Below, piece after piece: positions 1 through 64,000 of a stretch of DNA of 64,000 bases (its first letter is position 1; each line of letters opens with the position of its first letter). This DNA comes from Natronococcus occultus SP4. GTDB lineage: Archaea; Halobacteriota; Halobacteria; Halobacteriales; Natrialbaceae. Made by a program: the position numbers and the translations under genes. The notes beneath the pieces are model-generated. The model was not told where the DNA came from, ran no database searches, and was given only the letters and a program-made list of their open reading frames with translations. Where the stretch lies: NCBI RefSeq assembly GCF_000328685.1, contig NC_019974.1, positions 797,001-861,000 on the forward strand, given 5' to 3'.

Positions 1-2352
1 GAGGGCGCCCGTGACGTCCGCACGGAGGTCACCCGCCTGCTGCGGATGGACGCCGAGGCGTTCGTCAACTGCGCGTACGTCCGCCAGGGCGAGGTAAACA
101 AGCTGATCCACGCCTCGCCGGGCGAGCGCCAGGACATGATCGACGACCTCCTGCAGCTGGGCGCGCTCGAGGAGTACCGCGAGCGCGCCAGCGACGCCCG
201 GCTCGGGGTCAAGTCGGTGCTCGACGGCCAGCGGGAAGTCCTCGAGGATCTCCATGGACAGATCGAGCGCAAGGAAGCCCAGGACCTCCACGAGCAGCTC
301 AACGAGCTCGAGTCGCGCCACGCCGACGTCGTCTCGAAGATCGATCGCTTCGAGTCCCAGCGCGAGGATGCACGCGACAGCCTCGAGACGGCGACGGACG
401 TCCTCGAGCGTCACGAGGAGACCCGCGAGGAGCTGGCCGAGCTCGCCGAAGAGATCGAGACGCTGCGCTCGAAGATCGACGACACCGAGCGAAAGCGCGA
501 GGACGCCGGACAGCGACTGCGCGAGCGCCGCGAGCGCCGCGAGGAGCTGACCGACGAGCGCGACGAGCTGCTCGCCGAGACCGACCTCGGAACGGACGAC
601 GCCGGGGTCGTCGAGAACCGTATCGAGAGCCTCGAGGACCGCGACGAGGAGCTGCGCGACGAGCTCGAGGACGCCCGCGTCGCGATCACGGAGCGCAAGG
701 GGGGCGTCGAGCGGCTCCGCGAGGAGGCCGACCAGCTCGACTCCCGTGCCGAGACGAAACGCGAGGAAGCCGACGAGCTCGACGCCGAGCTCGAGGACGC
801 GGTCGAATCGATCGAACAACGGGAGGCGAAACTCGACGAGCTCGACGCGGAGATCGACGCCGCTCGCGACGCGTTCGACGACGCACCGATCGCGTTCGGC
901 GAGGCCGAGAGCTCCCTCGAGGACCTCGAGGACGACCGCGAAGAGCTCGTCTCGACGCACAACGACGTCACCGCCGAGATCAGGTCCGTCGAGAACGCGA
1001 TCGCGGAGGGCGAACGACTGCTCGAGGAGGGGAAGTGTCCCGAGTGTGGCCAGGACGTGACCGACTCGCCCCACGTCGACGTCCTCGACGAGAAACGCGA
1101 CCGGCTCGCCGAGCTCGAGGAGCGCCGCGAGGAGCTGACCGACGAGCGTGCCGACCTCGAGGAGCGCATCGAGCGCACCGAGGCGCTCCGCGAGGCCGAA
1201 CGGCGGGTCGATCGGCTCGAGGAGAACCGCGAGAACGTCGCCCAGCTGGTCGCGGAGAAGCGAGACGCACTCGAGGAGCGCCGCGAGCAGCGCGCGGCGC
1301 TCCGGGAAGAGGCCGACGAGCACGAGCGCGAGGCCGAGACGAAACGCGAGGAGGCCGCCCAGCTCGAGGACGAGCTCGCGGACGCACGGACCGAGCTCGG
1401 GGAGATAAACGCCGAGCGTGGCGATATCAAAGCGGAGCTCGAGACGCTCCGCCGCGTCTCCGAGATCGAAAGCGAGCGAAGCGAGCTCGAACGCGAGCTG
1501 GAGAACATTCGGGAGCGACGGGCCGACTGGGAGACGATGAACGAGGAGCGTCGCGACCAGCTCGCCTCGAAACGTGAGCGAAAGCGCGAGCTCGAAAGCG
1601 AGTTCGACGACGAGCGGATCGAGCAGGCCCGCAGCGAGAAACAAAATGCCGAGGACTACCTCGAGCGGGTCGACGAGAAGCTCGCGGAACTCGAGGACGA
1701 TCGCGACGAACTCCAGGGCCGAATCGGTGGCGTCGAGGAGAAAATCGAGGAGCTCGAACGGCTCCGAGAGCGTCTCGAGGCCGTCGAAAAGCGTTGCGAG
1801 CGGCTCGGCTCGCTGTACGACGAGGCCGAAACCCTCCAGACGACCTACGGCGAGTTGCGCGCGGAGCTGCGCCAGCGAAACGTCGAGACCCTCGAACGGC
1901 TGCTCAACGAGACGTTCGATCTGGTCTACCAGAACGACTCCTACGCCGCGATCGATCTGGACGGCGAGTATCGCCTGACGGTCTACCAGAAGGACGGCGA
2001 ACCCCTCGAGCCCGAGCAGCTCTCGGGCGGAGAGCGGGCGCTGTTCAATCTCAGCCTGCGGTGTGCGATCTACCGACTGCTTGCGGAGGGCGTCGAGGGG
2101 ACCGCACCGATGCCGCCGCTGATCCTGGACGAACCGACCGTCTTCCTCGATTCGGGACACGTCACCCAGCTCGTCTCGCTGGTCGAGTCGATGCGAGATC
2201 TGGGCGTCGAGCAGATCGTCGTCGTCAGCCACGACGAGGAGCTGATCGGCGCGGCGGACTCGCTGGTTCGTGTCGAGAAAGACGCCACCACGAACCGATC
2301 GCGGCTCGTGCGGGACGAACCGTCCGAGGCCGCGCTGCTGGCTTCGGAGTAG
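1..2352 (+). CDS. rad50: DNA double-strand break repair ATPase Rad50 (5' partial)
   Basis: SMC-like ATPase that works with Mre11 in double-strand break repair. The reading frame is open from base 1, so the N-terminus with Walker A lies before the window. The first visible residues already match the conserved Rad50 segment ending in [17 protein letters not shown] very long Arg/Glu-rich coiled coil follows, interrupted by the zinc hook CPECG at about 1036-1050. The C-terminal half carries the ABC signature [13 protein letters not shown] at about 2023-2061, Walker B with LILDEPT near 2120, and the switch histidine in VVVSHDEE. The stop at 2350-2352 is followed within 10 bp by a convergent gene. 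mre11 is presumably just upstream, outside the window. Confidence 0.96.
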
Positions 2353-2358
2353 GGGGAG

Positions 2359-2844
2359 TCAGGAGTCGGCGGCGAACTCGCGGTCGTCGTCCGATCGCTT
2401 CGTGGCCGCCTCAGTGTCGGTATCCGCACCGACGGCTTCGAGGGCAGCCTCACCGTCGTCGGTGAGTCGGTACCCCCGTTCGCCGGCGACCTCGGTCTCG
2501 GCGATCAGCTCCGCGGCAGTCAACACCGTGAGCCGCCCGTGGAGGTCGCTCTCACAGCAGTCGTAGCCGTCGAGCATCTCGCGAACGCCGAGGGGGCCCC
2601 GTTTGCCGAGTTCGACGAGCAGTCCGAGCGCCGTCTCGTCGTGGACGGTCGTCAGCAGTGTTCGAACCGGATCGTCGACGGTCCGGGCGGCCGTCTCGAG
2701 GACGGAGGCGTCCTCGAGCTGTTCGAGGCGGTCGTTCTGGACGTAACACTCGTTTCCGGTTTCGGGATCGCGAACGAGACTCGCGTGCTCGGAGCGTTTG
2801 AGAAGGACGTATCGCTTCCCGGTGTCGTCTTGGACGGGTTTCAT
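2359..2844 (-). CDS. Conserved haloarchaeal protein with C-terminal winged-helix-like region (DUF7346-like)
   Basis: A 161-aa acidic protein beginning MKPVQDDTGKRYVLLKR. The N-terminus has a short segment with Cys in GNECYV. Residues 70-140 look like a winged helix, with LGLLVELGKRGPLGVREML, then DLHGRLTVLTAAELI, then a wing ending YRLTDDGEAALE. I recall this as a haloarchaeal family of unknown function (DUF7346). The start was chosen at 2844 because it overlaps the stop of the upstream membrane-protein gene by 4 bp (ATGA), indicating co-translation. Its 3' end is convergent with rad50. A regulatory role is inferred only from the fold. Confidence 0.75.
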   Translation of the reverse strand: MKPVQDDTGKRYVLLKRSEHASLVRDPETGNECYVQNDRLEQLEDASVLETAARTVDDPVRTLLTTVHDETALGLLVELGKRGPLGVREMLDGYDCCESDLHGRLTVLTAAELIAETEVAGERGYRLTDDGEAALEAVGADTDTEAATKRSDDDREFAADS

Positions 2845-3350
2845 GATCGGTCGGGGTCGTCGCTCGATCGGTGTTCGGACGCCGGTTCCGAAGGCGTTTC
2901 GCCGGGTGATGACTGCACCGTGTCGTCGTCGTTCGCCTCGGCGCCGGTCGACGCGCCGTCGTCGCTCTCCGACGCCCGGTAGCTCCGGTAGCGGTAGCCG
3001 GCAAACCCGAAGAGGATGATGCCACCGACGATCAGGCCCACACTGTTCGTCGAGGGGCCCTCGAAGAGCAGGAACAGGATACCAAGCGAGAGCGCGAGGA
3101 CGGCGGCGTTGACCACGAGAACGACCGCCCAGAACGTCTGTAACAGCTCGCTCGGGACGTCGGTCTCGGCGGGGACCCCGTCGGCGTCGGTCTCGATCTC
3201 GGAGCCAAACTCCGAGCGCAGGTCCGAGCCGAGACCGGATCCGGCGTCCTCGGTCGATACCTTCGGGATCGTCAGCGAGTCGCTGTCCGGGTCGTCCAGC
3301 TCCTCCTCGGGGTCCCACTCCTCGGGCTCGTGCTCGGAGCGATCGAACAC
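2841..3350 (-). CDS. Haloarchaeal two-TM membrane protein (DUF7322-like)
   Basis: About 169 aa starting at one of two adjacent GTG codons (3350 or 3353). The acidic N-terminal half begins EPEEWDPEEELDDPDSDSL. Two hydrophobic segments follow, WAVVLVVNAAVLALSLGILFLLF and SVGLIVGGIILFGFAGY, then a Ser/Asp/Glu-rich tail. This fits a small inner-membrane protein of unknown function found in haloarchaea. The open frame extends further upstream, but that part is Arg-rich and unlike the rest, so the GTG start is preferred. It is translationally coupled to the winged-helix gene downstream. Confidence 0.7.
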   Translation of the reverse strand: MFDRSEHEPEEWDPEEELDDPDSDSLTIPKVSTEDAGSGLGSDLRSEFGSEIETDADGVPAETDVPSELLQTFWAVVLVVNAAVLALSLGILFLLFEGPSTNSVGLIVGGIILFGFAGYRYRSYRASESDDGASTGAEANDDDTVQSSPGETPSEPASEHRSSDDPDRS

Positions 3351-3412
3351 CACACGTACGCAGACGGGGACCGCAAGGAAAAGGATTCGCGTTCGCGGGC
3401 CGCGTCCTCGGC

Positions 3413-3601
3413 TCAGACGAACTCCTCGAGCACGAGCGTTCGGTTCGTCTCGACCCACGCGAGGGGGTTCTCCGCGTCGTAGAACACCACGCCGTCCTCG
3501 ATCTCGTAGGCCTCGACCGTCGCTGTGCCCTCAGGTTCGCTACTCGGTTCGCCTCGATGCGTCATCTCGTCGTCGTTGGCGCGGGTGGACACGTCGGTCA
3601 C
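3413..3601 (-). CDS. Small conserved haloarchaeal protein (DUF7331-like)
   Basis: A 62-aa acidic protein. The C-terminal half, VEAYEIEDGVVFYDAENPLAW, resembles a small haloarchaeal family that I recall as DUF7331. There is an alternative internal start at Met13 (MTHRGEPSS). It lies upstream of, and in the same orientation as, the two-gene operon at 2359-3350. No catalytic motif is visible and the function is unknown. Confidence 0.65.
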   Translation of the reverse strand: MTDVSTRANDDEMTHRGEPSSEPEGTATVEAYEIEDGVVFYDAENPLAWVETNRTLVLEEFV

Positions 3602-3690
3602 CTCGTTCCTTGCTATGTGTTACCACATTATATGTCTTGTTGCTGCACCGCGTTTTCTCCGGTACCGGTAGCGAACCGGGAATGGTGGGT

Positions 3691-3696
3691 TTTTAA
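3691..3696 (+). promoter_or_regulatory. TATA box of polB
   Basis: The motif ttttaa lies 25-30 bp before the polB ATG. An archaeal transcript starting about 25 nt downstream of this box would begin at or next to the start codon, so a leaderless mRNA is expected. Confidence 0.6.
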
Positions 3697-3720
3697 CCGA
3701 CGGCGCCAAACTCCGGTACC

Positions 3721-6447
3721 ATGACTGAGGCGGGCCAGAGCGGACTCGCGGATTTCGGATCCGAATCCGACACACCCAGCGATCGACCGGACGCGGAGGC
3801 CGCACACATCGCAGGTAACGGCGGCTCCAGCGCGGCCGACGTGATCGATGTCGTCGAGGAAACGCTCCCCGAACCGAAGGGAGAACTCGAGCTCGCCGTG
3901 ATGCAGGTCGACTACACGATCGCCGGTTACGGCGACGACGAGCGACCGATCATGCACGTCTTCGGCCGGACGGCCGAGAACGAGCTCGAACACGTCCAGG
4001 TCGTCGGCTTTCGGCCCTACTTCTATGCGCCGACGGAGAGCCTCGAACGTCCGCCCGAGGAGGTCTACGACCGTCTTACCGGGAGCCGCGAGGAGGACCG
4101 AAACGGCGAGCCCTACGAGAGTATCCGTGGCGAGAAACTAACGAAGATCTTCGGCCAGACGCCCCGAGACGTCGGCCAGGTCCGCGACGAGTTCGAACAC
4201 TACGAAGCCGACATCCTCTTCCCGAATCGGTTCCTGATCGACAAGGACGTCCGCTCCGGGATTCGAGTTCCCGAACGGCGCGCCGAGGACGGATCGCTGG
4301 TCGTCGAGAGCGAGGAGGTCGAGGCGGCCGAGGTCGACGCCGAGCCCCGTGTCCAGACGTTCGACATCGAGGTCGACGACCGCTCCGGGTTCCCCGAGGA
4401 CGGCGAGGAGCCGATCGTCTGTCTCACCAGCCACGACTCCTACCGCGACGAGTACGTCATGTGGCTCTACGAGGCGCCGATCGGCGACGGACCGATTCCT
4501 GACGCGGTCGAGGAGTACGAGCCTATCGAGGGTCCGATCGACCACGAAGTGCGTCAGTTCGAGAGGGAAGAGGCGATGCTCGAAGCGTTCGTCGATTATA
4601 TTCGTAAAACCGATCCAGATATTTTAACCGGTTGGAATTTCGAAGACTTCGACGCACCCTACCTCCTCGACCGCCTCGAGGAGCTTCAGGGAGGACACGA
4701 CTACGACCTGAAGATCGATCGGCTCTCGCGGGTCGACGAAGTCTGGCGCAGCAACTGGGGCGGTCCCGACATCAAGGGCCGGGTCGTCTTCGACCTGCTC
4801 TACGGCTACCAGCGGATGGTCTTCTCCGAGCTCGACTCCTACCGGCTGGATGCCGTCGGCGAGTCCGAGCTCGGGGTCGGCAAGGAACGCTACGCCGGCG
4901 ACATCGGCGACCTCTGGGAGGACGATCCGACCCAGCTGCTCGCGTACAACCTCCGGGACGTCGAGATCTGCGTCGAGCTCGACCGCCAGCAGGAGATCAT
5001 CCCGTTCTGGGACGAGGTCCGCGCGTTCGTCGGCTGCAAGCTCGAGGACGCCCCCACTCCCGGCGACGCGGTCGACATGTACGTCCTTCACCAGGCCTAC
5101 GGCCAGTTCGCCCTCCCCTCGAAGGGTCAACAGGAGGCGGGCGAGGAGTACGAGGGCGGGGCCGTCTTCGAGCCGATCACGGGCGTCAAGGAGAACGTCA
5201 CCGTGCTGGACCTGAAGTCGCTGTACCCGATGTGTATGACAACGATCAACGCCTCGCCCGAAACGAGGGTCGATCCCGACGAGTACGACGGCGAGACCTA
5301 CGAAGCGCCGACGGGAACCCACTTCCGGAAGGAGCCAGACGGCGTCAACCGGGAGATGATCACGGAACTTCTCGCCGAACGCGAGGAGAAAAAGAAACTG
5401 CGCAACCAGCACGAGCCCGGCACCCCCGAGTACGAGCAGTACGACCGCCAGCAGGGTGCGGTAAAGGTTATCATGAACTCGTTGTACGGCGTGTCGGGAT
5501 GGGAACAATTCAGGTTGTATGACAAGGAAGCAGCATCCGCTATCACCGCCACTGGGCGCGAAGTGATCGAGTTTACCGAGACTGCTGCGAACGAGCTGGA
5601 CTATCAAGTTACGTATGGAGACACCGATTCGGTCATGCTCGAGCTCGGGCCCGAGGTTTCGAAAGAGGAGGCGATCGAGCGATCCTTCGACATCGAGGAG
5701 CACATCAACGGCCGGTACGACGACTTCGCGCGCGAGGACCTGAACGCCGATCAACACCGCTTTCAGATCGAGTTCGAGAAGCTCTACCGGCGGTTCTTCC
5801 AGGCGGGCAAGAAGAAACGCTACGCCGGCCACATCACCTGGAAGGAAGGGAAGGACGTCGACGACGTCGACATCGTCGGCTTCGAGTACCAGCGCTCGGA
5901 TATCGCGCCGATCACCAAGGAGGTCCAGCACCGCGTCATCGAGATGATCGTCAAGGAAGGCGACGTCGAGGGCGCCAAGGAGTACGTCCAGGGTGTCATC
6001 GAGGACGTCCGTACGGGCGAGGTAAGCCTCGATGACCTCGCAATCCCGGGGGGGATCGGCAAGCGGCTGGACAACTACGATACCGACACCGCCCAGGTCC
6101 GGGGCGCGAAGTACGCCAACCGACTGCTCGGGACGAACTTCCAGCGCGGGAGCAAGCCCAAGCGGCTCTACCTCGAGCGCGTCGATCCGGCCTTCTTCGA
6201 GCACATCGAGGACGAGGAGGGGCTCGACGCACGACGGGATCCCGTCTACGGCGCGTTCAAGCGCGATCCCGACGTCATCTGCTTCGAGTACGAGGACCAG
6301 ATTCCCGAGGAGTTCGAGATCGATTACGATACGATGCTCGAGAAGACCCTGAAGGGACCGATCTCGCGGATCCTCGAGGCACTGGACGTCTCCTGGGAGG
6401 AAGTAAAGTCGGGCCAGGAACAGACCGGACTCGACCAGTACTGGTAG
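3721..6447 (+). CDS. polB: Family B replicative DNA polymerase
   Basis: A 908-aa family B DNA polymerase with 3'-5' proofreading exonuclease. Exo I is FDIEVDD (residues 214-220) and Exo II is LTGWNFEDFD (301-310). Polymerase motif A is DLKSLYP (497-503), motif B is KVIMNSLYG (582-590) and motif C is YGDTDS (632-637). The sequence is continuous through motifs A, B and C, the usual intein insertion sites, so this copy is intein-free. The codons around Exo II and from motif B to motif C are much AT-richer than the rest of the gene (see findings). It is expected to be a chromosomal replicase. The first roughly 60 residues are a variable acidic leader. Confidence 0.97.
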   Translation: MTEAGQSGLADFGSESDTPSDRPDAEAAHIAGNGGSSAADVIDVVEETLPEPKGELELAVMQVDYTIAGYGDDERPIMHVFGRTAENELEHVQVVGFRPYFYAPTESLERPPEEVYDRLTGSREEDRNGEPYESIRGEKLTKIFGQTPRDVGQVRDEFEHYEADILFPNRFLIDKDVRSGIRVPERRAEDGSLVVESEEVEAAEVDAEPRVQTFDIEVDDRSGFPEDGEEPIVCLTSHDSYRDEYVMWLYEAPIGDGPIPDAVEEYEPIEGPIDHEVRQFEREEAMLEAFVDYIRKTDPDILTGWNFEDFDAPYLLDRLEELQGGHDYDLKIDRLSRVDEVWRSNWGGPDIKGRVVFDLLYGYQRMVFSELDSYRLDAVGESELGVGKERYAGDIGDLWEDDPTQLLAYNLRDVEICVELDRQQEIIPFWDEVRAFVGCKLEDAPTPGDAVDMYVLHQAYGQFALPSKGQQEAGEEYEGGAVFEPITGVKENVTVLDLKSLYPMCMTTINASPETRVDPDEYDGETYEAPTGTHFRKEPDGVNREMITELLAEREEKKKLRNQHEPGTPEYEQYDRQQGAVKVIMNSLYGVSGWEQFRLYDKEAASAITATGREVIEFTETAANELDYQVTYGDTDSVMLELGPEVSKEEAIERSFDIEEHINGRYDDFAREDLNADQHRFQIEFEKLYRRFFQAGKKKRYAGHITWKEGKDVDDVDIVGFEYQRSDIAPITKEVQHRVIEMIVKEGDVEGAKEYVQGVIEDVRTGEVSLDDLAIPGGIGKRLDNYDTDTAQVRGAKYANRLLGTNFQRGSKPKRLYLERVDPAFFEHIEDEEGLDARRDPVYGAFKRDPDVICFEYEDQIPEEFEIDYDTMLEKTLKGPISRILEALDVSWEEVKSGQEQTGLDQYW

Positions 6448-6679
6448 GCTGTCGCCACGAGAGGACGGCCGCCGTCTGCCGACGCCCGTTTTCTGCCCCC
6501 GTTCGCGACGAGCCGCGTCACTGACCGCCGTCAGGCCGTTCTCGGTCGGGTTGTGTCCTCGTGCAGTCGTCGTCCCCGGTTCCGGTTCGAGAAAATATTC
6601 TTCGTCATTCGAAACCGTATCCAACCGCATACGAAACCGTTATCAGGTAGACGACCCACGGTTCACACGACAGACTACT

Positions 6680-7588
6680 ATGGCACGCCTCGAACTACGC
6701 AACCTGCACGCGGAAGTGGCGGACGGAGACGAGAAGATCCTCGAGGGCGTCGACCTCGAGGTAGAGTCGGGCGAGATCCACGCCCTGATGGGTCCCAACG
6801 GCTCCGGGAAGTCGACCTGTGCGAAGGTAATCGCCGGCCACCCGGCCTACGACGTCACCGAGGGAGAGGTCCTCCTTCACCTCGAGGACGACGAGTTCGG
6901 CGACGACGTCGAGATCGACGAGGACCAGCGCACCTGGAACCTGCTGGAGCTCGAGCCCAACGAGCGCGCCGCGCTCGGGGTCTTCCTGGGCTTCCAGTAC
7001 CCCGCCGAGATCGAGGGCGTCACGATGACGAACTTCCTGCGGACGGCGCTGAACGCCAAGATCGAGGAGCGCGAGGAGCTCTTCGAAGACGAGGACGACG
7101 TCGAAGAGGAGGAGGAAGACGAAGGCTTCGAGACGTCGCCGATGGAGGGAGACGTCGACGAGGGCGAGGTCGGCGTCGCCGAGTTCCAGGAGATCCTCCA
7201 GGAGAAGATGGAGCAGCTGGACATGGACGAGCGGTTCGCCCAGCGCTATCTCAACGCCGGCTTCTCCGGTGGAGAGAAGAAACAGAACGAGGTCCTCCAG
7301 GCCGCCATCCTCGAGCCGTCGGTCGCCGTCCTCGACGAGATCGACTCGGGGCTCGACATCGACCGCCTGCAGGACGTCTCGAACGGGATCAACGCGCTGC
7401 GTGACGAGCAGGGCACCGGGATCCTCCAGATCACCCACTACCAGCGCATCCTCGACTACGTCGAGCCCGATCACGTCCACGTGATGCTCGACGGCCAGAT
7501 CGCCAAAAGCGGCGACGCCTCGCTCGCCGAGGAGCTCGAGGATAAGGGGTACGACTGGGTCCGCGAAGAGGTCTACGGCACGGCGTAA
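6680..7588 (+). CDS. sufC: Fe-S cluster assembly ATPase SufC
   Basis: A 302-aa ABC-type ATPase that energises the SufBCD scaffold for Fe-S cluster assembly. Walker A is GPNGSGKST (about residues 38-46), the signature is FSGGEKK, and Walker B is VAVLDEIDSGLD. A very acidic insert of about 30 residues (EDEDDVEEEEEDEG) sits between the Q-loop region and the signature, a halophilic adaptation. The start MARLELRNLH is preferred over upstream in-frame ATGs because SufC proteins begin this way. First gene of sufC-sufB-sufD, with gaps of 61 bp and 1 bp. Confidence 0.96.
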   Translation: MARLELRNLHAEVADGDEKILEGVDLEVESGEIHALMGPNGSGKSTCAKVIAGHPAYDVTEGEVLLHLEDDEFGDDVEIDEDQRTWNLLELEPNERAALGVFLGFQYPAEIEGVTMTNFLRTALNAKIEEREELFEDEDDVEEEEEDEGFETSPMEGDVDEGEVGVAEFQEILQEKMEQLDMDERFAQRYLNAGFSGGEKKQNEVLQAAILEPSVAVLDEIDSGLDIDRLQDVSNGINALRDEQGTGILQITHYQRILDYVEPDHVHVMLDGQIAKSGDASLAEELEDKGYDWVREEVYGTA

Positions 7589-7649
7589 CCGAATCCGACT
7601 AGAACAACCGTAATAACGCTGCAGCCGTAAACACGAATACATACCAATC

Positions 7650-9080
7650 ATGAGTTCCGAACAAGACCACCTCAAAGAAACCGACACCGAGGCGCGCTTC
7701 GAGTTCAAGAAGGAGCAAAACGCCGCCGTCAAGTCCGACAAGGGCCTGACCGAAGAGGTCATCCGCATGATCTCCGAGGACAAGGACGAGCCCGACTGGA
7801 TGCTCGAGCGGCGTCTCCGCGCGCTCAAGCAGTACCAGAACATGCCGATGCCGACGGACTGGCCCGGTCAGCCGGACCTGACCGAGCTGGACATCGAGGA
7901 GATCGTCCCCTACATCCGCCCGGACGTCGACAAGCGCGAGGGCGTCGACGACTGGACCGAGCTCCCCGACGAGATCAAGGACACCTTCGACAAGCTGGGC
8001 ATTCCGGAAGCCGAGAAGAACGCCCTCTCGGGCGTCGGCGCCCAGTACGAATCGGAGGTCGTCTACCAGAACATGCAAGAGCAGTGGGAGGAGAAAGGCG
8101 TCATCTTCATGAACATGGACAAGGCGGTTCAGGAGCATCCTGAACTCGTCAAGGAGCACTTCATGACGACCTGTGTCCCCCCGAGCGACAACAAGTTCGC
8201 CGCACTCCACGGCGCCGTCTGGTCGGGCGGCTCGTTCGTCTACGTCCCCGAGGACGTCACCGTCGAGATGCCCGTCCAGGCGTACTTCCGGATGAACTCC
8301 GAGGGGATGGGCCAGTTCGAGCACACGCTCATCATCGCCGAGGAGGGGTCGGAGGTCCACTACATCGAGGGCTGTTCCGCGCCGAAGTACGGCACCCACA
8401 ACCTCCACAGCGGGGGCGTCGAGGTGTTCGTCGGCGAGGACGCCCACGTCCAGTACTCGACGGTCCAGAACTGGTCGAAGAACACGTTCAACCTCAACAC
8501 CAAGCGCGCGATCTGTGAGGAGAACGGCACGATGGAGTGGGTCTCGGGCTCGATGGGCTCGAAGGCCACCATGCTCTATCCGTGTACGATCCTCAAGGGT
8601 CGCGGCGCGACGGACACCCACATCACCATCGCCTTCGCGGGCGAGGGTCAGGACATCGACACCGGCGCGAAGGTCTACCACAACGCGCCCGAGACGTCCT
8701 CGACCATCGAGTCGAAGTCGATCTCGAAGGACGGCGGCCGCACCAACTACCGCGGTCTCGTCCACATCGCCGACGGCGCCGAGAACTCCTCGACCGCCGT
8801 CGAGTGTGACGCGCTGATGTTCGACAACGAGTCGACGTCCGACACCATGCCGTACATGGAGATCGAGGAGTCGAAGGTCGACGTCGCTCACGAGGCGACC
8901 GTCGGCAAGATCGGCGACGAGGACATCTTCTATCTCCAGAGCCGCGGTCTGGACGACGACGACGCCAAGAAGATGATTGTCGCCGGCTTCATCGAGCCGA
9001 TCACGGAGGAACTGCCGATCGAGTACGCGGTCGAACTCAACCGCCTCATCGAACTCGAGATGGAGGGGAGCCTCGGATAA
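7650..9080 (+). CDS. sufB: Fe-S cluster assembly scaffold SufB
   Basis: A 476-aa SufB subunit on which nascent Fe-S clusters form, in complex with SufC and SufD. It has an N-terminal helical region, then the right-handed beta-helix core with EGCSAPKYGTHNLHSGGVEV and the conserved C-terminal block YLQSRGLDDDDAKKMIVAGF. Length and motifs are normal for the family. It is encoded between sufC and sufD in one operon. Confidence 0.97.
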   Translation: MSSEQDHLKETDTEARFEFKKEQNAAVKSDKGLTEEVIRMISEDKDEPDWMLERRLRALKQYQNMPMPTDWPGQPDLTELDIEEIVPYIRPDVDKREGVDDWTELPDEIKDTFDKLGIPEAEKNALSGVGAQYESEVVYQNMQEQWEEKGVIFMNMDKAVQEHPELVKEHFMTTCVPPSDNKFAALHGAVWSGGSFVYVPEDVTVEMPVQAYFRMNSEGMGQFEHTLIIAEEGSEVHYIEGCSAPKYGTHNLHSGGVEVFVGEDAHVQYSTVQNWSKNTFNLNTKRAICEENGTMEWVSGSMGSKATMLYPCTILKGRGATDTHITIAFAGEGQDIDTGAKVYHNAPETSSTIESKSISKDGGRTNYRGLVHIADGAENSSTAVECDALMFDNESTSDTMPYMEIEESKVDVAHEATVGKIGDEDIFYLQSRGLDDDDAKKMIVAGFIEPITEELPIEYAVELNRLIELEMEGSLG

Positions 9081-9081
9081 T

Positions 9082-10302
9082 ATGAGCGCAGGAACGCAGG
9101 TACACGCCAATCTGACGGAGGAACAGGTACGCGAGATTTCCGACGAGCTGGAGGAGCCCGAGTGGCTGCTCGAGACCCGTCTCGAGGCCCTTGAGGCCCT
9201 CGACTCCCTCGAGATGCCCGACGTCATCCGAACGCCGGGTCGGGACTGGACGAACCTCCACGAGCTCGACTTCGAGTCGCTTGTCGATCCGCTGAACGCG
9301 GCGGAGAACAAAGACCAGGTCGGGCCCGACGAGGTCGAGGTCCTCCCCTGGAGCGAGGCCGTCCAGGAACACGAGGAGCTCATCGAGGAGCAGTTCGGCT
9401 CCGTCGTCGACCCCCAGGAGAACTACCTGACGGCGCTGTCGACGGCGCTGTTTAGCACCGGAACGGTCGTCTACGTCCCAGAGGGCGTCGACGCCGAGGA
9501 CGTCACGATCCGGACCGAGCAGAACTCCAGTTCGCTGTTCAACTACACACTCGTCGTCACCGAGGAGTCGTCCTCGGTCACGATCCTGGAGCGCCAGTCG
9601 ACCGGCGAGGAGCAGGACGAACAGTACTACAGCGGGATCGTCGAGGTCGTCGCCGGCGAGAACAGCAACGTCCAGTACGGCAGCCTCCAGAACCTCTCGG
9701 AAGAGGCGTACAACTTCGCCACCAAACGCGGCGACGCCGACACCTACGCGACGATCGACTGGATCGAGGTCAACTTCGGGACGCAGCTGACCAAGTCCGG
9801 CGTCTCGACGGAGCTCAACGGCGACGGCTCCGAGACCCAGATCGTCGGCGCCTTCTACGGCCACAACGATCAGCACTTCGACCTCGACGCGAAGGTCTGG
9901 CACAAGGCCGAGCACACGACCGCCGATCTGGTCACCCGCGGTGTCACCGACGATATCGCCCGCTCGGTCTACGAGGGCGTCCAGGACGTCGGCCGCGAGG
10001 CCTGGGACACAAGCTCCTACCAGCGCGAGAACACGCTGATGCTTAGCGACGAGAGCGAGGCCGACGCCTCGCCGAAGCTGATCATCAACAACCACGACAC
10101 CGAGGCCAGCCACTCGGCGACGGTCGGCCAGATCGACGAGGAGGAGCTGTTCTACATGATCTCCCGTGGCGTCAACCCGCGGGCCGCACGCAACATGCTC
10201 GTCGAAGGGTTCTTCGTCCCCGTCCTCGAGGAGATCGCGGTCGACGAGCTCCGCGAGGATCTCGAGGGACTGGTCGCCACCCGACTCCGACAGCGCGACT
10301 AG
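9082..10302 (+). CDS. sufD: Fe-S cluster assembly protein SufD
   Basis: A 406-aa paralogue of SufB that completes the SufBC2D complex. Family features are the beta-helix core, the histidine in NHDTEASHSATVGQID and the C-terminal FYMISRGVNPRAARNMLVEG. The chosen start (MSAGTQVHANL) follows the sufB stop by one base and has a purine-rich GGAGGGG about 15 bp before it. Upstream in-frame codons lie inside sufB and were not used. Confidence 0.96.
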   Translation: MSAGTQVHANLTEEQVREISDELEEPEWLLETRLEALEALDSLEMPDVIRTPGRDWTNLHELDFESLVDPLNAAENKDQVGPDEVEVLPWSEAVQEHEELIEEQFGSVVDPQENYLTALSTALFSTGTVVYVPEGVDAEDVTIRTEQNSSSLFNYTLVVTEESSSVTILERQSTGEEQDEQYYSGIVEVVAGENSNVQYGSLQNLSEEAYNFATKRGDADTYATIDWIEVNFGTQLTKSGVSTELNGDGSETQIVGAFYGHNDQHFDLDAKVWHKAEHTTADLVTRGVTDDIARSVYEGVQDVGREAWDTSSYQRENTLMLSDESEADASPKLIINNHDTEASHSATVGQIDEEELFYMISRGVNPRAARNMLVEGFFVPVLEEIAVDELREDLEGLVATRLRQRD

Positions 10303-10365
10303 CTCCGTCCGCGGTATCGTTCGTCTGACGAGCTTTTTTGTATCAAACCCCGCTACCGACGGGTG

Positions 10366-11136
10366 ATGCGTGAACTGTCCGTCGCGTTCGACGCCGATAC
10401 GCTCGCGACCCTCGAGCGGGAGCGACGGCAGCTCGGCTTCGAAAGCCGAAGCGCGTACGTTCGGTGGCTCGTCGGCCGCCGGGACGAGCTCGAGGACGGC
10501 GAACCCGGCCGCTCACTCTCCGCCGAGACCGAACGCGAGGACGGAGCCGACGTGACTGAACGCGGAGTCACGACCCGAGCGACCGAGTCCTCGTCGGCGA
10601 CGGAAACCGAACTCGAGACCCTCGAACCCGCGGCGTCACTCGTTCCGGATCGGGTCGTCCGCGTCTCCGAGGACGGGGTCGGCGCTGACGCTGCCGTCCT
10701 CGAGACCGTCCAGATCGATCGGCTCGACGCGTTCTCTCGGCGAGCGGTCGCACAGACTCGCGATCGCCTGGATCGCACCGTCGAGACGGGACTCTCCTAC
10801 CGATCGGCGACCGATCTCGACGGGGAGACGCCCGGCGCGGATCTCGTCGACCTGGAGTCGCTTTCGGTTCCGGGCCGTTCCGAGAACCGACGCGAGCAGC
10901 GACGGGCCGTCGCGGGTCGCGCCGTCGCCTTCCTGCGCGACGAGGGGCGGGCGAGGAAGGCAACGGTCGTCGAGGCGCTGTACGACGCCCACCCTGCGGG
11001 GTACGAGACGGCCGACGGCTGGTGGCGGTTTCTCAAGGGCGTCTTCGACCAGGTCGACGCGATCGAGGGCGGAGCTGGAAGCCGCGTCTGGCAGTACGCC
11101 GGCCGACCGAACGGAAAGATGCCTGAAGTTAAGTAG
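10366..11136 (+). CDS. Two-domain haloarchaeal protein with RHH/CopG-like N-terminus
   Basis: About 256 aa. Residues 1-45 (MRELSVAFDADTLATLERER then GFESRSAYVRWLVGRR) look like a ribbon-helix-helix or CopG-type segment. A long Asp/Glu/Ser/Thr-rich linker follows. The C-terminal domain of about 70 residues (AVAFLRDEGRARKATVVEAL, then GWWRFLKGVFDQVDAIEGG) resembles a helix-turn-helix module. A GTG codon directly before the ATG could also start it. DNA binding is inferred. It lies downstream of suf, but with its own 63-bp leader. Confidence 0.55.
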   Translation: MRELSVAFDADTLATLERERRQLGFESRSAYVRWLVGRRDELEDGEPGRSLSAETEREDGADVTERGVTTRATESSSATETELETLEPAASLVPDRVVRVSEDGVGADAAVLETVQIDRLDAFSRRAVAQTRDRLDRTVETGLSYRSATDLDGETPGADLVDLESLSVPGRSENRREQRRAVAGRAVAFLRDEGRARKATVVEALYDAHPAGYETADGWWRFLKGVFDQVDAIEGGAGSRVWQYAGRPNGKMPEVK

Positions 11137-11157
11137 CACGCTCACCCACGAACTGGT

Positions 11158-11652
11158 ATGAGTTTGGGACAGCGCGTCTCGAGCGACCACCAGCTCGCTC
11201 GGCTCCTCCAGATCGGCGTCGTTCTGGAGGAGGTAGTCGAGTCGCGCGCCGCCCACCACCTCGAGTCGCTGCCCGCCGACGAGCGCGAGGCGATCGACGA
11301 GGAGGTACGGGCGCTGCTCGCCGAGGCCGCCGAGGAGTCGGCCGAACACCGCGAGCGGCTCGAGGCGCTGGTCGACGATCTCGAGGCCGAAACCGTCGCC
11401 TACGAGGAGATCAACGCACTGGTCGACGCGCGATACGGGCCACCGGAGGACACCGATGGCGTGCTCTACGATCAGCTCTGTAACGAGGAGACCGCCTACA
11501 AGTTCTACGACGACCTGATCGAGGCGGTCGAGGCCTCGGACGCCGAGTTCGCCATCGACCGCGATCGGCTCCTCGAGACGCTGTACGGTATCCGCGAGGA
11601 GGAGCGGGAGGGGGTCGAAGAGGTAACCGAGATCATGGAGCGCAGAGCATGA
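11158..11652 (+). CDS. Ferritin/rubrerythrin-like four-helix protein
   Basis: A 164-aa all-helical acidic protein. Helices carry spaced Glu/His residues: LEEVVESRAAHHLESL, EESAEHRERLEALVDDL (an ExxxH arrangement), CNEETAYKFYDDLIEA and REEEREGVEEVTEIME. This pattern suggests a ferritin-like diiron fold as in rubrerythrins, but no rubredoxin domain is present. It lies 61 bp before a DtxR-type metal regulator, in the same direction, which supports a role in metal or oxidative-stress handling. Metal binding is inferred. Confidence 0.6.
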   Translation: MSLGQRVSSDHQLARLLQIGVVLEEVVESRAAHHLESLPADEREAIDEEVRALLAEAAEESAEHRERLEALVDDLEAETVAYEEINALVDARYGPPEDTDGVLYDQLCNEETAYKFYDDLIEAVEASDAEFAIDRDRLLETLYGIREEEREGVEEVTEIMERRA

Positions 11653-11713
11653 TCGGCGGCCGGAACGCGCGGCGACGCTCGGCGACCGACACTCACATCG
11701 ACGGAGGACCGCG

Positions 11714-12145
11714 ATGAACACTGCAGACCAGTATCTCAAGGCGATCTACCTCGCACAGCGCATCGACGACGGGCCGGCCTCGACCGGGACTCTCGCCGAT
11801 CTGCTCGAGGTCAGCCCCGCGAGCGTCAACGAGATGATCGGCAAACTCGAGAGCAGGGAGCTCGTCGAGCACGAGAAGTACAAGGGGGCCAGCCTCACCG
11901 ACGAGGGGCTCGAACGCGCCCACGACGCCCTGCAGACCTACTGTATCATCGAGCGGTTCCTCGCGAACGTCCTGGAGGTCGAGGAGTTTCGAGAGGAGGC
12001 CCACGCCCTCGAGGCAGTGATCGACGACACCGTCGCCGACCGGCTCGACACGATCATCGACCGTCCCGAGGAGTGTCCCGACTGTTTCGACCCCGAGGAA
12101 GACTGCTGTAAGTACCTCGAAGTCGGTCAGAGCCGCGCAGATTAG
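11714..12145 (+). CDS. sirR: DtxR/MntR-family metal-dependent transcriptional regulator
   Basis: A 143-aa regulator. The N-terminal winged helix is TADQYLKAIYLAQRIDDGPAS then TLADLLEVSPASVNEMIGKL. The dimerisation/metal-binding domain follows with ERFLANVLEV and HALEAVIDDTV. The C-terminus has a cysteine cluster (CPDCFDPEEDCC), which could be an extra metal site. Such proteins repress metal uptake or ferritin-type genes when Fe or Mn is bound. A GGAGG precedes the ATG by about 6 bp. It is probably co-transcribed with the ferritin-like gene upstream. The metal specificity is not determinable. Confidence 0.85.
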   Translation: MNTADQYLKAIYLAQRIDDGPASTGTLADLLEVSPASVNEMIGKLESRELVEHEKYKGASLTDEGLERAHDALQTYCIIERFLANVLEVEEFREEAHALEAVIDDTVADRLDTIIDRPEECPDCFDPEEDCCKYLEVGQSRAD

Positions 12146-12146
12146 C

Positions 12147-13919
12147 TCACTCTGAGCCGAACTCCACGTACCGGTGGCCGACGACCGCCGCACAGACGAG
12201 CGCGACGAGGACGGCCGCCGAGAGCTCGATCGGTAGCGACCACGTCTCGCCGTCCCAGTCGTCCTCGAAGACAGCGGCGTAGTAGCTCGCCGCCTCCGAG
12301 CCGTGGATGGCGAGCAACACCTCGCGATTGTTCCGCAGCGAGTTCTCGGTCCAGTTGGCGCTGCCGACGACGGCGATCTCGCGGTCGACGACGATCCCCT
12401 TCGCGTGGATCTTCTCGAAGGCGTCGGTGTCGTCGACGAGTTCGACGTCGAGCGACAGCTCCTCCTCGTCGGCCGTGCGCTCGAGCTCCCGAGCCAGCGC
12501 CTCGTGGTCGTCCTCGACGTACCAGCTCGAATCGACCAGGATCCGCACGTCGACGCCCCGGCGCGCTGCCTCGACGGTCGCCTCGAGCAGACCGACGTCG
12601 TCGGCGATGCTGGCCTGCTTGATCAGGAGCTCGTCGTCGGCCCCGTCGATCAGATCCCGGAGCCGCGGCTCGGCGTTCTCCGGTGCGAGCAGTAACTCGA
12701 CCGCCTCGATCGGGACCGTCTCCGGCTCGTGGCTCGTCGGAAACTCCTGTGGCGGCGCCCCGTCGTCCTCGACGAACGAGGCGTTCTCCCGGAAGCTCGA
12801 CCCCGATACCGTATCCCGGCCGTCGAAATCGGTACGGAAGACGGCGGCCAGCTCGGCGGCGAGATCGGCGTCCTCGACGTGGACGCCCCAGCCGCGGCTC
12901 GACTCGCCGCCGATCCCGGCGGGTTTCCAGTTCTCGGTCGTGACGAGGACGTCGTCGTCCGCGACCGCGTACTTCGGGTGGTGGAACCGGTACCGCGCGC
13001 CCTCGCCGCCGAGGACCCTGACGTCGACGCCGCCGCGGTCGAGCTCGGCGAGGACGTCCTCGGTCGTCGACGGGACGCCGCCGACGGGGCCCGACTCCAA
13101 CACGACGTTTACCTCGACGCCCCGTTCGGCGGCCGCGACGAGGTCGGCGGCGATCGCCTCGTCGGTAATCGTGTACCCCGCAAGCAGGAGCCGCTCGTCG
13201 GCCCCGCGGATCGTTTCTCGCGGCAGATCGGGGCTGTCGGGGAGGACGAACGGAGTGGCGTCGTCGACGTCGGCGGTTGCGACCGGACGACAGGTCGCGC
13301 CGCGGGGCCACCACTCGCCTCGGACGGGGGCGTCGGCGGTGCCGTGCTCGTCGTCCGGGGTGCGGTACCAGCGTTCGGCCGTCGAGGCGCGATCGTACGC
13401 CACGGCGTCGACCACCCCGTTGCCGTCCCGGAGCTCGAGTTCGTCGCCGTCGGCGGCGAGCCGAACCGTTCCCTCGAGTTCGAGGACGGGATCGTCGGTT
13501 AGCTCGCGGGTTTCCTCGGGGGCGGTCGTGAGGGCGACCCGACCGGAGACCGTCTCGTTCGGGAGGGCGGCGGTGGTGTGGCCGTCGGTGAGCGAGAGGT
13601 TCCCGAGGTCCGTGGCCGTGGACGTCTCGAGGACGAGGTACTCGCCGACGTTCCCGTAGGTGGTCGGGTTCGGGTACAGTTCGACGATCCGGGGTCGGGA
13701 TCCGACGTCGGGGTCACGGTCCCCAACCGAGCCGTTCGGAATCGGGCAGGCGAGGTCGGCGTCGACCCCGTCGGACGGCTGCGTGTGTTCTCCGTGAGAA
13801 TCAGCGACGCCCGGCTCGGGGGCCGCGCCGGCGCCGAACGCCGTCGCGAGCGGAAGCCCGAGGCCGGCAACGAGCACCAGCGTCGCGGCAAGTGCGAGCG
13901 CGACTCGTCGACGGACCAT
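12147..13919 (-). CDS. Exported phospholipase D-like protein with N-terminal lamin-tail-like domain
   Basis: A 590-aa protein with a signal peptide (VALALAATLVLVAGLGLPL), a beta-rich LTD-like domain around residues 76-175 (RIVELYPNPT, GEYLVLET), and two phosphodiesterase halves. The HKD motifs are HPKYAVAD (about 314-321) and HAKGIVVD with SANW (about 505-522). A C-terminal TM helix (ELSAAVLVALVCAAVVGHRY) probably anchors it on the outer face. PLD enzymes hydrolyse phosphodiesters of lipids or DNA, and the substrate here is unknown. The stop abuts the convergent regulator gene. Confidence 0.82.
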   Translation of the reverse strand: MVRRRVALALAATLVLVAGLGLPLATAFGAGAAPEPGVADSHGEHTQPSDGVDADLACPIPNGSVGDRDPDVGSRPRIVELYPNPTTYGNVGEYLVLETSTATDLGNLSLTDGHTTAALPNETVSGRVALTTAPEETRELTDDPVLELEGTVRLAADGDELELRDGNGVVDAVAYDRASTAERWYRTPDDEHGTADAPVRGEWWPRGATCRPVATADVDDATPFVLPDSPDLPRETIRGADERLLLAGYTITDEAIAADLVAAAERGVEVNVVLESGPVGGVPSTTEDVLAELDRGGVDVRVLGGEGARYRFHHPKYAVADDDVLVTTENWKPAGIGGESSRGWGVHVEDADLAAELAAVFRTDFDGRDTVSGSSFRENASFVEDDGAPPQEFPTSHEPETVPIEAVELLLAPENAEPRLRDLIDGADDELLIKQASIADDVGLLEATVEAARRGVDVRILVDSSWYVEDDHEALARELERTADEEELSLDVELVDDTDAFEKIHAKGIVVDREIAVVGSANWTENSLRNNREVLLAIHGSEAASYYAAVFEDDWDGETWSLPIELSAAVLVALVCAAVVGHRYVEFGSE

Positions 13920-13952
13920 CGGTCCGTCTGGCCGCGGCTTCGTACCTAAAGG

Positions 13953-15398
13953 TCAGGCTGCGGGCTCGAGATCGGCGCGCTCGGCCTCGGCCTGGACGAG
14001 GTAGGCGCGGTCGTCGGCGTAGTCGGCGACGACCTCGAGGGCCTCCGCCGTGCTGATCTGGTTGAGTGCCCAGGCGGCGCTGGCCCGGACGCGGTCGGCG
14101 TCGTCGTCCTCGAGGACGTCGGCCAGGGGCTCGATGGCTCGGGTGTCACCGATTAGCCCGAGCGCGCGGGCGGCGTTGCTGCGGACCGTCGGGTCGTCGT
14201 TGGTGGCAAGCTCCTCGGCGATCGGTTGGACGGCGTCCTCGGCGCCGATCTCGCCCAGCGCCCTGAACGCGGGGCGCTGGAGCTGGACGTTCGAGTCGAC
14301 GTAGTCGAGCAGCGTGTCGACGACCTGCTCGTCGTCGACGCCGATCTTCCCGAGGATGCTCATCGCCGTCGTATCCCGGCGGTTTGCCTTCTGGACCATC
14401 GGCTCGATCGCTTCCTCGGGACCCATCCGCTCTAGGGACTCCAGGCAGTGTTCCTCCATGAACTCCGAGCCAAGCGAGTCCAGCGCGAGCAGGATCATTT
14501 CGACGTTCCCGCGCTTCTCGTGGACCTTCAGGGCGTGCCACTCCGGCGGGAAGTCCTTGACGTGATCGAGCACGTCGTAAAAGCCCTCGCGGCGGAGCTG
14601 CTCGCGGACCTTCAGATCGGTCCACTCGGTGGCGTCGTCGACGTCGCTCTCGAACTCGTCAGTCGCCTCGAGCAGGGCGGCGATCGTCCCGGCGTCCTCG
14701 TCGGGGTCGAGGTCGGCGGCCTCGACGGCGTCGGTGACCTCCTCGAGCGTCGCCGCGAGCCGTTCGGGGACGCCTTCGTCCTCGTCGAGGACGTCCTCGC
14801 GGAGTTCGGCGCACTCGGTTGGCTCCAGGTCCTCGGGAGCCGTGACGGAGGCGCCGAGGAGGTCGTTCGTCTCCCCGAGGAAGTCGTCGACGGCGTCGAT
14901 CAATTCCTCCTCGCCCTCGATCGTCCAGCGGGTGCCCGTGATCGTGCCGCTGACGCCCTCGATCTCGCCGATCACGTCCTCGGCGTAGGGGCCGCGTTGG
15001 TCCTCAAGGTCGTCCTCCAGCTCCTCGAGGTCGCTTTCGATCTCGTCGTAGCGGTCCTGGAGCTCCTCTTCGGGGTAGACGACGTCTTCCTCGTCATCCT
15101 CGTCGTCTTCCTCGTCTTCGGGAGGGTCGGGGATCTCGAGCCCCTCGAGCTCCTCGCGGAACGCCTTGAGCTTCGGCTCGACCTCGTCGAGATCGTCCTC
15201 GGTCTCGGCAGCCTCGAGCTCGGCATCGAACTCCTCGATCTGGGTCTCGAAGGCGTCGAGCTGGCCGCGGATCGCCTCGAGCTCGTTTGCGTCCTCGTCC
15301 AGGTCTGGCTCGTCTTCCGCTTCGACCTCGTTGGCAGCCTCCCGCTCGTCCGGCTCGTCGGCCGGCTCCTCGTCACCGTTCGCTTCGTCCTCGCTCAT
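13953..15398 (-). CDS. HEAT-repeat protein with acidic coiled-coil N-terminus
   Basis: About 481 aa, starting MSEDEANGDEEPADEPDE. Residues 1-150 are extremely acidic and coiled-coil-prone. The C-terminal 230 residues contain about five HEAT/PBS-lyase-type repeats, such as QRPAFRALGEIGAEDAVQPI, VRSNAARALGLIGDTRAI and VRASAAWALNQISTAEAL. HEAT arrays are protein-interaction scaffolds. No enzymatic domain is seen. An alternative start at 15419 adds seven residues. The cellular partner is unknown. Confidence 0.8.
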   Translation of the reverse strand: MSEDEANGDEEPADEPDEREAANEVEAEDEPDLDEDANELEAIRGQLDAFETQIEEFDAELEAAETEDDLDEVEPKLKAFREELEGLEIPDPPEDEEDDEDDEEDVVYPEEELQDRYDEIESDLEELEDDLEDQRGPYAEDVIGEIEGVSGTITGTRWTIEGEEELIDAVDDFLGETNDLLGASVTAPEDLEPTECAELREDVLDEDEGVPERLAATLEEVTDAVEAADLDPDEDAGTIAALLEATDEFESDVDDATEWTDLKVREQLRREGFYDVLDHVKDFPPEWHALKVHEKRGNVEMILLALDSLGSEFMEEHCLESLERMGPEEAIEPMVQKANRRDTTAMSILGKIGVDDEQVVDTLLDYVDSNVQLQRPAFRALGEIGAEDAVQPIAEELATNDDPTVRSNAARALGLIGDTRAIEPLADVLEDDDADRVRASAAWALNQISTAEALEVVADYADDRAYLVQAEAERADLEPAA

Positions 15399-15464
15399 GG
15401 AATCACCCGGGGACGACACCGACGCGTGACTTCGTTCATACGTACTGATCGTGTCAGCACGTTC

Positions 15465-16196
15465 CTAAGCGTTTCCATGCAGGTCGGTTTCGGTCCGTCT
15501 GGGCTCGGGCCGCCAGTAGAGCCACGGGCTCAGCGTCATGTACGCGATTCCAAGCGTCAACAGGGCGTAGGGAAACGTTCGGCCCGCAGCCGTCGGGACG
15601 AGGATCGCGAGCGCGTGAACGACGCCCATGATGGCAGCGTCTCGAGCGAGCAGGTCGGGGTACCGGATCGGTGAGACCATCAGGTAGGTGAACGCAGCCG
15701 TGACCGCCAGGATGAGGACGGGGATCCCGGCGGGATCGCCGGCGAGGATCGCGGCGCCGATGATCGTCGCGGCCAGCGTCGTCTGAACGCCCTCGGTGTA
15801 GCTGCCGGTCGTGTCGTAGGCCGTGTACAGCCCCAGCCGGGTGACCGCCATCGCGACGAACAGCGCACAGATCGCGGTGACGACGAGCAGCTCGGCGGTG
15901 ACGGCCTCGAAGCCGATCCCGAGCCCGTCGGTGACGACGACGAACGCGAGGACGGCGGGGGCGACCGAGAAGGAGGCGACGTCGGCAAGCGAGTCGAGGT
16001 ACGGGCCCGCCTCGGTGCCGCCGTAGCGACGCGCGAGCAGGCCGTCGAGTCCGTCGGCGATCGCCGCTAGCAAGATCAGTCGTGCGGCGAGTTCGATGTC
16101 GACGAACGCGACGACGATCGCGACGAAGCCAAGCGTCGCGTTGGCGATCGTCACCGCGTCCGCGATACCCAGTCGTCCGACGAACCGCGGAAGCAT
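15465..16196 (-). CDS. pssA: Archaetidylserine synthase (CDP-alcohol phosphatidyltransferase)
   Basis: A 243-aa integral membrane enzyme that transfers serine to CDP-archaeol. The CDP-alcohol phosphotransferase signature DG(x2)AR(x8)G(x3)D is visible as DGLLARR, then GTEAGPYLDSLAD. About seven to eight TM helices follow. In haloarchaea this enzyme is associated with the archaeosortase lipid-anchoring pathway. The start MLPRFVGRLGIADAVT was chosen because homologues begin at this point. The open frame continues further upstream in both composition and reading, but without family similarity. Confidence 0.88.
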   Translation of the reverse strand: MLPRFVGRLGIADAVTIANATLGFVAIVVAFVDIELAARLILLAAIADGLDGLLARRYGGTEAGPYLDSLADVASFSVAPAVLAFVVVTDGLGIGFEAVTAELLVVTAICALFVAMAVTRLGLYTAYDTTGSYTEGVQTTLAATIIGAAILAGDPAGIPVLILAVTAAFTYLMVSPIRYPDLLARDAAIMGVVHALAILVPTAAGRTFPYALLTLGIAYMTLSPWLYWRPEPRRTETDLHGNA

Positions 16197-16383
16197 ACGT
16201 TCGATACGGGAGGCCGATACCTTACGTGTTTTCGTTTCGGCGGAATACTCGCTGATTCGAAGTGGCGAGTGTCCGCCCCCGTCGACTCCGACGTCCTCGA
16301 TTCGAACGTCGTCGATGGGAGCTCCGCGGTTCGCGAACGTGTTCGCCATTGAGCCGCCCCGTTCGAGAATCGAACCGGGGCCG

Positions 16384-16389
16384 TTATAC
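16384..16389 (+). promoter_or_regulatory. TATA box of the cupredoxin gene
   Basis: The sequence ttatac lies 24-29 bp before the ATG at 16413, which fits a leaderless transcript. Confidence 0.5.
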
Positions 16390-16412
16390 CGCGACCGTCC
16401 CAAGGCTCGCGC

Positions 16413-16859
16413 ATGAACCGGCGCGTCTACCTCGCCGCCGTCGGAACCGGTGCCGCGGCCGGGCTGGCCGGCTGTACGTCCGTCCTCAGCGTATTCGACG
16501 ATGACGACGACGGCCCGTGTGCCGGCGAGGACTGTGACATCGGCATGAGCCGCAACGAGTTCCTTCCCGAGACCTACGAGGCCAGCGTCGGCGAGACCGT
16601 CGTCTGGAAAAACACCAGCGGCGCCGACCACACCGTCACCGCCCTCGAGAATCAGATCCCCGAGGAGGCCGAGTACTTCGCCAGCGGCGGCTACGACGAC
16701 GAGGAGACGGCGATCGACGCCTGGCACGAGTACCGCGGCGGTCGGCTCGGTACCCGCGACACCTACGAACACACCTTCGAGGTACCCGGCACCTACACCT
16801 ACATCTGCGAACCCCACGTTAAGGGCGGGATGATCGGCGAGGTCGTCGTCGTGGAGTAG
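16413..16859 (+). CDS. Halocyanin-like cupredoxin lipoprotein
   Basis: A 148-aa exported blue-copper electron carrier. The N-terminus MNRRVYLAAVGTGAAAG is followed by LAGCTS, a lipobox whose Cys would be lipidated. Copper ligands of the plastocyanin type are visible: His in GADHTVTA, then Cys, His and Met in YICEPHVKGGM. It probably shuttles electrons at the outer face of the membrane. It is divergent from pssA, with 216 bp between the two start codons. Confidence 0.9.
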   Translation: MNRRVYLAAVGTGAAAGLAGCTSVLSVFDDDDDGPCAGEDCDIGMSRNEFLPETYEASVGETVVWKNTSGADHTVTALENQIPEEAEYFASGGYDDEETAIDAWHEYRGGRLGTRDTYEHTFEVPGTYTYICEPHVKGGMIGEVVVVE

Positions 16860-16928
16860 TCCCGGTTCCGTTCGCGGGACCGATCTTTCGTCGGGAGTGT
16901 TTTGCGCGAGCCGTTCCTCGAGTCGTCC

Positions 16929-17516
16929 ATGAACGTCCGACAGGTCGTTCCGAAGGACGCGATTCCCAGCATCGACGCGCCGACGTTCGGCCCGGACCAC
17001 GCCGGCGAGCCCGACGGCGAGGTGATCGTCCTCGAGGGGTCTCGGCCGAAAGCGTACCCGCTTCGCATCCTTCCCTATCACGAGATCGTCAACGATACGA
17101 TCGCCGACTACTTCGACGGCGAGGGGTTCGGACTCGCGGCCCACCGCGGTACGGACGGCGAGCGGTCGTGGGATCGTGAGGACCTCGATCCCAAGACGGT
17201 CGTCCTCGGCGTGGCGTTCGAGGACGAGGCGCTCGGATTCCCCCTGCCCCGAGTCGAGGACGACGGCGGCGTCGTCCACGAGACCGTCGGCGGGACTGAC
17301 ATCGTCGTCCTCGCGACCGACGACGGCGTCCACGCCTTCGAGAACCCGGGCTACGAGTTCGAGCGAACCGACGACGGACAGGTTCGAGCCGACGGGACGA
17401 CGTGGGACGGCGTGACGGGCGCCGCGGCGGACGGACGCGAACTCGACCGAGTGCCGGCGCGGCGGCTCTTCGCGTTCGCCTGGCGGGACGATCACGGCGC
17501 CGACGCCTTCTACTGA
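16929..17516 (+). CDS. DUF3179 family protein, internally shortened
   Basis: A 195-aa protein with the DUF3179 landmarks AYPLRILPYHEIVNDTI near residue 38 and the C-terminal block GFPLPRV, then VVLATDDGVHAFE. Full-length members have, directly after the HEIVND segment, a conserved CPLC-type motif and about 80-100 more residues. Here that segment is absent: NDTI runs straight into ADYFDGEGFGLAAHRG at about base 17,100. The frame is intact across the junction. The function of the family is unknown. The start was chosen at MNVRQVVPKDAIPS. Confidence 0.75.
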   Translation: MNVRQVVPKDAIPSIDAPTFGPDHAGEPDGEVIVLEGSRPKAYPLRILPYHEIVNDTIADYFDGEGFGLAAHRGTDGERSWDREDLDPKTVVLGVAFEDEALGFPLPRVEDDGGVVHETVGGTDIVVLATDDGVHAFENPGYEFERTDDGQVRADGTTWDGVTGAAADGRELDRVPARRLFAFAWRDDHGADAFY

Positions 17517-17560
17517 AAAATCGAGAGGTTTCGAGCCGCGAACCGCGGTCGACGGCTGCG

Positions 17561-18202
17561 TTACTCGTCGGTCGCGACGTCTTCCTCGTCGACGTCGACG
17601 GAGGTCGCTTCCTCTTCGGCGACTTCCTCGGGGTAGGCCTCGAGGGTCGTCTTCTGGATCTCGACGCGGCGCAGCGGGTAGATCGTCTTGGCCTCACCGT
17701 AGATCGCCGAGGAGAGCCGTCCCTCGACGATGCTGTCGATGAGCTCCTCGAAGGTCCGCTCGGCGGCGGCCTCCTCGATCATCTGGACCATCTGTTCGCG
17801 GATGGCCTTCTCCTGGCTCGCGTCGGCCTTTTTCGTCGTGAAGGCGACGGGCTGGACCTGGACGCGGTAGTCGTCGGTCGTCAGGATGGTGACGTAGGCC
17901 TCGATCTTCGAGGCACCGCGACGGACCAGCGAGCGCAGGTAGTCACGGGTCAGGGCGTGTTCCTGGAACTCCGTGTACGCCGCGTCGCTGCCGACGTCGG
18001 TGATCTTGAAGGTCAGCTTCGTGTTGTTCTCGCTGGCGTTGTCGGTCAGCTCGCCGAGCGTCGTCTCGATGGTTCGGTCGTAGACCTTTTCCGGTTCGTC
18101 AGCGGGGGTTTCACCGAGCTCCTTGCGGTCGAACTGCTCGGGAGCGTGGATGGTGTACCACCGCTTTTCCTGTTTCGCGCGTGAAACTGAACGTTCACTC
18201 AT
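17561..18202 (-). CDS. rps3ae: Small ribosomal subunit protein eS1 (S3Ae)
   Basis: A 213-aa ribosomal protein of the 30S subunit beginning MSERSVSRAKQEKRWYTI, with the family segments LGELTDNASENNTKLTFKI and YPLRRVEIQKT. The C-terminal tail is acidic (VDVDEEDVATDE), typical of haloarchaea. Its start overlaps the stop of the Pcc1 gene by 4 bp. It is the last gene of the uS15, DHH, Pcc1, eS1 cluster. Confidence 0.96.
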   Translation of the reverse strand: MSERSVSRAKQEKRWYTIHAPEQFDRKELGETPADEPEKVYDRTIETTLGELTDNASENNTKLTFKITDVGSDAAYTEFQEHALTRDYLRSLVRRGASKIEAYVTILTTDDYRVQVQPVAFTTKKADASQEKAIREQMVQMIEEAAAERTFEELIDSIVEGRLSSAIYGEAKTIYPLRRVEIQKTTLEAYPEEVAEEEATSVDVDEEDVATDE

Positions 18203-18465
18203 GATTCTGTGTTATCTGGGGTGTCGGACGCAGTGCCCGCGTCCGTCGGGTGTGTCTGCTGTGCGACCTCGAGCGCGACCGCGAGGTTGACCGCGTAGTC
18301 GTCGACCGTCGAGTGAAGCCCGGCGGTCGTCTCGCGTTCGATCCGCGTGACGACCGCGTCGGCCTCCGTCGTCGTCTCCATCTCGTCGGTGTTGTCGGGC
18401 GCGAGCGCCCGCGCGATCAGCTCCGGATCGTCGTGGGTCGTTCGGATCGTCGCCCGCCGACTCAT
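18199..18465 (-). CDS. pcc1: KEOPS complex subunit Pcc1
   Basis: An 88-aa protein, the dimerisation subunit of KEOPS, which with Kae1, Bud32 and Cgi121 makes the t6A modification at position 37 of ANN-decoding tRNAs. Family features are the start RRATIRTTHDDPELIARALAP and TTAGLHSTVDDYAVNLAVAL. It overlaps the DHH gene upstream and eS1 downstream by 4 bp each, so translation is coupled. Confidence 0.85.
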   Translation of the reverse strand: MSRRATIRTTHDDPELIARALAPDNTDEMETTTEADAVVTRIERETTAGLHSTVDDYAVNLAVALEVAQQTHPTDAGTASDTPDNTES

Positions 18466-19637
18466 CGGAACTCCCTCACTGTCGCGGTGATCGTCGACTC
18501 GTCCATATCCGGGTCGTACCGCAGGTAGCCGCGTCGCGGACCGTCGTCGTACGCGACGGCGTCGCCGGTTTCGTCGGCGAGCGTCCGCGCGATCGCCTCG
18601 ATCGACACGTCGACGACGTCGGCCGCGACCAGGGCTGCCTCGCCGTCGCCCAGCGCCAGCACGGCGGGTTCGGGCGATCGGTAGGCGACCGCGAGCTCGG
18701 CGACCGTCTCGACGGGGCCGTCCTCGAGCTCGAGGACGACCAGGCCGTCGTGGCGACTCGCCGCGGCCGAATCGAGCGCCGCGTGGGCGTTACGGCCGTG
18801 CGTTCGCCAGGCCTCGAGCGCGGCTCGATCGACGCCGTGACCCATCCCGAGCGCGACGCCGGTACCGGGTTCGGTCCGGGCCGTCGCCGTCAGCACGTCG
18901 GCGTAGCCGCCGACGGTTGCAAACGGCGACTCGGGGGTCGCGTACGGCTGTAACGCCTGCCCGATCGCCTCGGCGCTCCGGTCGGTCGCGTCCTCGGCGC
19001 CGACCGTCTCGAGCGCGACCAGCGAGCCGATCGCGCGGCGGTCGTCGGTCCCGAGCGCGCCGGGTTCGGGGAGATCGAGCCCCGCAAGCGCGTCACTGAC
19101 CGCGTCCGAATCGCCGGACCACGGCGCGCGAAGGCGGGTCGAGTAGGCGAGCCCCTCGACGGGATCCGCGGTCGGCACCGCGACGCCCGGGCGGGACTCG
19201 ACGAGGCCGCGATCGCGTGCGGTCTCGAGGAGCCACTCGCTCTCACCGGCGCCGGGATCGCTCCCGGCCGCGACGAGCCCCGCGAGCGCGAGGACGTAGT
19301 CGGGCGTCTCGCCGAACTCGCGGACGAGTTCGACGGTCTCGAGCGTCGCTGCCCTGTCGGTCGCGTCGAGCCGGACGGCGTCGCCGTCAGCGTCGGCGCT
19401 TCCGACGACGATCGTCGCGTCGTCGGCCTCCGGCTCGGTGGCGCTCGCCCGCTCGGTGCGTTCCGTGACCGTGTGGCCGACGGTGACCTGGAACGGGGTT
19501 CCCCGTTCGCGGAGTGCCCGGGCGAGCAGCCCGGCTGCAGCGAGCGCGTCGCCGTCGGCGCGGGCGACGATACGAACGAAGCCCGCGCTCTCGAGGGGGG
19601 CGATCGACGCCTCGGCGGTTCGACCCTCGGTGGACAT
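18462..19637 (-). CDS. DHH-superfamily RecJ-like protein
   Basis: A 391-aa protein with the opening IVARADGDALAAAGLLARAL, which corresponds to the DHH phosphoesterase motif I region in a degenerate form (aspartates in ADGD), and a late GMGHGVDRAALEAW segment like DHHA1. In haloarchaea this gene sits between uS15 and pcc1 and is usually labelled a RecJ-like single-strand nuclease or GINS-associated protein. The canonical DHH triplet is not seen, so catalytic activity is uncertain and a structural replisome role is possible. Confidence 0.75.
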   Translation of the reverse strand: MSTEGRTAEASIAPLESAGFVRIVARADGDALAAAGLLARALRERGTPFQVTVGHTVTERTERASATEPEADDATIVVGSADADGDAVRLDATDRAATLETVELVREFGETPDYVLALAGLVAAGSDPGAGESEWLLETARDRGLVESRPGVAVPTADPVEGLAYSTRLRAPWSGDSDAVSDALAGLDLPEPGALGTDDRRAIGSLVALETVGAEDATDRSAEAIGQALQPYATPESPFATVGGYADVLTATARTEPGTGVALGMGHGVDRAALEAWRTHGRNAHAALDSAAASRHDGLVVLELEDGPVETVAELAVAYRSPEPAVLALGDGEAALVAADVVDVSIEAIARTLADETGDAVAYDDGPRRGYLRYDPDMDESTITATVREFR

Positions 19638-19640
19638 CGC

Positions 19641-20108
19641 TTACTCCTCGAGGATCTCGACTGCCACGTCGTAGGAGTACTGGAAGTCGGCCTCGAGTTC
19701 GTCGCCGCGGTAGTAGTCGACGAGGCGGCGAACCTTCGACTCGGTGTTTTGCAGGGCGCGTTTGTTCTGGTAGTCCTGGGGGTTCTCCTGGACGTGCTCG
19801 CGCAGGCGCACCGCACGCTCCATCAGACTGCGCAGGTCCTCGGGGATGTCGGCTTTCGCGTCGTTCTCCTCGAGGATCTCGGTGATCTTCTTTCCGGTCG
19901 CCAGCTTGACGTCCGGAACGGGCGTGCCCGTGACGCCCTCGTCACGCAGCTTGAGCCCGATCTGGCTGGGATCGTAGCCCTGCTCTGCCAGTTCGACGAC
20001 GCGGGCTTCGATGTCGTCCGCGTCGACGTCGCTCCACTCCGGCGGTTCGTCTGCCGTCGGCTTGTCCGATCCGGACGAGCCGCGACGGCGGGTGTGCATT
20101 CGTGCCAT
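19641..20108 (-). CDS. rps15: Small ribosomal subunit protein uS15
   Basis: A 155-aa archaeal S15 of the 30S subunit. It starts MARMHTRRRGSSGSDKP, with YDPSQIGLKLRDEGVTGTPV in the archaeal N-terminal extension and the rRNA-binding core NTESKVRRLVDYYRG. It is the first gene of the ribosomal/KEOPS cluster, 3 bp before the DHH gene. The start at 20108 matches the family. Longer upstream reading lacks similarity. Confidence 0.96.
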   Translation of the reverse strand: MARMHTRRRGSSGSDKPTADEPPEWSDVDADDIEARVVELAEQGYDPSQIGLKLRDEGVTGTPVPDVKLATGKKITEILEENDAKADIPEDLRSLMERAVRLREHVQENPQDYQNKRALQNTESKVRRLVDYYRGDELEADFQYSYDVAVEILEE

Positions 20109-20311
20109 TGGTGAGGATAGGAACCGCACTGACCGCTCGAGTGTTCGGCAGCCGGATCTCCGGCTGCCCGTGCACTTCCGCAATCCCAAGCTGCCCGAAA
20201 GGGTGGACAGCGAGTCGGATTTGCGGCCGTGCGCTTCCCACCGTCGCTACCGGGAGCAACGACTAAAGGGTTGCGTCCTGAGGCGGCCATCGGCCGCGCT
20301 CGCAGGAAGCG

Positions 20312-21934
20312 TCAGCCCTGTCCGACCATCGACTCCTCGTCCTCCCACTCCTGCTCGCGGAGTTCGTACTTCTGGATCTTCCCCGTCGCGGTCTTTGGCA
20401 GTTCGTCGACGAACTCGACGCGGTGGACGACCTTGTAGCCCGCGAGCCGTTCGCGGGTGTAGGCCGTCAGGTCGTCCTCGGTGACCTGCGGGTTCTCGGG
20501 GTCGCCGTTCGCGGGCACGACGAACGCCTTCGGCGTCTCGCCCCACTTCTCGCTGGGTGCGGGGATGATCGCGACGTCGCCGACGTCGGGGTGGTCGAAG
20601 AGGGCGTCCTCGAGTTCGATACTCGAGATGTTCTCCCCGCCAGAGACGATGATGTCTTTCTTGCGGTCCTGAATCGCCATCAGGCCGTTCTCGTTGACGA
20701 CCGCCAGGTCGCCGGTGTGGAACCAGCCCTCGCGTTTGTCGTTGAACGCCGCCTCGGTCTCCTCGGGTTTCTCCCAGTAGCCGTCCATCACCTGGTTCCC
20801 CCGGACGACGATCTCGCCGATCGTCTCGTCGTCCCAGGGGACTTCGGTTCCGTCGTCGTCGACGACCTCGACCTCGGTCGCCAGCGGGGCGATCCCCTGG
20901 CGCTTCTTCAGCGCGAACCGCTCCTCGCTGTCCTCGTCGATCAGCCGCCGGGTCGCGGAGGTGCCGATCAGCGGGCCGGTCTCGGTCGCCCCGTAGAGCT
21001 GGCGGAAGTGCCAGCCGAACTCCTCCTCGACGGTCTCGATGATGCTCTCGGGTGGCGCTGCGCCGGCCGCGGTGACCCGCATCGGCGCGTCGCCCGTCGT
21101 CGGCACGTCGGCCTCCTCGAGGTACTCCTCGAACAGGGTGAGGACGGTCGGCGCACAACAGAGGAAGGAGACGTCTTCCTCGCGGATCTGCCGGAGGTTC
21201 GTCTCGGCGTCGGTCCCGCGGGTACAGACGTGTTTCGCGCCCATCCCCGTGATCGCGTAGATGTGCCCCCAGCCGTTGACGTGGAACATCGGCAGCGTCC
21301 AGAGGTAGACGTCGTCGTCGCTGATCTCGTGGTGGATCGTCACCAGCTGGGCGTGTAAGGACTCGGTCCGGTGGGTCCGCATGACGCCCTTCGGATCGCC
21401 CGTCGTCCCCGAGGTGTAGTTGATCGTGATGACGTCGTCCTCGTGCATCTCGGGGCGGTCGTAGTCGGCGTCGGCCTCGCCGATCAGCGCCTCGAAGTCG
21501 AGCCACTCGCCGTCACAGTCCTCGAGGGCGTCGGCGTCGGTCGCGATAAAGGTCTCCGTGGGCACCTCGTCGCGAACGGCGTCGATCTTGTGGGCGTACT
21601 CGTAGTCCGCAACGACGGCGTCGACGCCGGCGTCGTCGAGCATGTACGCGTAGTCCTCGGGGGTCAACCGGTAGTTCAGCGGCGTATGGACCGCCCCGAG
21701 CTGCATGATTCCGTAGGCCGACTCGAGGTGGTAGTGTGTGTTCGGGTCGAGTACTGCGACTCGATCGCCCTTTTCGATGCCCCGCCCCTGGAGTACCGAA
21801 GAGAGCCTGTCGGCGCGGTCGCCGAACTCGGCGTAGGTGTAGCGGTCACCCGTCGTGGCGACGATAGCCTCCTCGTCGCCGTAGTACTTGCGCGCCCGGT
21901 CGAGAAAGTCGGTTACGAGGAGCGGAACCTCCAT
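20312..21934 (-). CDS. Acyl-CoA synthetase (AMP-forming), copy 1
   Basis: A 540-aa ANL-superfamily enzyme that activates a carboxylic acid as acyl-AMP and then acyl-CoA. The P-loop-like motif is YTSGTTGDPKG, the aromatic/adenine motif is QLYGATETGP, the hinge region has GWFHTGDLA and DRKKDIIVSGGENIS, and the C-terminal catalytic Lys is in PKTATGKIQK. Medium- or long-chain fatty acids are likely substrates, but chain length cannot be read from the sequence. It is paralogous to the next gene upstream in the same direction, 100 bp away. Confidence 0.9.
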   Translation of the reverse strand: MEVPLLVTDFLDRARKYYGDEEAIVATTGDRYTYAEFGDRADRLSSVLQGRGIEKGDRVAVLDPNTHYHLESAYGIMQLGAVHTPLNYRLTPEDYAYMLDDAGVDAVVADYEYAHKIDAVRDEVPTETFIATDADALEDCDGEWLDFEALIGEADADYDRPEMHEDDVITINYTSGTTGDPKGVMRTHRTESLHAQLVTIHHEISDDDVYLWTLPMFHVNGWGHIYAITGMGAKHVCTRGTDAETNLRQIREEDVSFLCCAPTVLTLFEEYLEEADVPTTGDAPMRVTAAGAAPPESIIETVEEEFGWHFRQLYGATETGPLIGTSATRRLIDEDSEERFALKKRQGIAPLATEVEVVDDDGTEVPWDDETIGEIVVRGNQVMDGYWEKPEETEAAFNDKREGWFHTGDLAVVNENGLMAIQDRKKDIIVSGGENISSIELEDALFDHPDVGDVAIIPAPSEKWGETPKAFVVPANGDPENPQVTEDDLTAYTRERLAGYKVVHRVEFVDELPKTATGKIQKYELREQEWEDEESMVGQG

Positions 21935-22034
21935 ACACGTGGTCCTTGAGTATCGTTCATTATACTCCTTGCGGATGGGTCAATCGGTGCCAAGACCGAA
22001 ACCCGCCTGCGGGAGGTGGACCGAACCGGCTCGC

Positions 22035-23639
22035 TTACTGCTGGCCGACGCGTCGCTCGGCGTCGTCCCAGTACTGCTCGCGGAGCTCGTACTTCTGGAC
22101 CTTCCCCGTCGCCGTCTCGGGGAGATCCTCGACGACCTCAACGCTCGTCGGCTTCTTGTAGCCCGCGAGGTGATCCGTGACGAAGTCGACGATCTCCTCC
22201 TCGGTCGGCTCGGCGTCGGCTCCGGGGACGATCAGCGCCTTCGGCGTCTCGCCCCACTGCTCGCTCGGAACGGGGATCACCGCGGCCTTCTGGACGTCCG
22301 GGTGGTCGTAGAGGACGTCCTCGAGCTCGATGCTCGAGATGTTCTCCCCGCCGGAGATGATGATGTCTTTCTTGCGGTCCTGAATCGCGACCATCCCGTC
22401 CTCGTCGATCGTCGCGAGGTCGCCGGTGTGGAAGTAGCCCTCGAGGCGCTCGGAGAAGGCCTGTTCGGTCGCGTCGGGTTTGTTGAGATAGCGATCCATC
22501 ACCTGGTTCCCCCGGACGACGATCTCGCCGATCGTCTCCCCGTCGCGGGGGACGTCCTCGCCGTCCTCGTCGACGACACGGACGTCCGTACACAGCGTTT
22601 CGGCGCCCTGCTTGACCTTGAGCTCGCGCCCGCGCTGGGCGAGCCGTCGCGACGAGTTGCTGGTCGCGATAATCGGTGCCGTCTCGGTCAGCCCGTAGAT
22701 GTGGATAATCCGCCAGTCGAACTCGTCCTCGACGGTCTCGATGGTGGCGGTCGCGGGCGCGCTGCCGGCGGTCGCGATCCGGACGTCGCACTCGCCGGTG
22801 GTCTCGACGTCGTGTTCGTCGTGGTACTGGATGAGGGAGTTGAGCACCGTCGGCGCCCCGCACATGAACGTCACGTCGTACTCCCGAACCCGATCGAGGA
22901 CGCCCTCGGCGTCGAAGGTGCGCTGGCAGACGTGGGTGCCGCCGGTGCCCGTGATCGCGTACGTGTGGCCCCACCCGTTGCAGTGAAACATCGGCAGCGT
23001 CCAGAGGTAGACGTCGTCGTCCCGGATCTCCATGTGTTGGTTCAGCACGAGGGCGTGCCAGTGTTCGGTGCGGTGGGTGCGGACGACGCCTTTCGGGTCG
23101 CCCGTCGTCCCCGAGGTGTAGTTGATGCTGGCGTCGTCGTCCTCGCTGATGTCGGGCCTGTCGGGCTCGTCGGTCGGCTGGTCGGCGAGGACGTCCTCGT
23201 AATCTTCCCACTGGCCGTCGATCTCGTCGGCACGGTAGCCGACGAACGTCTCGGCGGGGATCGAGTCCCGAATCGGCTCGATCTTGTCGGCGTAGTCGTA
23301 GTCGGCGATCAGGGTGGTCGCGGCACAGTCGCCGAGGATGTACTCGTACTCGTCGGGCGTCAGGCGGTAGTTCAGCGGGACGAACACCGCCCCCAGCTTG
23401 TTCGTCGCGTACAGCGTCTCGATGAAGTAGTGGGTGTTCGGCGCCAGCAGGGCCACCCGGTCGCCCCGCTCGACGCCTCGCTCCGCGAGGGCGTGAGCGA
23501 GCCGGTTCACCCGCTCGTTGACCTCCGCGTAGGTGTACTCGGTGCCGTCGTGGGCGACGATCCCTGTCACGTCGTCGTAGAGGTCGACGGCCCGATCGAG
23601 GAAGTCCGTGGTCCGCATTGCCGTTTTCATGGTGTCCAT
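22035..23639 (-). CDS. Acyl-CoA synthetase (AMP-forming), copy 2
   Basis: A 534-aa paralogue of the preceding enzyme with the same motif order: YTSGTTGDPKG, HIYGLTETAP, GYFHTGDLA, DRKKDIIISGGENIS and the catalytic lysine in PETATGKVQK. In-frame Met codons at 23639, 23630 and 23618 are all possible starts. The last gives MRTTDFLDRA, which best matches the N-terminus of copy 1. The pair looks like a tandem duplication that has since diverged, perhaps with different acid specificity. Confidence 0.9.
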   Translation of the reverse strand: MDTMKTAMRTTDFLDRAVDLYDDVTGIVAHDGTEYTYAEVNERVNRLAHALAERGVERGDRVALLAPNTHYFIETLYATNKLGAVFVPLNYRLTPDEYEYILGDCAATTLIADYDYADKIEPIRDSIPAETFVGYRADEIDGQWEDYEDVLADQPTDEPDRPDISEDDDASINYTSGTTGDPKGVVRTHRTEHWHALVLNQHMEIRDDDVYLWTLPMFHCNGWGHTYAITGTGGTHVCQRTFDAEGVLDRVREYDVTFMCGAPTVLNSLIQYHDEHDVETTGECDVRIATAGSAPATATIETVEDEFDWRIIHIYGLTETAPIIATSNSSRRLAQRGRELKVKQGAETLCTDVRVVDEDGEDVPRDGETIGEIVVRGNQVMDRYLNKPDATEQAFSERLEGYFHTGDLATIDEDGMVAIQDRKKDIIISGGENISSIELEDVLYDHPDVQKAAVIPVPSEQWGETPKALIVPGADAEPTEEEIVDFVTDHLAGYKKPTSVEVVEDLPETATGKVQKYELREQYWDDAERRVGQQ

Positions 23640-24010
23640 TCACAGCCAATGGCAGTATCTGCCTAATCTTTTGTCATGGACATGATCGCCTGCCGGCGGT
23701 TCGACCGACGCGACGGTTCGAGGAGCCGTTTCGAGCGACTCTCGAGGACGGGAGCGCGAGGACGAGCGGGGATCGAGGCCGAGGACGTCCTCGACGGCGA
23801 CGGCAAGCGCTGTCTCGAGGACGGGGACAGTCTCGAGGTGGTGGGGACGTCCTCGGGAGCGACGGCACGGCGAGACGGCGCGATCGGATCGACGACGTAC
23901 GCTCGGACCGACAACGAGGTTCGGGACCACGTACCGTGTCCTGCCCCGGCGCTGTCGCCCGATATCGAGGGGTTTATACCGGTGTGTACGAAACGAAGAA
24001 GTGCAGGCGA
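23640..24010. other. Intergenic region before tRNA-Ala, no convincing gene
   Basis: This stretch of 371 bp is GC-rich and open in several frames, but the translations are Arg/Ser-rich without recognisable features and one runs into the tRNA. The only functional element seen is a TATA-like box for the tRNA at 23973-23978. Confidence 0.5.
23973..23978 (+). promoter_or_regulatory. TATA box of tRNA-Ala
   Basis: The motif tttata lies 33 bp upstream of the mature tRNA 5' end. Initiation about 25 nt downstream would leave a short leader for RNase P to remove. Confidence 0.55.
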
Positions 24011-24082
24011 GGGCTCGTAGATCAGTGGTAGATCACTCCCTTGGCATGGGAGAGGCCCCGGGTTCAAATCCCGGCGAGTCCA
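24011..24082 (+). tRNA. tRNA-Ala (anticodon GGC)
   Basis: A 72-nt cloverleaf without encoded CCA. The acceptor arm gggctcg pairs with cgagtcc and includes the G3-U70 wobble pair that identifies alanine tRNAs. The anticodon arm is ctccc, loop ttggcat, gggag, giving anticodon GGC. The T arm is ccggg, loop ttcaaat, cccgg. The discriminator is A. It serves as the integration site of a stacked genomic island: its 3' half is repeated twice downstream. Confidence 0.96.
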
Positions 24083-24084
24083 TA
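24049..24084 (+). repeat. Attachment-site copy 1 (attL, inside tRNA-Ala)
   Basis: A 36-bp segment running from the 3' anticodon stem to two bases past the tRNA, identical to 29981-30016 and 33586-33621. The copy at 33586 shares one further base (c) with this one. It keeps the tRNA intact after integration. Confidence 0.9.
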
Positions 24085-24302
24085 CCCCTACTACGTTCTT
24101 CCCAATCGCTATACGGCGCAGGGTACTATATAACTATCTGCCGCTGAGAGGGTTGTGAGTTGCTGTACTTTACCGGCAAGATAGCGCGTCGTGAGTTGAT
24201 GTAGGATGATACAGTTGGGTCTGCCGTATGGCGGTTTTCGGCATTGGAACGCTTCTGGTGGTTCACGCGCTCGGGGCTGCGTGGAGAAAGAATGGCGATG
24301 TT

Positions 24303-24482
24303 CTACTCTGAGCTTTCGTCTGGCCCGTTCTGCGTCCACGACCAACTGTAATACTGCTCGGGGTCTTCTTCTTTCATCATCTCCGCGAACTCGGCGTCGT
24401 TTTGTGCTAACTCCGACCAGTACGGGTCGTAGCCGGCGCGCATCCAATTCGAGTCCTCGTCCTCCTTATTTTTATCACACAT
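24303..24482 (-). CDS. Small acidic Trp/Tyr-rich protein (59 aa)
   Basis: A 59-aa reading frame starting MCDKNKEDEDSNW, continuing AGYDPYWSELAQNDAEFAEM and ending QYYSWSWTQNGPDESSE. It has four Trp, four Tyr and a strongly acidic character, a sensible haloarchaeal protein composition, in contrast to the Arg-rich translations of the other frames here. It is the tRNA-proximal gene of element 1, in the same direction as the HFX_2341 gene. Its function is unknown and I do not recognise a family. Confidence 0.6.
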   Translation of the reverse strand: MCDKNKEDEDSNWMRAGYDPYWSELAQNDAEFAEMMKEEDPEQYYSWSWTQNGPDESSE

Positions 24483-24558
24483 CTATCGTCCAATCCTGTA
24501 ATATGTGTTTTTGCGGTACGTAAGCCAAATCGAAACACTTCAGAAGCTACGGTCTTGC

Positions 24559-25353
24559 TCAATCTTCGGTTTCTATCCGGTCAACTGCATATCGAAATGC
24601 TCGTAGCGCGTTCTCGCCGTCTTCGGTTAGTGTGACGTACTTTTTACGCCCAATCTTCTCGATTTCAAGATACTCTTTCTCTTGAAGCGGTTTCACGACA
24701 TGTCTATCTAACAATCTATAATATCCCTTCTCCGTCGAGGCTTCAGACTCGATGATGAAAGGGAACTCTTGGTCTAATGCAAATTCGATTAGTTCCTTTT
24801 TGCTGACTCCCCGGTAGCGCCCATTAGCCTCCTCTGTCGTCCTCTCATCGATAAATGCGAGGAAAGAAATGTGAAAGTCAGAGGGGCGCTCAATTGGGTA
24901 TCGTGGAAGCTCAAAAACTTCTGCTACCTCATCGTGGAGTGGCTCATCAGGAATCCGTGATTTCTCTGGTTTGTATGACGGTCGGGCATAGATAGGTCGT
25001 GCGCCGGTTGCCATACACGCAATCATTCCCGCGATTGCAGTTATTTTACTTCCGGCGGAGAGGTTGACAAACACCTCCTCGTTGGAATAATCCATAATCG
25101 CTTTCGATATTGTTCCGAGGGTGTCATAGAGGTCGAATATATCACACGAACGCTTATCAACCTCGATACGGTCGTTTTCTTCTAATTCTGCCAGAAATTC
25201 CTCTATAAATTGAACTGTATGGTCACTATCTCGGTATTCAATTGGGACAACAATATCTGCTTTCCATTGAAAGATGGGCTCTTTTAATCGAGCATATTCA
25301 AATCCGAGGGGGAAAATATGAACTCGATTACTGACTGGCGGTGCGTTATTCAT
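24559..25353 (-). CDS. HFX_2341-type transcriptional regulator (CARF-like domain plus winged helix, DUF6293)
   Basis: A 264-aa protein. Residues 1-150 form a Rossmann-like domain, with RVHIFPLGFEYARLKEPI at the first strand/helix and the NLSAGSKITAIAGMIACMA motif, as in CARF ligand-sensing domains. The C-terminal part is a winged helix (YRGVSKKELIEFAL, LLDRHVVKPLQEKEYLEIEK, GRKKYVTLTEDGENALRA). CARF-winged-helix proteins bind small ligands, in some families cyclic oligoadenylates, and control transcription. No CRISPR locus is nearby. Its GC content is low for this genome. A direct-repeat operator lies 35 bp before its start and recurs before the next gene. Confidence 0.82.
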   Translation of the reverse strand: MNNAPPVSNRVHIFPLGFEYARLKEPIFQWKADIVVPIEYRDSDHTVQFIEEFLAELEENDRIEVDKRSCDIFDLYDTLGTISKAIMDYSNEEVFVNLSAGSKITAIAGMIACMATGARPIYARPSYKPEKSRIPDEPLHDEVAEVFELPRYPIERPSDFHISFLAFIDERTTEEANGRYRGVSKKELIEFALDQEFPFIIESEASTEKGYYRLLDRHVVKPLQEKEYLEIEKIGRKKYVTLTEDGENALRAFRYAVDRIETED

Positions 25354-25387
25354 GGAGCAACCTACACCTCTTGCAGTAAAAATAGTT

Positions 25388-25403
25388 CGTTACCATCGTT
25401 ACC
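25388..25403 (-). promoter_or_regulatory. Operator-like direct repeat upstream of the HFX_2341 gene
   Basis: Two CGTTACC units with 9-bp periodicity (cgttaccatcgttacc on the plus strand) lie 35-50 bp before the regulator ATG. The same arrangement with T for C at two positions is found upstream of the EamA gene. The site overlaps the last codons of the EamA gene. Confidence 0.5.
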
Positions 25404-26331
25404 CTTTTCGAGCCAATTGAAAAAGTAGCGCAGCTATCATAACAACGGTCAAGCCGATAATGTCGGTCAGAGAGAGGGTTTCATCAAGAAACACCCATCC
25501 CAAAATGGCTACCTGTGCCAACATTGTATTGTTGATAACGCTGGATTCCGTTGCAGATAGCGTCTGTAATGTCCGATTCCAGAGCGTGAACGCGAAGGCC
25601 GTATTGATAACTGCCAGCCACAAAACGATGAACCAGCTCTGGAGACTTAATGGTGGTAATCCTTGTACTGCTACTCCCGTTCCAAGAAGGATAGCCGACC
25701 CGAATCCCATACTGACCGTCGTTACAGCCACCGCAGATAACGTTCCGTCGCGATTTGCATCCCGTCCGAGAATCGAGGCGAGAGAGTTCGAGAGGAGCCC
25801 AACCGCCATAATACCGAGTCCGATTAGCACAAAGGTTCCGAAATCAAACGGATAAAAATAGATTACAACCCCGATAAACAAAATCCCCATCCATGCCCAT
25901 TGCCGGCGCGATGCTCGCTCACCGAGCAATGGGATGCTGAAAATAGCAACAATAACAGGGGTAAATGTCAAGAACAGGCTAACGGTGGCCGCTTTGAGGT
26001 ACTGAAGCGCGACGAATTGCGCTCCCTGAGTGACAGCATACATGAAAAGGCCGAGTATTAGAAGAACGCCAAAATCTCTGCGATTCAGCCTACGGACAGA
26101 CTGATATCCTCCATTATGTAGAAAGAGTGGGAACAGTACGACTGCCGCTATCCCGTACCTCAATCCTGCGAACGTCAGCGCAGGTATCTCCTCAAGTCCG
26201 ATTTTGATTAGAACATACGAGGACGACCACAAAAGGGTCACAAACAGCGCCTCAAGAACAGCCCGAGTATGCTTTGAAACGAAGGGAATCGAACCTCTTA
26301 TCTTTCGTGCTGTGTCCTGCCAACTTGTCAT
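25399..26331 (-). CDS. EamA/DMT-family transporter
   Basis: A 310-aa integral membrane protein with ten predicted TM segments in two EamA halves. The first is LEALFVTLLWSSSYVLIKIG and the second begins near FVLIGLGIMAVGLLSNSLAS. The motif ATVSLFLTFTPVIVAIFSIP is typical of drug/metabolite exporters. The substrate is unknown. ATG at 26331 is preferred over the adjacent GTG. It is AT-rich, encoded immediately upstream of the CARF-like regulator and preceded by the same operator type, so the two are probably co-regulated. Confidence 0.88.
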   Translation of the reverse strand: MTSWQDTARKIRGSIPFVSKHTRAVLEALFVTLLWSSSYVLIKIGLEEIPALTFAGLRYGIAAVVLFPLFLHNGGYQSVRRLNRRDFGVLLILGLFMYAVTQGAQFVALQYLKAATVSLFLTFTPVIVAIFSIPLLGERASRRQWAWMGILFIGVVIYFYPFDFGTFVLIGLGIMAVGLLSNSLASILGRDANRDGTLSAVAVTTVSMGFGSAILLGTGVAVQGLPPLSLQSWFIVLWLAVINTAFAFTLWNRTLQTLSATESSVINNTMLAQVAILGWVFLDETLSLTDIIGLTVVMIAALLFQLARKG

Positions 26332-26355
26332 CACCGGAAAACAGCGGTCGAAGTT

Positions 26356-26385
26356 AGTAACGTTATATCCGTTACTATCGTTACT
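26356..26385 (-). promoter_or_regulatory. Operator-like repeats upstream of the EamA gene
   Basis: This site contains an inverted pair AGTAACG/CGTTACT (26356-26362 and 26370-26376, 7-bp spacer holding a TATA-like atat) and a direct pair CGTTACT at 26370 and 26379. The 26370-26385 half matches the site at 25388-25403 in 14 of 16 positions. Confidence 0.55.
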
Positions 26386-26396
26386 GTTGAATTACT

Positions 26397-26564
26397 TTAT
26401 TCATCTCTGTCGAGAAGGGCCGCGCACTCCTCATGCAACCCCGCTGCCGTCCGTCGGTCGCTCGTGTGCCGGCTCTCGTCACGGACGGCTTCCTGACTCA
26501 GGTCGTAGATGAGCGCGAGTTCGCGGAGGTCAACCACCAGTAGCGCCTTCGGTGACTCCATCAT
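26397..26564 (-). CDS. Small protein downstream of the SWIM gene (55 aa)
   Basis: A 55-aa frame with two ATGs, starting MMESPKALLVVDLRELALIY and ending LHEECAALLDRDE. It begins directly after the SWIM-gene stop codon in the same direction, with no gap, which strongly suggests operon coupling. The composition is acidic and helical. No family is recognised. Confidence 0.6.
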   Translation of the reverse strand: MMESPKALLVVDLRELALIYDLSQEAVRDESRHTSDRRTAAGLHEECAALLDRDE

Positions 26565-27068
26565 TTACTCGGCCTCCCCGTCACGAAAGCACGGCCAGCA
26601 CGGAAAGCCACCTTCACGGGTGCAATCACACTCTGCCGGTTCCTCGGTCTCGGCGGGAACGCCCCCGTCAGCTTGGAGCTTGTCTGCTGCCGTGTTCGCG
26701 GTCTCGACGGCGTCGGGGTCGGGGTCGGTGTCGGACTTCGGGGTCTCGCAGGCCACCGCCGCGTTCAGCACGGTCGGGCCGCCGATGGCTGCCAGCGCAA
26801 CGCGGTGCTTGCAGGCATACTCCTCACTGAACTGGTCTGCCGGGCAGTCGCATTCGACGGGGACGGGCCGACCATTCCGCACCTCAACCCCGACCACGTA
26901 GGCGTGGTCGTCTTTCAGGTAGCCGTAGCTCGCGTTCGTGACCTTGACTTGGTGCGGGCCAACCACCGTAAATTCCCACGACTCCCACGCCACGCGCTTG
27001 GCGGTCTTCTTGCCGAAGTTGAGTTCGTCAACGATGCTCTTTTCGCCGCTGGTTTCGATAGCTTCCAT
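26565..27068 (-). CDS. SWIM zinc-finger protein
   Basis: About 167 aa starting MEAIETSGEKSIVDELNF. The central SWIM motif CxCx(n)CxH is visible as CDCPADQFSEEYACKHR. A second Cys cluster near the C-terminus (CDCTREGGFPCWPC) could bind another metal. SWIM domains mediate DNA or protein binding. Similar proteins are common on haloarchaeal plasmids and integrated elements. A longer frame from 27128 exists, but the extra N-terminus (MCESVRVLQHPEP) overlaps the promoter side and is less likely. Confidence 0.75.
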   Translation of the reverse strand: MEAIETSGEKSIVDELNFGKKTAKRVAWESWEFTVVGPHQVKVTNASYGYLKDDHAYVVGVEVRNGRPVPVECDCPADQFSEEYACKHRVALAAIGGPTVLNAAVACETPKSDTDPDPDAVETANTAADKLQADGGVPAETEEPAECDCTREGGFPCWPCFRDGEAE

Positions 27069-27155
27069 TGCTTCTCTCCACGGAGAAGCCGGCTCCGGGT
27101 GCTGCAACACCCGGACGCTTTCACACATCCCGAGGGAACCGTGCTTCTCTACCAG

Positions 27156-27205
27156 TTACCACGTAGTAAGAGGTGATAAAGCTACCTCCTTTTACCACGT
27201 AGTAA
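27156..27205. promoter_or_regulatory. Two copies of a 14-bp near-palindromic operator
   Basis: TTACCACGTAGTAA occurs at 27156-27169 and 27192-27205, 36 bp apart, in the divergent region between the SWIM gene and the winged-helix gene at 27240. Each copy is a TTAC/GTAA inverted repeat around a central ACGT. The spacing of about 3.5 helical turns suggests paired repressor dimers. Confidence 0.6.
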
Positions 27206-27239
27206 CAGGAGTTAAGCCGCTGTACCTCGAAATCGGGAT

Positions 27240-27485
27240 ATGGAACGCGAGCGCGATGAGGGCGGGAGATACACCGAGCAACTTACTCTTGAGAGTGTGC
27301 TGGAGGTCTTCGAGTTGGCGGAGGTTCCCGTCTTGACTGCGACCGAAGTAGCTGAAGAACTCGGGTATTCACGTCCTGCCGCATACCACAAACTGGAGGA
27401 GCTTGTTGAATCCGGCGAGTTACACAAGAAGACAGTCGGAGCGCGGGCTGTTGTCTACATACGGCTGAATGATGGCACGAAGTAG
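27240..27485 (+). CDS. Winged-helix transcriptional regulator
   Basis: An 81-aa protein with a clear winged helix: LESVLEVFELAEVPVLTATE, VAEELGYSRPAAYHKLEELV as the recognition region, then GELHKKTVGARAVVYIRL as the wing. It is an ArsR/MarR-like small regulator of the kind found on haloarchaeal elements. The operator pair at 27156-27205 ends 34 bp before its start, so autoregulation and control of the divergent SWIM gene are plausible. Confidence 0.75.
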   Translation: MERERDEGGRYTEQLTLESVLEVFELAEVPVLTATEVAEELGYSRPAAYHKLEELVESGELHKKTVGARAVVYIRLNDGTK

Positions 27486-27797
27486 ACGAGAAGGGGGGCG
27501 GGTTAGTACACGGTCAGGCAGGGGTGGGGGGCTCTATGACCGTCGTTACCCTCACAGAATTTTTCGGAATCCGCTCTCGCGTTAGGGTCTCGAAGCCGGC
27601 GAGAAGGCGGGGGAGACGAAAGTATGATTTGCCATATCTCGGCATATTAGGCGTCTATACTTGCTCAAGCGCAACAGCTAAGCTCTCAGACGTTGTCTAA
27701 TCAATGAGAAGCACGGACTCTGAGCTGCCGTGACCTTTTGCGGGGAATATCACGCCACTTACTCAGAGAGTTCTTCGTGCATCTCAGGTGACAACAT
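27486..27797. other. Intergenic region in element 1
   Basis: This region of 312 bp has no convincing coding frame. It contains a CGTTACC hexamer-like unit near 27543, similar to the half-sites at 25388 and 26370, and an AT-rich stretch around 27630-27670, but no clear terminator or RNA gene. Confidence 0.4.
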
Positions 27798-28451
27798 ATG
27801 AGTGACTACTCTAATCCTGAAGAAATCAACTGGACGTATGATGACGATGGACGTATCTCGTGGGAAAAAACTTCCCTTCAACCGAATCGGACATATCTCG
27901 ACCTCGATAGAGAAAAAGAGGACGTGAAGGCGCGGAATATTCCATACAAGATGACTGCGCCGGCATGGCAGCGTCATCCGCCCTTCCCGAATTACAAGCG
28001 CCTAAATCTGTATAACGATGGCACATGGGTCGGAAAGTTCGAGGACAACACATTAGCGAACGAGAAAGAAAAGTGGCACGCTCGCCAAGCAGTTGCTACT
28101 CAAATCGGACTGACCGACCTGCAACTTCAGCGGGTGCATGGGTATGGGATTCGGAAGGCAGCGAGAATCCGAGGGCTTCGGAGCGAGGTCGTCTATCTCT
28201 GCTTGTGTGGCATCGTCTGCTACGAGGACGGAGCAAGAACACATCCGAACCACAAACCGCGTGACCCGTGGTTCGAGACTGTACGAGAATCCGTCGGCGT
28301 GTCAGAGAAGGAATACAGGAGGTGGTATGGAAAGCTATGCAATCGGTTGGATATTACGCTCCAACAACGACGAAAACCGCCCGCAGCACCGACTGCACCT
28401 CAATGGTGGAGCCTCTGGAATCAAACCGCTTCCGAGGGAGCGACGGCCTGA
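27798..28451 (+). CDS. Hypothetical protein of integrated element
   Basis: A 217-aa protein with no assignable family. Residues 1-90 are polar with several aromatic residues (SDYSNPEEINWTYDDDGRIS). Residues 95-195 are helical: WHARQAVATQIGLTDLQLQR, VVYLCLCGIVCYEDGARTHP, ESVGVSEKEYRRWYGKLC. This vaguely resembles a cyclin- or TFB-like helical repeat, but that is only an impression. It is intact, with element-like base composition, and lies between the winged-helix regulator and the integrase. Confidence 0.55.
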   Translation: MSDYSNPEEINWTYDDDGRISWEKTSLQPNRTYLDLDREKEDVKARNIPYKMTAPAWQRHPPFPNYKRLNLYNDGTWVGKFEDNTLANEKEKWHARQAVATQIGLTDLQLQRVHGYGIRKAARIRGLRSEVVYLCLCGIVCYEDGARTHPNHKPRDPWFETVRESVGVSEKEYRRWYGKLCNRLDITLQQRRKPPAAPTAPQWWSLWNQTASEGATA

Positions 28452-28457
28452 GAGGCC
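28445..28457 (+). terminator. Possible short terminator hairpin
   Basis: GGCCT-gag-AGGCC followed by cttta overlaps the stop of the 217-aa protein. It is a weak but well-placed stem-loop. Confidence 0.3.
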
Positions 28458-28865
28458 CTTTATATAGATTGTTGTATACTAATAAGTGTAGGAGAGAGAC
28501 CAACGAAACCTGTCAATCAGGCCTACGAGTTCGTCGGGAAGGTCGGTGACTGATGAGAGCAAGGTCGAAAACCTCGTCGGAACCACCTACCCACCGAGTA
28601 GCAGTCAGAGACGACCAGCCTCCAAATCGGTTTCTCGCTCTGGTGGATTGGTGTAGGCGGGGTTCCCGTCCACTTCGAGTTCTACCAATTACTGTTGGCC
28701 CTCCGTATGGCTCTCACACGGCCCGTGACTGCCGCTGGCTCATTCCAGAATGCTCCGAGGGTATAGATTGTACGTTGGTTACTCAAAGCCGCGATATGGG
28801 GCTTATAGGCGGTCGGAGAACAGGGGCCAAGGAAAATAACTGCGGGTAATAAAATATTGTATATT
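28458..28865. other. Non-coding spacer before integrase 1
   Basis: About 400 bp with only a poor 98-aa frame (28553-28849) that is Arg/Pro-rich. AT-rich patches at 28458-28490 and 28840-28866 flank it, the second at the integrase 3' end. No RNA gene is recognised. Confidence 0.4.
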
Positions 28866-29873
28866 TTAGAACTTATCGAGACTCCGTCGTCTCCGTCGCT
28901 GGAGTTCCCGCTTGTCCCCCGTGTCGTAGTGCTTCTTCAGCACTTCTCGGCTCACGTTCGCCCGACCAGACACGTCCTCAAGCTCGGCGTCGTTGTTCAG
29001 GAACCGCTGGATTGCCCCGCGCCTTCCCGCGTGGGGAGACCGCGACGACGGGCACTTACTGGCTCCGTGGTGCGTTCGAGCTTCGCACTCGCTCACCTTC
29101 ACGTCGTGCGGGCACTCGTTGGAGTACCAGCAGGGCCGAGTCATCACGTAGAAGTTCCGCTGTAGCGCACCCTTCGAAATACGGCCTTGGCTGGTGGCTA
29201 TCAACGGTTCTCGCCCGTATTCGTCTTCGACGGGCGGGCGGTGGTACTCCAGCCACGTCTCGATAATCTCCGTGGCCTCGTCGTTGAGCGAGATAATCCG
29301 CTCGCCCTTCTCCTTGTTCTTCAGCGGCGTTCCCGCGTGGGGCCTGTGAAGAACGTGAAGCTCCGGGCCGTCAGGGCCATAGGTGAAGTCCTGCACGTCG
29401 AGCGCCCGGAGACTACCGGAACGGCACCCGGTGTGCCACACGAGGTAGAATATCAGATGCCGTCGGTCGGCGTACTCGAACTTCTCCAGATAGTCGAGAA
29501 TCGCCTCGGCCTGCTTCTCGGTCACGCGCTCGTCGCGGGCCTCGTCCTTCCCGGCCAGTTGGGGCGAGATGATTTTGTCCGCGATACCCTCGGGGACGGC
29601 GTCGATGCTCTCACAGAACTGCATGAGCCGGCGCACGCGGTCGAGGTCAGTCTTCAGCGTGGCGGGCTTGACATTCTGTTTCCGGTCTTCGGCGAAGTCG
29701 GACACCAATCGGCCCGTCATCCGGTTCATGTCGCTGACGTTCTGCTCGTCCAGCCACTCGATGAATCGGTCGAGCGAGTACCCGTACTCCTGTAGTGTGT
29801 TCGCGGAGTATTCCGATTCGTGGTGGTTCAGGAATCTGTTCTTGGCTTCCCGTGGTGACATTGACTCTGTCAT
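28866..29873 (-). CDS. Tyrosine recombinase (integrase) of element 1
   Basis: A 335-aa site-specific recombinase. The N-terminal SAM-like core-binding domain starts MTESMSPREAKNRFLNHH. The catalytic residues are Arg in WHTGCRSGSLRAL, Lys in TPLKNKEKGERI, HxxR in SPHAGRRGAI and the nucleophile Tyr in KKHYDTGDK. Just before HxxR is a Cys/His insert (CWYSNECPHDVKVSECEA, then KC). The start lies 108 bp inside att copy 2. A longer frame from 29999 reads into the att site and is rejected. It is expected to integrate and excise element 1 at tRNA-Ala. Confidence 0.93.
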   Translation of the reverse strand: MTESMSPREAKNRFLNHHESEYSANTLQEYGYSLDRFIEWLDEQNVSDMNRMTGRLVSDFAEDRKQNVKPATLKTDLDRVRRLMQFCESIDAVPEGIADKIISPQLAGKDEARDERVTEKQAEAILDYLEKFEYADRRHLIFYLVWHTGCRSGSLRALDVQDFTYGPDGPELHVLHRPHAGTPLKNKEKGERIISLNDEATEIIETWLEYHRPPVEDEYGREPLIATSQGRISKGALQRNFYVMTRPCWYSNECPHDVKVSECEARTHHGASKCPSSRSPHAGRRGAIQRFLNNDAELEDVSGRANVSREVLKKHYDTGDKRELQRRRRRSLDKF

Positions 29874-29980
29874 TTGCGTTCGCACCTGTGTGCGGGAAGA
29901 AGGGTTCGGGGGTCGGATGCCGGCATCTGGCTTCTTCCTCCTGCGGTGTGCAATCGCCCTTGACAGCACGGGAGGGTGGT

Positions 29981-30016
29981 GGAGAGGCCCCGGGTTCAAA
30001 TCCCGGCGAGTCCATA
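29981..30016 (+). repeat. Attachment-site copy 2 (junction of elements 1 and 2)
   Basis: A 36-bp exact repeat of the tRNA-Ala 3' segment. It is only a tRNA fragment and lacks the acceptor 5' strand and D arm. It marks the distal end of element 1 and the tRNA-side end of element 2. Confidence 0.9.
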
Positions 30017-30252
30017 TTCGTTCTACTCGGACGCTATTCGACCGATAGAGCAGGGTTTCGTGTTTTCCGACTTATACCCCTGAACTCTGATTTGGGCGAT
30101 TTGAACTGAGTCCTCGGAAAGGGACTCGTTCTCGATTTGATTGTGGGTTGACTCGCCGGGCGAACCCGTCCGTCGGTTTTTCATATTGGACAACCCCGGG
30201 GATAGAGAAATAGCTTAGTTCTCGGCTGGAAGTGAAAACGCTTCATCGGAGT

Positions 30253-30262
30253 CATTACATAA
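30253..30262 (+). promoter_or_regulatory. Duplicated promoter of membrane protein A
   Basis: cattacataa ends 24 bp before the ATG at 30287. The same box with identical spacing lies before the paralogous gene (31470-31479), and the neighbouring bases are similar, so the promoter was copied with the gene. Confidence 0.55.
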
Positions 30263-30286
30263 CAAGGTTACAGACTGTCCGTGGTA

Positions 30287-31270
30287 ATGGGAAGGTGGCC
30301 TGATCGTTCAACTGTGGTAATAGCAGTCATCGTAGTGATAGTAGCAATAGCGATCATCTCGGTGACTATCGGACTATATCTGGAGTTTGGCGATTCGGGA
30401 TTACAAGCCGCTTCAGTCATCGTTTCCGGCTTTCTCAGTCTCGCTCTTGTGGTGCTCTACTACCAGCAGTACTCTACTCAAAGCAAACAAACGGATCTCA
30501 TGGAAGACCAGCAGTCCGTTCAGAAAAGGCAGACGGACATCATGGAGGAACAGCAATCTATCTGGGAAAAACAGGCTGAGATTCTGGATCAGCAGAGATC
30601 AATCCAAGAGACACAAAATGAGTTGATCGAACGCCAATTTGAGTCGGATGTGAAATTTGCAGGCCCGGTCGCTGCTGACGGAAATAATGTCTATATCAAA
30701 CTCCGAAATGACGGACCGGGTGCTGTGGGATTTATACGGCTCAAATGTAAGATCAAGAATAATACAGACGGATCAACAGTGATCGGACCGGGGTACGTAC
30801 AACTCACCAGTATTGAAGACGGCAAGTCTCGGTTACCCCCTCTCTCTGCTTCTGAGATGTTCAAAGCGCGTATAGGATTCCCACCAGAGAGAGAGTTTGG
30901 AACAAAAATAGACTCTTACGAACCAAGGGTTCAAACTTATGATAATATGCGGTCGTTTAGCAGCATATTGGAAGAGGTAGCTGCAGAAGTTAGGAATCAG
31001 TGTTTGCTATGTTTAACAGTCGAAATAATTGACGAGAGGGGGAAATTAGATGAGGAGACTAACAATGAGCTCACGATTGAACAACCTATTCGAGTTCCAC
31101 ATTACCTCTCGGATGCTGTAGAAAATGGCAATGTTCGGGATGTTCCCACACAGAACCTAATAGAAGGTCTCCCTGAATCCCCTCGAGAGATCCATCCTGT
31201 CGAGAATATCTTACAGTATCAGCATCTCATTGATGACGAGATAGAATCCGAAGCGGACAGCCAACACTGA
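30287..31270 (+). CDS. Two-TM coiled-coil membrane protein A (tandem paralogue)
   Basis: A 327-aa protein. TM1 is about residues 9-31 (VVIAVIVVIVAIAIISVTIG) and TM2 about 42-60 (ASVIVSGFLSLALVVLYYQ), followed by YSTQSKQTDL. Residues 69-117 are 14-residue coiled-coil repeats (TDLMEDQQSVQKRQ, TDIMEEQQSIWEKQ, AEILDQQRSIQETQ). A beta-rich domain then begins near VKFAGPVAADGNNVYIKLRN, and the tail is acidic. The topology puts the large C-terminal part in the cytoplasm if both ends are inside. No enzyme motif is seen. ATG at 30287 is supported by the matching start of paralogue B. The role is unknown. Confidence 0.75.
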   Translation: MGRWPDRSTVVIAVIVVIVAIAIISVTIGLYLEFGDSGLQAASVIVSGFLSLALVVLYYQQYSTQSKQTDLMEDQQSVQKRQTDIMEEQQSIWEKQAEILDQQRSIQETQNELIERQFESDVKFAGPVAADGNNVYIKLRNDGPGAVGFIRLKCKIKNNTDGSTVIGPGYVQLTSIEDGKSRLPPLSASEMFKARIGFPPEREFGTKIDSYEPRVQTYDNMRSFSSILEEVAAEVRNQCLLCLTVEIIDERGKLDEETNNELTIEQPIRVPHYLSDAVENGNVRDVPTQNLIEGLPESPREIHPVENILQYQHLIDDEIESEADSQH

Positions 31271-31469
31271 TGAAAACTACAAGCTATGCTATGTCTTGAT
31301 GTCGGCCGACTATTCTTACCTTGGACTCCGGCTAAGCGATAACCTTGTCGAGAGAGGCTCAGATTCGTCCGAGAACGATTCCTCGGGAGACACTATGATA
31401 GTCCGGACTCGCCTGAGGAGCCTGAGATAGCCGTCTTTGGACCCGGAAACAAGAGTAGTGAGTCGGAGC

Positions 31470-31479
31470 CATTACATAA
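31470..31479 (+). promoter_or_regulatory. Duplicated promoter of membrane protein B
   Basis: cattacataa ends 24 bp before the ATG at 31504, the same position relative to the start as in gene A. A leaderless transcript is expected. Confidence 0.55.
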
Positions 31480-31503
31480 TCCGGCTTCAGAATGTAGCTG
31501 GTA

Positions 31504-32460
31504 ATGGGAAGCTCGCCTGATCGTTCGGCTGTAGTTAGGTGGGTCTCAACGGCCACCGTAGGGTTAGCAGTTCTTGGAGCTATAGTAGCGATCGTTTCTC
31601 TTCCTTTCGTGTACCGGGAATTCGGAGAAGCAGGGATTCAGGCATCCTCAGTTGTCACCACCGGACTCCTCACTCTCGCTCTCATCGTTCTGTACTTTCA
31701 GCAATATTCCACTCAAAGTAAGCAAACGGATCTGCAGAGGTCGCAGAAAGAAATTATGCAAGTACAGTATGAACCGCAGATACGAATTCATGGTGCTACG
31801 TTTACAGAAACAGAGGTTTCGTTGGTGTTATCAAACGGAGGAAACGGCTCAGCAGAGAATATTCGTATAAGATGCGATCTTCTCGTCAATTTTGATGATT
31901 ACGACGATCCGGAATATGCTCGAATGGAGCAACACAAATATGAGTTAGATGATTATGATTATGAATTAGCGCCTGCTCCGTCCGGTCTGAGAAGGCACAG
32001 AAATACCTCTGCAGAGGGCATTAGTTACCGGGATGCTATTGAGACGGTCCAAGGAGGATACTTAGACTCTGACAATACAGTAGTACACTTCAAAGGGATT
32101 CCCCAAGTAACGGAAATTCGGAGTTCTGAACATAATACAGGAAAGCCGCTTCCTGAAGTTTTGAACCAACTCTATAATTCTGGTGTAACATCGGTCTCCA
32201 TCTATCTAACATTGGTTTGCAATGACCTGAAAGAAGAGTCCTTTTCTTTCTTTGTCTACGGTGCTCGGAATATAAAGTTGGATGGAAGTTTTGAGTCCTT
32301 TGAAGCTTTTGAGACATTTAACAGAAAAGAGGAGGGATGGGGTCAAACTCGACTACCAGAAGAAATCCAGAAAGAGGTAGATGGGTCATCAGAGAACCCT
32401 CACAATCCATATGAGTATTTCGCTTGTGGGCCTCAGTTATCCGATTTAGAAGGAACATAG
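31504..32460 (+). CDS. Two-TM membrane protein B (tandem paralogue)
   Basis: A 318-aa paralogue of the preceding protein. It shares the start MG(x)SPDRS, two TM segments (VGLAVLGAIVAIVSLPFVY and ASSVVTTGLLTLALIVLYFQ) and the junction QYSTQSKQTDL. It lacks the 14-residue coiled-coil repeats and passes through one short helix into a beta-rich domain (QIRIHGATFTETEVSLVLSN, GGNGSAENIRIRCDLL) and a longer divergent C-terminus. The pair may form a hetero-complex, or one may be an altered copy with a different ligand. No catalytic motif is visible. Confidence 0.75.
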   Translation: MGSSPDRSAVVRWVSTATVGLAVLGAIVAIVSLPFVYREFGEAGIQASSVVTTGLLTLALIVLYFQQYSTQSKQTDLQRSQKEIMQVQYEPQIRIHGATFTETEVSLVLSNGGNGSAENIRIRCDLLVNFDDYDDPEYARMEQHKYELDDYDYELAPAPSGLRRHRNTSAEGISYRDAIETVQGGYLDSDNTVVHFKGIPQVTEIRSSEHNTGKPLPEVLNQLYNSGVTSVSIYLTLVCNDLKEESFSFFVYGARNIKLDGSFESFEAFETFNRKEEGWGQTRLPEEIQKEVDGSSENPHNPYEYFACGPQLSDLEGT

Positions 32461-32553
32461 ACTGATAGCGAAAACAGCTGAGAACAGAAGCCAGCAGTCT
32501 TAGAATCGATTGCAGTAGTTAGTCGTTTATCCTGAAACGACGGGAAAAGAGAG

Positions 32554-33551
32554 CTACAGGTTATTCAGGAACTCTTTCCGTCGCTCCCGCTTCTCCGATT
32601 TGGTTCCCTTATCGTAGTGCCGATCAAGTACCTCTTGGCTCACATCGGCTCGATCACTCACAGCTTTCGCAGGCCACCCGTTGTTCCGGTGGTAGGTGAT
32701 CGATCCCTTTCGGATGGCGTGAGGAGACACCGATGAGAGACACTTCGAAGCGAACCTACTGTTCGCTGCCTCACACTCTTCCTGATCTCTCTCATGAGGA
32801 CACTTATTCAGATAGTGACATGGGCGAGTGACCCGGTAGATGTGATTCCGGATCGTTGTGTCATGTGCCCTCCCTTTCTTAGTCCCGATGAGCGGCATAC
32901 GTCCGTTCTCATCCTCCACTTGAGGATGATTCATCTCAAGATAATCTTCGATCACGGTAACGACTTCATCGTTGAGATTGATCTCCCGCTCTCCCTGTGT
33001 TCTGTTTTTCAGCGGCGTACTTGATCTGTGAACGGCTTCGATGTAGTTCTCCGATCCACTGAAGTCATCTACATCGAACGCTCTGAGCGTACTTGTGCGG
33101 ATTCCTGAGTGCCATAGAAGGAGGAAAATCACATGGCGAATAGTGGCGTACTCGTACTTCTCGAGGTAAGGAAGGATCTTCTCAGCTTCCTCAGGAGATA
33201 GCATCGTATCGCTCACATCCTCTTTGAATCCGAGGTCCGGTAGCTCGAGTTTCTCGCTCAAACCCGGAGAGACAGCATCGATGGACTCACAGAACGCTAA
33301 GACTGTCGGACGGTCCCGAGTTGATTCTTGAGAGTGACGTTATTCACGTCCTGAGAGCGCCATATCTTGTGCTGGTGTAGATTCCGTCCGGTGAGATCGT
33401 TCATGTCATCTATCCCTTCTTCCTCACACCACTCGAGGAATCGCTCAAGCCGATACTCGTGGTTCTCCTTAGAGGAGGGAGAGAGGTCTGTTCTACCGTC
33501 AAGGTAGGTCTGTACGGCTTCCGTCGGATGCATCGGTTCTAACGTGGTCAT
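32554..33551 (-). pseudogene. Tyrosine recombinase of element 2, frameshifted
   Basis: The N-terminal part (MTTLEPMHPTEAVQTYLDG to LGTVRQ) and the C-terminal part (FCESIDAVSPGLSEKLELPD onwards) are in different frames. The break is at about 33300-33303. Adding one T after the CAG codon of VRQ would restore RQFLAFCESIDAV, matching QFCESIDAV in integrase 1. The catalytic residues survive in the C-terminal frame: Arg in WHSGIRTSTL, HxxR in SPHAIRKGS and Tyr in DRHYDKGTK. The start at 33551 is 35 bp from att copy 3. A sequencing error cannot be excluded. Confidence 0.85.
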
Positions 33552-33585
33552 GGCTTCCACGGAAAACCGACGGTAGCAGGCCTGA

Positions 33586-33621
33586 GGAGAGGCCCCGGGT
33601 TCAAATCCCGGCGAGTCCATA
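33586..33621 (+). repeat. Attachment-site copy 3 (attR of element 2)
   Basis: A 36-bp exact repeat of the tRNA-Ala 3' segment. The next base also matches the tRNA copy but not copy 2, as expected if this copy carries the original chromosomal flank. Confidence 0.88.
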
Positions 33622-33711
33622 CAATTCTGGAGTTTCAGGAGTTGTAATACCTGAATTTCGTATTTGAGCAATCAGCGGTTGACGCTGATTGCCGTCACTG
33701 GACTCCTACAG

Positions 33712-34428
33712 TTACTCGATGAAGTCGCGTCGCTGTTCCATCTTCATTCGGTCGGTTCGTCGATCATAGTGGTGTTCGAGCCCTTCCGATGAAACGTCAC
33801 ATCGATCGCTGACGATTCGTTCCGGAACGCCCTCTCGGAGCTGATGGGTGATCGCACTGCGTCGGATAGTATGAGGCGAGAGACTGCTGGGACACTCCGA
33901 GTAGTGTTCGTACTCGCGTGCCTCACAATCCATCGGCTTGCGATCATGGGGACAGTGCCCGACTATACAGGGCTGAGTAAGACGGTAGATCTCCGTGCGG
34001 ATCTGACTGGCACTCAATCGCCCCTGATCGCTCGTTACGAGCGGCTGCCGTCCGTGTTCGTCAGCAACATCGTGTCGGTGGAACCGGATGTATTCGTCGA
34101 GGACGTCGCAGTAGTAGTCGTCGAGTGCGATTGCGCGCTCAGCTGGTTGCTGATTCTTGAGTGGCGGCCCCGTTTCGGGACGATGCCGGAGCCAGAAACA
34201 CTGCTCTTCGGGCTCGTAGTCATCGAGATCGATCGCACCGAGACTTCCGAGTCGAATCCCTGTATGCCAGCGGATCGCGACGAGGACGTGGTCGCGGCTC
34301 GCACGCTTGTACCGCTCGAGATAGCCGATGATCGTCTCGGCCTGCTCGGAATCGAGCAGTTCGTCACGTGCGTCCTCGTTGCGGCCAACTTCGGGAGGCT
34401 TCACGCATTCCCGACTCGGCGCGAACAC
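33712..34428 (-). pseudogene. N-terminally truncated tyrosine recombinase (remnant of oldest element)
   Basis: The catalytic domain is present, with Arg in WHTGIRLGSLGAID, Lys in PPLKNQQPAERA, HxxR in SPHTIRRSAI, Tyr in EHHYDRRTD and the Cys/His insert CIVGHCPHDRKPMDCEA. The core-binding N-terminal domain is missing. The frame opens at a GTG (34428) only a few codons before the conserved RNEDARDELL linker, and an in-frame stop lies just before it. The break coincides with the promoter of the vapB-like gene. It reads in the same direction as the other two integrases. Confidence 0.8.
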
Positions 34429-34429
34429 C

Positions 34430-34435
34430 TTTATT
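34430..34435 (+). promoter_or_regulatory. TATA box of the vapB-like gene
   Basis: tttatt lies 25-30 bp before the ATG at 34460, right at the truncated 5' end of the integrase remnant. Confidence 0.5.
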
Positions 34436-34459
34436 GGTCTGTGCTACTATAGTATTACC

Positions 34460-34789
34460 ATGAAGTACGCCAACGTCAGCGTCAAGTTCCCCGAAGAACT
34501 CGATCGGGAACTCGAGCAGTTCCTCGAGGAGACGGGCGTCTACACGAACAAAAGCGAGTTCATTAAGGAGTCAGTCCGTCGTCACCTGATCGAACTGAAC
34601 GACGAGCCGGCGATCGCGGCGCTGCGCGTCGAGCAGTTACTCGCTCGCGCCGAACAGAATTCAGTGAGCGACGACGAACTACACGCCCGGCTCGACGAGC
34701 TTCGCCAGCACGTCGACGAAGCGGAAGTCGCGGACGCGATCGAAGCCGCTCGCGAGGACGCAGCCGACGAGTACGTCGATCACGCGTGA
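34460..34789 (+). CDS. RHH antitoxin (CopG/VapB-like)
   Basis: A 109-aa protein with a ribbon-helix-helix N-terminus: KYANVSVKFPEELDRELEQF, then NKSEFIKESVRRHLIEL. A helical, acidic C-terminal half for toxin binding follows (EQLLARAEQNSVSDDELHAR). It overlaps the PIN-toxin frame by 4 bp (GTGA), the standard antitoxin-toxin arrangement. The antitoxin appears intact although its toxin is broken. Confidence 0.82.
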   Translation: MKYANVSVKFPEELDRELEQFLEETGVYTNKSEFIKESVRRHLIELNDEPAIAALRVEQLLARAEQNSVSDDELHARLDELRQHVDEAEVADAIEAAREDAADEYVDHA

Positions 34790-35253
34790 AGATCCTCGAT
34801 ACGAACCTCTGGGTTTTCGGAACGCTCGGGACGAACGACCGGGCGGAACGGCTCCTCGACGACATCGAACGGGGCGAGACGGTGTCGGCGATCAATGCGT
34901 ACATGGTACAGGAAGCACTCAACGCGTTCGATCGCACGCCCGGCCTGACAGCGAGGGAATGAGACGAGCTGCAGACGCTGTTCCTGACCCGTCTCACTCG
35001 GATGACCGGGCTGATCGAAGCCCCCTCGAGTCGCGATTTCGCCGACTCGCTACTCGATGAGCGTCGAGCGAACGTTCAGACCCAGCTCCTCGCCAGAATT
35101 ACCGGTGTTCAGCCGAAAGATATCCCGATCGTCGTCCTCGCGTTCGAACATCGCGACCGGGAACCGACGATCTGTACCAACGATGCTGACTTCGCTGCGT
35201 TTCCTCCAGCCGAGCACAACCTCCCGGAACTCGCTCTCGAGTACGTCGGCTGA
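34786..35253 (+). pseudogene. PIN-domain toxin (VapC-like) with in-frame TGA
   Basis: A GTG start gives MKILDTNLWVFGTLG with the first PIN aspartate. NAYMVQEALNAF has the conserved Glu, and CTNDADFAAF carries the later Asp residues. A TGA at 34960-34962 interrupts the frame after GLTARE. It would be a single C-to-T change from CGA (Arg). Downstream reading continues normally to 35253. VapC toxins are RNases that cleave tRNA or rRNA. This one should be inactive unless read through. Confidence 0.8.
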
Positions 35254-35454
35254 AGTCCTGCAACCTCTCCGCGCTTGGTACTAGGTATCACCCAGCTATG
35301 CCAGTTCGAGAGCGCGCAGATCGGGGATCCAGGGGGCCGACGCTCGCAGCTCTCGTCGGTACGATGCGGAGAACGGTGCTAGTCGGGGCGGAAAACCGGA
35401 CAGTCCCAAGTACAGTTTCGGTTCCCTCGTAACGCTCTCAGCCCGTCGTAGTTC

Positions 35455-35805
35455 TGGCTGTACGCGGCTATTAATCCTCAGACGAACGAATTCTTGCATG
35501 CACGGCTCTTTATGACGACTACAACAGCACTGACGCAACGATTCTTGGGAGAGCTTCGTGAGAAACACGACGTCGAGGACGCCGTGTTTCTCGTCGATCA
35601 TGCCCAGCATCTAGCAACAGCACTCCAGCGAACCGGGCTCCGATTTCGACCCGAACGACACGGAAATCGGAATGCTGTCGAACGTGTCTTCAGAAAGGTG
35701 AAATAACGTACCTCTTCGTTCAGTGATAGCTTCAGTTACGTCGATCCAACAACCGCCGAAACGTGGTTACGAGCCTTCGCCGTTTGGTGGAACTCGCTTA
35801 ACTAA
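35455..35805 (+). pseudogene. IS6-type transposase remnant
   Basis: The C-terminal part of a DDE transposase like haloarchaeal IS6-family enzymes: WLYAAINPQTNEFLHARLF, FLGELREKHDVEDAVFLVDH, then the catalytic region RHGNRNAVERVFRKVK. A TAA at 35704-35706 interrupts it, and reading continues in the same frame as RTSSFSDSFSYVDP to WWNSLN and a stop at 35803. The N-terminus is missing, with an in-frame TAG at 35449. It is clearly non-functional. No intact inverted repeats were identified. Confidence 0.75.
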
Positions 35806-35992
35806 ACACGATGGACAGTTGTCGTCCACAGACACTACTGTATCGACTGTCTTCGACGTTGACCGCCGATGACCGCTCGAAAAACGGACCAACCGCTACC
35901 GACCCCATCAAACAACCGCTGTCGGCTGCAATGCCGATATTCAGGCGAGAGATGGGACCTCTCTCGAGGGACAGATGAACGTGGGGACGCCC

Positions 35993-36901
35993 CTATCCGT
36001 GGACGGCAGCTGTCTCCGGATCTGTCGATGGACGCTGATCTGAACGAGTCCCCTCTCCCGGAATTGCCGCGTCGTCGGGGAGGATCACGCGCCGTTCGGT
36101 ATACTCGAGGCCGTTCTTTCGCTCGGTGGCTCGCCGCACGCCGAGCCGGTTCTTCGAGAGGTCGAGGATCGCGTCGATCGTCCTCGAGACGAGTTTCTTT
36201 GCGTAGCTCTCGCTAACACCGGACTCTTTCCGTCGGATCCAGTGTTTGAGTTCGCTTGCGGAAACGTACTCGGCGATATCCTTGCAGCCTTGCTTCCAGG
36301 GATTGTCACCGACGCTCGGATCGGCGCGGGCCTGCCAGAGCTTCGCGGCTAGTCGCATCGGGAGGGAATTTGCCGCTGAGCGACGCATGTCTTCGTCCAT
36401 CCGTGCGAGTTGCTGGATCGGAAGCAGGTCACCGTAGGCGAGCGACACGCCACCGCCGCGCTCGAGCGGGTCGGCACTCTCGGGCAGTCGATAGTAGGCG
36501 TTTCCGTCATCCTTTTCGATCCGCTCGAGGCGGCCGTCGACAACATCGATCGTGTGTTCGTCGACGTTGTCCGCGTGGAGGTGGGCACCTTTCTCGAGTT
36601 CTCGGGACTGGAGTTCGGTGATTCGTTCCTTGTTGGTATTGGCCTTGTTGAGCGCTGCTTCGGCGAGGTTCTCGAGACGATTACAGTCGGCCTCGAGGTC
36701 CGCGACGCGCGTCTCGAGGACGGCGACGGTGTCGGTGAGTCGATCGCGGTCGTTCTCGAGTTGCTGGATACGGTCGTCTTTGCGCTCGAGTTCGGTCTCG
36801 AGTTGGTCGAGACGTTCGTGGAGGGACTCGAGGTCGCTTCGGGACGGCTGGTGCTGGTTGGTTGACGAGGCGTCCATCTCGGTGGGTATGTCTGCTGACA
36901 T
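35993..36901 (-). CDS. Coiled-coil protein with C-terminal helical domain, plasmid/element type
   Basis: A 302-aa protein. The N-terminal 30 residues are polar, then residues 28-105 form a strong coiled coil (LESLHERLDQLETELERKD, DRDRLTDTVAVLETRVADLE). The C-terminal 180 residues include QQLARMDEDMRRSAANSLP, ASELKHWIRRKESGVSESY and YAKKLVSRTIDAILDLSKN, a helical, possibly HTH-containing domain. Such genes occur on haloarchaeal plasmids and integrated elements, and a partition or DNA-binding role is only a guess. The start was chosen at MSADIPTEMDASS. Confidence 0.7.
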   Translation of the reverse strand: MSADIPTEMDASSTNQHQPSRSDLESLHERLDQLETELERKDDRIQQLENDRDRLTDTVAVLETRVADLEADCNRLENLAEAALNKANTNKERITELQSRELEKGAHLHADNVDEHTIDVVDGRLERIEKDDGNAYYRLPESADPLERGGGVSLAYGDLLPIQQLARMDEDMRRSAANSLPMRLAAKLWQARADPSVGDNPWKQGCKDIAEYVSASELKHWIRRKESGVSESYAKKLVSRTIDAILDLSKNRLGVRRATERKNGLEYTERRVILPDDAAIPGEGTRSDQRPSTDPETAAVHG

Positions 36902-37134
36902 CGATCGGGAGGGGAGGCAGGACTGGCTAGCGAGCGATACTGGCCGATCGTGACCGTCGGAGACCGCCTGCTGGCACGCTGGCCAGCGCAGCAGTAAGCA
37001 GAGCAGTCGTAGGCGAGGACGGAACACAGTCCGTCGGCACGGGGAGCGCAGCGTCGTGACTGGCTCACCTAGTCGCGTCGCCGTCCTCGAGACAGCTGCC
37101 CACTCAGTCGTCGGAGTCCCCGGAGTGGCTGCCA

Positions 37135-37497
37135 CTATGGCCCTGCGAAGTAGCCGCCGGATCGCCCGGTAGGGCCGTTCATGCGGGCGGCAAAGTCCTG
37201 ACAGTGGGAGCCGTCGTGCGTGACGGCCACTTTCCAGTTCGTACAGCCCGACGTGTCACAGGAAGAGAGCACGTGTCCGTTCACGGGCCCGGCTGATCGT
37301 CTCGAGCCTGTGCGTCGATCGTCGTGGTCACCGCGGCTGCCCGACCGCTCGTCCTCTCGTTGCGGATGTCGGTTCCCACAGTGCGAATCGTAGTCGTCCG
37401 GATCCGCACCGCAGGCGCAGCGAGCGTCAGATCTTTTGACCGGTGATGCCTCTTGCCGTCTGTGGGGCGTGGTCCCCACGGAAGCTTCGGAATTCAT
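37135..37497 (-). CDS. Small Cys/His-rich protein
   Basis: A 120-aa protein with two potential zinc sites, CACGADPDDYDSHCGNRH and CDTSGCTNWKVAVTHDGSHC, separated by an Arg/Asp/Ser-rich linker. It lies upstream of the coiled-coil gene in the same direction. The regular Cys/His spacing supports a real protein, but no family is recognised. Confidence 0.55.
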   Translation of the reverse strand: MNSEASVGTTPHRRQEASPVKRSDARCACGADPDDYDSHCGNRHPQREDERSGSRGDHDDRRTGSRRSAGPVNGHVLSSCDTSGCTNWKVAVTHDGSHCQDFAARMNGPTGRSGGYFAGP

Positions 37498-37614
37498 GCG
37501 TTGGGTGACGGAGCTACCTTCTGGGCGGCGTGCCAGCGCCGCCCGGTCTCACGTACCGACAAGAGTCATCTTCAGGCGAGTCGGTAACTCCTTACTATCA
37601 CAATCACTCGAATA

Positions 37615-37628
37615 TTGCATAAATGCAA
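37615..37628. promoter_or_regulatory. Palindrome upstream of the PhiH1-like regulator
   Basis: TTGCAT-aa-ATGCAA is a 6-bp inverted repeat about 78 bp before the ATG at 37706, in an AT-rich divergent region. It could be an operator. No second copy was found nearby. Confidence 0.35.
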
Positions 37629-37705
37629 CGGTTAGGTATAGTCAGCAAATCCAGTCTTTATCAGTAGATTCAGTGGTATTAGGCACCTCTATACTGAAAT
37701 AGGAT

Positions 37706-38023
37706 ATGATGCGATTATCTGGGACGTGGATGACGATCTGGGATGACCGCATTCTCGAGATAATTCGAAAGGAGGATGCAGGTCGGGTTGGCGATCTCGC
37801 TGAACGAGATGCGATCCGTATTTCTCAGTCCTCGGTTTCCCGTCGTTGCAAGAAATTAGCTGAAAACGATCTGCTCCAGCCGCTTGGGAACGGTGTTTAC
37901 ACGATTACCGGGAAAGGGGAAGCGTATCTTAACGAAGAGTACGACGCTGAGAACGATATCTTCCTGAACGGAAACGGTTCAAAAGACGGTCCAACTGCAA
38001 GCGAAACCTCCGAATTGCGATGA
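37706..38023 (+). CDS. PhiH1-repressor-like winged-helix regulator
   Basis: A 105-aa protein: LSGTWMTIWDDRILEIIRKE, GRVGDLAERDAIRISQSSVS as the HTH, then LAENDLLQPLGNGVYTITGK as the wing. This is the pattern of haloarchaeal PhiH1 repressor homologues, which control viral or element genes. Two adjacent ATGs (37706 and 37709) are possible starts. A 20-codon frame overlaps its stop. Confidence 0.75.
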   Translation: MMRLSGTWMTIWDDRILEIIRKEDAGRVGDLAERDAIRISQSSVSRRCKKLAENDLLQPLGNGVYTITGKGEAYLNEEYDAENDIFLNGNGSKDGPTASETSELR

Positions 38024-38082
38024 GCCAAGCTGGTGTCGTGCTCGAGGACTGGATACTCGAGCACCTCGAAGGGGGTTTGTAG
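38020..38082 (+). CDS. Possible 20-aa microprotein coupled to the repressor gene
   Basis: ATG overlaps the repressor stop (ATGA), and the frame encodes MSQAGVVLEDWILEHLEGGL before a TAG. It may be a real small peptide or the truncated start of a lost gene. From 38083 to 38338 nothing convincing is seen. Confidence 0.3.
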   Translation: MSQAGVVLEDWILEHLEGGL

Positions 38083-38338
38083 TCAACCCCTCGATAGATG
38101 GAGCAGGTTATTGGATCCAATGCCTCTCGACGGGGGATCCAAGAGCGGTGTCGAATGTTCGCTCTGCCTGATCTCACTATGCCAGTGATCACCTTCTGTA
38201 CGAGATTACGAGGAGCAGGCAGGAGTATCCCGGGAGTGATCACGACAGCGAGAATTTTCCCCGACCCTCACACAACGAAATCGGCTACCAGTAGCCGCGA
38301 TAGCCGCATAGGGAGTGGTGTGCCGAGTCGTTGGCAGG

Positions 38339-38734
38339 TTAGGCCTCCCGAAGGTTCGTCACGTCCATCGTCTCCTCGAGTGCCGCCGTTTGGAAATCGG
38401 AGTCGGCGACGACGAGCCGGTCACCGGTCGAGCGAGCGGTCGCCGCGATCATGAGATCCCGAACGGCCATCCGTTCGACGTCGGCAAGCAACCGGTCCTG
38501 TAATTCGGCGGCCTCGAGTGCGATCTGCTCGTTGAACGCGAGCGCACGAACGCCCCCGAAGCGCTGGCGCTCCTCTCGGAGATCCGTCTCCTCGTGGCCG
38601 AGTGTCCCCGCGAGGACTTCGTAGACACAGATCGAGGACGTGAGATACGGCGTCGATTGGGATTCGACGTAGGCCACGGTATCGTCGACCCCTTCGAGCA
38701 TGTCGATGATGACCGACGAATCGAGGAACGTCAT
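38339..38734 (-). CDS. vapC: PIN-domain toxin VapC
   Basis: A 131-aa intact PIN-domain RNase. The conserved acidic residues are Asp in TFLDSSVIIDML, Glu in ICVYEVLAG, Asp in VRDLMIAATA and Asp in VVADSDFQTAAL. VapC toxins cleave structured RNAs to stop growth when the antitoxin is lost. Its ATG overlaps the stop of the antitoxin gene by 4 bp. Confidence 0.9.
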   Translation of the reverse strand: MTFLDSSVIIDMLEGVDDTVAYVESQSTPYLTSSICVYEVLAGTLGHEETDLREERQRFGGVRALAFNEQIALEAAELQDRLLADVERMAVRDLMIAATARSTGDRLVVADSDFQTAALEETMDVTNLREA

Positions 38735-38934
38735 CGCTCGAAGCTGTCTCGGGAACGGTCGATAGCGTCACGGGCTCGATCAGCGGTGTCCGAATCCCAG
38801 GAGCCGACGGCGATCGGCTCCTCGTCGCTCGCCAGTCGCGCCAGTAACTCGTCGGAGCTCTCGTCGTCGCGCTTCAACCGGTCGAGTTTCTCTTTCGTCT
38901 CTTCCGAGACGCGAATGGACGTACTCACGTGCAT
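38731..38934 (-). CDS. vapB: VapB-type antitoxin
   Basis: A 67-aa protein starting MHVSTSIRVSEETKEKLDRL, the ribbon-helix-helix-like N-terminus of haloarchaeal VapB antitoxins (DUF7557-like). The C-terminal half, rich in Asp, Ser and Arg, would block the PIN active site. The start at 38934 is chosen because it lies directly before the conserved segment. A longer frame to 38973 is less likely. Confidence 0.8.
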   Translation of the reverse strand: MHVSTSIRVSEETKEKLDRLKRDDESSDELLARLASDEEPIAVGSWDSDTADRARDAIDRSRDSFER

Positions 38935-39039
38935 GCATTGTGTATGCAAGAAGGGATCCCTTTCGCCGGGCACGCGGGGTACGTGTTGCGAGGACGCCGC
39001 TGAGAGATCACTGCAATTCCGCCGGGATCTGTGCCCGTC

Positions 39040-39915
39040 TCACTCGGGTTCGAGTTCGACGGTCAGCTCGTGGTCGCCGTCGTGGGTGTGCTCGACCGTC
39101 GTCGGCTCGTAGTCGGAGTGGTCGATCTCGATCGAGTACTCGTTTTCGTAGATCAGGTTGTAGTGGTAGCCGTCCCCGCCCGTGATGCCGGTGAACTCCA
39201 GCGGAATGTCGGCCTCGTGGGGCTCGCCCTCGCCCCTGACGACCGCGCCCTGGATCGGGTCGCCGTCGGGGTCGACGGCCCGGAGGACGAGCTCCGCGTG
39301 GTCGGGCTCCTCGGCTCCAGTCGGGTCGTCGTCCTCGGCGGAGTCGCCCTCGGCGGAGTCGTCCACCACGACGTCGAGCTCGACGGTAACCTCGCTCGGA
39401 CCGTCGTGGCTGTGTTCGATCGTGGTCCCCTCGTAGTCGGGGTGGTCGATCTCGATCGTGTACTCGTTCTCGTAGATCCGGTTGTGATGGTACCCCTCCG
39501 ATCCAGTCACGCCCGTGAACTCGAGGGGGATGTCGGCCTCGTGGGGCTCCCCCTCGCCGACGACGAGCATCGCCTCGGCCGGCTCGCCGTTGGCGTCGAC
39601 GACCCGAAGGGTGAACTCCGACAGGTCGGGTTCCTCGACTTCCGAGTCCTCGTCCGCCTCCGAATCGTCCTCGTCGGGTTCCGAGTCCTCATCAGACTCG
39701 GGCTCCAGTTCGTCCTCGTCGGTGTCGTTCTCGTCGGGCTCCGAACCGTCGGCCTCGGGTCCGTCCTCGTCGGGTTCCGAATCATCGGCTCCGTTCTCGG
39801 AACCGTCGTCCTGGCCGTTCGACGCCGAGTCGTCGTCCGTACTACACCCCGCGAGGACTGCCGTCCCGCCCGTCGCGACAAGCACTCGCCGTCGGCTCCA
39901 GCGGTTGTAGCTCAT
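39040..39915 (-). CDS. Tat-exported lipoprotein with two tandem Ig-like/carboxypeptidase-regulatory-like domains
   Basis: A 291-aa protein. The Tat signal WSRRRVLVATGGTAVLAGCS contains a twin-arginine and a lipobox Cys. A long Asp/Glu/Ser/Pro linker follows (residues 25-95). Then come two near-identical domains with the shared segments GEGEPHEADIPLEFTG, YENEY(T/S)IEIDH and TVELD or TVELE. The domains resemble peptidase-regulatory beta-sandwich folds. It is surface-anchored, and ligand or partner is unknown. The duplication is also evident in the DNA. Confidence 0.82.
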   Translation of the reverse strand: MSYNRWSRRRVLVATGGTAVLAGCSTDDDSASNGQDDGSENGADDSEPDEDGPEADGSEPDENDTDEDELEPESDEDSEPDEDDSEADEDSEVEEPDLSEFTLRVVDANGEPAEAMLVVGEGEPHEADIPLEFTGVTGSEGYHHNRIYENEYTIEIDHPDYEGTTIEHSHDGPSEVTVELDVVVDDSAEGDSAEDDDPTGAEEPDHAELVLRAVDPDGDPIQGAVVRGEGEPHEADIPLEFTGITGGDGYHYNLIYENEYSIEIDHSDYEPTTVEHTHDGDHELTVELEPE

Positions 39916-40049
39916 GAGTAGCTCCGGTTGCGAACGGTTTCGTCACTCACGACTAAAATCGTGGGATTTCCGGACGGTCGCGTCGTCCGACGCGTCGGCG
40001 GGTACCGTCGTCCCGCGTCCGCCTGTATATCGTCGACCCACGTCGCAAC

Positions 40050-42710
40050 TCAGCCGAACTCCTCGAGACCCCGCTGGGTATCCGACCGATCCCGGACGTA
40101 GTCGGCGATTTCGGCGTAGGCGTCCTCGTTTTCGATCTCGGCCAACTGTTCGAGAGCCGCGATCGCGCCGTCGTCGGTCCAGGGGCCGAACTCCCGAACC
40201 AGGCGGTCGGTCTCGGCGAGGTGGAAGAGGTAGTGGGCCCTGTCCACGGCGAGGGGATCGTCCTTCTCCTCGATCAGCTCGACGCGGTCGCTCGGCGCCA
40301 CTACCAGGAGCTGCTCGCCGTCCCGCTCGAGAAGTCCCTCCGCGACGAGATCGTCGACGTCGACCGCGCGCCGTCGGAGGTCCTCGCGCAAGGTATCGGC
40401 CGCGATCGTCCCCCCGCGACCCAGGACGGTGGCCAGGTAGACGGCGGTCGTCGGCTCGGTCGCCTCGCTCAACAGCCGAACCCGTTCGCTCAGCAGTCGC
40501 TCGACGACGACGTCGCGGATCGTCGCTATCGCGTCGTCGACCGAGACGCGCTGGCCGTCGCGGGTCACGTTCGGGTAGTGCTCCGAAAAGGCCTCAAGGC
40601 ACGTCCCCATCGCGACGGCGAAGACGTCGCCCCGCGCGAGCCGCGGTCCGTCGGCCTCGAGTCGTTCGATCGCCTCGCTGGCTCGGTCGTGGATCTCCTC
40701 CAGGAGGGTCTCCCAGCGCACCGCTTCCGGCTCCTCGCGGCGGGAGCGACAGACGACGATCACGTCGTACTCGATGCTGTCCTTGTTATGGATGTGGGTG
40801 CTGCCGCGCATCTCGCCGCGGATCGGATGGACCGCCGTCACCGTGAACCCGGCCTCGAGGACGGCCGTTAGCACCGTGCTCCAGCCCGCGGTCTCGGTAT
40901 GGTGGAACGTAAACGCCATGACGCCGTCGTCTTTGAGCGCACGGTTTGCCTCCTCGAAGACGCTCGTCAGTCCCGCAACGAAGTGCTCCTCGTCGCGGTA
41001 GGTCTCGACGCTGTCGGCGCTGGCAGGGTCGCTGACGACCTCGCTGGCCTTGGGCGTGCGCTCGGGGGCAAACTGGTCGTACTCGTCCTCGAGGACCTGT
41101 GTGAGCCAGACGTAGTAGAAATCCGCCGTCTCGGCGTACATGACGTTGTCGAGGTAGGGCGGGTCGGTGATGACCGCGTCCACGCTGTCGTCCGCGACGG
41201 GCAGCTGCTCGGAGCTGCCACACCGCAGGAAGACGTTCCCCTCGCTACCGAGGTCGGCGGGGTCGTCGACGAGGCGGCCCTCGATCTCGCCGACGCCGTT
41301 TTGCTGTTTCGTCTCGCCGTCCTCGACGTACTTCTCGTAGGGGTTCCGACAGAACTCCTTGCCGGCCCGCATCTTCTCGAACGCCGTCGAAAACGTCGCG
41401 GCGCCCTCGCTGGCGCCCCAGACGTTGTTCTCGACCGGCGTGTGGCGGGCCGTGATCGTGTGGCGCTTGTACAGCCCCTGGATCTTGTTCTCCGAGCTGT
41501 GGTACTCGCAGAACATGTTGTTGAAAGCCAGGCTGTCCGAGAACGCGAGCAAGAGAAACTCCCTGACGTTGCGGTCCTCGAGATCGGCGATGGCCGCGAG
41601 CAGCTTGCCGAGACAGAGCAGCTGGCGGTCGTTGAACATCTGGTCGTACCGCTCGAACCCGTACTTCCGGGCGCGGTCGGAGCTCCCCCGATAGCGCTCG
41701 GTGGTGGGGATCGGCAGCGAGTCGCGCGTCTCGGCCAGCTCCGCCTGCGCCGTCGCGAACAGCTCCCGATCGAACGAGCTCGCCGGTTTGTACCCTTTCT
41801 CGCCGCTCTCCGAACAGTAGTACTCGACCGCGTAGAGCGCGCGCTCGGGTGCCCCGTACCGGTCGACGGCTTCGACGATCGACATTCCAGTGCCCGCCTC
41901 GCAGTGCGGACAGGTGTAGCTCCCGCCGTCGACGGTCCCCGCGGTCTCGGGGACGAACTCCCAGGAACAGTCGGGACAGGCGGTCTCGGTTCGGTAGTCG
42001 TCGGTCTCGAAGACGTGCCGGCAGCCGGGACAGACGACGATATCGCGGTCGTTCGCCGCGGATCGGGCCTCGGCGAGCCGGTAGTCGTTGAAGAGGGCGA
42101 CGGGCTCTGCACACTCCAGGCAGGGAACCTCGTTGACCCAGAACTGGTACATCGACGCCGCGCGGTGGTCGTCCTCGCAGTCCGGACAGTCGGTGCGGTA
42201 GTAGTCCCGGATCTCGCGGCCGACGGTCGCCTCCAGCTGCTCGAAGGCCGCGTCGAGGACGTCGAGGTCGACGGGTTCGACCTCCTTTTTCACGACGAAC
42301 CACGCGACGGGGTTTAGCTCGCTCCCGATCGCGGTACAGCCCAGCCGGAGCGACTCGACGACGCTCGTCCCGCCGCCCATAAAGGGGTCCAGGACGGTCT
42401 TCCCGTCGAAGTCGACGTCCTCGAGGTAGTACTGCCAGAGTGCCTCGGGGTCGTCCCAGTCGATCTTCGGGAGGCCGTCGTCCTCGCCGAGGGTTGACTG
42501 GCGCGTGCCGGTCACGCTCAGCTCCCGGTCGGCGAGCGAGTACAGCACCATCGTCCGGAACACGCTACCGAGGCGACGTGCCCACCACTTGTGCATCGTG
42601 TAGACGGGTCGGTAGTAGCGCTTCGCGTGGGCCTCCCGTTCGGCGATCTCGTTGACCCGATCCGTCGGGAACGTGAGCTCGATCGGTCGCTCGGGCTGCT
42701 CGTCGGACAT
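40050..42710 (-). CDS. DUF1156-family DNA adenine methylase
   Basis: An 886-aa protein. The N-terminal DUF1156 part contains YRPVYTMHKWWARRLGSVFR. SAM-binding motif I is DPFMGGGTSVVE (about residue 108) and the catalytic motif is TDPPYLDNVMY. Between them is a zinc-ribbon region with several CxxC pairs (CPDCEDD, CLECAEP, CPGCRHV, CPDCSWE, CPHCEAG). This architecture matches large DUF1156 N6-adenine or N4-cytosine methylases, which in many haloarchaea are encoded with a DUF499 ATPase and helicase in a defence-like operon. None of these partners is here, so it is an orphan. Confidence 0.9.
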   Translation of the reverse strand: MSDEQPERPIELTFPTDRVNEIAEREAHAKRYYRPVYTMHKWWARRLGSVFRTMVLYSLADRELSVTGTRQSTLGEDDGLPKIDWDDPEALWQYYLEDVDFDGKTVLDPFMGGGTSVVESLRLGCTAIGSELNPVAWFVVKKEVEPVDLDVLDAAFEQLEATVGREIRDYYRTDCPDCEDDHRAASMYQFWVNEVPCLECAEPVALFNDYRLAEARSAANDRDIVVCPGCRHVFETDDYRTETACPDCSWEFVPETAGTVDGGSYTCPHCEAGTGMSIVEAVDRYGAPERALYAVEYYCSESGEKGYKPASSFDRELFATAQAELAETRDSLPIPTTERYRGSSDRARKYGFERYDQMFNDRQLLCLGKLLAAIADLEDRNVREFLLLAFSDSLAFNNMFCEYHSSENKIQGLYKRHTITARHTPVENNVWGASEGAATFSTAFEKMRAGKEFCRNPYEKYVEDGETKQQNGVGEIEGRLVDDPADLGSEGNVFLRCGSSEQLPVADDSVDAVITDPPYLDNVMYAETADFYYVWLTQVLEDEYDQFAPERTPKASEVVSDPASADSVETYRDEEHFVAGLTSVFEEANRALKDDGVMAFTFHHTETAGWSTVLTAVLEAGFTVTAVHPIRGEMRGSTHIHNKDSIEYDVIVVCRSRREEPEAVRWETLLEEIHDRASEAIERLEADGPRLARGDVFAVAMGTCLEAFSEHYPNVTRDGQRVSVDDAIATIRDVVVERLLSERVRLLSEATEPTTAVYLATVLGRGGTIAADTLREDLRRRAVDVDDLVAEGLLERDGEQLLVVAPSDRVELIEEKDDPLAVDRAHYLFHLAETDRLVREFGPWTDDGAIAALEQLAEIENEDAYAEIADYVRDRSDTQRGLEEFG

Positions 42711-43040
42711 GAGCTACCGAGTGACGGATCCGAACCGAGGACGAACGATCGACAGTCGCTCACGACGTCGGGGGACGGCACGGGCCCGTCCCGCGGTCGC
42801 CGTCCTCGGGCGCATGTGGGATTCGGCGAGAGTCATACCGTAGGTTCGACAGCTGGGACACTTCACCCTTTCTACAGGCAGACCACGTGTGTTTCGCTGC
42901 CGGTCCGCGAGGCGAGGTCTCGGAGCGAGCGATCCGAGCTCTGGGTCGACCACCGATATCGGCGATCCGGACGCTTCGGTGGTACCGGTTCGTGGTGGCT
43001 GCTAGCACTTATTGTGGATGTCGTGTAATCCTAACCTGCC
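42711..43040. other. Divergent promoter region between the methylase and dehydrogenase genes
   Basis: This region of 330 bp has no credible gene. A TATA-like cttatt at 43008-43013, about 28 bp before the E1 alpha ATG, is the clearest element. No RNA or palindrome was recognised. Confidence 0.45.
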
Positions 43041-44129
43041 ATGGGAGGATTTGACATAGAGACGGAAGCGGGACGACGGGAGGCGTTGCGACGAATGCTG
43101 ACGATCCGCGCGTTCGACAGCGAGGCCGGAGATCGGTTCGCGGACGGCGAGATCCCCGGCTTCGTTCACCTCTATATCGGCGAGGAGGCGGTCGGCGTCG
43201 GCACCTGCGCCGCCCTCGAGGACGACGACTACATCGCCAGCACCCATCGCGGTCACGGCCACTGCATCGCGAAGGGGCTGGATCCGAAGTACATGATGGC
43301 CGAGCTGTACGGGAAAGCCGAGGGCTACTGCAACGGCAAGGGTGGCTCGATGCACATCGCCGACGTCGACGCGGGGATGCTCGGCGCCAACGGGATCGTC
43401 GGCGCGGGACCACCGCTTGCGACCGGCGCGGCGCTGTCGATCGACTACCAGGACCGCGACCAGGTCGCGGTCGGCTTCCTCGGGGACGGCGCGGTCGCCC
43501 AGGGCCAGGTCCACGAGGCGATGAACCTCGCGGCGACGTGGGATCTACCGGCGATCTTCGTCATCGAGAACAACCAGTACGGCGAGGGGACGCCCGTCGA
43601 GGACCAGCACAACGTCGACAACCTGAGCGACACCGCTCAGGCCCACGACATCCCGGGGCTGACCGTCGACGGGATGGACGTCACCGCGGTCGCGGAGGCC
43701 GTCGGCGAGGCCCGTGCCCGCGCCAGGGCCGGCGACGGGCCGTCGCTGATCGAGGCCGAGACCTACCGCTACCGGGGCCACTACGAGGGCGACGAGGAAC
43801 CCTACCGCGACGAGGACGAGATCGAGCGCTGGAAGGACCGCGACGCGATCGACTCGTTCAAACAGCGGCTGATCGACCGGGGTGAGCTCACCGACGAGGA
43901 GTTCCAGGAGCTCGAGCACGAGGTCGAGGCCGAGATCGAGGCGGCGGTCGAGTACGCCCGGGAGGCAGAGCCGCCGGCGCCCCACGAGGCCTACGACGAC
44001 ATGTTCGCCGAGACGCCCCCCGAGATCGAGCGCTTTGCGACTGCCGCGCGGACCGACGGCGGTGAGCGAATCGACGATTCGCGATCCACACCGGATCGTT
44101 CGCGATCCGAGGGAGGTGAACGACAATGA
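43041..44129 (+). CDS. 2-oxoacid/acetoin dehydrogenase E1 component, alpha subunit
   Basis: A 362-aa thiamine-diphosphate enzyme subunit. The TPP motif runs from GDGAVAQG (about residue 149) to IENN. RGHGHCIAKG and CNGKGGSMHI are typical of PDH/acetoin dehydrogenase alpha chains. It decarboxylates a 2-oxoacid or acetoin and passes the acyl group to the lipoyl E2. The C-terminal 35 residues are low-complexity. It overlaps the beta gene by 4 bp. The true substrate is not decided by the sequence. The AcoX-like neighbour favours acetoin. Confidence 0.88.
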   Translation: MGGFDIETEAGRREALRRMLTIRAFDSEAGDRFADGEIPGFVHLYIGEEAVGVGTCAALEDDDYIASTHRGHGHCIAKGLDPKYMMAELYGKAEGYCNGKGGSMHIADVDAGMLGANGIVGAGPPLATGAALSIDYQDRDQVAVGFLGDGAVAQGQVHEAMNLAATWDLPAIFVIENNQYGEGTPVEDQHNVDNLSDTAQAHDIPGLTVDGMDVTAVAEAVGEARARARAGDGPSLIEAETYRYRGHYEGDEEPYRDEDEIERWKDRDAIDSFKQRLIDRGELTDEEFQELEHEVEAEIEAAVEYAREAEPPAPHEAYDDMFAETPPEIERFATAARTDGGERIDDSRSTPDRSRSEGGERQ

Positions 44130-45136
44130 CTGCCCAGACCGAACGCGAACTCGAGACCGAGACCGAGACGATGACCGTTCGGGAGGCCGTCCGCCAGGCG
44201 CTGCGCGAGGAACTCGAGCGCGACGAGGACGTCTACCTCATGGGCGAGGACATCGGCGTCTTCGGGGGCGTCCTCGAGGTCACGAGCGGTCTGTACGACG
44301 AGTTCGGCGCCCAGCGCGTGCGGGATACGCCGATCAGCGAGGCCGGCTTCATGGGCGCGGCGACGGGTGCGGCGGCGACGGGCACCCGCCCGGTCGTCGA
44401 GCTCATGTTCTCGGATTTCGCGGGCGTCTCGATGGAACAGATCATGAACCAGATGGCGAAGATGCGCTACATGTTCGGCGGGAAAGCCGAGATGCCCGTC
44501 ACGGTCCGCACCACCGAGGGCGGCGGGATGGGCGCCGCCAGCCAGCACTCGGGGACGATCCACACCTGGATTAGCCACTTCCCCGGGCTGAAGGCCGTCG
44601 CACCCGGCACCGCCGCGAGCGCGAAGGGGCTGACGAAGGCCGCGATCCGGTCGGACGACCCCGTCTTCGTCTTCGAGAACAAGATGATCTACGAGCAGGA
44701 GGGCGCGGTGCCGACCGACGAGGAGTTCACGATCCCGATCGGCGAGGCCGCGATCGAGCGCGAGGGCGAGGACGCCACGGTCGTCGCCACCCAGCGGCTG
44801 GTCGGCGAGTCGCTCCAGACCGCCGAGAGCCTGGCCGAGGCCGGCGTCGAGGCCGAGGTGATCGATCCCCGGTCGCTGTACCCTCTCGACACGGAGACGA
44901 TCGTCGAGAGCGTCCGGAAGACGGGACGGCTCATCGTCGCCGACGAGAGCCCGCTGTCGTACGGCACCCACGCGGAGATCATCGCCCGCGTCCAGGAGGA
45001 GGCGTTCTTCAGCCTCGACGCGCCGATCCAGCGGGTCGGCACGCCCGACACGCACATGCCGTTTAGCACGCCCCTGGAGCAGGAGGTCCTGCCGGACGGC
45101 GACGACGTCCGCGAGGCGATCGAGCGGGTGACCTGA
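44126..45136 (+). CDS. 2-oxoacid/acetoin dehydrogenase E1 component, beta subunit
   Basis: A 336-aa partner of the alpha subunit, completing the TPP-binding heterotetramer. Family segments are YLMGEDIGVFGGVLEVTSGL, RVRDTPISEAGFMGAATGAA and the transketolase C-terminal domain with DPRSLYPLDTETIVESV. A strong Shine-Dalgarno GGAGGTG lies 7 bp before the ATG inside the alpha gene, supporting coupled translation. Confidence 0.92.
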   Translation: MTAQTERELETETETMTVREAVRQALREELERDEDVYLMGEDIGVFGGVLEVTSGLYDEFGAQRVRDTPISEAGFMGAATGAAATGTRPVVELMFSDFAGVSMEQIMNQMAKMRYMFGGKAEMPVTVRTTEGGGMGAASQHSGTIHTWISHFPGLKAVAPGTAASAKGLTKAAIRSDDPVFVFENKMIYEQEGAVPTDEEFTIPIGEAAIEREGEDATVVATQRLVGESLQTAESLAEAGVEAEVIDPRSLYPLDTETIVESVRKTGRLIVADESPLSYGTHAEIIARVQEEAFFSLDAPIQRVGTPDTHMPFSTPLEQEVLPDGDDVREAIERVT

Positions 45137-45139
45137 GCG

Positions 45140-46171
45140 GTGGATCGTGTCGGCCTGGTCGTCAACCCCGCCGCCGGGCGCGACATCCGGCGGCTCACCG
45201 GCGGCGCCAGCGTCGTCGACGACTACGCGAAGCGACGGGTCGCCGACTGCGTCCTCGAGGGGCTGACCGCGGTCGCCGACCCCCTGGCCGTCCGGCTGAT
45301 GCCCGACCGGTCCGGGATCGCCGACCACGTCCTCGAGGAGGCGCCCGACGAGCTCGAGGCCGCGGCCCTGGAGATGTCCGTCGAGAATACGGCCGCGGAC
45401 ACGCGTCGAGCGGCCGCGCAGTTTCGCAAGCAGGGAGTCGGCGCCGTCGTCGTCCTCGGCGGGGACGGGACGACCCGCGACGTCGCGAGCGAGATCGGCT
45501 CGGTTCCGGTCGTCGCCGTCTCGACGGGGACGAACAACGTCGTCCCGTCGGCCGTCGACGGCACCGTCGCGGGCGTCGCCGCAGCGCTGCTCGCGACCGA
45601 CGTCGTCCCGGCTGCCGACGTCACCGAGCGCCACGGCGTCGTCGAAGCACGGGCCGAGACCCCGAACGGCGAGCGAAACCTGTCCGCGCTGGCGGCCGCC
45701 GAGGTGTCCTCGCGGTCGTTTATCGGCTCGCGGGCGCTGCTCGATCCCGGCGACCTCCGTGGGGGCGTCGTCTCGCGGGCCCACCCGGGAGACATCGGCC
45801 TCCCCGCAGTCGCCGGAGCACTCGAACCCGTCGCCCCCGCCGCGCCCGGCGGCGTGGCGCTCCGGCTGACCGATCCCGAGGACGCCCCGCGGACCGCGCG
45901 GGCGACGCTGGCACCCGGCGTGGTGGCGACCGTCGGGATCGAGTCGTGCGAGCGTGTCGAGCCCGACGACCCGGTTCGGTTCGAGGTTCCGGACGGCGTC
46001 GTCGGCGCCGACGGCGAGCGCGAGCTCGAACTCACGGATACGACCGTCGAGTTCCGGGTCCGCGCCGACGGCCCGCGGCTGGTCGACGTCGACGCCGTCC
46101 TCGCGGCCGGGAGCGAAGCGGGCGCGTTCGTGATCGAGAGGGCCGACCACCCGCCCGCTCGGGAGGACTGA
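45140..46171 (+). CDS. ATP-NAD kinase-like protein (AcoX family)
   Basis: A 343-aa protein beginning with GTG, 3 bp after the E1 beta stop. It contains the NAD-kinase hallmark GGDGTTRDVA (about residue 108) and the start VGLVVNPAAGRDIRR. AcoX-type members lie in acetoin catabolism operons and resemble NAD kinases, but their reaction is not established. Its position inside the dehydrogenase operon argues for a cofactor-linked or regulatory role there. The operon continues with a VOC protein. Confidence 0.82.
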   Translation: MDRVGLVVNPAAGRDIRRLTGGASVVDDYAKRRVADCVLEGLTAVADPLAVRLMPDRSGIADHVLEEAPDELEAAALEMSVENTAADTRRAAAQFRKQGVGAVVVLGGDGTTRDVASEIGSVPVVAVSTGTNNVVPSAVDGTVAGVAAALLATDVVPAADVTERHGVVEARAETPNGERNLSALAAAEVSSRSFIGSRALLDPGDLRGGVVSRAHPGDIGLPAVAGALEPVAPAAPGGVALRLTDPEDAPRTARATLAPGVVATVGIESCERVEPDDPVRFEVPDGVVGADGERELELTDTTVEFRVRADGPRLVDVDAVLAAGSEAGAFVIERADHPPARED

Positions 46172-46233
46172 GACGGCGAGCGGTCGCCCGGGACGAGCCA
46201 AAACGCTATCTTCCCGGCCGTCGACGGCATGGT

Positions 46234-46743
46234 ATGGTTGGTGAAGACATACCACAGATCGGCGTCGAGCTCCCCGAACTCTCGCAGGTCGCGTTCGTTG
46301 TCGAGGACATAGAGGACGGGATAGACCGGTTCGACGGACTGCTCGGGATCGGTCCCTGGGAGATCCACCGGTTCGAGCCGCCCGCAATGACCGACCGGAC
46401 CTTCCGGGGCGAGGACGGCGAGTTCTCGATGCTGCTCGCGCTCGCACAGCTCGGGGACACGATGATCGAGCTGATCGAGCCCCTCGAGGGGCCCAGTATC
46501 TACACCGAGCACCTCGATGAGCACGGCGAGGGGCTCCACCACGTCGCCTGCTTCGCGTTCGAGGACCCTCACGCCGTCGTCGAGGCGTTCGAGGACGCGG
46601 GGATGCCGGTGCTCCAGAGCGGGAACTACGAGGGCGTCGAGTTCTGGTACGTCGACACCGCGGACGAACTCAACGGGACGATCTTCGAGACCGCGGCGAA
46701 CGTCGAGTCGCTTCCTGAACCCGACGCAACGTACCCGGAGTGA
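46234..46743 (+). CDS. VOC-superfamily protein (epimerase/glyoxalase-like)
   Basis: A 169-aa protein with two VOC beta-alpha-beta modules: LSQVAFVVEDIEDGIDRFDG and GLHHVACFAFEDPHAVVEAF. A metal site of the H/E type is partly visible (His in LHHVACFA, Glu in TMIELIEP and TIFETAAN). Methylmalonyl-CoA epimerase-like or lyase activity is possible, but the first conserved His is replaced by Gln (SQVAF), so function is uncertain. It is the last plus-strand gene of the dehydrogenase cluster and converges on E2. Confidence 0.75.
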   Translation: MVGEDIPQIGVELPELSQVAFVVEDIEDGIDRFDGLLGIGPWEIHRFEPPAMTDRTFRGEDGEFSMLLALAQLGDTMIELIEPLEGPSIYTEHLDEHGEGLHHVACFAFEDPHAVVEAFEDAGMPVLQSGNYEGVEFWYVDTADELNGTIFETAANVESLPEPDATYPE

Positions 46744-46759
46744 GCGATCCCAGCGACCC

Positions 46760-48565
46760 TTAGAGACGCTCCCAGGAGAGCTCCAGCGACAGGTCCTCGC
46801 GAAGCAGCTGCGAGACGTGACAGCCCCGCTCGCCGAGATCGACGATCCGCTCGAGCGTGTCGTCGTCGGCGTCGCTCTCGAGGCGAATCGTCGCGGCGAG
46901 CTGCTCGACGGCGCCGTGCTCGGGTTCGGCGTCGGTCGTGACGTCGATCTCGCCGACTGCGGCGTCGCGCTTTTCGGCCTGGAACCGAACCGAAAGCGAG
47001 AGGCAGGCCGCCAGTCCGCCGAGGAAGACGTCGACCGGGGTGGGACCGGTCTCCGAGCCGCCGGCGTCCTCGGGCTCGTCGTAGGACCACTCGAACGAGC
47101 CCGCCTCGATCCGGCCGGCCATCCCTTCGGGATTAGAGGCGGTGACGGTTCGGCCGGGCATCTCGGTTTCGGTCCCGTCCGCGCGGTCGACGTCCTCGGG
47201 GAGCAGCGACCACGGCTCCTCGACGCGCTCGATCAGCGTCTCGAGGAACCTGGCGGCGTCAGCGCCGTCGACGACCCGGTGGTCGAAAGAGAGGTCGAAC
47301 GGGAGGTGACGGCGCCACTCGACCCCGTCGTCGGGGTCCCGCGTCGGTCGTTCGGCGACGGCGTCGACTCCGAGGATCGCGACCTGGGGCGGATTGATAA
47401 CCGGATCGAACGACTCGACGCCCAGCACGCCGAGGTTCGTCACCGTGAACGTCCCGCCCCGCAGGTCGTCCATCGTGTACTCGCCCTCGAGGGCGGCCCC
47501 GACGAGCTCGCGGCGCTCGCGTGCGACCGTCTCGAGGGACTTCTTCTCGACGTTCCGGAGCACCGGGGCGATGAGCCCCTGTTCGATGTCGACGGCGACC
47601 CCGAGGTTGTGGTCCGCCCAGAGGCGGTGGGTGTCGTCCTCGAAGGTCGCGTTGAACGCGGGATGGTCCTCGAGAGCCGCCGAGACCGCGAGCAGGAGGA
47701 CGTCCTGGACGGAGACGTCGGCGTCGAGGACGTCGTTCGCGGCGTCGGCCGCGGCGAACAGCGCCTCGGCGTCGGCCTCGCGGTGGGTCGTGACGTGGAC
47801 GGCCTCGCGGTAGCTCTCGCCGAGCCGCGAGGCGATCGTGCGGCGCATCCCGTCGAAGGGCCGCTCCTCGCGGAGCGTTCGTCCGGCGTCGTCGACCGAT
47901 TCGGCCGCACGCTCGACGTCGTCCTCGGTGACCGATCCCTGGTACCCCGTCCCTTCGACGGTCGCGAGGTCGACACCCAACTCCTCGGCGCGCTTGCGGG
48001 CCCGCGGAGAGGCCTGGACCGCCGTCGCTACGCCCTCGTTGGTCTCGGCCGCACGCTCGACGTCGTCCTCGGTGACCGCGCCCTGGTACCCCGTCCCCTC
48101 GATTCCCTCGAGCTCCACGCCGAGCTCCTCGGCCCGTTTCCGTGCGCGTGGCGAGACCTTGCCCGTGTCGGCGGCCGCCCCCGCCCCGGTCGCCGCCTCC
48201 GAGGTGGCACCGTCGGTCGCGGCTTCGGCACCCGAGTCCGCGTCCGCGGTCGCAGCAGGCGTCTCGCCGGCGTCAACGTCCTCGAGTTCGGCCTCGACCT
48301 CGGCCTCAAGGTCGCCGATATCCGCGTCGGCGGGAGCGACGATCCCGATCGGCGTCCCGGGCGGCACCGACTCGCCCGGCTCGAGGTAGGTTCGCCGGAG
48401 GACGCCGTCCTCGCGGGCGTCGATCTCACCGATGCTCTTCTCGGACTCGACCTCGGCGACGAGTTCACCCTCTTCGATCGTCTCGCCTTCCTCGACCGCC
48501 CACCCCAGCAGCTCCCCGCGTTCCATCTCCAGCCCGAGCTTCGGCATCTTGATAACATAACCCAT
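46760..48565 (-). CDS. E2 dihydrolipoyl acyltransferase with two subunit-binding domains fused to an OsmC domain
   Basis: A 601-aa protein. Domains: lipoyl (1-80, lipoylated Lys43 in ESEKSIGEI), linker, subunit-binding domain 1 (about 137-173), near-identical domain 2 (about 186-222), catalytic CoA-acyltransferase (about 232-455, active site DHRVVDG at 428-434), then an OsmC domain (471-601). The OsmC part has GPTPVDVFLGGLAACLS with Cys521 and ERGCHVSQLL with Cys582, the two cysteines of thiol peroxidases in this family. Continuous frame, no stop between E2 and OsmC. The E2 should serve the E1 encoded next to it. The start MGYVIKMPKLG is standard. Confidence 0.9.
   Translation of the reverse strand: MGYVIKMPKLGLEMERGELLGWAVEEGETIEEGELVAEVESEKSIGEIDAREDGVLRRTYLEPGESVPPGTPIGIVAPADADIGDLEAEVEAELEDVDAGETPAATADADSGAEAATDGATSEAATGAGAAADTGKVSPRARKRAEELGVELEGIEGTGYQGAVTEDDVERAAETNEGVATAVQASPRARKRAEELGVDLATVEGTGYQGSVTEDDVERAAESVDDAGRTLREERPFDGMRRTIASRLGESYREAVHVTTHREADAEALFAAADAANDVLDADVSVQDVLLLAVSAALEDHPAFNATFEDDTHRLWADHNLGVAVDIEQGLIAPVLRNVEKKSLETVARERRELVGAALEGEYTMDDLRGGTFTVTNLGVLGVESFDPVINPPQVAILGVDAVAERPTRDPDDGVEWRRHLPFDLSFDHRVVDGADAARFLETLIERVEEPWSLLPEDVDRADGTETEMPGRTVTASNPEGMAGRIEAGSFEWSYDEPEDAGGSETGPTPVDVFLGGLAACLSLSVRFQAEKRDAAVGEIDVTTDAEPEHGAVEQLAATIRLESDADDDTLERIVDLGERGCHVSQLLREDLSLELSWERL
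47901..48154 (-). repeat. Tandem duplication of the subunit-binding domain in E2
   Basis: Units beginning at 47901 and 48045 are highly similar at DNA level over about 110 bp, offset by exactly 144 bp (48 codons). They encode the two subunit-binding domains (PRARKRAEELGV in both). Confidence 0.8.
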
Positions 48566-48828
48566 GACCCATGATCGCACGACGAGCGAATAAAGCGTAT
48601 CGGTGGCCGGGCCCGGAGCCGTCAGCGGTCGAACGCCGACGGACCGCCCGCCCGGTACCGGATCGTTCGTTATTTGTCGAATCGAACACTGGTAACGACC
48701 GCAGAAGCTCCTCCTAAATTGGATGGTTGTACATTCTTCACGATAGATGCATGGCAATCTATAGCAAAGGCTTTAGGCACGGTGAGACAAAAATTCGGAT
48801 ACGGCTGGCCACCTGGCCACTGATTTCA

Positions 48829-50733
48829 ATGAGCGATGACGAACTCATCTGGCGAGTCTCAGGCGGTTCCGGAGACGGGATCGACTCGACGAGTCAGAAC
48901 TTCGCGAAGGCGCTGATGCGCTCGGGGCTCGACGTATTCACACACCGCCACTATCCATCGCGGATCCGTGGCGGCCACACCTACGTCGAGATCCGGGCCG
49001 CAGCCGACGAGGTACAGTCACGGGGCGACGGCTACAACTTCCTCCTCGCGCTCGGGGACTCCTTCGCCCGGAACCCCCAGGAGGAAGCCTACTACGGCAA
49101 CGAGGAGATCAAACCCCTCTCGGAGAACCTGGACGAACTCCGCGAGGGCGGTGTCATCGTCTACGACGAAGGGCTGCTCAGCGAGGACGACGTCGAAGAG
49201 CTCGAGTTAGAGGAGCGCGCCGAGGAGAACGACTGGCACGTCTACCCGGTCGACCTGCGCGGTCTCGCCAAGGAACACGGCCGCGAGGTCATGCGAAACA
49301 CCGCCGGTATCGGCGTGACGGCGGCGCTGCTCGACATGGATCTCGAGCACATCGAGGACCTGATGTCCGACGCGATGGGCGGGGACGTCCTCGAGTCGAA
49401 CCTCGAGATCCTCCACGAGGCCTACGAGATGGTCGACGACGACTTCGAGACGACCCACGACCTGCGCGCCCCCGAGGGGGACCACGACACCGAGCAGGCG
49501 CTGCTGTCGGGCTCGAACGCGATCGCCTACGGCGCGATCGACGCCGGCTGTCGGTTCATCGCCGGCTACCCGATGACGCCGTGGACGGACGTCTTCACGA
49601 TCCTCAGCCAGAACTTCCCCGATATGGGCGGCGTCTCCGAGCAGGTCGAAGACGAGATCGCCGCGGCCGCGCTCGCAGTCGGTGCGAGCCACGCCGGCGT
49701 CAAGGCGATGTCCGGCTCCTCGGGCGGCGGGTTCGCGCTGATGAGCGAGCCGCTCGGCCTCGCCGAGATGACCGAGACGCCGGTCGTGCTCATCGAGTCG
49801 ATGCGCGCCGGTCCCTCGACGGGGATGCCGACCAAACCCGAACAGGCCGACCTAGAGCACGTCCTCTACACGAGTCAGGGCGACTCCCAGCGCGTCGTCT
49901 TCGCGCCGGGTAACATCGAGGAGGCCTACGAGCAGACCCGACTGGCCTTCGACATCGCCTGGGACTACCAGATTCCGGCGATCGTCATCTACGACCAGAA
50001 GCTCTCGGGCGAGAACAAGAACGTCGACGTCGACTTTTTCGACCGCGAGCCCTCGCCGGATCTCGGCTCGACGCTGACCGAGGAGGAACTGAAGGAGGCC
50101 GCCCACGACGCCTCCGGGAAGTTCAAGCGGTTCGATTACAAGGAGGCGACGGACGGCGTCGCCTCGCGATCGATCCCCGGCCAGAAGGGCGGGCGCTACC
50201 TCGCGACCGGCAACGAGCACTCGCCGGTCGGTCACATCAGCGAGGACCCCGACAACCGCGTCTTCCAGATGGAGCGACGCCTCGAGAAACTCGAGCAGAT
50301 CCGCGCGGAGCTCGACGAGGAACGTGACTCCACTCAGACCTACTTCGGGCCGGAGGAGGCCGACTACGGGATCATCACGTGGGGCTCCTCCCAGGGTGCC
50401 GTCGAGGAAGCGATCGAGCGCCTGAACGAGCAAGGCCACTCGGTAAAGGGCATCAGCGTCTCCGATATGATGCCTTTCGCCGAGACGGAGGTCACGGAGT
50501 TCCTCGAGAGCGTCGACGAGGCGATGGTCGTCGAGATGAACGCCACCGCGCAGTTCCGCGGCCTGATCCAGAAGGAGCTGGGTCGGTTCGGCGACAAGAT
50601 GACCAGCCTCCTGAAGTTCAACGGCAACCCCTTCGAGCCCGCCGAGATCGTCGAGGGCTACGAAGTCAACCTGGCCGACGAGGACCGGCAGCCAGAGGCA
50701 CAGGTGCGAATCGAACCCGCTGCAGGTGACTGA
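48829..50733 (+). CDS. korA: 2-oxoacid:ferredoxin oxidoreductase, alpha subunit
   Basis: A 634-aa fused gamma/alpha subunit. The N-terminal gamma domain starts SDDELIWRVSGGSGDGIDST and contains HYPSRIRGGHTYVEIR. The alpha domain has GYPMTPWTDVFTIL, then SHAGVKAMSGSSGGGFALMS. With the beta subunit it oxidatively decarboxylates 2-oxoglutarate or pyruvate to acyl-CoA with ferredoxin as acceptor, the standard route in haloarchaea. The start at MSDDELIW is preferred over an upstream ATG whose extra residues are atypical. An AT-rich promoter region precedes it. Confidence 0.93.
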   Translation: MSDDELIWRVSGGSGDGIDSTSQNFAKALMRSGLDVFTHRHYPSRIRGGHTYVEIRAAADEVQSRGDGYNFLLALGDSFARNPQEEAYYGNEEIKPLSENLDELREGGVIVYDEGLLSEDDVEELELEERAEENDWHVYPVDLRGLAKEHGREVMRNTAGIGVTAALLDMDLEHIEDLMSDAMGGDVLESNLEILHEAYEMVDDDFETTHDLRAPEGDHDTEQALLSGSNAIAYGAIDAGCRFIAGYPMTPWTDVFTILSQNFPDMGGVSEQVEDEIAAAALAVGASHAGVKAMSGSSGGGFALMSEPLGLAEMTETPVVLIESMRAGPSTGMPTKPEQADLEHVLYTSQGDSQRVVFAPGNIEEAYEQTRLAFDIAWDYQIPAIVIYDQKLSGENKNVDVDFFDREPSPDLGSTLTEEELKEAAHDASGKFKRFDYKEATDGVASRSIPGQKGGRYLATGNEHSPVGHISEDPDNRVFQMERRLEKLEQIRAELDEERDSTQTYFGPEEADYGIITWGSSQGAVEEAIERLNEQGHSVKGISVSDMMPFAETEVTEFLESVDEAMVVEMNATAQFRGLIQKELGRFGDKMTSLLKFNGNPFEPAEIVEGYEVNLADEDRQPEAQVRIEPAAGD

Positions 50734-50736
50734 ACA

Positions 50737-51672
50737 ATGAGTGCATTCAACGCAATCGGTGAGGAACGAGAGATCGACCGGGACGAGTTTACGCCCGGTG
50801 TGGAACCGCAGCCGACCTGGTGTCCGGGCTGTGGCGACTTCGGCGTACTGAAGTCGCTGAAGCAGGCACTCCCCGAACTCGGCAAGAACCCGGAGGAGGT
50901 CCTGACGGTCACCGGAATCGGCTGTTCCGGCAAGCTCAACAGCTACCTCGACACGTACGGATTCCACACGATCCACGGCCGCTCGCTGCCCGTCGCCCGC
51001 GCGGCGAAGCTGGCCAACCCCGAGCTCGAGGTCATCGCCGCCGGCGGTGACGGCGACGGCTACGGGATCGGCGGCAACCACTGGATCCACTCGGCCCGCG
51101 AGAACCACGACATCACGTACATCGTGTTCAACAACGAGATCTTCGGGCTGACGAAGGGCCAGACCTCGCCCACCAGCCCGAAGGGCCACAAGTCCAAGAC
51201 CCAGCCCTCCGGCAGCGCGAAGACGCCGCTGCGACCGCTGTCGACGTCGCTGAACGCCGGTGCGAGCTACATCGCCCGCACCGCCGCGGTCAACCCCAAC
51301 CAGGCAAAGGAGATCATCAAGGAAGCCATCGAACACGACGGCTTCGCCCACGTCGACTTCCTGACCCAGTGTCCGACCTGGAACAAGGACGCCCGCCAGT
51401 ACGTCCCCTACATCGACATCCAGGACTCCGAGGACTACGACCACGACATGAACGACCGCGCCGAGGCCGCCGAGATCATGCGTGAGACCGAGGACGTCCT
51501 CAACGAGGGGACCGTCCTGACGGGTCGGTACTACGTCGACGAGGACCGTCCGTCCTACACCGAGGAGAAAAAGGCCGTCGGCGAGATGCCCGACCAGCCC
51601 CTGGCCGAGCGGTACTTCGACGAGGACGCCGAGTGGGAGCGCAGCTACGACCTGCTCGAGCGCCACAAGTAG
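50737..51672 (+). CDS. korB: 2-oxoacid:ferredoxin oxidoreductase, beta subunit
   Basis: A 311-aa TPP- and Fe-S-binding subunit. Cysteines for the [4Fe-4S] cluster are in TWCPGCGDFG, GIGCSGKLN and LTQCPTWNKD. The TPP motif is GDGDGYGIGGNHWIHSA to VFNN. It lies 3 bp after the alpha gene. It gives electrons from the TPP intermediate to ferredoxin. Confidence 0.94.
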   Translation: MSAFNAIGEEREIDRDEFTPGVEPQPTWCPGCGDFGVLKSLKQALPELGKNPEEVLTVTGIGCSGKLNSYLDTYGFHTIHGRSLPVARAAKLANPELEVIAAGGDGDGYGIGGNHWIHSARENHDITYIVFNNEIFGLTKGQTSPTSPKGHKSKTQPSGSAKTPLRPLSTSLNAGASYIARTAAVNPNQAKEIIKEAIEHDGFAHVDFLTQCPTWNKDARQYVPYIDIQDSEDYDHDMNDRAEAAEIMRETEDVLNEGTVLTGRYYVDEDRPSYTEEKKAVGEMPDQPLAERYFDEDAEWERSYDLLERHK

Positions 51673-51780
51673 ACCGACACCCCGAGCGATCTTTTTCGAG
51701 GTTGTATCCGAGCCGACAGAAATATCGTTCGAGAGGGTGACGTATCGGGTATAGATCCGGCTCGACGGTACCGGCTCTCG

Positions 51781-52039
51781 ATGCTCGTCCTCGGGGGCTG
51801 TGCGTTCGTCTACGGGGGCGTCGGGTTCGTCCGTGACGGATGGGTGGCGCGATTCCGGGGCCCGGGCGAACGCTGCTCGTCGCCGGCGGCGCCGTGACCC
51901 TCGTCACCTTCGCGACCGGAATCGACGGGACGGAAGCGGAAACCGCCAGACAGAACGCCGGAATCGCTACGTCGGGGCGTCGATGGCCGCGGTCGGGACG
52001 GGGGTGGTCCTGCTCGGGACGGTCCTTGGAGTGTTCTGA
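51781..52039 (+). pseudogene. Small membrane protein broken by two frameshifts (putative)
   Basis: Three hydrophobic stretches occur in order in three successive frames: MLVLGGCAFVYGGVGFVRDG (frame from 51781), RTLLVAGGAVTLVTFATGID (frame of 51840), and YVGASMAAVGTGVVLLGTVL, ending TAG-free at tga 52037-52039. Two single-base deletions, one near the G/C run at about 51860 and one near 51965, would explain it. Alternatively the region is simply non-coding GC-rich DNA. No homologue is recognised. Confidence 0.4.
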
Positions 52040-52066
52040 GCACGCTCCGGTCTCGCTTCGACTCGC

Positions 52067-52402
52067 TCACTCCATCGCGTCGTCGTCGTCCGGCTCGTAC
52101 CCCCACCCCTGCGCGAACCGCTTCGTGAGCGAGCTCAGGACCAGCAGGGCGACGAGCAGACCGCCGAACGCCGTCGAGGAGAACCCGTACAGCAGCTGGT
52201 GGACGCCGTAGGCGACGGTCGCCAGTCCCATCAGCAGGGCCGTCGTCCCGGCCCGTCGCGAGACGTAGTCGGGATCGACGTCCTCGTCGTAGTGAACGTG
52301 CAGATCGGCCCGCCCGCCGAACGCGATCAGGACGGCGGGGGCGAGGATGACGAGCCCACAGCAGATCCAGAACGCTCCTAGCAGGACGTTCGCGTCGACC
52401 AT
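52067..52402 (-). CDS. Small membrane protein, three to four TM segments
   Basis: A 111-aa protein starting MVDANVLLGAFWICCGLVIL, with further hydrophobic segments TTALLMGLATVAYGVHQLLY and AFGGLLVALLVLSSL and an acidic C-terminus. The frame extends upstream to Mets at 52465 and 52489, but the added part is Arg-rich and overlaps the promoter of the Lrp gene. Function is unknown. Confidence 0.65.
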   Translation of the reverse strand: MVDANVLLGAFWICCGLVILAPAVLIAFGGRADLHVHYDEDVDPDYVSRRAGTTALLMGLATVAYGVHQLLYGFSSTAFGGLLVALLVLSSLTKRFAQGWGYEPDDDDAME

Positions 52403-52523
52403 CGACGGCCATCGGCGGAGCGAGCGAATAAATCCGGCGATCGTTCGACCGGAAGCTTCACTCATGGGAGCCGACGTTTTCGAATACAAAAGTTATTTTC
52501 CGCCCGGAGCAAAACTATACCGT

Positions 52524-52952
52524 ATGAGCACCCAAGCGACGGAAGACCGCATCCTTGCGGTCCTCGAGGAGGACGCACAGGCGTCCTACGCCGAGATCGC
52601 CGAGCGGGCCGACGTCTCGAAGCCGACGGTTCGCAAGTACATCAACCAGCTCGAGGAGGAGGGGGTCATCGTGGGCTACTCGGCCGACGTCGACCCGAAG
52701 AAGCTCTCCAGCCAGACGATCGCGTTGGTCGGGCTCGACGTGGCCAGCGAACGCTACGTCGAGGCGACGAAGACGATCAAGGAACTCGAGGAAGTCGAGG
52801 CCCTCTACAGCTCCAGCGGCGACCACATGCTGATGGCCGAGGTCCGCGCCGAGGACGGCGACGCGCTCGGCGAGATCATCTCCGAGGAGCTGCTCGAGAT
52901 CGAGGGCGTCACGGCCGCCCACCCCTCGTTCCTCCAGGAACGGCTCAAGTAA
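52524..52952 (+). CDS. lrpA1: Lrp/AsnC-family transcriptional regulator
   Basis: A 142-aa regulator. The HTH is ASYAEIAERADVSKPTVRKY. The RAM/ligand-binding domain follows from GYSADVDPKKLSSQTIALVG to VEALYSSSGDHMLMAEVRAE. Members sense amino acids or related ligands and control amino-acid and 2-oxoacid metabolism. Its location near korAB suggests it may control that operon. The gene symbol is tentative. An AT-rich TATA-like stretch lies about 30 bp upstream. Confidence 0.85.
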   Translation: MSTQATEDRILAVLEEDAQASYAEIAERADVSKPTVRKYINQLEEEGVIVGYSADVDPKKLSSQTIALVGLDVASERYVEATKTIKELEEVEALYSSSGDHMLMAEVRAEDGDALGEIISEELLEIEGVTAAHPSFLQERLK

Positions 52953-53062
52953 CGGCCTCGAGTGCACCGTCGGCTCCGTCGCTTTTCGCCGTTCGCCCTG
53001 CTACGTTCTCCCGACTCACCCGGTCCGTCGGATCAATATGCGCTCGGCGCGTAGCTGCCGCC

Positions 53063-53722
53063 GTGACCGAGACGATACTGCTGGATATGGACGGCGTCGT
53101 CCTCGAGGGACCGGGGACGCCGCAGTCGGTCTACGACCGCGCGGCCGACACGGCTGCGGCCGAGCTCGGGCTTGAGCCGACGGACCGACAGCGTGCTGAT
53201 CTCCGCGCCCACGGCTACGAGACCGTCGAGTCCGCCTGTTGCGCTCTCGGCGCGGATCCCCGGGAGTTCTGGCGGCGAAAGGAGGCCGCGGCCTCCCGGC
53301 TCGCAGCCGATCGAATCCGTTCGGGCGAGCGGGCCCGCTACGAGGACGTCGCGGCCCTGGAGTCGCTCGCCGAACGGGCGACGCTCGCGCTCGTCAGCAA
53401 CAACCGCCACGAGACCGTCCGGTTCGTCGCCGACCACCTTCCGGTGCCGTTCGCGGCCGCCAGAGGACGGGATCCCACGCCCGAAGGGTTCTGTCGTCGC
53501 AAACCCGACCCCCATCTCCTCCGGGAGACCCTCGACGAGCTGGGGATCGAGGCGGGGCTCTACGTCGGCGACCGCGAGACCGACGTCCTCGCCGCCGAGG
53601 AGGTGGGCCTCGAGGCCGCCTACCTCAGACGCCCCCACAACGCCGACGTACCGCTGCCCGAGGACGCGGCCTACGAGATCGAGTCCCTCGGGGAGCTGGG
53701 CAACGTCCTCGAGAAGCGGTAA
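53063..53722 (+). CDS. HAD-superfamily hydrolase
   Basis: A 219-aa protein (GTG start) with motif I LLDMDGVVLEG, motif II LVSNNR, motif III Lys in CRRKPDPHLL and motif IV VGDRETDVLAAEEVG. It is a phosphatase of the phosphoglycolate/beta-phosphoglucomutase-like class. The substrate is unknown. It is a free-standing gene between lrp and the SRPBCC protein. Confidence 0.88.
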   Translation: MTETILLDMDGVVLEGPGTPQSVYDRAADTAAAELGLEPTDRQRADLRAHGYETVESACCALGADPREFWRRKEAAASRLAADRIRSGERARYEDVAALESLAERATLALVSNNRHETVRFVADHLPVPFAAARGRDPTPEGFCRRKPDPHLLRETLDELGIEAGLYVGDRETDVLAAEEVGLEAAYLRRPHNADVPLPEDAAYEIESLGELGNVLEKR

Positions 53723-53772
53723 GCAGCGGCCGATAGGCGCGCGCTTTTCCCCTCGACGCCCCTACCGAGGGC

Positions 53773-54252
53773 ATGGCCACCTACGAGCGCGAGACGCGCG
53801 TCGACGCGCCGCTCGAGGACGTCTGGCAGTTCTACTCGCGAGTGTCGGGGCTCGAGGCGGTGACGCCGGGCTGGATGGGACTGACCGTCGACTCGGTCGT
53901 CGGTCCCGACGGGGAGCCGGAGCCGGGCGTCCTCGAGGCCGGCTCGCGGGTCACGCTGTCGACCCGCCCGTTCGGCGTCGGACCGCGCCAGCAGTGGACG
54001 TCGGTGATCACCGAGCGCGAACGGGCCGACGGGACGGCCTACTTCCGCGACGAGATGGTCGACGGCCCGTTCGAGCGGTGGGTCCACACCCACGCCTTCT
54101 ACGGCGACGGCGACGAGACGCTCCTGCGGGACCGCGTCGAGTACGAGCTCCCGCTGGGTCCGCTCGGCAGGGCGGCGACGCCGTTCTCGCGGGTCGGCTT
54201 CGAGACGATGTTCCGGGCTCGTCACCGGCTGACGAGGGACGAACTCGAGTAG
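53773..54252 (+). CDS. SRPBCC-fold protein
   Basis: A 159-aa protein with the START/SRPBCC pattern: YERETRVDAPLEDVWQFYSR at the N-terminus, FRDEMVDGPFERWVHTHAF in the middle and a long C-terminal helix ending RARHRLTRDELE. Such proteins bind hydrophobic ligands or act as cyclases. No specific ligand is predictable. Confidence 0.82.
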   Translation: MATYERETRVDAPLEDVWQFYSRVSGLEAVTPGWMGLTVDSVVGPDGEPEPGVLEAGSRVTLSTRPFGVGPRQQWTSVITERERADGTAYFRDEMVDGPFERWVHTHAFYGDGDETLLRDRVEYELPLGPLGRAATPFSRVGFETMFRARHRLTRDELE

Positions 54253-54306
54253 CCGATCGACGGACGAACCACGCCTGTTTTGATCGCGGCGTCGCTACCC
54301 TGCTCT

Positions 54307-54930
54307 ATGAGTTCGCACGATCGCCGACCGGTCGCTCGCCGACGGCTACTGGGCGTCCTCGGCGCGGGCGTTTGCGTCGGCACCGCGGGGTGTCTGGACG
54401 ATGACGACGGTGACGACGATGGCGACGGGGACGGGGACGAGGACGCGGACGACGGCGAACACCCGAACGCGCCCCACATCGAGGAGTCGGGCGACAACCC
54501 CCTCGAGTTCCAGCAGAGCCAGAGCTGTGTCGTCTGTGCGATGACGCCGACGGACTACCCCGACTGGCACAGCCAGCTCGCCCACGAGAACGACGAGCGG
54601 GCGATCTTCTGTTCCTCGGGCTGTATGACCGCCTACCTCGCCGACGTCCCGGTCGACTCGGAGATCGTCGGCGCCTGGACGGTCGACTACGAGACCGGCG
54701 ACTTGATCGACGCCACGGAGGCCCACTTCGTGATCGTCACCGACGAAGACGGCGTCGACGACGAGGTGATGGGGCTGAACCCCCGCGCGTTCGCCGACGA
54801 GGACGACGCCCTGGACTACCTCGAGGAGTGGGACGCCGAGGAGCTCACGGCGGACGACGTGGTCGGCTTCGGCGAGATCGACGCCGACGTCGCCTCGATC
54901 TACCGGGACGGGCGGTTTCCGGAGAGTTGA
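54307..54930 (+). CDS. NosL-like exported lipoprotein
   Basis: A 207-aa protein. The Tat signal RRPVARRRLLGVLGAGVCVG leads to TAGCLDD (lipobox Cys), followed by an Asp/Gly-rich linker. The NosL-type core has SCVVCAM, PDWHSQLAH and IFCSSGCMTAYL. NosL binds Cu(I) and helps load nitrous-oxide reductase, but no nos genes are in view. Here it may be a general copper-handling lipoprotein. The start was chosen to keep the signal peptide compact. Confidence 0.82.
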   Translation: MSSHDRRPVARRRLLGVLGAGVCVGTAGCLDDDDGDDDGDGDGDEDADDGEHPNAPHIEESGDNPLEFQQSQSCVVCAMTPTDYPDWHSQLAHENDERAIFCSSGCMTAYLADVPVDSEIVGAWTVDYETGDLIDATEAHFVIVTDEDGVDDEVMGLNPRAFADEDDALDYLEEWDAEELTADDVVGFGEIDADVASIYRDGRFPES

Positions 54931-55071
54931 GCCAGTTCGAGCCCCGCAGACGGCGAGCACGAACCGCGCCGCGAGGACGGTCGGGATCGGTGCCGACTTC
55001 GAGGATCCGACAGCGGCCCCGCTGAACGGGCACCGGAAGGCGTTTGTGCCGCTCACGTATTGTGACACGAC

Positions 55072-55977
55072 GTGAACGGGTACGGGTCCGATCTCGAGGT
55101 GACGCCGCTTGGCGCCCTCGCCTTCGCGATCTTCGCTGCGAGCACGAGCGCCATCCTGGTGCGCTGGAGCGGTGCCCCCAGCTCGGTCGCCGCCTTCTAC
55201 CGGGTCCTGTTTACGACGGCGATCGTCGCGCCGATCGCTCTGGTGTGGTACCGCGAGGAGTTCGCCCGCCTCTCGCGGCGGGATCTGGGGTTTGCGATCG
55301 TCGCCGGCGTCGCGCTCGCGGTCCACTTCGCGGCCTGGTTCGAGAGCCTGAATCACACGAGCGTCGCCGCCAGCGTGACGCTGGTCCAGACCCAACCCAT
55401 CTTCGTCGCCCTCGGTGCAGCGCTGGTGCTGGGCGAGCGCGTCAACCGCGAGACCGTCGTCGGCATCGTCGTTGCCCTGCTCGGGGCGACCGCGATGTCG
55501 CTTGGCGACGCCGGCGAGGCGCCGATCTCGGACGCGACCATGTACGGCAACGCGCTGGCCGTGCTCGGGGCCGTCACCGTCGCGGGCTACGTCCTCGCGG
55601 GGCGGTCGATCCGGCAACGCGTCTCGCTGTTTCCGTACGTGACCGTCGTCTACGCGGCCTGCTCGCTGACGCTCGCGCTCCTCGTGGGCGCGCAGGGCCA
55701 CGCGTACCTCGCGTACCCCCCACGGGAGTGGCTGCTCTTTCTCGGGATGGCGATCGGTCCCGGCATCTTCGGGCACACGATCGTCAACTGGGCGCTGAAA
55801 CACCTCGAGTCGGTCGTCGTCAGCGTCACCTGGCTGGGCGAACCGATCGGCGCGACGCTGCTGGCGCTGGTCTTGCTCGCGGAGGTCCCCGACGCGATCA
55901 CGGTCGGCGGCGGGCTCGTCGTCCTCGCGGGCATCTACGTGACGACGATCGAACGGGAACGGCGCCGGAGCTCGTAG
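55072..55977 (+). CDS. EamA/DMT-family transporter
   Basis: A 301-aa membrane protein with ten TM helices (GTG start). EamA repeat 1 contains TSVAASVTLVQTQPIFVALG and repeat 2 ends with VSVTWLGEPIGATLLALVLL. It exports or imports unknown metabolites. Unlike the EamA gene in element 1 it has normal chromosomal GC content and is only distantly similar. It converges with the small winged-helix gene. Confidence 0.88.
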   Translation: MNGYGSDLEVTPLGALAFAIFAASTSAILVRWSGAPSSVAAFYRVLFTTAIVAPIALVWYREEFARLSRRDLGFAIVAGVALAVHFAAWFESLNHTSVAASVTLVQTQPIFVALGAALVLGERVNRETVVGIVVALLGATAMSLGDAGEAPISDATMYGNALAVLGAVTVAGYVLAGRSIRQRVSLFPYVTVVYAACSLTLALLVGAQGHAYLAYPPREWLLFLGMAIGPGIFGHTIVNWALKHLESVVVSVTWLGEPIGATLLALVLLAEVPDAITVGGGLVVLAGIYVTTIERERRRSS

Positions 55978-55978
55978 C

Positions 55979-56194
55979 TCACTCCGAGAGCGTCTCGAGG
56001 TAGGCTCTGCCGTCGTCGGTGATCACGTAGACGCCGCCCGAGATCTGCCGGACGTGACCCTCGGACTGGAGCTCGTAGCAGCGTTCGGTGATCGTCACGG
56101 GGTGGGTCTCGAACTCGTCTGCTAGCGTCACCATCTCGGCCGGTCCCCGCTCGGCAAGCGTAGCTAACAGCGCTTGATCCGAGCAACCTTGCAT
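55979..56194 (-). CDS. Small winged-helix regulator (PhiH1-repressor-like)
   Basis: A 71-aa protein: MQGCSDQALLATLAERGPAE, VTLADEFETHPVTITERCYE as the HTH and HVRQISGGVYVITDDGRAYL as the wing. It starts at the ATG at 56194. An upstream TTG is possible. It is a single-domain DNA-binding protein. The target is probably its own promoter or the adjacent genes. Confidence 0.72.
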   Translation of the reverse strand: MQGCSDQALLATLAERGPAEMVTLADEFETHPVTITERCYELQSEGHVRQISGGVYVITDDGRAYLETLSE

Positions 56195-56305
56195 GTGTGC
56201 TATTACCTCACACAGCAATAAGGAATATAAGGATTTCGACGCGGACGGCGATCGCTCGCGCCGCCACGGGCGGCAGCCGTTCTCCGAAGCGAATCTGATC
56301 GGTAG

Positions 56306-56324
56306 CTAGCTCCTCCCGAGCTAG
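56306..56324. promoter_or_regulatory. Inverted repeat upstream of the winged-helix gene
   Basis: CTAGCTC-ctccc-GAGCTAG is a perfect 7-bp inverted repeat in the region between the regulator (56194) and the short frame at 56367. It is a candidate operator. Otherwise 56195-56587 is mostly non-coding. Confidence 0.35.
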
Positions 56325-56366
56325 GTTATCGTCGTCGCCGTCGTAGCTCGTATCGGTGAGTCAGCG

Positions 56367-56474
56367 ATGGCCACGAGAGAAGAAACAACGAGAGAGCGCG
56401 TCGAGCCTACCTCGCCGCTGCTGGACGTCATCACGAACGAGGTGCCGGTCGTCACCCGACTCGAAATCGAGTGA
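56367..56474 (+). CDS. Possible 35-aa protein
   Basis: A short frame with MATREETTRERVEPTSPLLD and ending VVTRLEIE. Its composition is plausible for a haloarchaeal small protein, but there is no other support. Confidence 0.3.
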   Translation: MATREETTRERVEPTSPLLDVITNEVPVVTRLEIE

Positions 56475-56587
56475 GACACCGTCTTTCGGAACGACCTTTT
56501 TCGACGGCCCTACCCCGGTAACGTCGCCGTCACCGCGTGACACCACCGTGAGGGAAGCGTCTCAAGGACCGAGCTCGTAGCGGCGGT

Positions 56588-57574
56588 ATGGCACCCGAAA
56601 CCCCCGGCCTCCACCACGTGACCGCGATCGCGGGCGATCCGCAGCGCAACGCCGACTTCTACGTCGGTACGCTGGGACTGCGCCTCGTCAAGCGGACCGT
56701 CAACCACGACGATCCCGGCACCTACCACCTCTACTTTGGCGACGGGGAGGGGACGCCCGGGACGAACGTCACCTTCTTTCCGTGGACCGACGAGGGCCGT
56801 CCCGGGCAGTTCGGCGCGGGTCAGACGAAGACGACCGCCTACCGCGTGCCGTCGGCGTCGGTCGACTACTGGCGCGATCGCCTCGAGTCGCGGGGCGTCG
56901 CGGTCGACGTCGCGGAGCGGTTCGGCGAGACGGTCCTCCGGTTCGAGGACCCGGACGGGATCGAGTTCGAGCTCGTCGCCACAAGCGAGGCGCATTCGGT
57001 CTCGGACAGCGCGAGCGGCGGCTCGAACGCGACGCCGTGGACCGACGGCCCGGTCCCGACCGACCACCAGCTCCGGGGCTTTCACGGCGTGACCCTCGCG
57101 GTCGACTCGATGGCGCCGACCGCGGCCGTGCTGACCGACGTGCTGGGGTACGAGCTCGCGGACGAGGCCGAGGGCCGACGGCGCTATCGGAGCGCGGCGG
57201 GCGGTCCGGGATCGATCGTCGACCTCGTCGAGACCGACGCCGGACGCGGTCGGATGGGCGTCGGCACGGTCCACCACGTCGCGTTTTCGGTCGCCGACGT
57301 CGAGGAACAGGCGGCGTGGCGCGAGGCCTTCGCCGACCACGGGCTCTCGCCGACCGAGGTGATCGACCGGAAGTACTTCCGCTCGATCTACGTCCGCGAG
57401 CCCGGCGGCGTCCTCGTCGAGATGGCGACGACGGGCCCCGGGTTCGCCGTCGACGAGGACGCCGCGGAACTCGGCTCCGAGCTCGTTCTCCCCGACCACC
57501 TCGAGGACGAGCGCGAGCGGATCGAGGCCCAGCTGCCGCCGTTTGACGGGCCGACCGTCGACGCGGACGACTGA
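56588..57574 (+). CDS. VOC ring-cleaving dioxygenase family protein
   Basis: A 328-aa protein of the MhqO-type extradiol dioxygenase-like family. It has two VOC halves, GLHHVTAIAGDPQRNADFYV and LRGFHGVTLAVDSMAPTAAV. The metal ligands are in HHVTA (His), TVHHVAFS (His) and GVLVEMAT (Glu). It probably acts on quinones or hydroquinones. The start is MAPETPGLHH. Possibly co-transcribed with the iron alcohol dehydrogenase 73 bp downstream, a maleylacetate-reductase-like partner in aromatic degradation. Confidence 0.86.
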   Translation: MAPETPGLHHVTAIAGDPQRNADFYVGTLGLRLVKRTVNHDDPGTYHLYFGDGEGTPGTNVTFFPWTDEGRPGQFGAGQTKTTAYRVPSASVDYWRDRLESRGVAVDVAERFGETVLRFEDPDGIEFELVATSEAHSVSDSASGGSNATPWTDGPVPTDHQLRGFHGVTLAVDSMAPTAAVLTDVLGYELADEAEGRRRYRSAAGGPGSIVDLVETDAGRGRMGVGTVHHVAFSVADVEEQAAWREAFADHGLSPTEVIDRKYFRSIYVREPGGVLVEMATTGPGFAVDEDAAELGSELVLPDHLEDERERIEAQLPPFDGPTVDADD

Positions 57575-57647
57575 GCCGGGCCGCACCGCGACCGGGCCGG
57601 CTGACGCCGCTGGTCCTTTTTACTGCGATCCCGTCCTACGGGGAGCC

Positions 57648-58871
57648 ATGACCGCACCCGACGCGACGACGCGCGATCCGGCCTTCCGGTTCGAGTACCA
57701 CCCCGCGACGATCAGGTTCGGCGCGGGCTGTGTTGACGATCTCGCGGACGAACTCGAGCGACGCGGCCTCGAGCGCGCGCTGGTGGTCTGTGGCTCCACT
57801 GTCGGGAGCACGCCCGACGTGATCGACCCAGTCCGCGAGGGGCTGGGCGATCGGCTGGCTGGCGTCTTCGACGAGACGACGCCCGACAAGCGCCTCGGGA
57901 CCGCCTTCGACGGGCTCGATCGCCTCGAGGACGCCGGCGCCGACGCCATCGTCGCCCTCGGAGGCGGGAGCAGCCTCGACGTCGCGAAGACGATCGCCGT
58001 CCTCGCGGGGAGCGACCGCCCGCGCGATCGGATCGCCGAGGAGTTCGCCCAGACGGGGACGATCGACGTCCCCGACGATCCGACACCGATCGTCGCGATC
58101 CCGACGACGCTGGCCGGCGCCGACCTCTCGACGGGCGCCGGGATCACCGCCGCGCCCGACTCGGGGCTGGTCGACGAGGAGCTCGGCGGCGGGATCTCCG
58201 ACCCCGGGCTGATGCCGACCGCGGCCGTCTACGACCCCGAACTGGTCGCAACGACGCCGGACTCGATCCTCGCGGGCTCGGCCATGAACGGGTTCGACAA
58301 GGGTCTCGAAACGATCTACGCGGCCGACGCGACCCCGGTGACCGACGCGACGGCCAGGCACGGCCTCGAGAAACTCGAGGACGGACTTGAGGCGTTCGGG
58401 CAGGGCGAGCGCGACCGCGAGGTCTACGAGACGCTGCTCGAAGGACTCGTCCTCGTCCAGTACGGGATCTCCCGTCCCGACGGAACGACGCTGTCGGTCG
58501 TCCACGCCTTCGGCCACGGGCTGCGGGACGCCTACGACCTCCAGCAGGGGGTCGCCCACGCCGTCGTCGTCCCTTACGTCCTCCGCTACCTCTTCGAGCA
58601 CGAGGACGTCGACGCGCGGGCCGGGCTGCTCGCGAACGCGCTGGGGGTCGGCGAGGCCGCGGACCACGGCGCCGCGGTCGTCGACCGGGTCGCGACACTG
58701 CGCGACGAGCTCGGCCTCCCCGCCCGCCTGCGGGACCTCGAGCCCGTCACGGACGACGACTTCGCCGCCGTCGCGGAGGCGATCCTCGCCGACGGCTTCA
58801 TGGCCAACGCGCCGCCGGGACTGGACCCGACCGCCGAGGAGATCGAGGACGTCCTCGAGAAGGCCTGGTAG
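57648..58871 (+). CDS. Iron-containing alcohol dehydrogenase / maleylacetate reductase-like protein
   Basis: A 407-aa protein. The NAD(P)-binding motif is ALGGGSSLDVAK (about residue 105). Metal ligands are the Asp in NGFDKGLE and the histidines in VVHAFGHGLRDAYDLQQGVA followed by HAVVVPY. It reduces or oxidises an alcohol/aldehyde or a dienelactone-derived keto acid. The preceding ring-cleavage dioxygenase makes a maleylacetate-type reaction plausible, but this is inferred from context. ATG at 57648 fits the family start. Confidence 0.86.
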   Translation: MTAPDATTRDPAFRFEYHPATIRFGAGCVDDLADELERRGLERALVVCGSTVGSTPDVIDPVREGLGDRLAGVFDETTPDKRLGTAFDGLDRLEDAGADAIVALGGGSSLDVAKTIAVLAGSDRPRDRIAEEFAQTGTIDVPDDPTPIVAIPTTLAGADLSTGAGITAAPDSGLVDEELGGGISDPGLMPTAAVYDPELVATTPDSILAGSAMNGFDKGLETIYAADATPVTDATARHGLEKLEDGLEAFGQGERDREVYETLLEGLVLVQYGISRPDGTTLSVVHAFGHGLRDAYDLQQGVAHAVVVPYVLRYLFEHEDVDARAGLLANALGVGEAADHGAAVVDRVATLRDELGLPARLRDLEPVTDDDFAAVAEAILADGFMANAPPGLDPTAEEIEDVLEKAW

Positions 58872-58999
58872 TTCGTCAGTAGCTGGGAGTACGCGTTCTC
58901 TGTTCGGGCGAGTCGGAATAGCTCGAACTGTTACGTAGAGCGTGCGTATGGAACGGAGCGGGTCGGAGAAGCGTACGCCGAGCGAAGCGAGGCGTTTCA

Positions 59000-59038
59000 C
59001 CGACGGCGAGCCTGACGGGCGAGCCGTCGGCCTTTTTT
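59000..59038 (+). terminator. Terminator hairpin
   Basis: The stem CCGACGGC/GCCGTCGG (59000-59007 and 59023-59030) with a 15-nt loop is followed by CCTTTTTT. It lies about 130 bp after the alcohol dehydrogenase stop. Confidence 0.6.
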
Positions 59039-59041
59039 CAT

Positions 59042-59110
59042 CGAACTTTTTTGCCGGGGGTTGAGGCTGACGCCGAAGGCGTCAGCCGATGCCCCCGGTA
59101 AAAAAGTTCG
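59042..59110. terminator. Long near-perfect inverted repeat (bidirectional terminator or cruciform)
   Basis: Two 33-nt arms (59042-59074 and 59078-59110) around a gaa loop pair in 28 of 33 positions. The mismatches are one G/T and one 4-nt internal bulge. Both outer arms carry six T or six A (cgaactttttt and aaaaaagttcg), so each strand ends in a U run. It lies between two convergent genes. Confidence 0.7.
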
Positions 59111-59163
59111 CTGTACGTAACGCGAGTTTCGTTCGAGAGTGCGAACTGTGCTACTATCTACTG

Positions 59164-59625
59164 CTATCGCTCGAGGTCGGCCGACGCGGGCGGTTCGACG
59201 CCCCGTCGTTGCGGTTCCATCCCGTCGTGGAGCGGCGAGACGAGCCTGAGCAGGGAGACGACGAGCACCGTTGTTCCGGCCGCGAGGACGAAGAGGACGG
59301 TCGGCGCAGCGAGGTGGACGACCTCGAGGACGGAGAGTCCGAACCCCCCGGTGGCAAGCGAGACGACGGTCCAGCCGCCGAGCTCGTCGGGGACGGCCGC
59401 GAGCAGCCACTCCCGGAAGAGGATCGCGTAGGCGAACCCGGCCCAGACGCCGACGGCGAGCGCGAGCCAGCTCTCGCCGGGCGCGAGCCCGCCCAGATCG
59501 CCGGCCGCGAACCAGGCGAACAGCGGCAGTCCGACGAGCAAGACGAGGAACTCGCCCACCCGTCCCGACGGGGTGATCCAGTCGCCGTCCTCGTCGCGGC
59601 ACCGGTCGAGCGGGGTCCGCGTCAT
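59164..59625 (-). CDS. Hypothetical four-TM membrane protein
   Basis: A 153-aa protein starting MTRTPLDRCRDEDGDWITPS, with four hydrophobic segments (VGEFLVLLVGLPLFAWFAAG, SWLALAVGVWAGFAYAILF, WTVVSLATGGFGLSVLEVV, TVLFVLAAGTTVLVVSLLRL). No family is recognised. It is divergent from the quinone oxidoreductase gene. Confidence 0.7.
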   Translation of the reverse strand: MTRTPLDRCRDEDGDWITPSGRVGEFLVLLVGLPLFAWFAAGDLGGLAPGESWLALAVGVWAGFAYAILFREWLLAAVPDELGGWTVVSLATGGFGLSVLEVVHLAAPTVLFVLAAGTTVLVVSLLRLVSPLHDGMEPQRRGVEPPASADLER

Positions 59626-59769
59626 CACTCGTCGGTTCGACGACGACCAGGTTGAATGTTTCCCGCACCGACACCTCTCTCGGCGACGGACCGCGAACCC
59701 CCTCGCATACCAGCACGCCTCTCCGGAAGCGCGGGATACTCCGGTCCGGAGCCCGTCCGTCGAAATACG

Positions 59770-60771
59770 ATGAGCGAGATGACCGCCCACGTGCTCGAGG
59801 AGTACGGCGATCCGGACAACTTCGCAGAGACGACCGTCGAGGTCCCCGATCCCGGCCCGGAGGAGATCCGCGTCGAGGTCGCCGCGACCAGCCTCAACCC
59901 GGTCGACTACAAGATCCGCCGGGGCGACCTCGCCGATATCGGTCCCGAGATGCCCGCCATCTTGCACTGTGACGTCTCGGGGGTCGTCGACGCCGTCGGC
60001 GAGGACGTCGAGGACTTCGAGGCGGGCGACGAGGTTTACGGGATGCCCGGCGGCGCGGGCCGCCAGGGCGCGCTCGCGGAGTACGTCGTCGGCCACGCGG
60101 GGACGTTCGCACACGCTCCCGAAGCGATTTCGCTCGAGGAGAGCGCGGCCCTGCCCGTCGTCGCGCTGACCGCCTGGGAGATGCTCGCCGACAAGACGAC
60201 CGTCGACATCGACGAGGAGGTGCTGGTCTACGGCGCCAGCGGCGGCGTCGGCCACATCGGGGTGCAAGTCGCGAAGTGGTTCGGCGGCGAGGTGACCGCG
60301 ACGGGCTCGAGCGACGCCAAGCTGGAGCTGGCGGCGGAGCTGGGCGCCGACGCGACCGTCGACTACACCGAAACAGACGTCGAGCGCTACGCCGCCGAGC
60401 ACGCCAGCGGCGACGGGTTCGACACCGTTTTCGACCCGATCGGCGACGACCACCTCGAAACGGCGTTCGAGGCGGTGCGGCCGTTCGGGACCGTCGTCAC
60501 GACCGAATCGAGCGCGGCCGGGGAGCTCGACCTCTCGCCGATGCACATGAACTCCCTCGAGCTCGGCGTCGTGCTGGTCATCCTCCCGGTGATACTCGGC
60601 GAGCGCCAGGAACGGATCGGCGAGGAGCTCGCCGACATCGCGGCGCTGGTCGACGACGGCGCGGTCGAACCGCATATCGACAAGCGGTTCGGGTTCGACG
60701 AGGTTGCCGACGCCCACCGCCTGGGCGAGGACGGCGACTTCGTCGGAAAGCTGCTGCTGGTCAACGAGTAG
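59770..60771 (+). CDS. NADPH:quinone oxidoreductase-like MDR protein
   Basis: A 333-aa medium-chain dehydrogenase/reductase. The NADPH-binding motif VYGASGGVGHIGVQVA is at about residue 157, and the substrate-domain segment is DYKIRRGDLADIGPEMPAI. No structural or catalytic zinc cysteines are seen, so it is of the quinone-reductase type, not an alcohol dehydrogenase. The start is MSEMTAHVLEEYG. It converges with the lipoyl-domain gene. Confidence 0.88.
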   Translation: MSEMTAHVLEEYGDPDNFAETTVEVPDPGPEEIRVEVAATSLNPVDYKIRRGDLADIGPEMPAILHCDVSGVVDAVGEDVEDFEAGDEVYGMPGGAGRQGALAEYVVGHAGTFAHAPEAISLEESAALPVVALTAWEMLADKTTVDIDEEVLVYGASGGVGHIGVQVAKWFGGEVTATGSSDAKLELAAELGADATVDYTETDVERYAAEHASGDGFDTVFDPIGDDHLETAFEAVRPFGTVVTTESSAAGELDLSPMHMNSLELGVVLVILPVILGERQERIGEELADIAALVDDGAVEPHIDKRFGFDEVADAHRLGEDGDFVGKLLLVNE

Positions 60772-60790
60772 GTCCCGTCGACCCCCGCTG

Positions 60791-61054
60791 TCAGCCGGGG
60801 GCGACGTAGGCGAGGACGTCTCCGGAGCTGATCTCGTCGTCCTCGTCGCGTTCGACCGCGACCAGCTCCCCATCGGCGGGGGCGGGCACGTCGACGCTGA
60901 CTTTCTCGACCTGGATCTCGCAGATCGCCTCGCCTTCCTCGACGTGTCGGCCCTCCCGGGTGAACCAGTTGACGACGACGCCTTCCTCCTCCTCGACGTC
61001 CTCGGGCCAGGCGTCGCTCGCGGCGACGGCGACGCGGTCGTCGGTCCCGCTCAT
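60791..61054 (-). CDS. Free-standing lipoyl/biotinyl-domain protein
   Basis: An 87-aa single-domain protein with the attachment motif EIQVEKVSVDVPAPADG, in which the Lys of VEKVS would carry lipoate. It lacks the subunit-binding and catalytic domains of a full E2. It overlaps the E1 beta gene by 4 bp and is the last gene of the second dehydrogenase operon. It could hand its acyl group to an E2 catalytic core encoded elsewhere. Confidence 0.85.
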   Translation of the reverse strand: MSGTDDRVAVAASDAWPEDVEEEEGVVVNWFTREGRHVEEGEAICEIQVEKVSVDVPAPADGELVAVERDEDDEISSGDVLAYVAPG

Positions 61055-62082
61055 GCGTCGTGGGCGGAGCGAACCGCGCTCTCGATGTCCTCGCTATCCG
61101 GAACGACCTCGTTTTCCATCGGGCGGGCGTACGGCAGCGGCACGTCCGGCACTGCGACCCGCTCGACGGTCTCGAGGTCGGCGAGGCCGCCCTCGGCGAC
61201 GCTGGCGATTATCTCGCCGGTGACGCCGTAGGACTGGTAGTCCTCGTCAACGACGACCAGCCGGCCCGTCTTCGCGACCGACTCGCGGATCGTCTCCGTG
61301 TCGAGCGGTACCAGGGTCCGGAGGTCGATCACCTCGGCGTCGATCCCGTCTTCGGCGAGGGCGTCGGCGGCCTCGAGCGCCCGGTGGACGTGCAGACCGA
61401 GCGTGACGACGGTGACGTCTTCCCCCTCGCGTTTGACGTCGGCGCTGCCGAAGGGGATGGTATACTCCTCCTCGGGCACCGGCGTCTTCGGCCCATCGGG
61501 GGCGGGCAGCCAGCCGATCCCCATCAGGCGCTTGTGGAAGAGGTAGACGACGGGGTCGTCGTCCCGGATGGCGTTGTGCATCAGCCCCTTCGCGTCGTAG
61601 GCCGTCGAGGGAACGACGACCTTCATCCCCGGCAGGTGGGCGAAGGTGCCGTACAGCGTCTGGGAGTGCTGGGCGGCGTCGTTGTACGTGCCCCCGACCG
61701 CGGCCGTCAGCACCATCGGGACGTTGACCGCCCCGCCGCTCATGTAGGTGTTTTTCGCCAGCTGGTTGTAGATCTGGTCCATCGCGACCCCGAAGAAGTC
61801 GACGAACATCAGCTCCGCGATGGGGCGCATCCCCTCCTGTGCGGCGCCGACGGCCGCCCCGAGGTAGGCCGTCTCGCTGATCGGCACGTCCATCACCCGA
61901 TCGCGGCCGAACTCCTCGAGCAGTCCCTCGGTGCTGTCGAAGATGCCGCCGTAGTCGGCGACGTCCTCGCCCATGTAGAAGACCTCGTCGTCCTCGCGCA
62001 TCTCGTGGGCGATGCCCTCGACCATCGCGCGGCTCATCGTCAGTTCGCGCTCGACCGCCTGCCGTCGTTCCTCCTGGGCCAT
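61051..62082 (-). CDS. Second 2-oxoacid/acetoin dehydrogenase E1 beta subunit
   Basis: A 343-aa paralogue of the E1 beta at 44126. Segments: VFYMGEDVADYGGIFDSTEG, RVMDVPISETAYLGAAVGAA and DLRTLVPLDTETIRESV. It forms the TPP site with the alpha subunit encoded upstream, with which it overlaps by one base. Confidence 0.92.
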   Translation of the reverse strand: MAQEERRQAVERELTMSRAMVEGIAHEMREDDEVFYMGEDVADYGGIFDSTEGLLEEFGRDRVMDVPISETAYLGAAVGAAQEGMRPIAELMFVDFFGVAMDQIYNQLAKNTYMSGGAVNVPMVLTAAVGGTYNDAAQHSQTLYGTFAHLPGMKVVVPSTAYDAKGLMHNAIRDDDPVVYLFHKRLMGIGWLPAPDGPKTPVPEEEYTIPFGSADVKREGEDVTVVTLGLHVHRALEAADALAEDGIDAEVIDLRTLVPLDTETIRESVAKTGRLVVVDEDYQSYGVTGEIIASVAEGGLADLETVERVAVPDVPLPYARPMENEVVPDSEDIESAVRSAHDA

Positions 62083-63122
62083 CAGTCGTCACCCCCGGCG
62101 AGTTCGTGGCTCGGCTCCTCGCTCGTCACGCCCGACGGCGGGTTGACGAAGACGTCCTCGTAGGCCGCGTCCGGATCGGGCTCGGGCTGCTCTTTCGCCC
62201 ACTCGATGGCCTCGTCGACGCGCTCGCGGGCGTCCTCGCGGATCGTCTCGAGCTCGTCGTCCGGGACGTCCTCGTTCCGGAGCTCGTCGGCGAGCCGCTC
62301 GATCGAGTCCCGCTGCTCGGCGGCCGCGACGTCCTCGTCCGGGCGGTAGCTCTCGGGGTCGCCCATGAAGTGGCCCATCCGCCGGTGGACCTGCACCTCG
62401 AGTAGCGTCGGCCCGTTACCGGCTCGCGCCCGGCCGACGGCATCCCTCGCGGCGTCGTAGACCGCCGTCGCGTCGTCGTAGTCGACGCGGACGCCCGGCA
62501 TGTCGAACCCGCCGGCACGCTGAGAGCCGTCGGCGACGTCGGTGACCCGTTCTTTGGGCATGCTGATCGCCCAGTCGTTGTCCTCGATGACGAAGACAAC
62601 GGGCAGCTGCTGGACGGCCGCGAGGTTCAGGGACTCGAGGAAAGCGCCCTGGCTGATCGCCCCTTCACCGAGGTAGGCGACGGCCACGCTGTCCTCGTTG
62701 CGCTTTTTCGCCGCGAGCCCCGCGCCGACCGCGGGCGGACAGCCCTGGGCGATGATGCCGCTGCAGGCAAAGCCCGCGTCGGGGTCGAACAGGTGCATGT
62801 GACCCCCTTTCCCGCTGCTCAATCCGGTCTCCCGGCCGAATATCTCCGCGGTCATCCGTTTCAGATCGACACCCTTCGCGATCGCGACGTGGTGAGGACG
62901 GTGGGGTGCCGTCACGGTGTCGTCGTCGCGCAGGTGTTGGCAGACGCCGACGGCGGCGGCCTCCTGGCCGGCCGCGAGATGTAACTCGCCGGGGATCGGC
63001 CCGGCCGAGATGTCGAACGCCGGCTGTTTTCCCTCGAGGTACTCCTCCTGGAGCCGTTCCTCGTAGTACCGTGCCGTCACCGCGTCCTCGAACATTTCAC
63101 GTAACTCGCTAACAGCCACCAT
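62082..63122 (-). CDS. Second 2-oxoacid/acetoin dehydrogenase E1 alpha subunit
   Basis: A 346-aa subunit starting MVAVSELREMFEDAVTARYY. The TPP motif is GEGAISQGAFLESLNLAAVQ, then IEDNDW, with SSGKGGHMHLF before it. The family prefers acetoin or branched 2-oxoacids. Compared with the alpha at 43041 it is clearly a separate paralogue. The start is supported by a TATA-like box 31 bp upstream. A longer open frame to 63719 overlaps the divergent regulator and is rejected. Confidence 0.9.
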   Translation of the reverse strand: MVAVSELREMFEDAVTARYYEERLQEEYLEGKQPAFDISAGPIPGELHLAAGQEAAAVGVCQHLRDDDTVTAPHRPHHVAIAKGVDLKRMTAEIFGRETGLSSGKGGHMHLFDPDAGFACSGIIAQGCPPAVGAGLAAKKRNEDSVAVAYLGEGAISQGAFLESLNLAAVQQLPVVFVIEDNDWAISMPKERVTDVADGSQRAGGFDMPGVRVDYDDATAVYDAARDAVGRARAGNGPTLLEVQVHRRMGHFMGDPESYRPDEDVAAAEQRDSIERLADELRNEDVPDDELETIREDARERVDEAIEWAKEQPEPDPDAAYEDVFVNPPSGVTSEEPSHELAGGDD

Positions 63123-63152
63123 GATGTACGCTACCACTATCGAGGCGAATTG

Positions 63153-63160
63153 ACATATAG
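63153..63160 (-). promoter_or_regulatory. TATA box of the second E1 operon
   Basis: acatatag (ctatatgt on the minus strand) lies 31-38 bp before the E1 alpha ATG, in the 111-bp divergent region shared with the HTH regulator. Confidence 0.5.
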
Positions 63161-63233
63161 GTAGCGTCCGTCGAGCCGCCGAAACCGCAGGAGACGGCAG
63201 ACAACGTATACTCGGGCGCACGAATACGATCGC

Positions 63234-63890
63234 ATGAGCGTCATCGTCGAGTTCACCATTGCAACCGAGGAGTTCGTCTTCGGTTCGGCGCTCGAGACGG
63301 TCGAGCACATGGAGATCGAACTCGAGGCGATCGTCCCCGTCGGGGGGCAGGTCGTGCCGTACTTCTGGGCGACCGGGGAGGGGTTCGAGGCGTTCGAACA
63401 CCACGTCGGCTCGGACTCGGATATCGAGAGCATCAGCCAGATCGATCGGCTCGACGGCACCGCGCTGTACCGGGCAGTGTGGTCCAGCGGCGCCGACGGA
63501 CTCCTTCGAGGACTCGCCGAGACGGAAGCCGTCGTCCTCGAGGCGATGACGACGGAGGCGGGCTGGTACTTTAGAGTCCGGTTTCCGGGCAACAAGGAGG
63601 TAAAGCGCTTTTCGGAGTACTGCACCGAGCGGTCGATCTCGATTCGCGTCGGTCGGGTCCACCCGCTCGCAGAGGCCTCGCGGGCGGGGCGGCGCTTCGA
63701 GCTCACGCCCGGTCAGCACGAGGCGATCGTCCTCGCCGTCCGGCGCGGATACTTCGAGGTGCCGCGAGAAACCGATCTCAGCGCGATCGCCGACGAGCTG
63801 GGAATCTCCCAGCAGGCCGCCTCCGAGCGCGTCCGCCGTGGCGCCAACGCGGTGCTTCGGGCCGCCCTCCCGATCCCGCGGTCGGAGTGA
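63234..63890 (+). CDS. Bat-type (bacterio-opsin activator) HTH regulator
   Basis: A 218-aa protein of the haloarchaeal Bat/HTH_10 family. The N-terminal 150 residues form the conserved sensor-like beta domain (VIVEFTIATEEFVFGSALE, EAGWYFRVRFPGNKEVKRFS). The C-terminal HTH is LTPGQHEAIVLAVRRGYFEV followed by ELGISQQAASERVRRGANAV. Its divergent arrangement with the E1 alpha operon suggests it controls that operon. Confidence 0.88.
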   Translation: MSVIVEFTIATEEFVFGSALETVEHMEIELEAIVPVGGQVVPYFWATGEGFEAFEHHVGSDSDIESISQIDRLDGTALYRAVWSSGADGLLRGLAETEAVVLEAMTTEAGWYFRVRFPGNKEVKRFSEYCTERSISIRVGRVHPLAEASRAGRRFELTPGQHEAIVLAVRRGYFEVPRETDLSAIADELGISQQAASERVRRGANAVLRAALPIPRSE

Positions 63891-64000
63891 GCGACTCTCG
63901 ACCCGGTCCCGCTATAAACTGGTTGTCGTAACTACCCGACGTTGGAAATCGAACGACGCTCTTGTCCGAGTTGCGATGGCTCCCAACCACGACGTCTCCG

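Follow-up and report, generated by a model that had tools for sequence, protein, structure and literature searches.

Why should the acyltransferase (E2) subunit of a 2-oxoacid dehydrogenase complex end in an OsmC domain? The question is raised by a gene of the haloarchaeon Natronococcus occultus SP4, located in a stretch of 64,000 nucleotides of its 4.31-Mb genome (G000:C1:797001-861000, hereafter the window, whose own numbering is used for all coordinates). A preliminary description of this DNA suggested that the gene product brings a lipoyl-dependent peroxidase, likened to the Ohr type, onto a dehydrogenase complex that would be self-protecting or peroxide-coupled. The explanation that we favour as a whole, and to which we give about an even chance, is that the protein is the E2 of an acetoin-/PDH-like 2-oxoacid dehydrogenase joined to a YhfA-like OsmC domain, which would act as an autonomous dithiol redox unit.

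Architecture and genomic context of the E2-OsmC gene

The gene lies on the minus strand at 46760..48565 (ATG at 48565, stop codon at 46760-46762) and encodes 601 amino acids in one continuous open frame, as the preliminary description had stated without giving a strand. Read on the plus strand, the same interval was without any Pfam match; all coordinates in this paragraph refer to the minus strand. The lipoyl, two subunit-binding, acyltransferase and OsmC domains named previously were all found by Pfam, in that order. The lipoyl domain (residues 5-74, 48344..48553; PF00364 Biotin_lipoyl, E 1.2e-12) contains the lipoylated Lys43 of an ESEKS motif (codon 48437-48439). It is followed by a first peripheral subunit (E3/E1) binding domain (residues ~138-172, 48050..48154), matched by PF02817 in two stretches and showing helices at 139-148 and 166-176 in the structure model, and by a second one (residues 183-218, 47912..48019), which is the best copy of PF02817 E3_binding (E 1e-26). 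The acyltransferase catalytic domain (residues 233-455, 47201..47869; PF00198 2-oxoacid_dh, E 4.2e-67) is connected to the OsmC domain by a linker (residues 456-473, 47147..47200) whose length differs among the aligned species and whose pLDDT falls below 50 at residues 464-468. The OsmC domain itself (residues 474-600, 46766..47146) matches PF02566 over residues 503-596 (E 3.7e-15; 56.6 bits with a cut-off of 27.5), and its pLDDT in the model of the full fusion is mostly about 90 or above, the AlphaFold models being those of monomers. Both cysteines of the domain are present with the residue numbers given before, Cys521 (codon 47003-47005) and Cys582 (46820-46822), and an acidic residue, Asp512, is encoded at 47030-47032.

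The E2 part of the protein looks fully functional from its sequence. The catalytic HxxxDG motif is represented by His429 and Asp433 (FDHRVVDG), and the protein also has the features expected of a member of the E2 family, namely a modifiable lysine, the binding domains and adjacent E1 genes. In a Foldseek search with the full-length model, only E2 cores appeared among the matches listed.

On the plus strand, and facing the fusion gene, are encoded an E1 alpha subunit (43041..44129; PF00676, E 2.1e-93), an E1 beta subunit (44126..45136; PF02779/PF02780), an AcoX-like protein of the ATP-NAD-kinase family (45140..46171; PF01513/PF00781) and a VOC/glyoxalase-like protein (46252..46743; PF13669, E 9.6e-17), the last one convergent with the E2-OsmC gene. 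The closest curated family of E1 alpha is PDH E1 alpha (TIGR03182), with a score below its cut-off. Within the PDB it comes closest to human PDH E1 alpha, followed by Thermus and Bacillus E1, which do not decide the substrate. None of the acetoin-specific curated E1 or E2 families reached its cut-off. An AcoX-like gene stands beside E1 alpha and beta; a PDB search with the AcoX-like protein found no solved relative. Divergent from the fusion gene is a pair encoding the alpha (48829..50733, plus strand; TIGR03710, 635.8 bits, over cut-off) and beta (50737-51672) subunits of a 2-oxoacid:ferredoxin oxidoreductase. Further away, at 40050-42710 of the minus strand, an 886-aa protein is encoded that resembles DNA methylases of the DUF1156 type.

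Elsewhere in the Natronococcus genome there are three free OsmC genes and a canonical E1-E1-E2-E3 cluster with lipoyl synthase (LipA) beside it, so that lipoylation and E3 are available to the host of the fusion. Oxidation of pyruvate and 2-oxoglutarate in haloarchaea is the work of ferredoxin-dependent enzymes, and for most of the NAD-type complexes the substrate is not known (PMC8305020).

Distribution of the fusion among haloarchaea

We searched 392 genomes of the haloarchaeal order, a sample and not an exhaustive set, with the whole protein and, separately, with its OsmC domain. Close OsmC relatives (E<=1e-20) occur in 54 of them, as a full E2-OsmC frame in 41, a short frame of 218-305 aa in nine and a separate OsmC gene in four, these classes being based on open-frame length and the inspection of about 40 loci. 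The fusion is spread over several haloarchaeal families, and the matches include the same-genus species Natronococcus jeotgali and N. amylolyticus. Across 18 aligned fusions the E2-OsmC junction is conserved, and the lipoyl lysine, the catalytic His and Asp of E2 and both OsmC cysteines are invariant; a C-terminal segment of E2 (P451, L454, L455) is conserved as well. A comparison of 37 OsmC domains of every kind leaves just four invariant positions, Pro510, Cys521, Pro548 and Cys582. Since the frame is uninterrupted in 41 genomes and the junction is conserved, the fusion is no artefact, and a sequencing error, a frameshift or a chance fusion is excluded.

The search across haloarchaea for the fusion and its E1 neighbours, which the preliminary description had suggested, thus places the gene most often opposite the dehydrogenase genes: at most of the inspected loci with the full form, it is faced by E1 alpha, E1 beta and an AcoX-like gene. 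The AcoX-like gene adjoins the E1 genes in most loci, and the VOC gene intervenes in some loci only. In Natrialbaceae, the pair for the 2-oxoacid:ferredoxin oxidoreductase adjoins both the full and the short forms, divergently, as in the window. Some E1-AcoX loci (G196, G311) lack the OsmC domain, which indicates that the complex can do without it. In a tree of E2 cores the OsmC-less E2s are placed among the fusions with weak branch support, suggesting losses of OsmC. Additional OsmC copies were seen at two loci: a second, free OsmC gene adjoins the E2-OsmC gene in G264 (L034, 773-1531, minus strand, the same as L099, 7204-7962, minus strand), and a second, decayed copy lies beside a partial VOC match in G332 (L126, 7593-7982).

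In one genus (G329, G246, G237, G374), OsmC is a separate gene of the same cluster. Where read, the E2 next to it (L105, L106) retains the lipoyl lysine together with two binding domains, and its catalytic motif is degenerate, TYDARAIGG instead of SFDHRVVDG. This E2 is kept beside E1 alpha/beta-AcoX, and the gene layout is the same in L127 and L128. A more distant type of fusion (L119, L123) has E1 alpha and beta adjacent and an HxxxN motif in place of HxxxD.

A profile search across the phylum located OsmC outside the haloarchaea chiefly in short frames, together with one frame of 553 aa (G589). For bacteria, a tblastn search confined to 72,556 plasmids gave no location that covered 80% of the query; the plasmid-borne E2 relatives are annotated as '2-oxo acid dehydrogenase subunit E2'.

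Nature of the OsmC domain and the E2-free proteins

The premise that lipoyl proteins reduce Ohr and OsmC is borne out by the literature, in which lipoyl proteins, E2 subunits included, serve as reductants of both (PMC8945050). The assignment of the domain to the Ohr type did not hold. It scores 22.9 bits against the curated Ohr family, whose cut-off is 88.85, and in a profile alignment, not a superposition of structures, the Glu of the Ohr motif NPE corresponds to Val511 and the Ohr Arg to Met or Leu; Asp512 is an acid one residue past the position of the Glu. In XfOhr, Arg19 and Glu51 activate the peroxidatic cysteine (PMC5962072). With a score so far below the cut-off and both residues missing, the domain is not Ohr-type. 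YhfA proteins, whose function is unknown, have both cysteines and neither Arg nor Glu (PMC8945050), which is also the pattern of the fusion. By these residues, and with an OsmC tree that holds no YhfA, OsmC or Ohr references, the domain appears to be YhfA-like. When the OsmC profile was compared with PDB sequences, the matches included 2onf, 9wo1 and the Ohr 3eer. A working dithiol is strongly implied by the sequences, and it is very probable that the domain has a dithiol redox function.

The most informative relatives are the short proteins, here called minis, in which a lipoyl-like domain is directly followed by OsmC and the binding domains and E2 core are gone. They occur in nine of the 392 genomes and in Natrinema gelatinilyticum (L058), that is, in ten cases, mostly at the same locus; six of the nine adjoin the same 2-oxoacid:ferredoxin oxidoreductase pair as the full form. 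Among nine minis scanned with Pfam, the lipoyl-like domain scored above the cut-off in six, below it in one (L058) and without a match in two (L087, L113). When modelled, the Halobiforma nitratireducens mini retains a lipoyl-type beta fold and an OsmC fold; Foldseek ranks 2onf first (E 5.9e-10, TMt 0.83), with numerous Ohr structures among the further matches, including Ohr crystallised with dihydrolipoamide. All ten minis keep both OsmC cysteines, but none has the lipoyl lysine: it is substituted, or the ESEKS hairpin around it is disrupted, in differing ways. The lysine is kept in all full fusions examined with the exception of G063 (L125), where E2 core and OsmC remain and the neighbouring E1 is lost too; this protein may be an intermediate between full fusion and mini.

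E1 alpha of the type found beside the fusion, which shows 80-85% identity in four control genomes with full or split forms, is absent from the nine mini genomes (completeness 85% for G380, 70% for G089 and 99% for the other seven), where only paralogues of 31-39% identity were found. The OsmC tree, built on few alignment columns, places the minis within the full fusions, and its well-supported branches require no fewer than six changes of state. Rough dN/dS values, obtained by simple counting, are 0.23, 0.26 and 0.39 for OsmC in sister pairs of minis and 0.13-0.25 in full pairs, whereas for the lipoyl part they are 0.25-0.43 in mini pairs and 0.04-0.21 in full pairs. As far as such counts can tell, OsmC is under purifying selection in the minis and the lipoyl-like part is relaxed. 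We read the minis as repeated losses of the dehydrogenase in which OsmC would have been kept for its own sake.

These proteins bear on each of the explanations considered. Since they retain OsmC without a lipoyl lysine, its function is independent of lipoyl on its own chain, and a necessary role in the self-protection of the complex, or a necessary dependence on the lipoyl of that complex, is contradicted. The model of the preliminary description, a peroxidase of Ohr type guarding its own complex, gains something from the proximity of the domains, the invariant cysteines and the precedent that Xylella Ohr sets with SucB and PDH subunits (PMC8945050); we nevertheless consider it improbable, as the domain is of another type, is conserved where the complex is gone and is absent from some sister complexes. 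What survives of that proposal is a real and conserved fusion with an invariant dithiol in a genome that provides E3 and LipA. A purely structural role, in which a dimeric OsmC fold would only organise the assembly of the E2 core, would agree with the position of the domain at the E2 C-terminus and with the dimeric state of OsmC/Ohr proteins (PMC8945050). It is very improbable indeed, given that the domain and its cysteines persist without an E2 core in the minis and as separate genes, and that the C-terminal segment of E2 is conserved as such.

A stronger competitor is a lipoyl-independent, YhfA-like redox module that works with another thiol system (gamma-glutamylcysteine, thioredoxin, persulfides) and is merely tethered to E2. 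The loss of the lipoyl lysine in the minis, the separate OsmC gene of one genus and an active site lacking the Ohr Arg and Glu all speak for it, and we regard it as a serious possibility, roughly a one-in-three matter. On the other side, 41 genomes retain OsmC on one chain with a lipoyl protein, and both of the subfamilies studied so far are known to be reduced by lipoyl proteins (PMC8945050). Moreover, the mini genomes still carry GcvH and/or another E2, so that a lipoyl donor in trans remains available to the minis in principle.

Proposed function and comparison with known systems

In the explanation that we favour, OsmC would be an autonomous dithiol/disulfide redox enzyme tethered to the complex, and its redox function is probably an independent one that goes beyond protecting that complex. 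Cys521 would react with the oxidant and Cys582 would resolve. In the full fusion, the flexible lipoyl arm, charged by E1 or E3, may reach OsmC and would be its likeliest reductant, with electrons passing from NADH through E3 and dihydrolipoyl to OsmC; that lipoyl is the donor in the full fusions we rate a little short of an even chance. The minis would have to be reduced in trans, either by a different lipoyl protein (another E2 or GcvH) or by some other thiol. The candidate oxidants are an organic peroxide or another oxidised thiol or sulfur species, and peroxide as the physiological substrate is plausible, if on balance somewhat doubtful. A link of OsmC to TusA or a sulfur relay was sought and nothing usable was found.

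Several observations weigh against this explanation. The lysine is lost in every mini, although a lipoyl-OsmC mini would be the ideal self-contained unit, and this makes in-cis lipoyl reduction less probable as the point of the fusion. The YhfA-like active site also lacks the residues to which Ohr owes its speed as a peroxidase, and E1-AcoX loci without OsmC exist. The most far-reaching version, a new class of E2 with a YhfA-type dithiol oxidoreductase fed by the lipoyl arm, from which E2-free lipoyl-like/OsmC proteins arose repeatedly by loss of the complex, is rather unlikely though worth considering. If OsmC is indeed fed by the lipoyl arm, this would give a first function for YhfA-type OsmC. 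The natural variants lacking the dehydrogenase, the lipoyl site or the fusion constitute a ready series for this type of protein, which could show whether it draws electrons from lipoyl and what gets reduced. They also offer a lead on the open question of the role of haloarchaeal 2-oxoacid dehydrogenases.

As far as our tools show, the parts are known and the fusion and its minis are apparently undescribed. We found no description of an E2-OsmC fusion in the open-access literature searched, which is weak evidence of absence; in genome databases such proteins will be listed under generic names. Compared with the E2 of haloarchaeal 2-oxoacid dehydrogenases of the PDH/acetoin type, the fusion has the same lipoyl, binding and acyltransferase domains, with intact Lys and HxxxDG and E1 adjacent, but differs in its two binding domains and the extra C-terminal OsmC. 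PDB 9wo1 (400 aa), among the closest PDB sequence relatives, likewise has OsmC at the C-terminus of a longer chain. The N-terminal partner in proteins of that kind is presumably an alpha/beta hydrolase and not a lipoyl enzyme. YhfA-type OsmC proteins resemble the fusion domain in having both cysteines and no Arg/Glu pair, but they are free-standing, whereas the domain described here is joined to E2 and is separated, in the OsmC tree, from the free OsmC proteins of haloarchaea that were sampled. In Trichomonas, to judge by a title cited in PMC10332631, OsmC occurs with a lipoyl system, an incomplete glycine decarboxylase complex; there the proteins appear to be separate and to belong to a eukaryotic organelle. 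The Ohr/OsmC lipoyl-dependent peroxidases share with the fusion the OsmC fold and two cysteines, and their reduction by E2-borne lipoyl is known, E2 subunits binding Xylella Ohr (PMC8945050); the fusion differs from them in that the catalytic Arg and Glu are not conserved, the Ohr score is far below the cut-off and the domain is fused to E2. Those known peroxidases are separate proteins and draw their electrons from E2 subunits.
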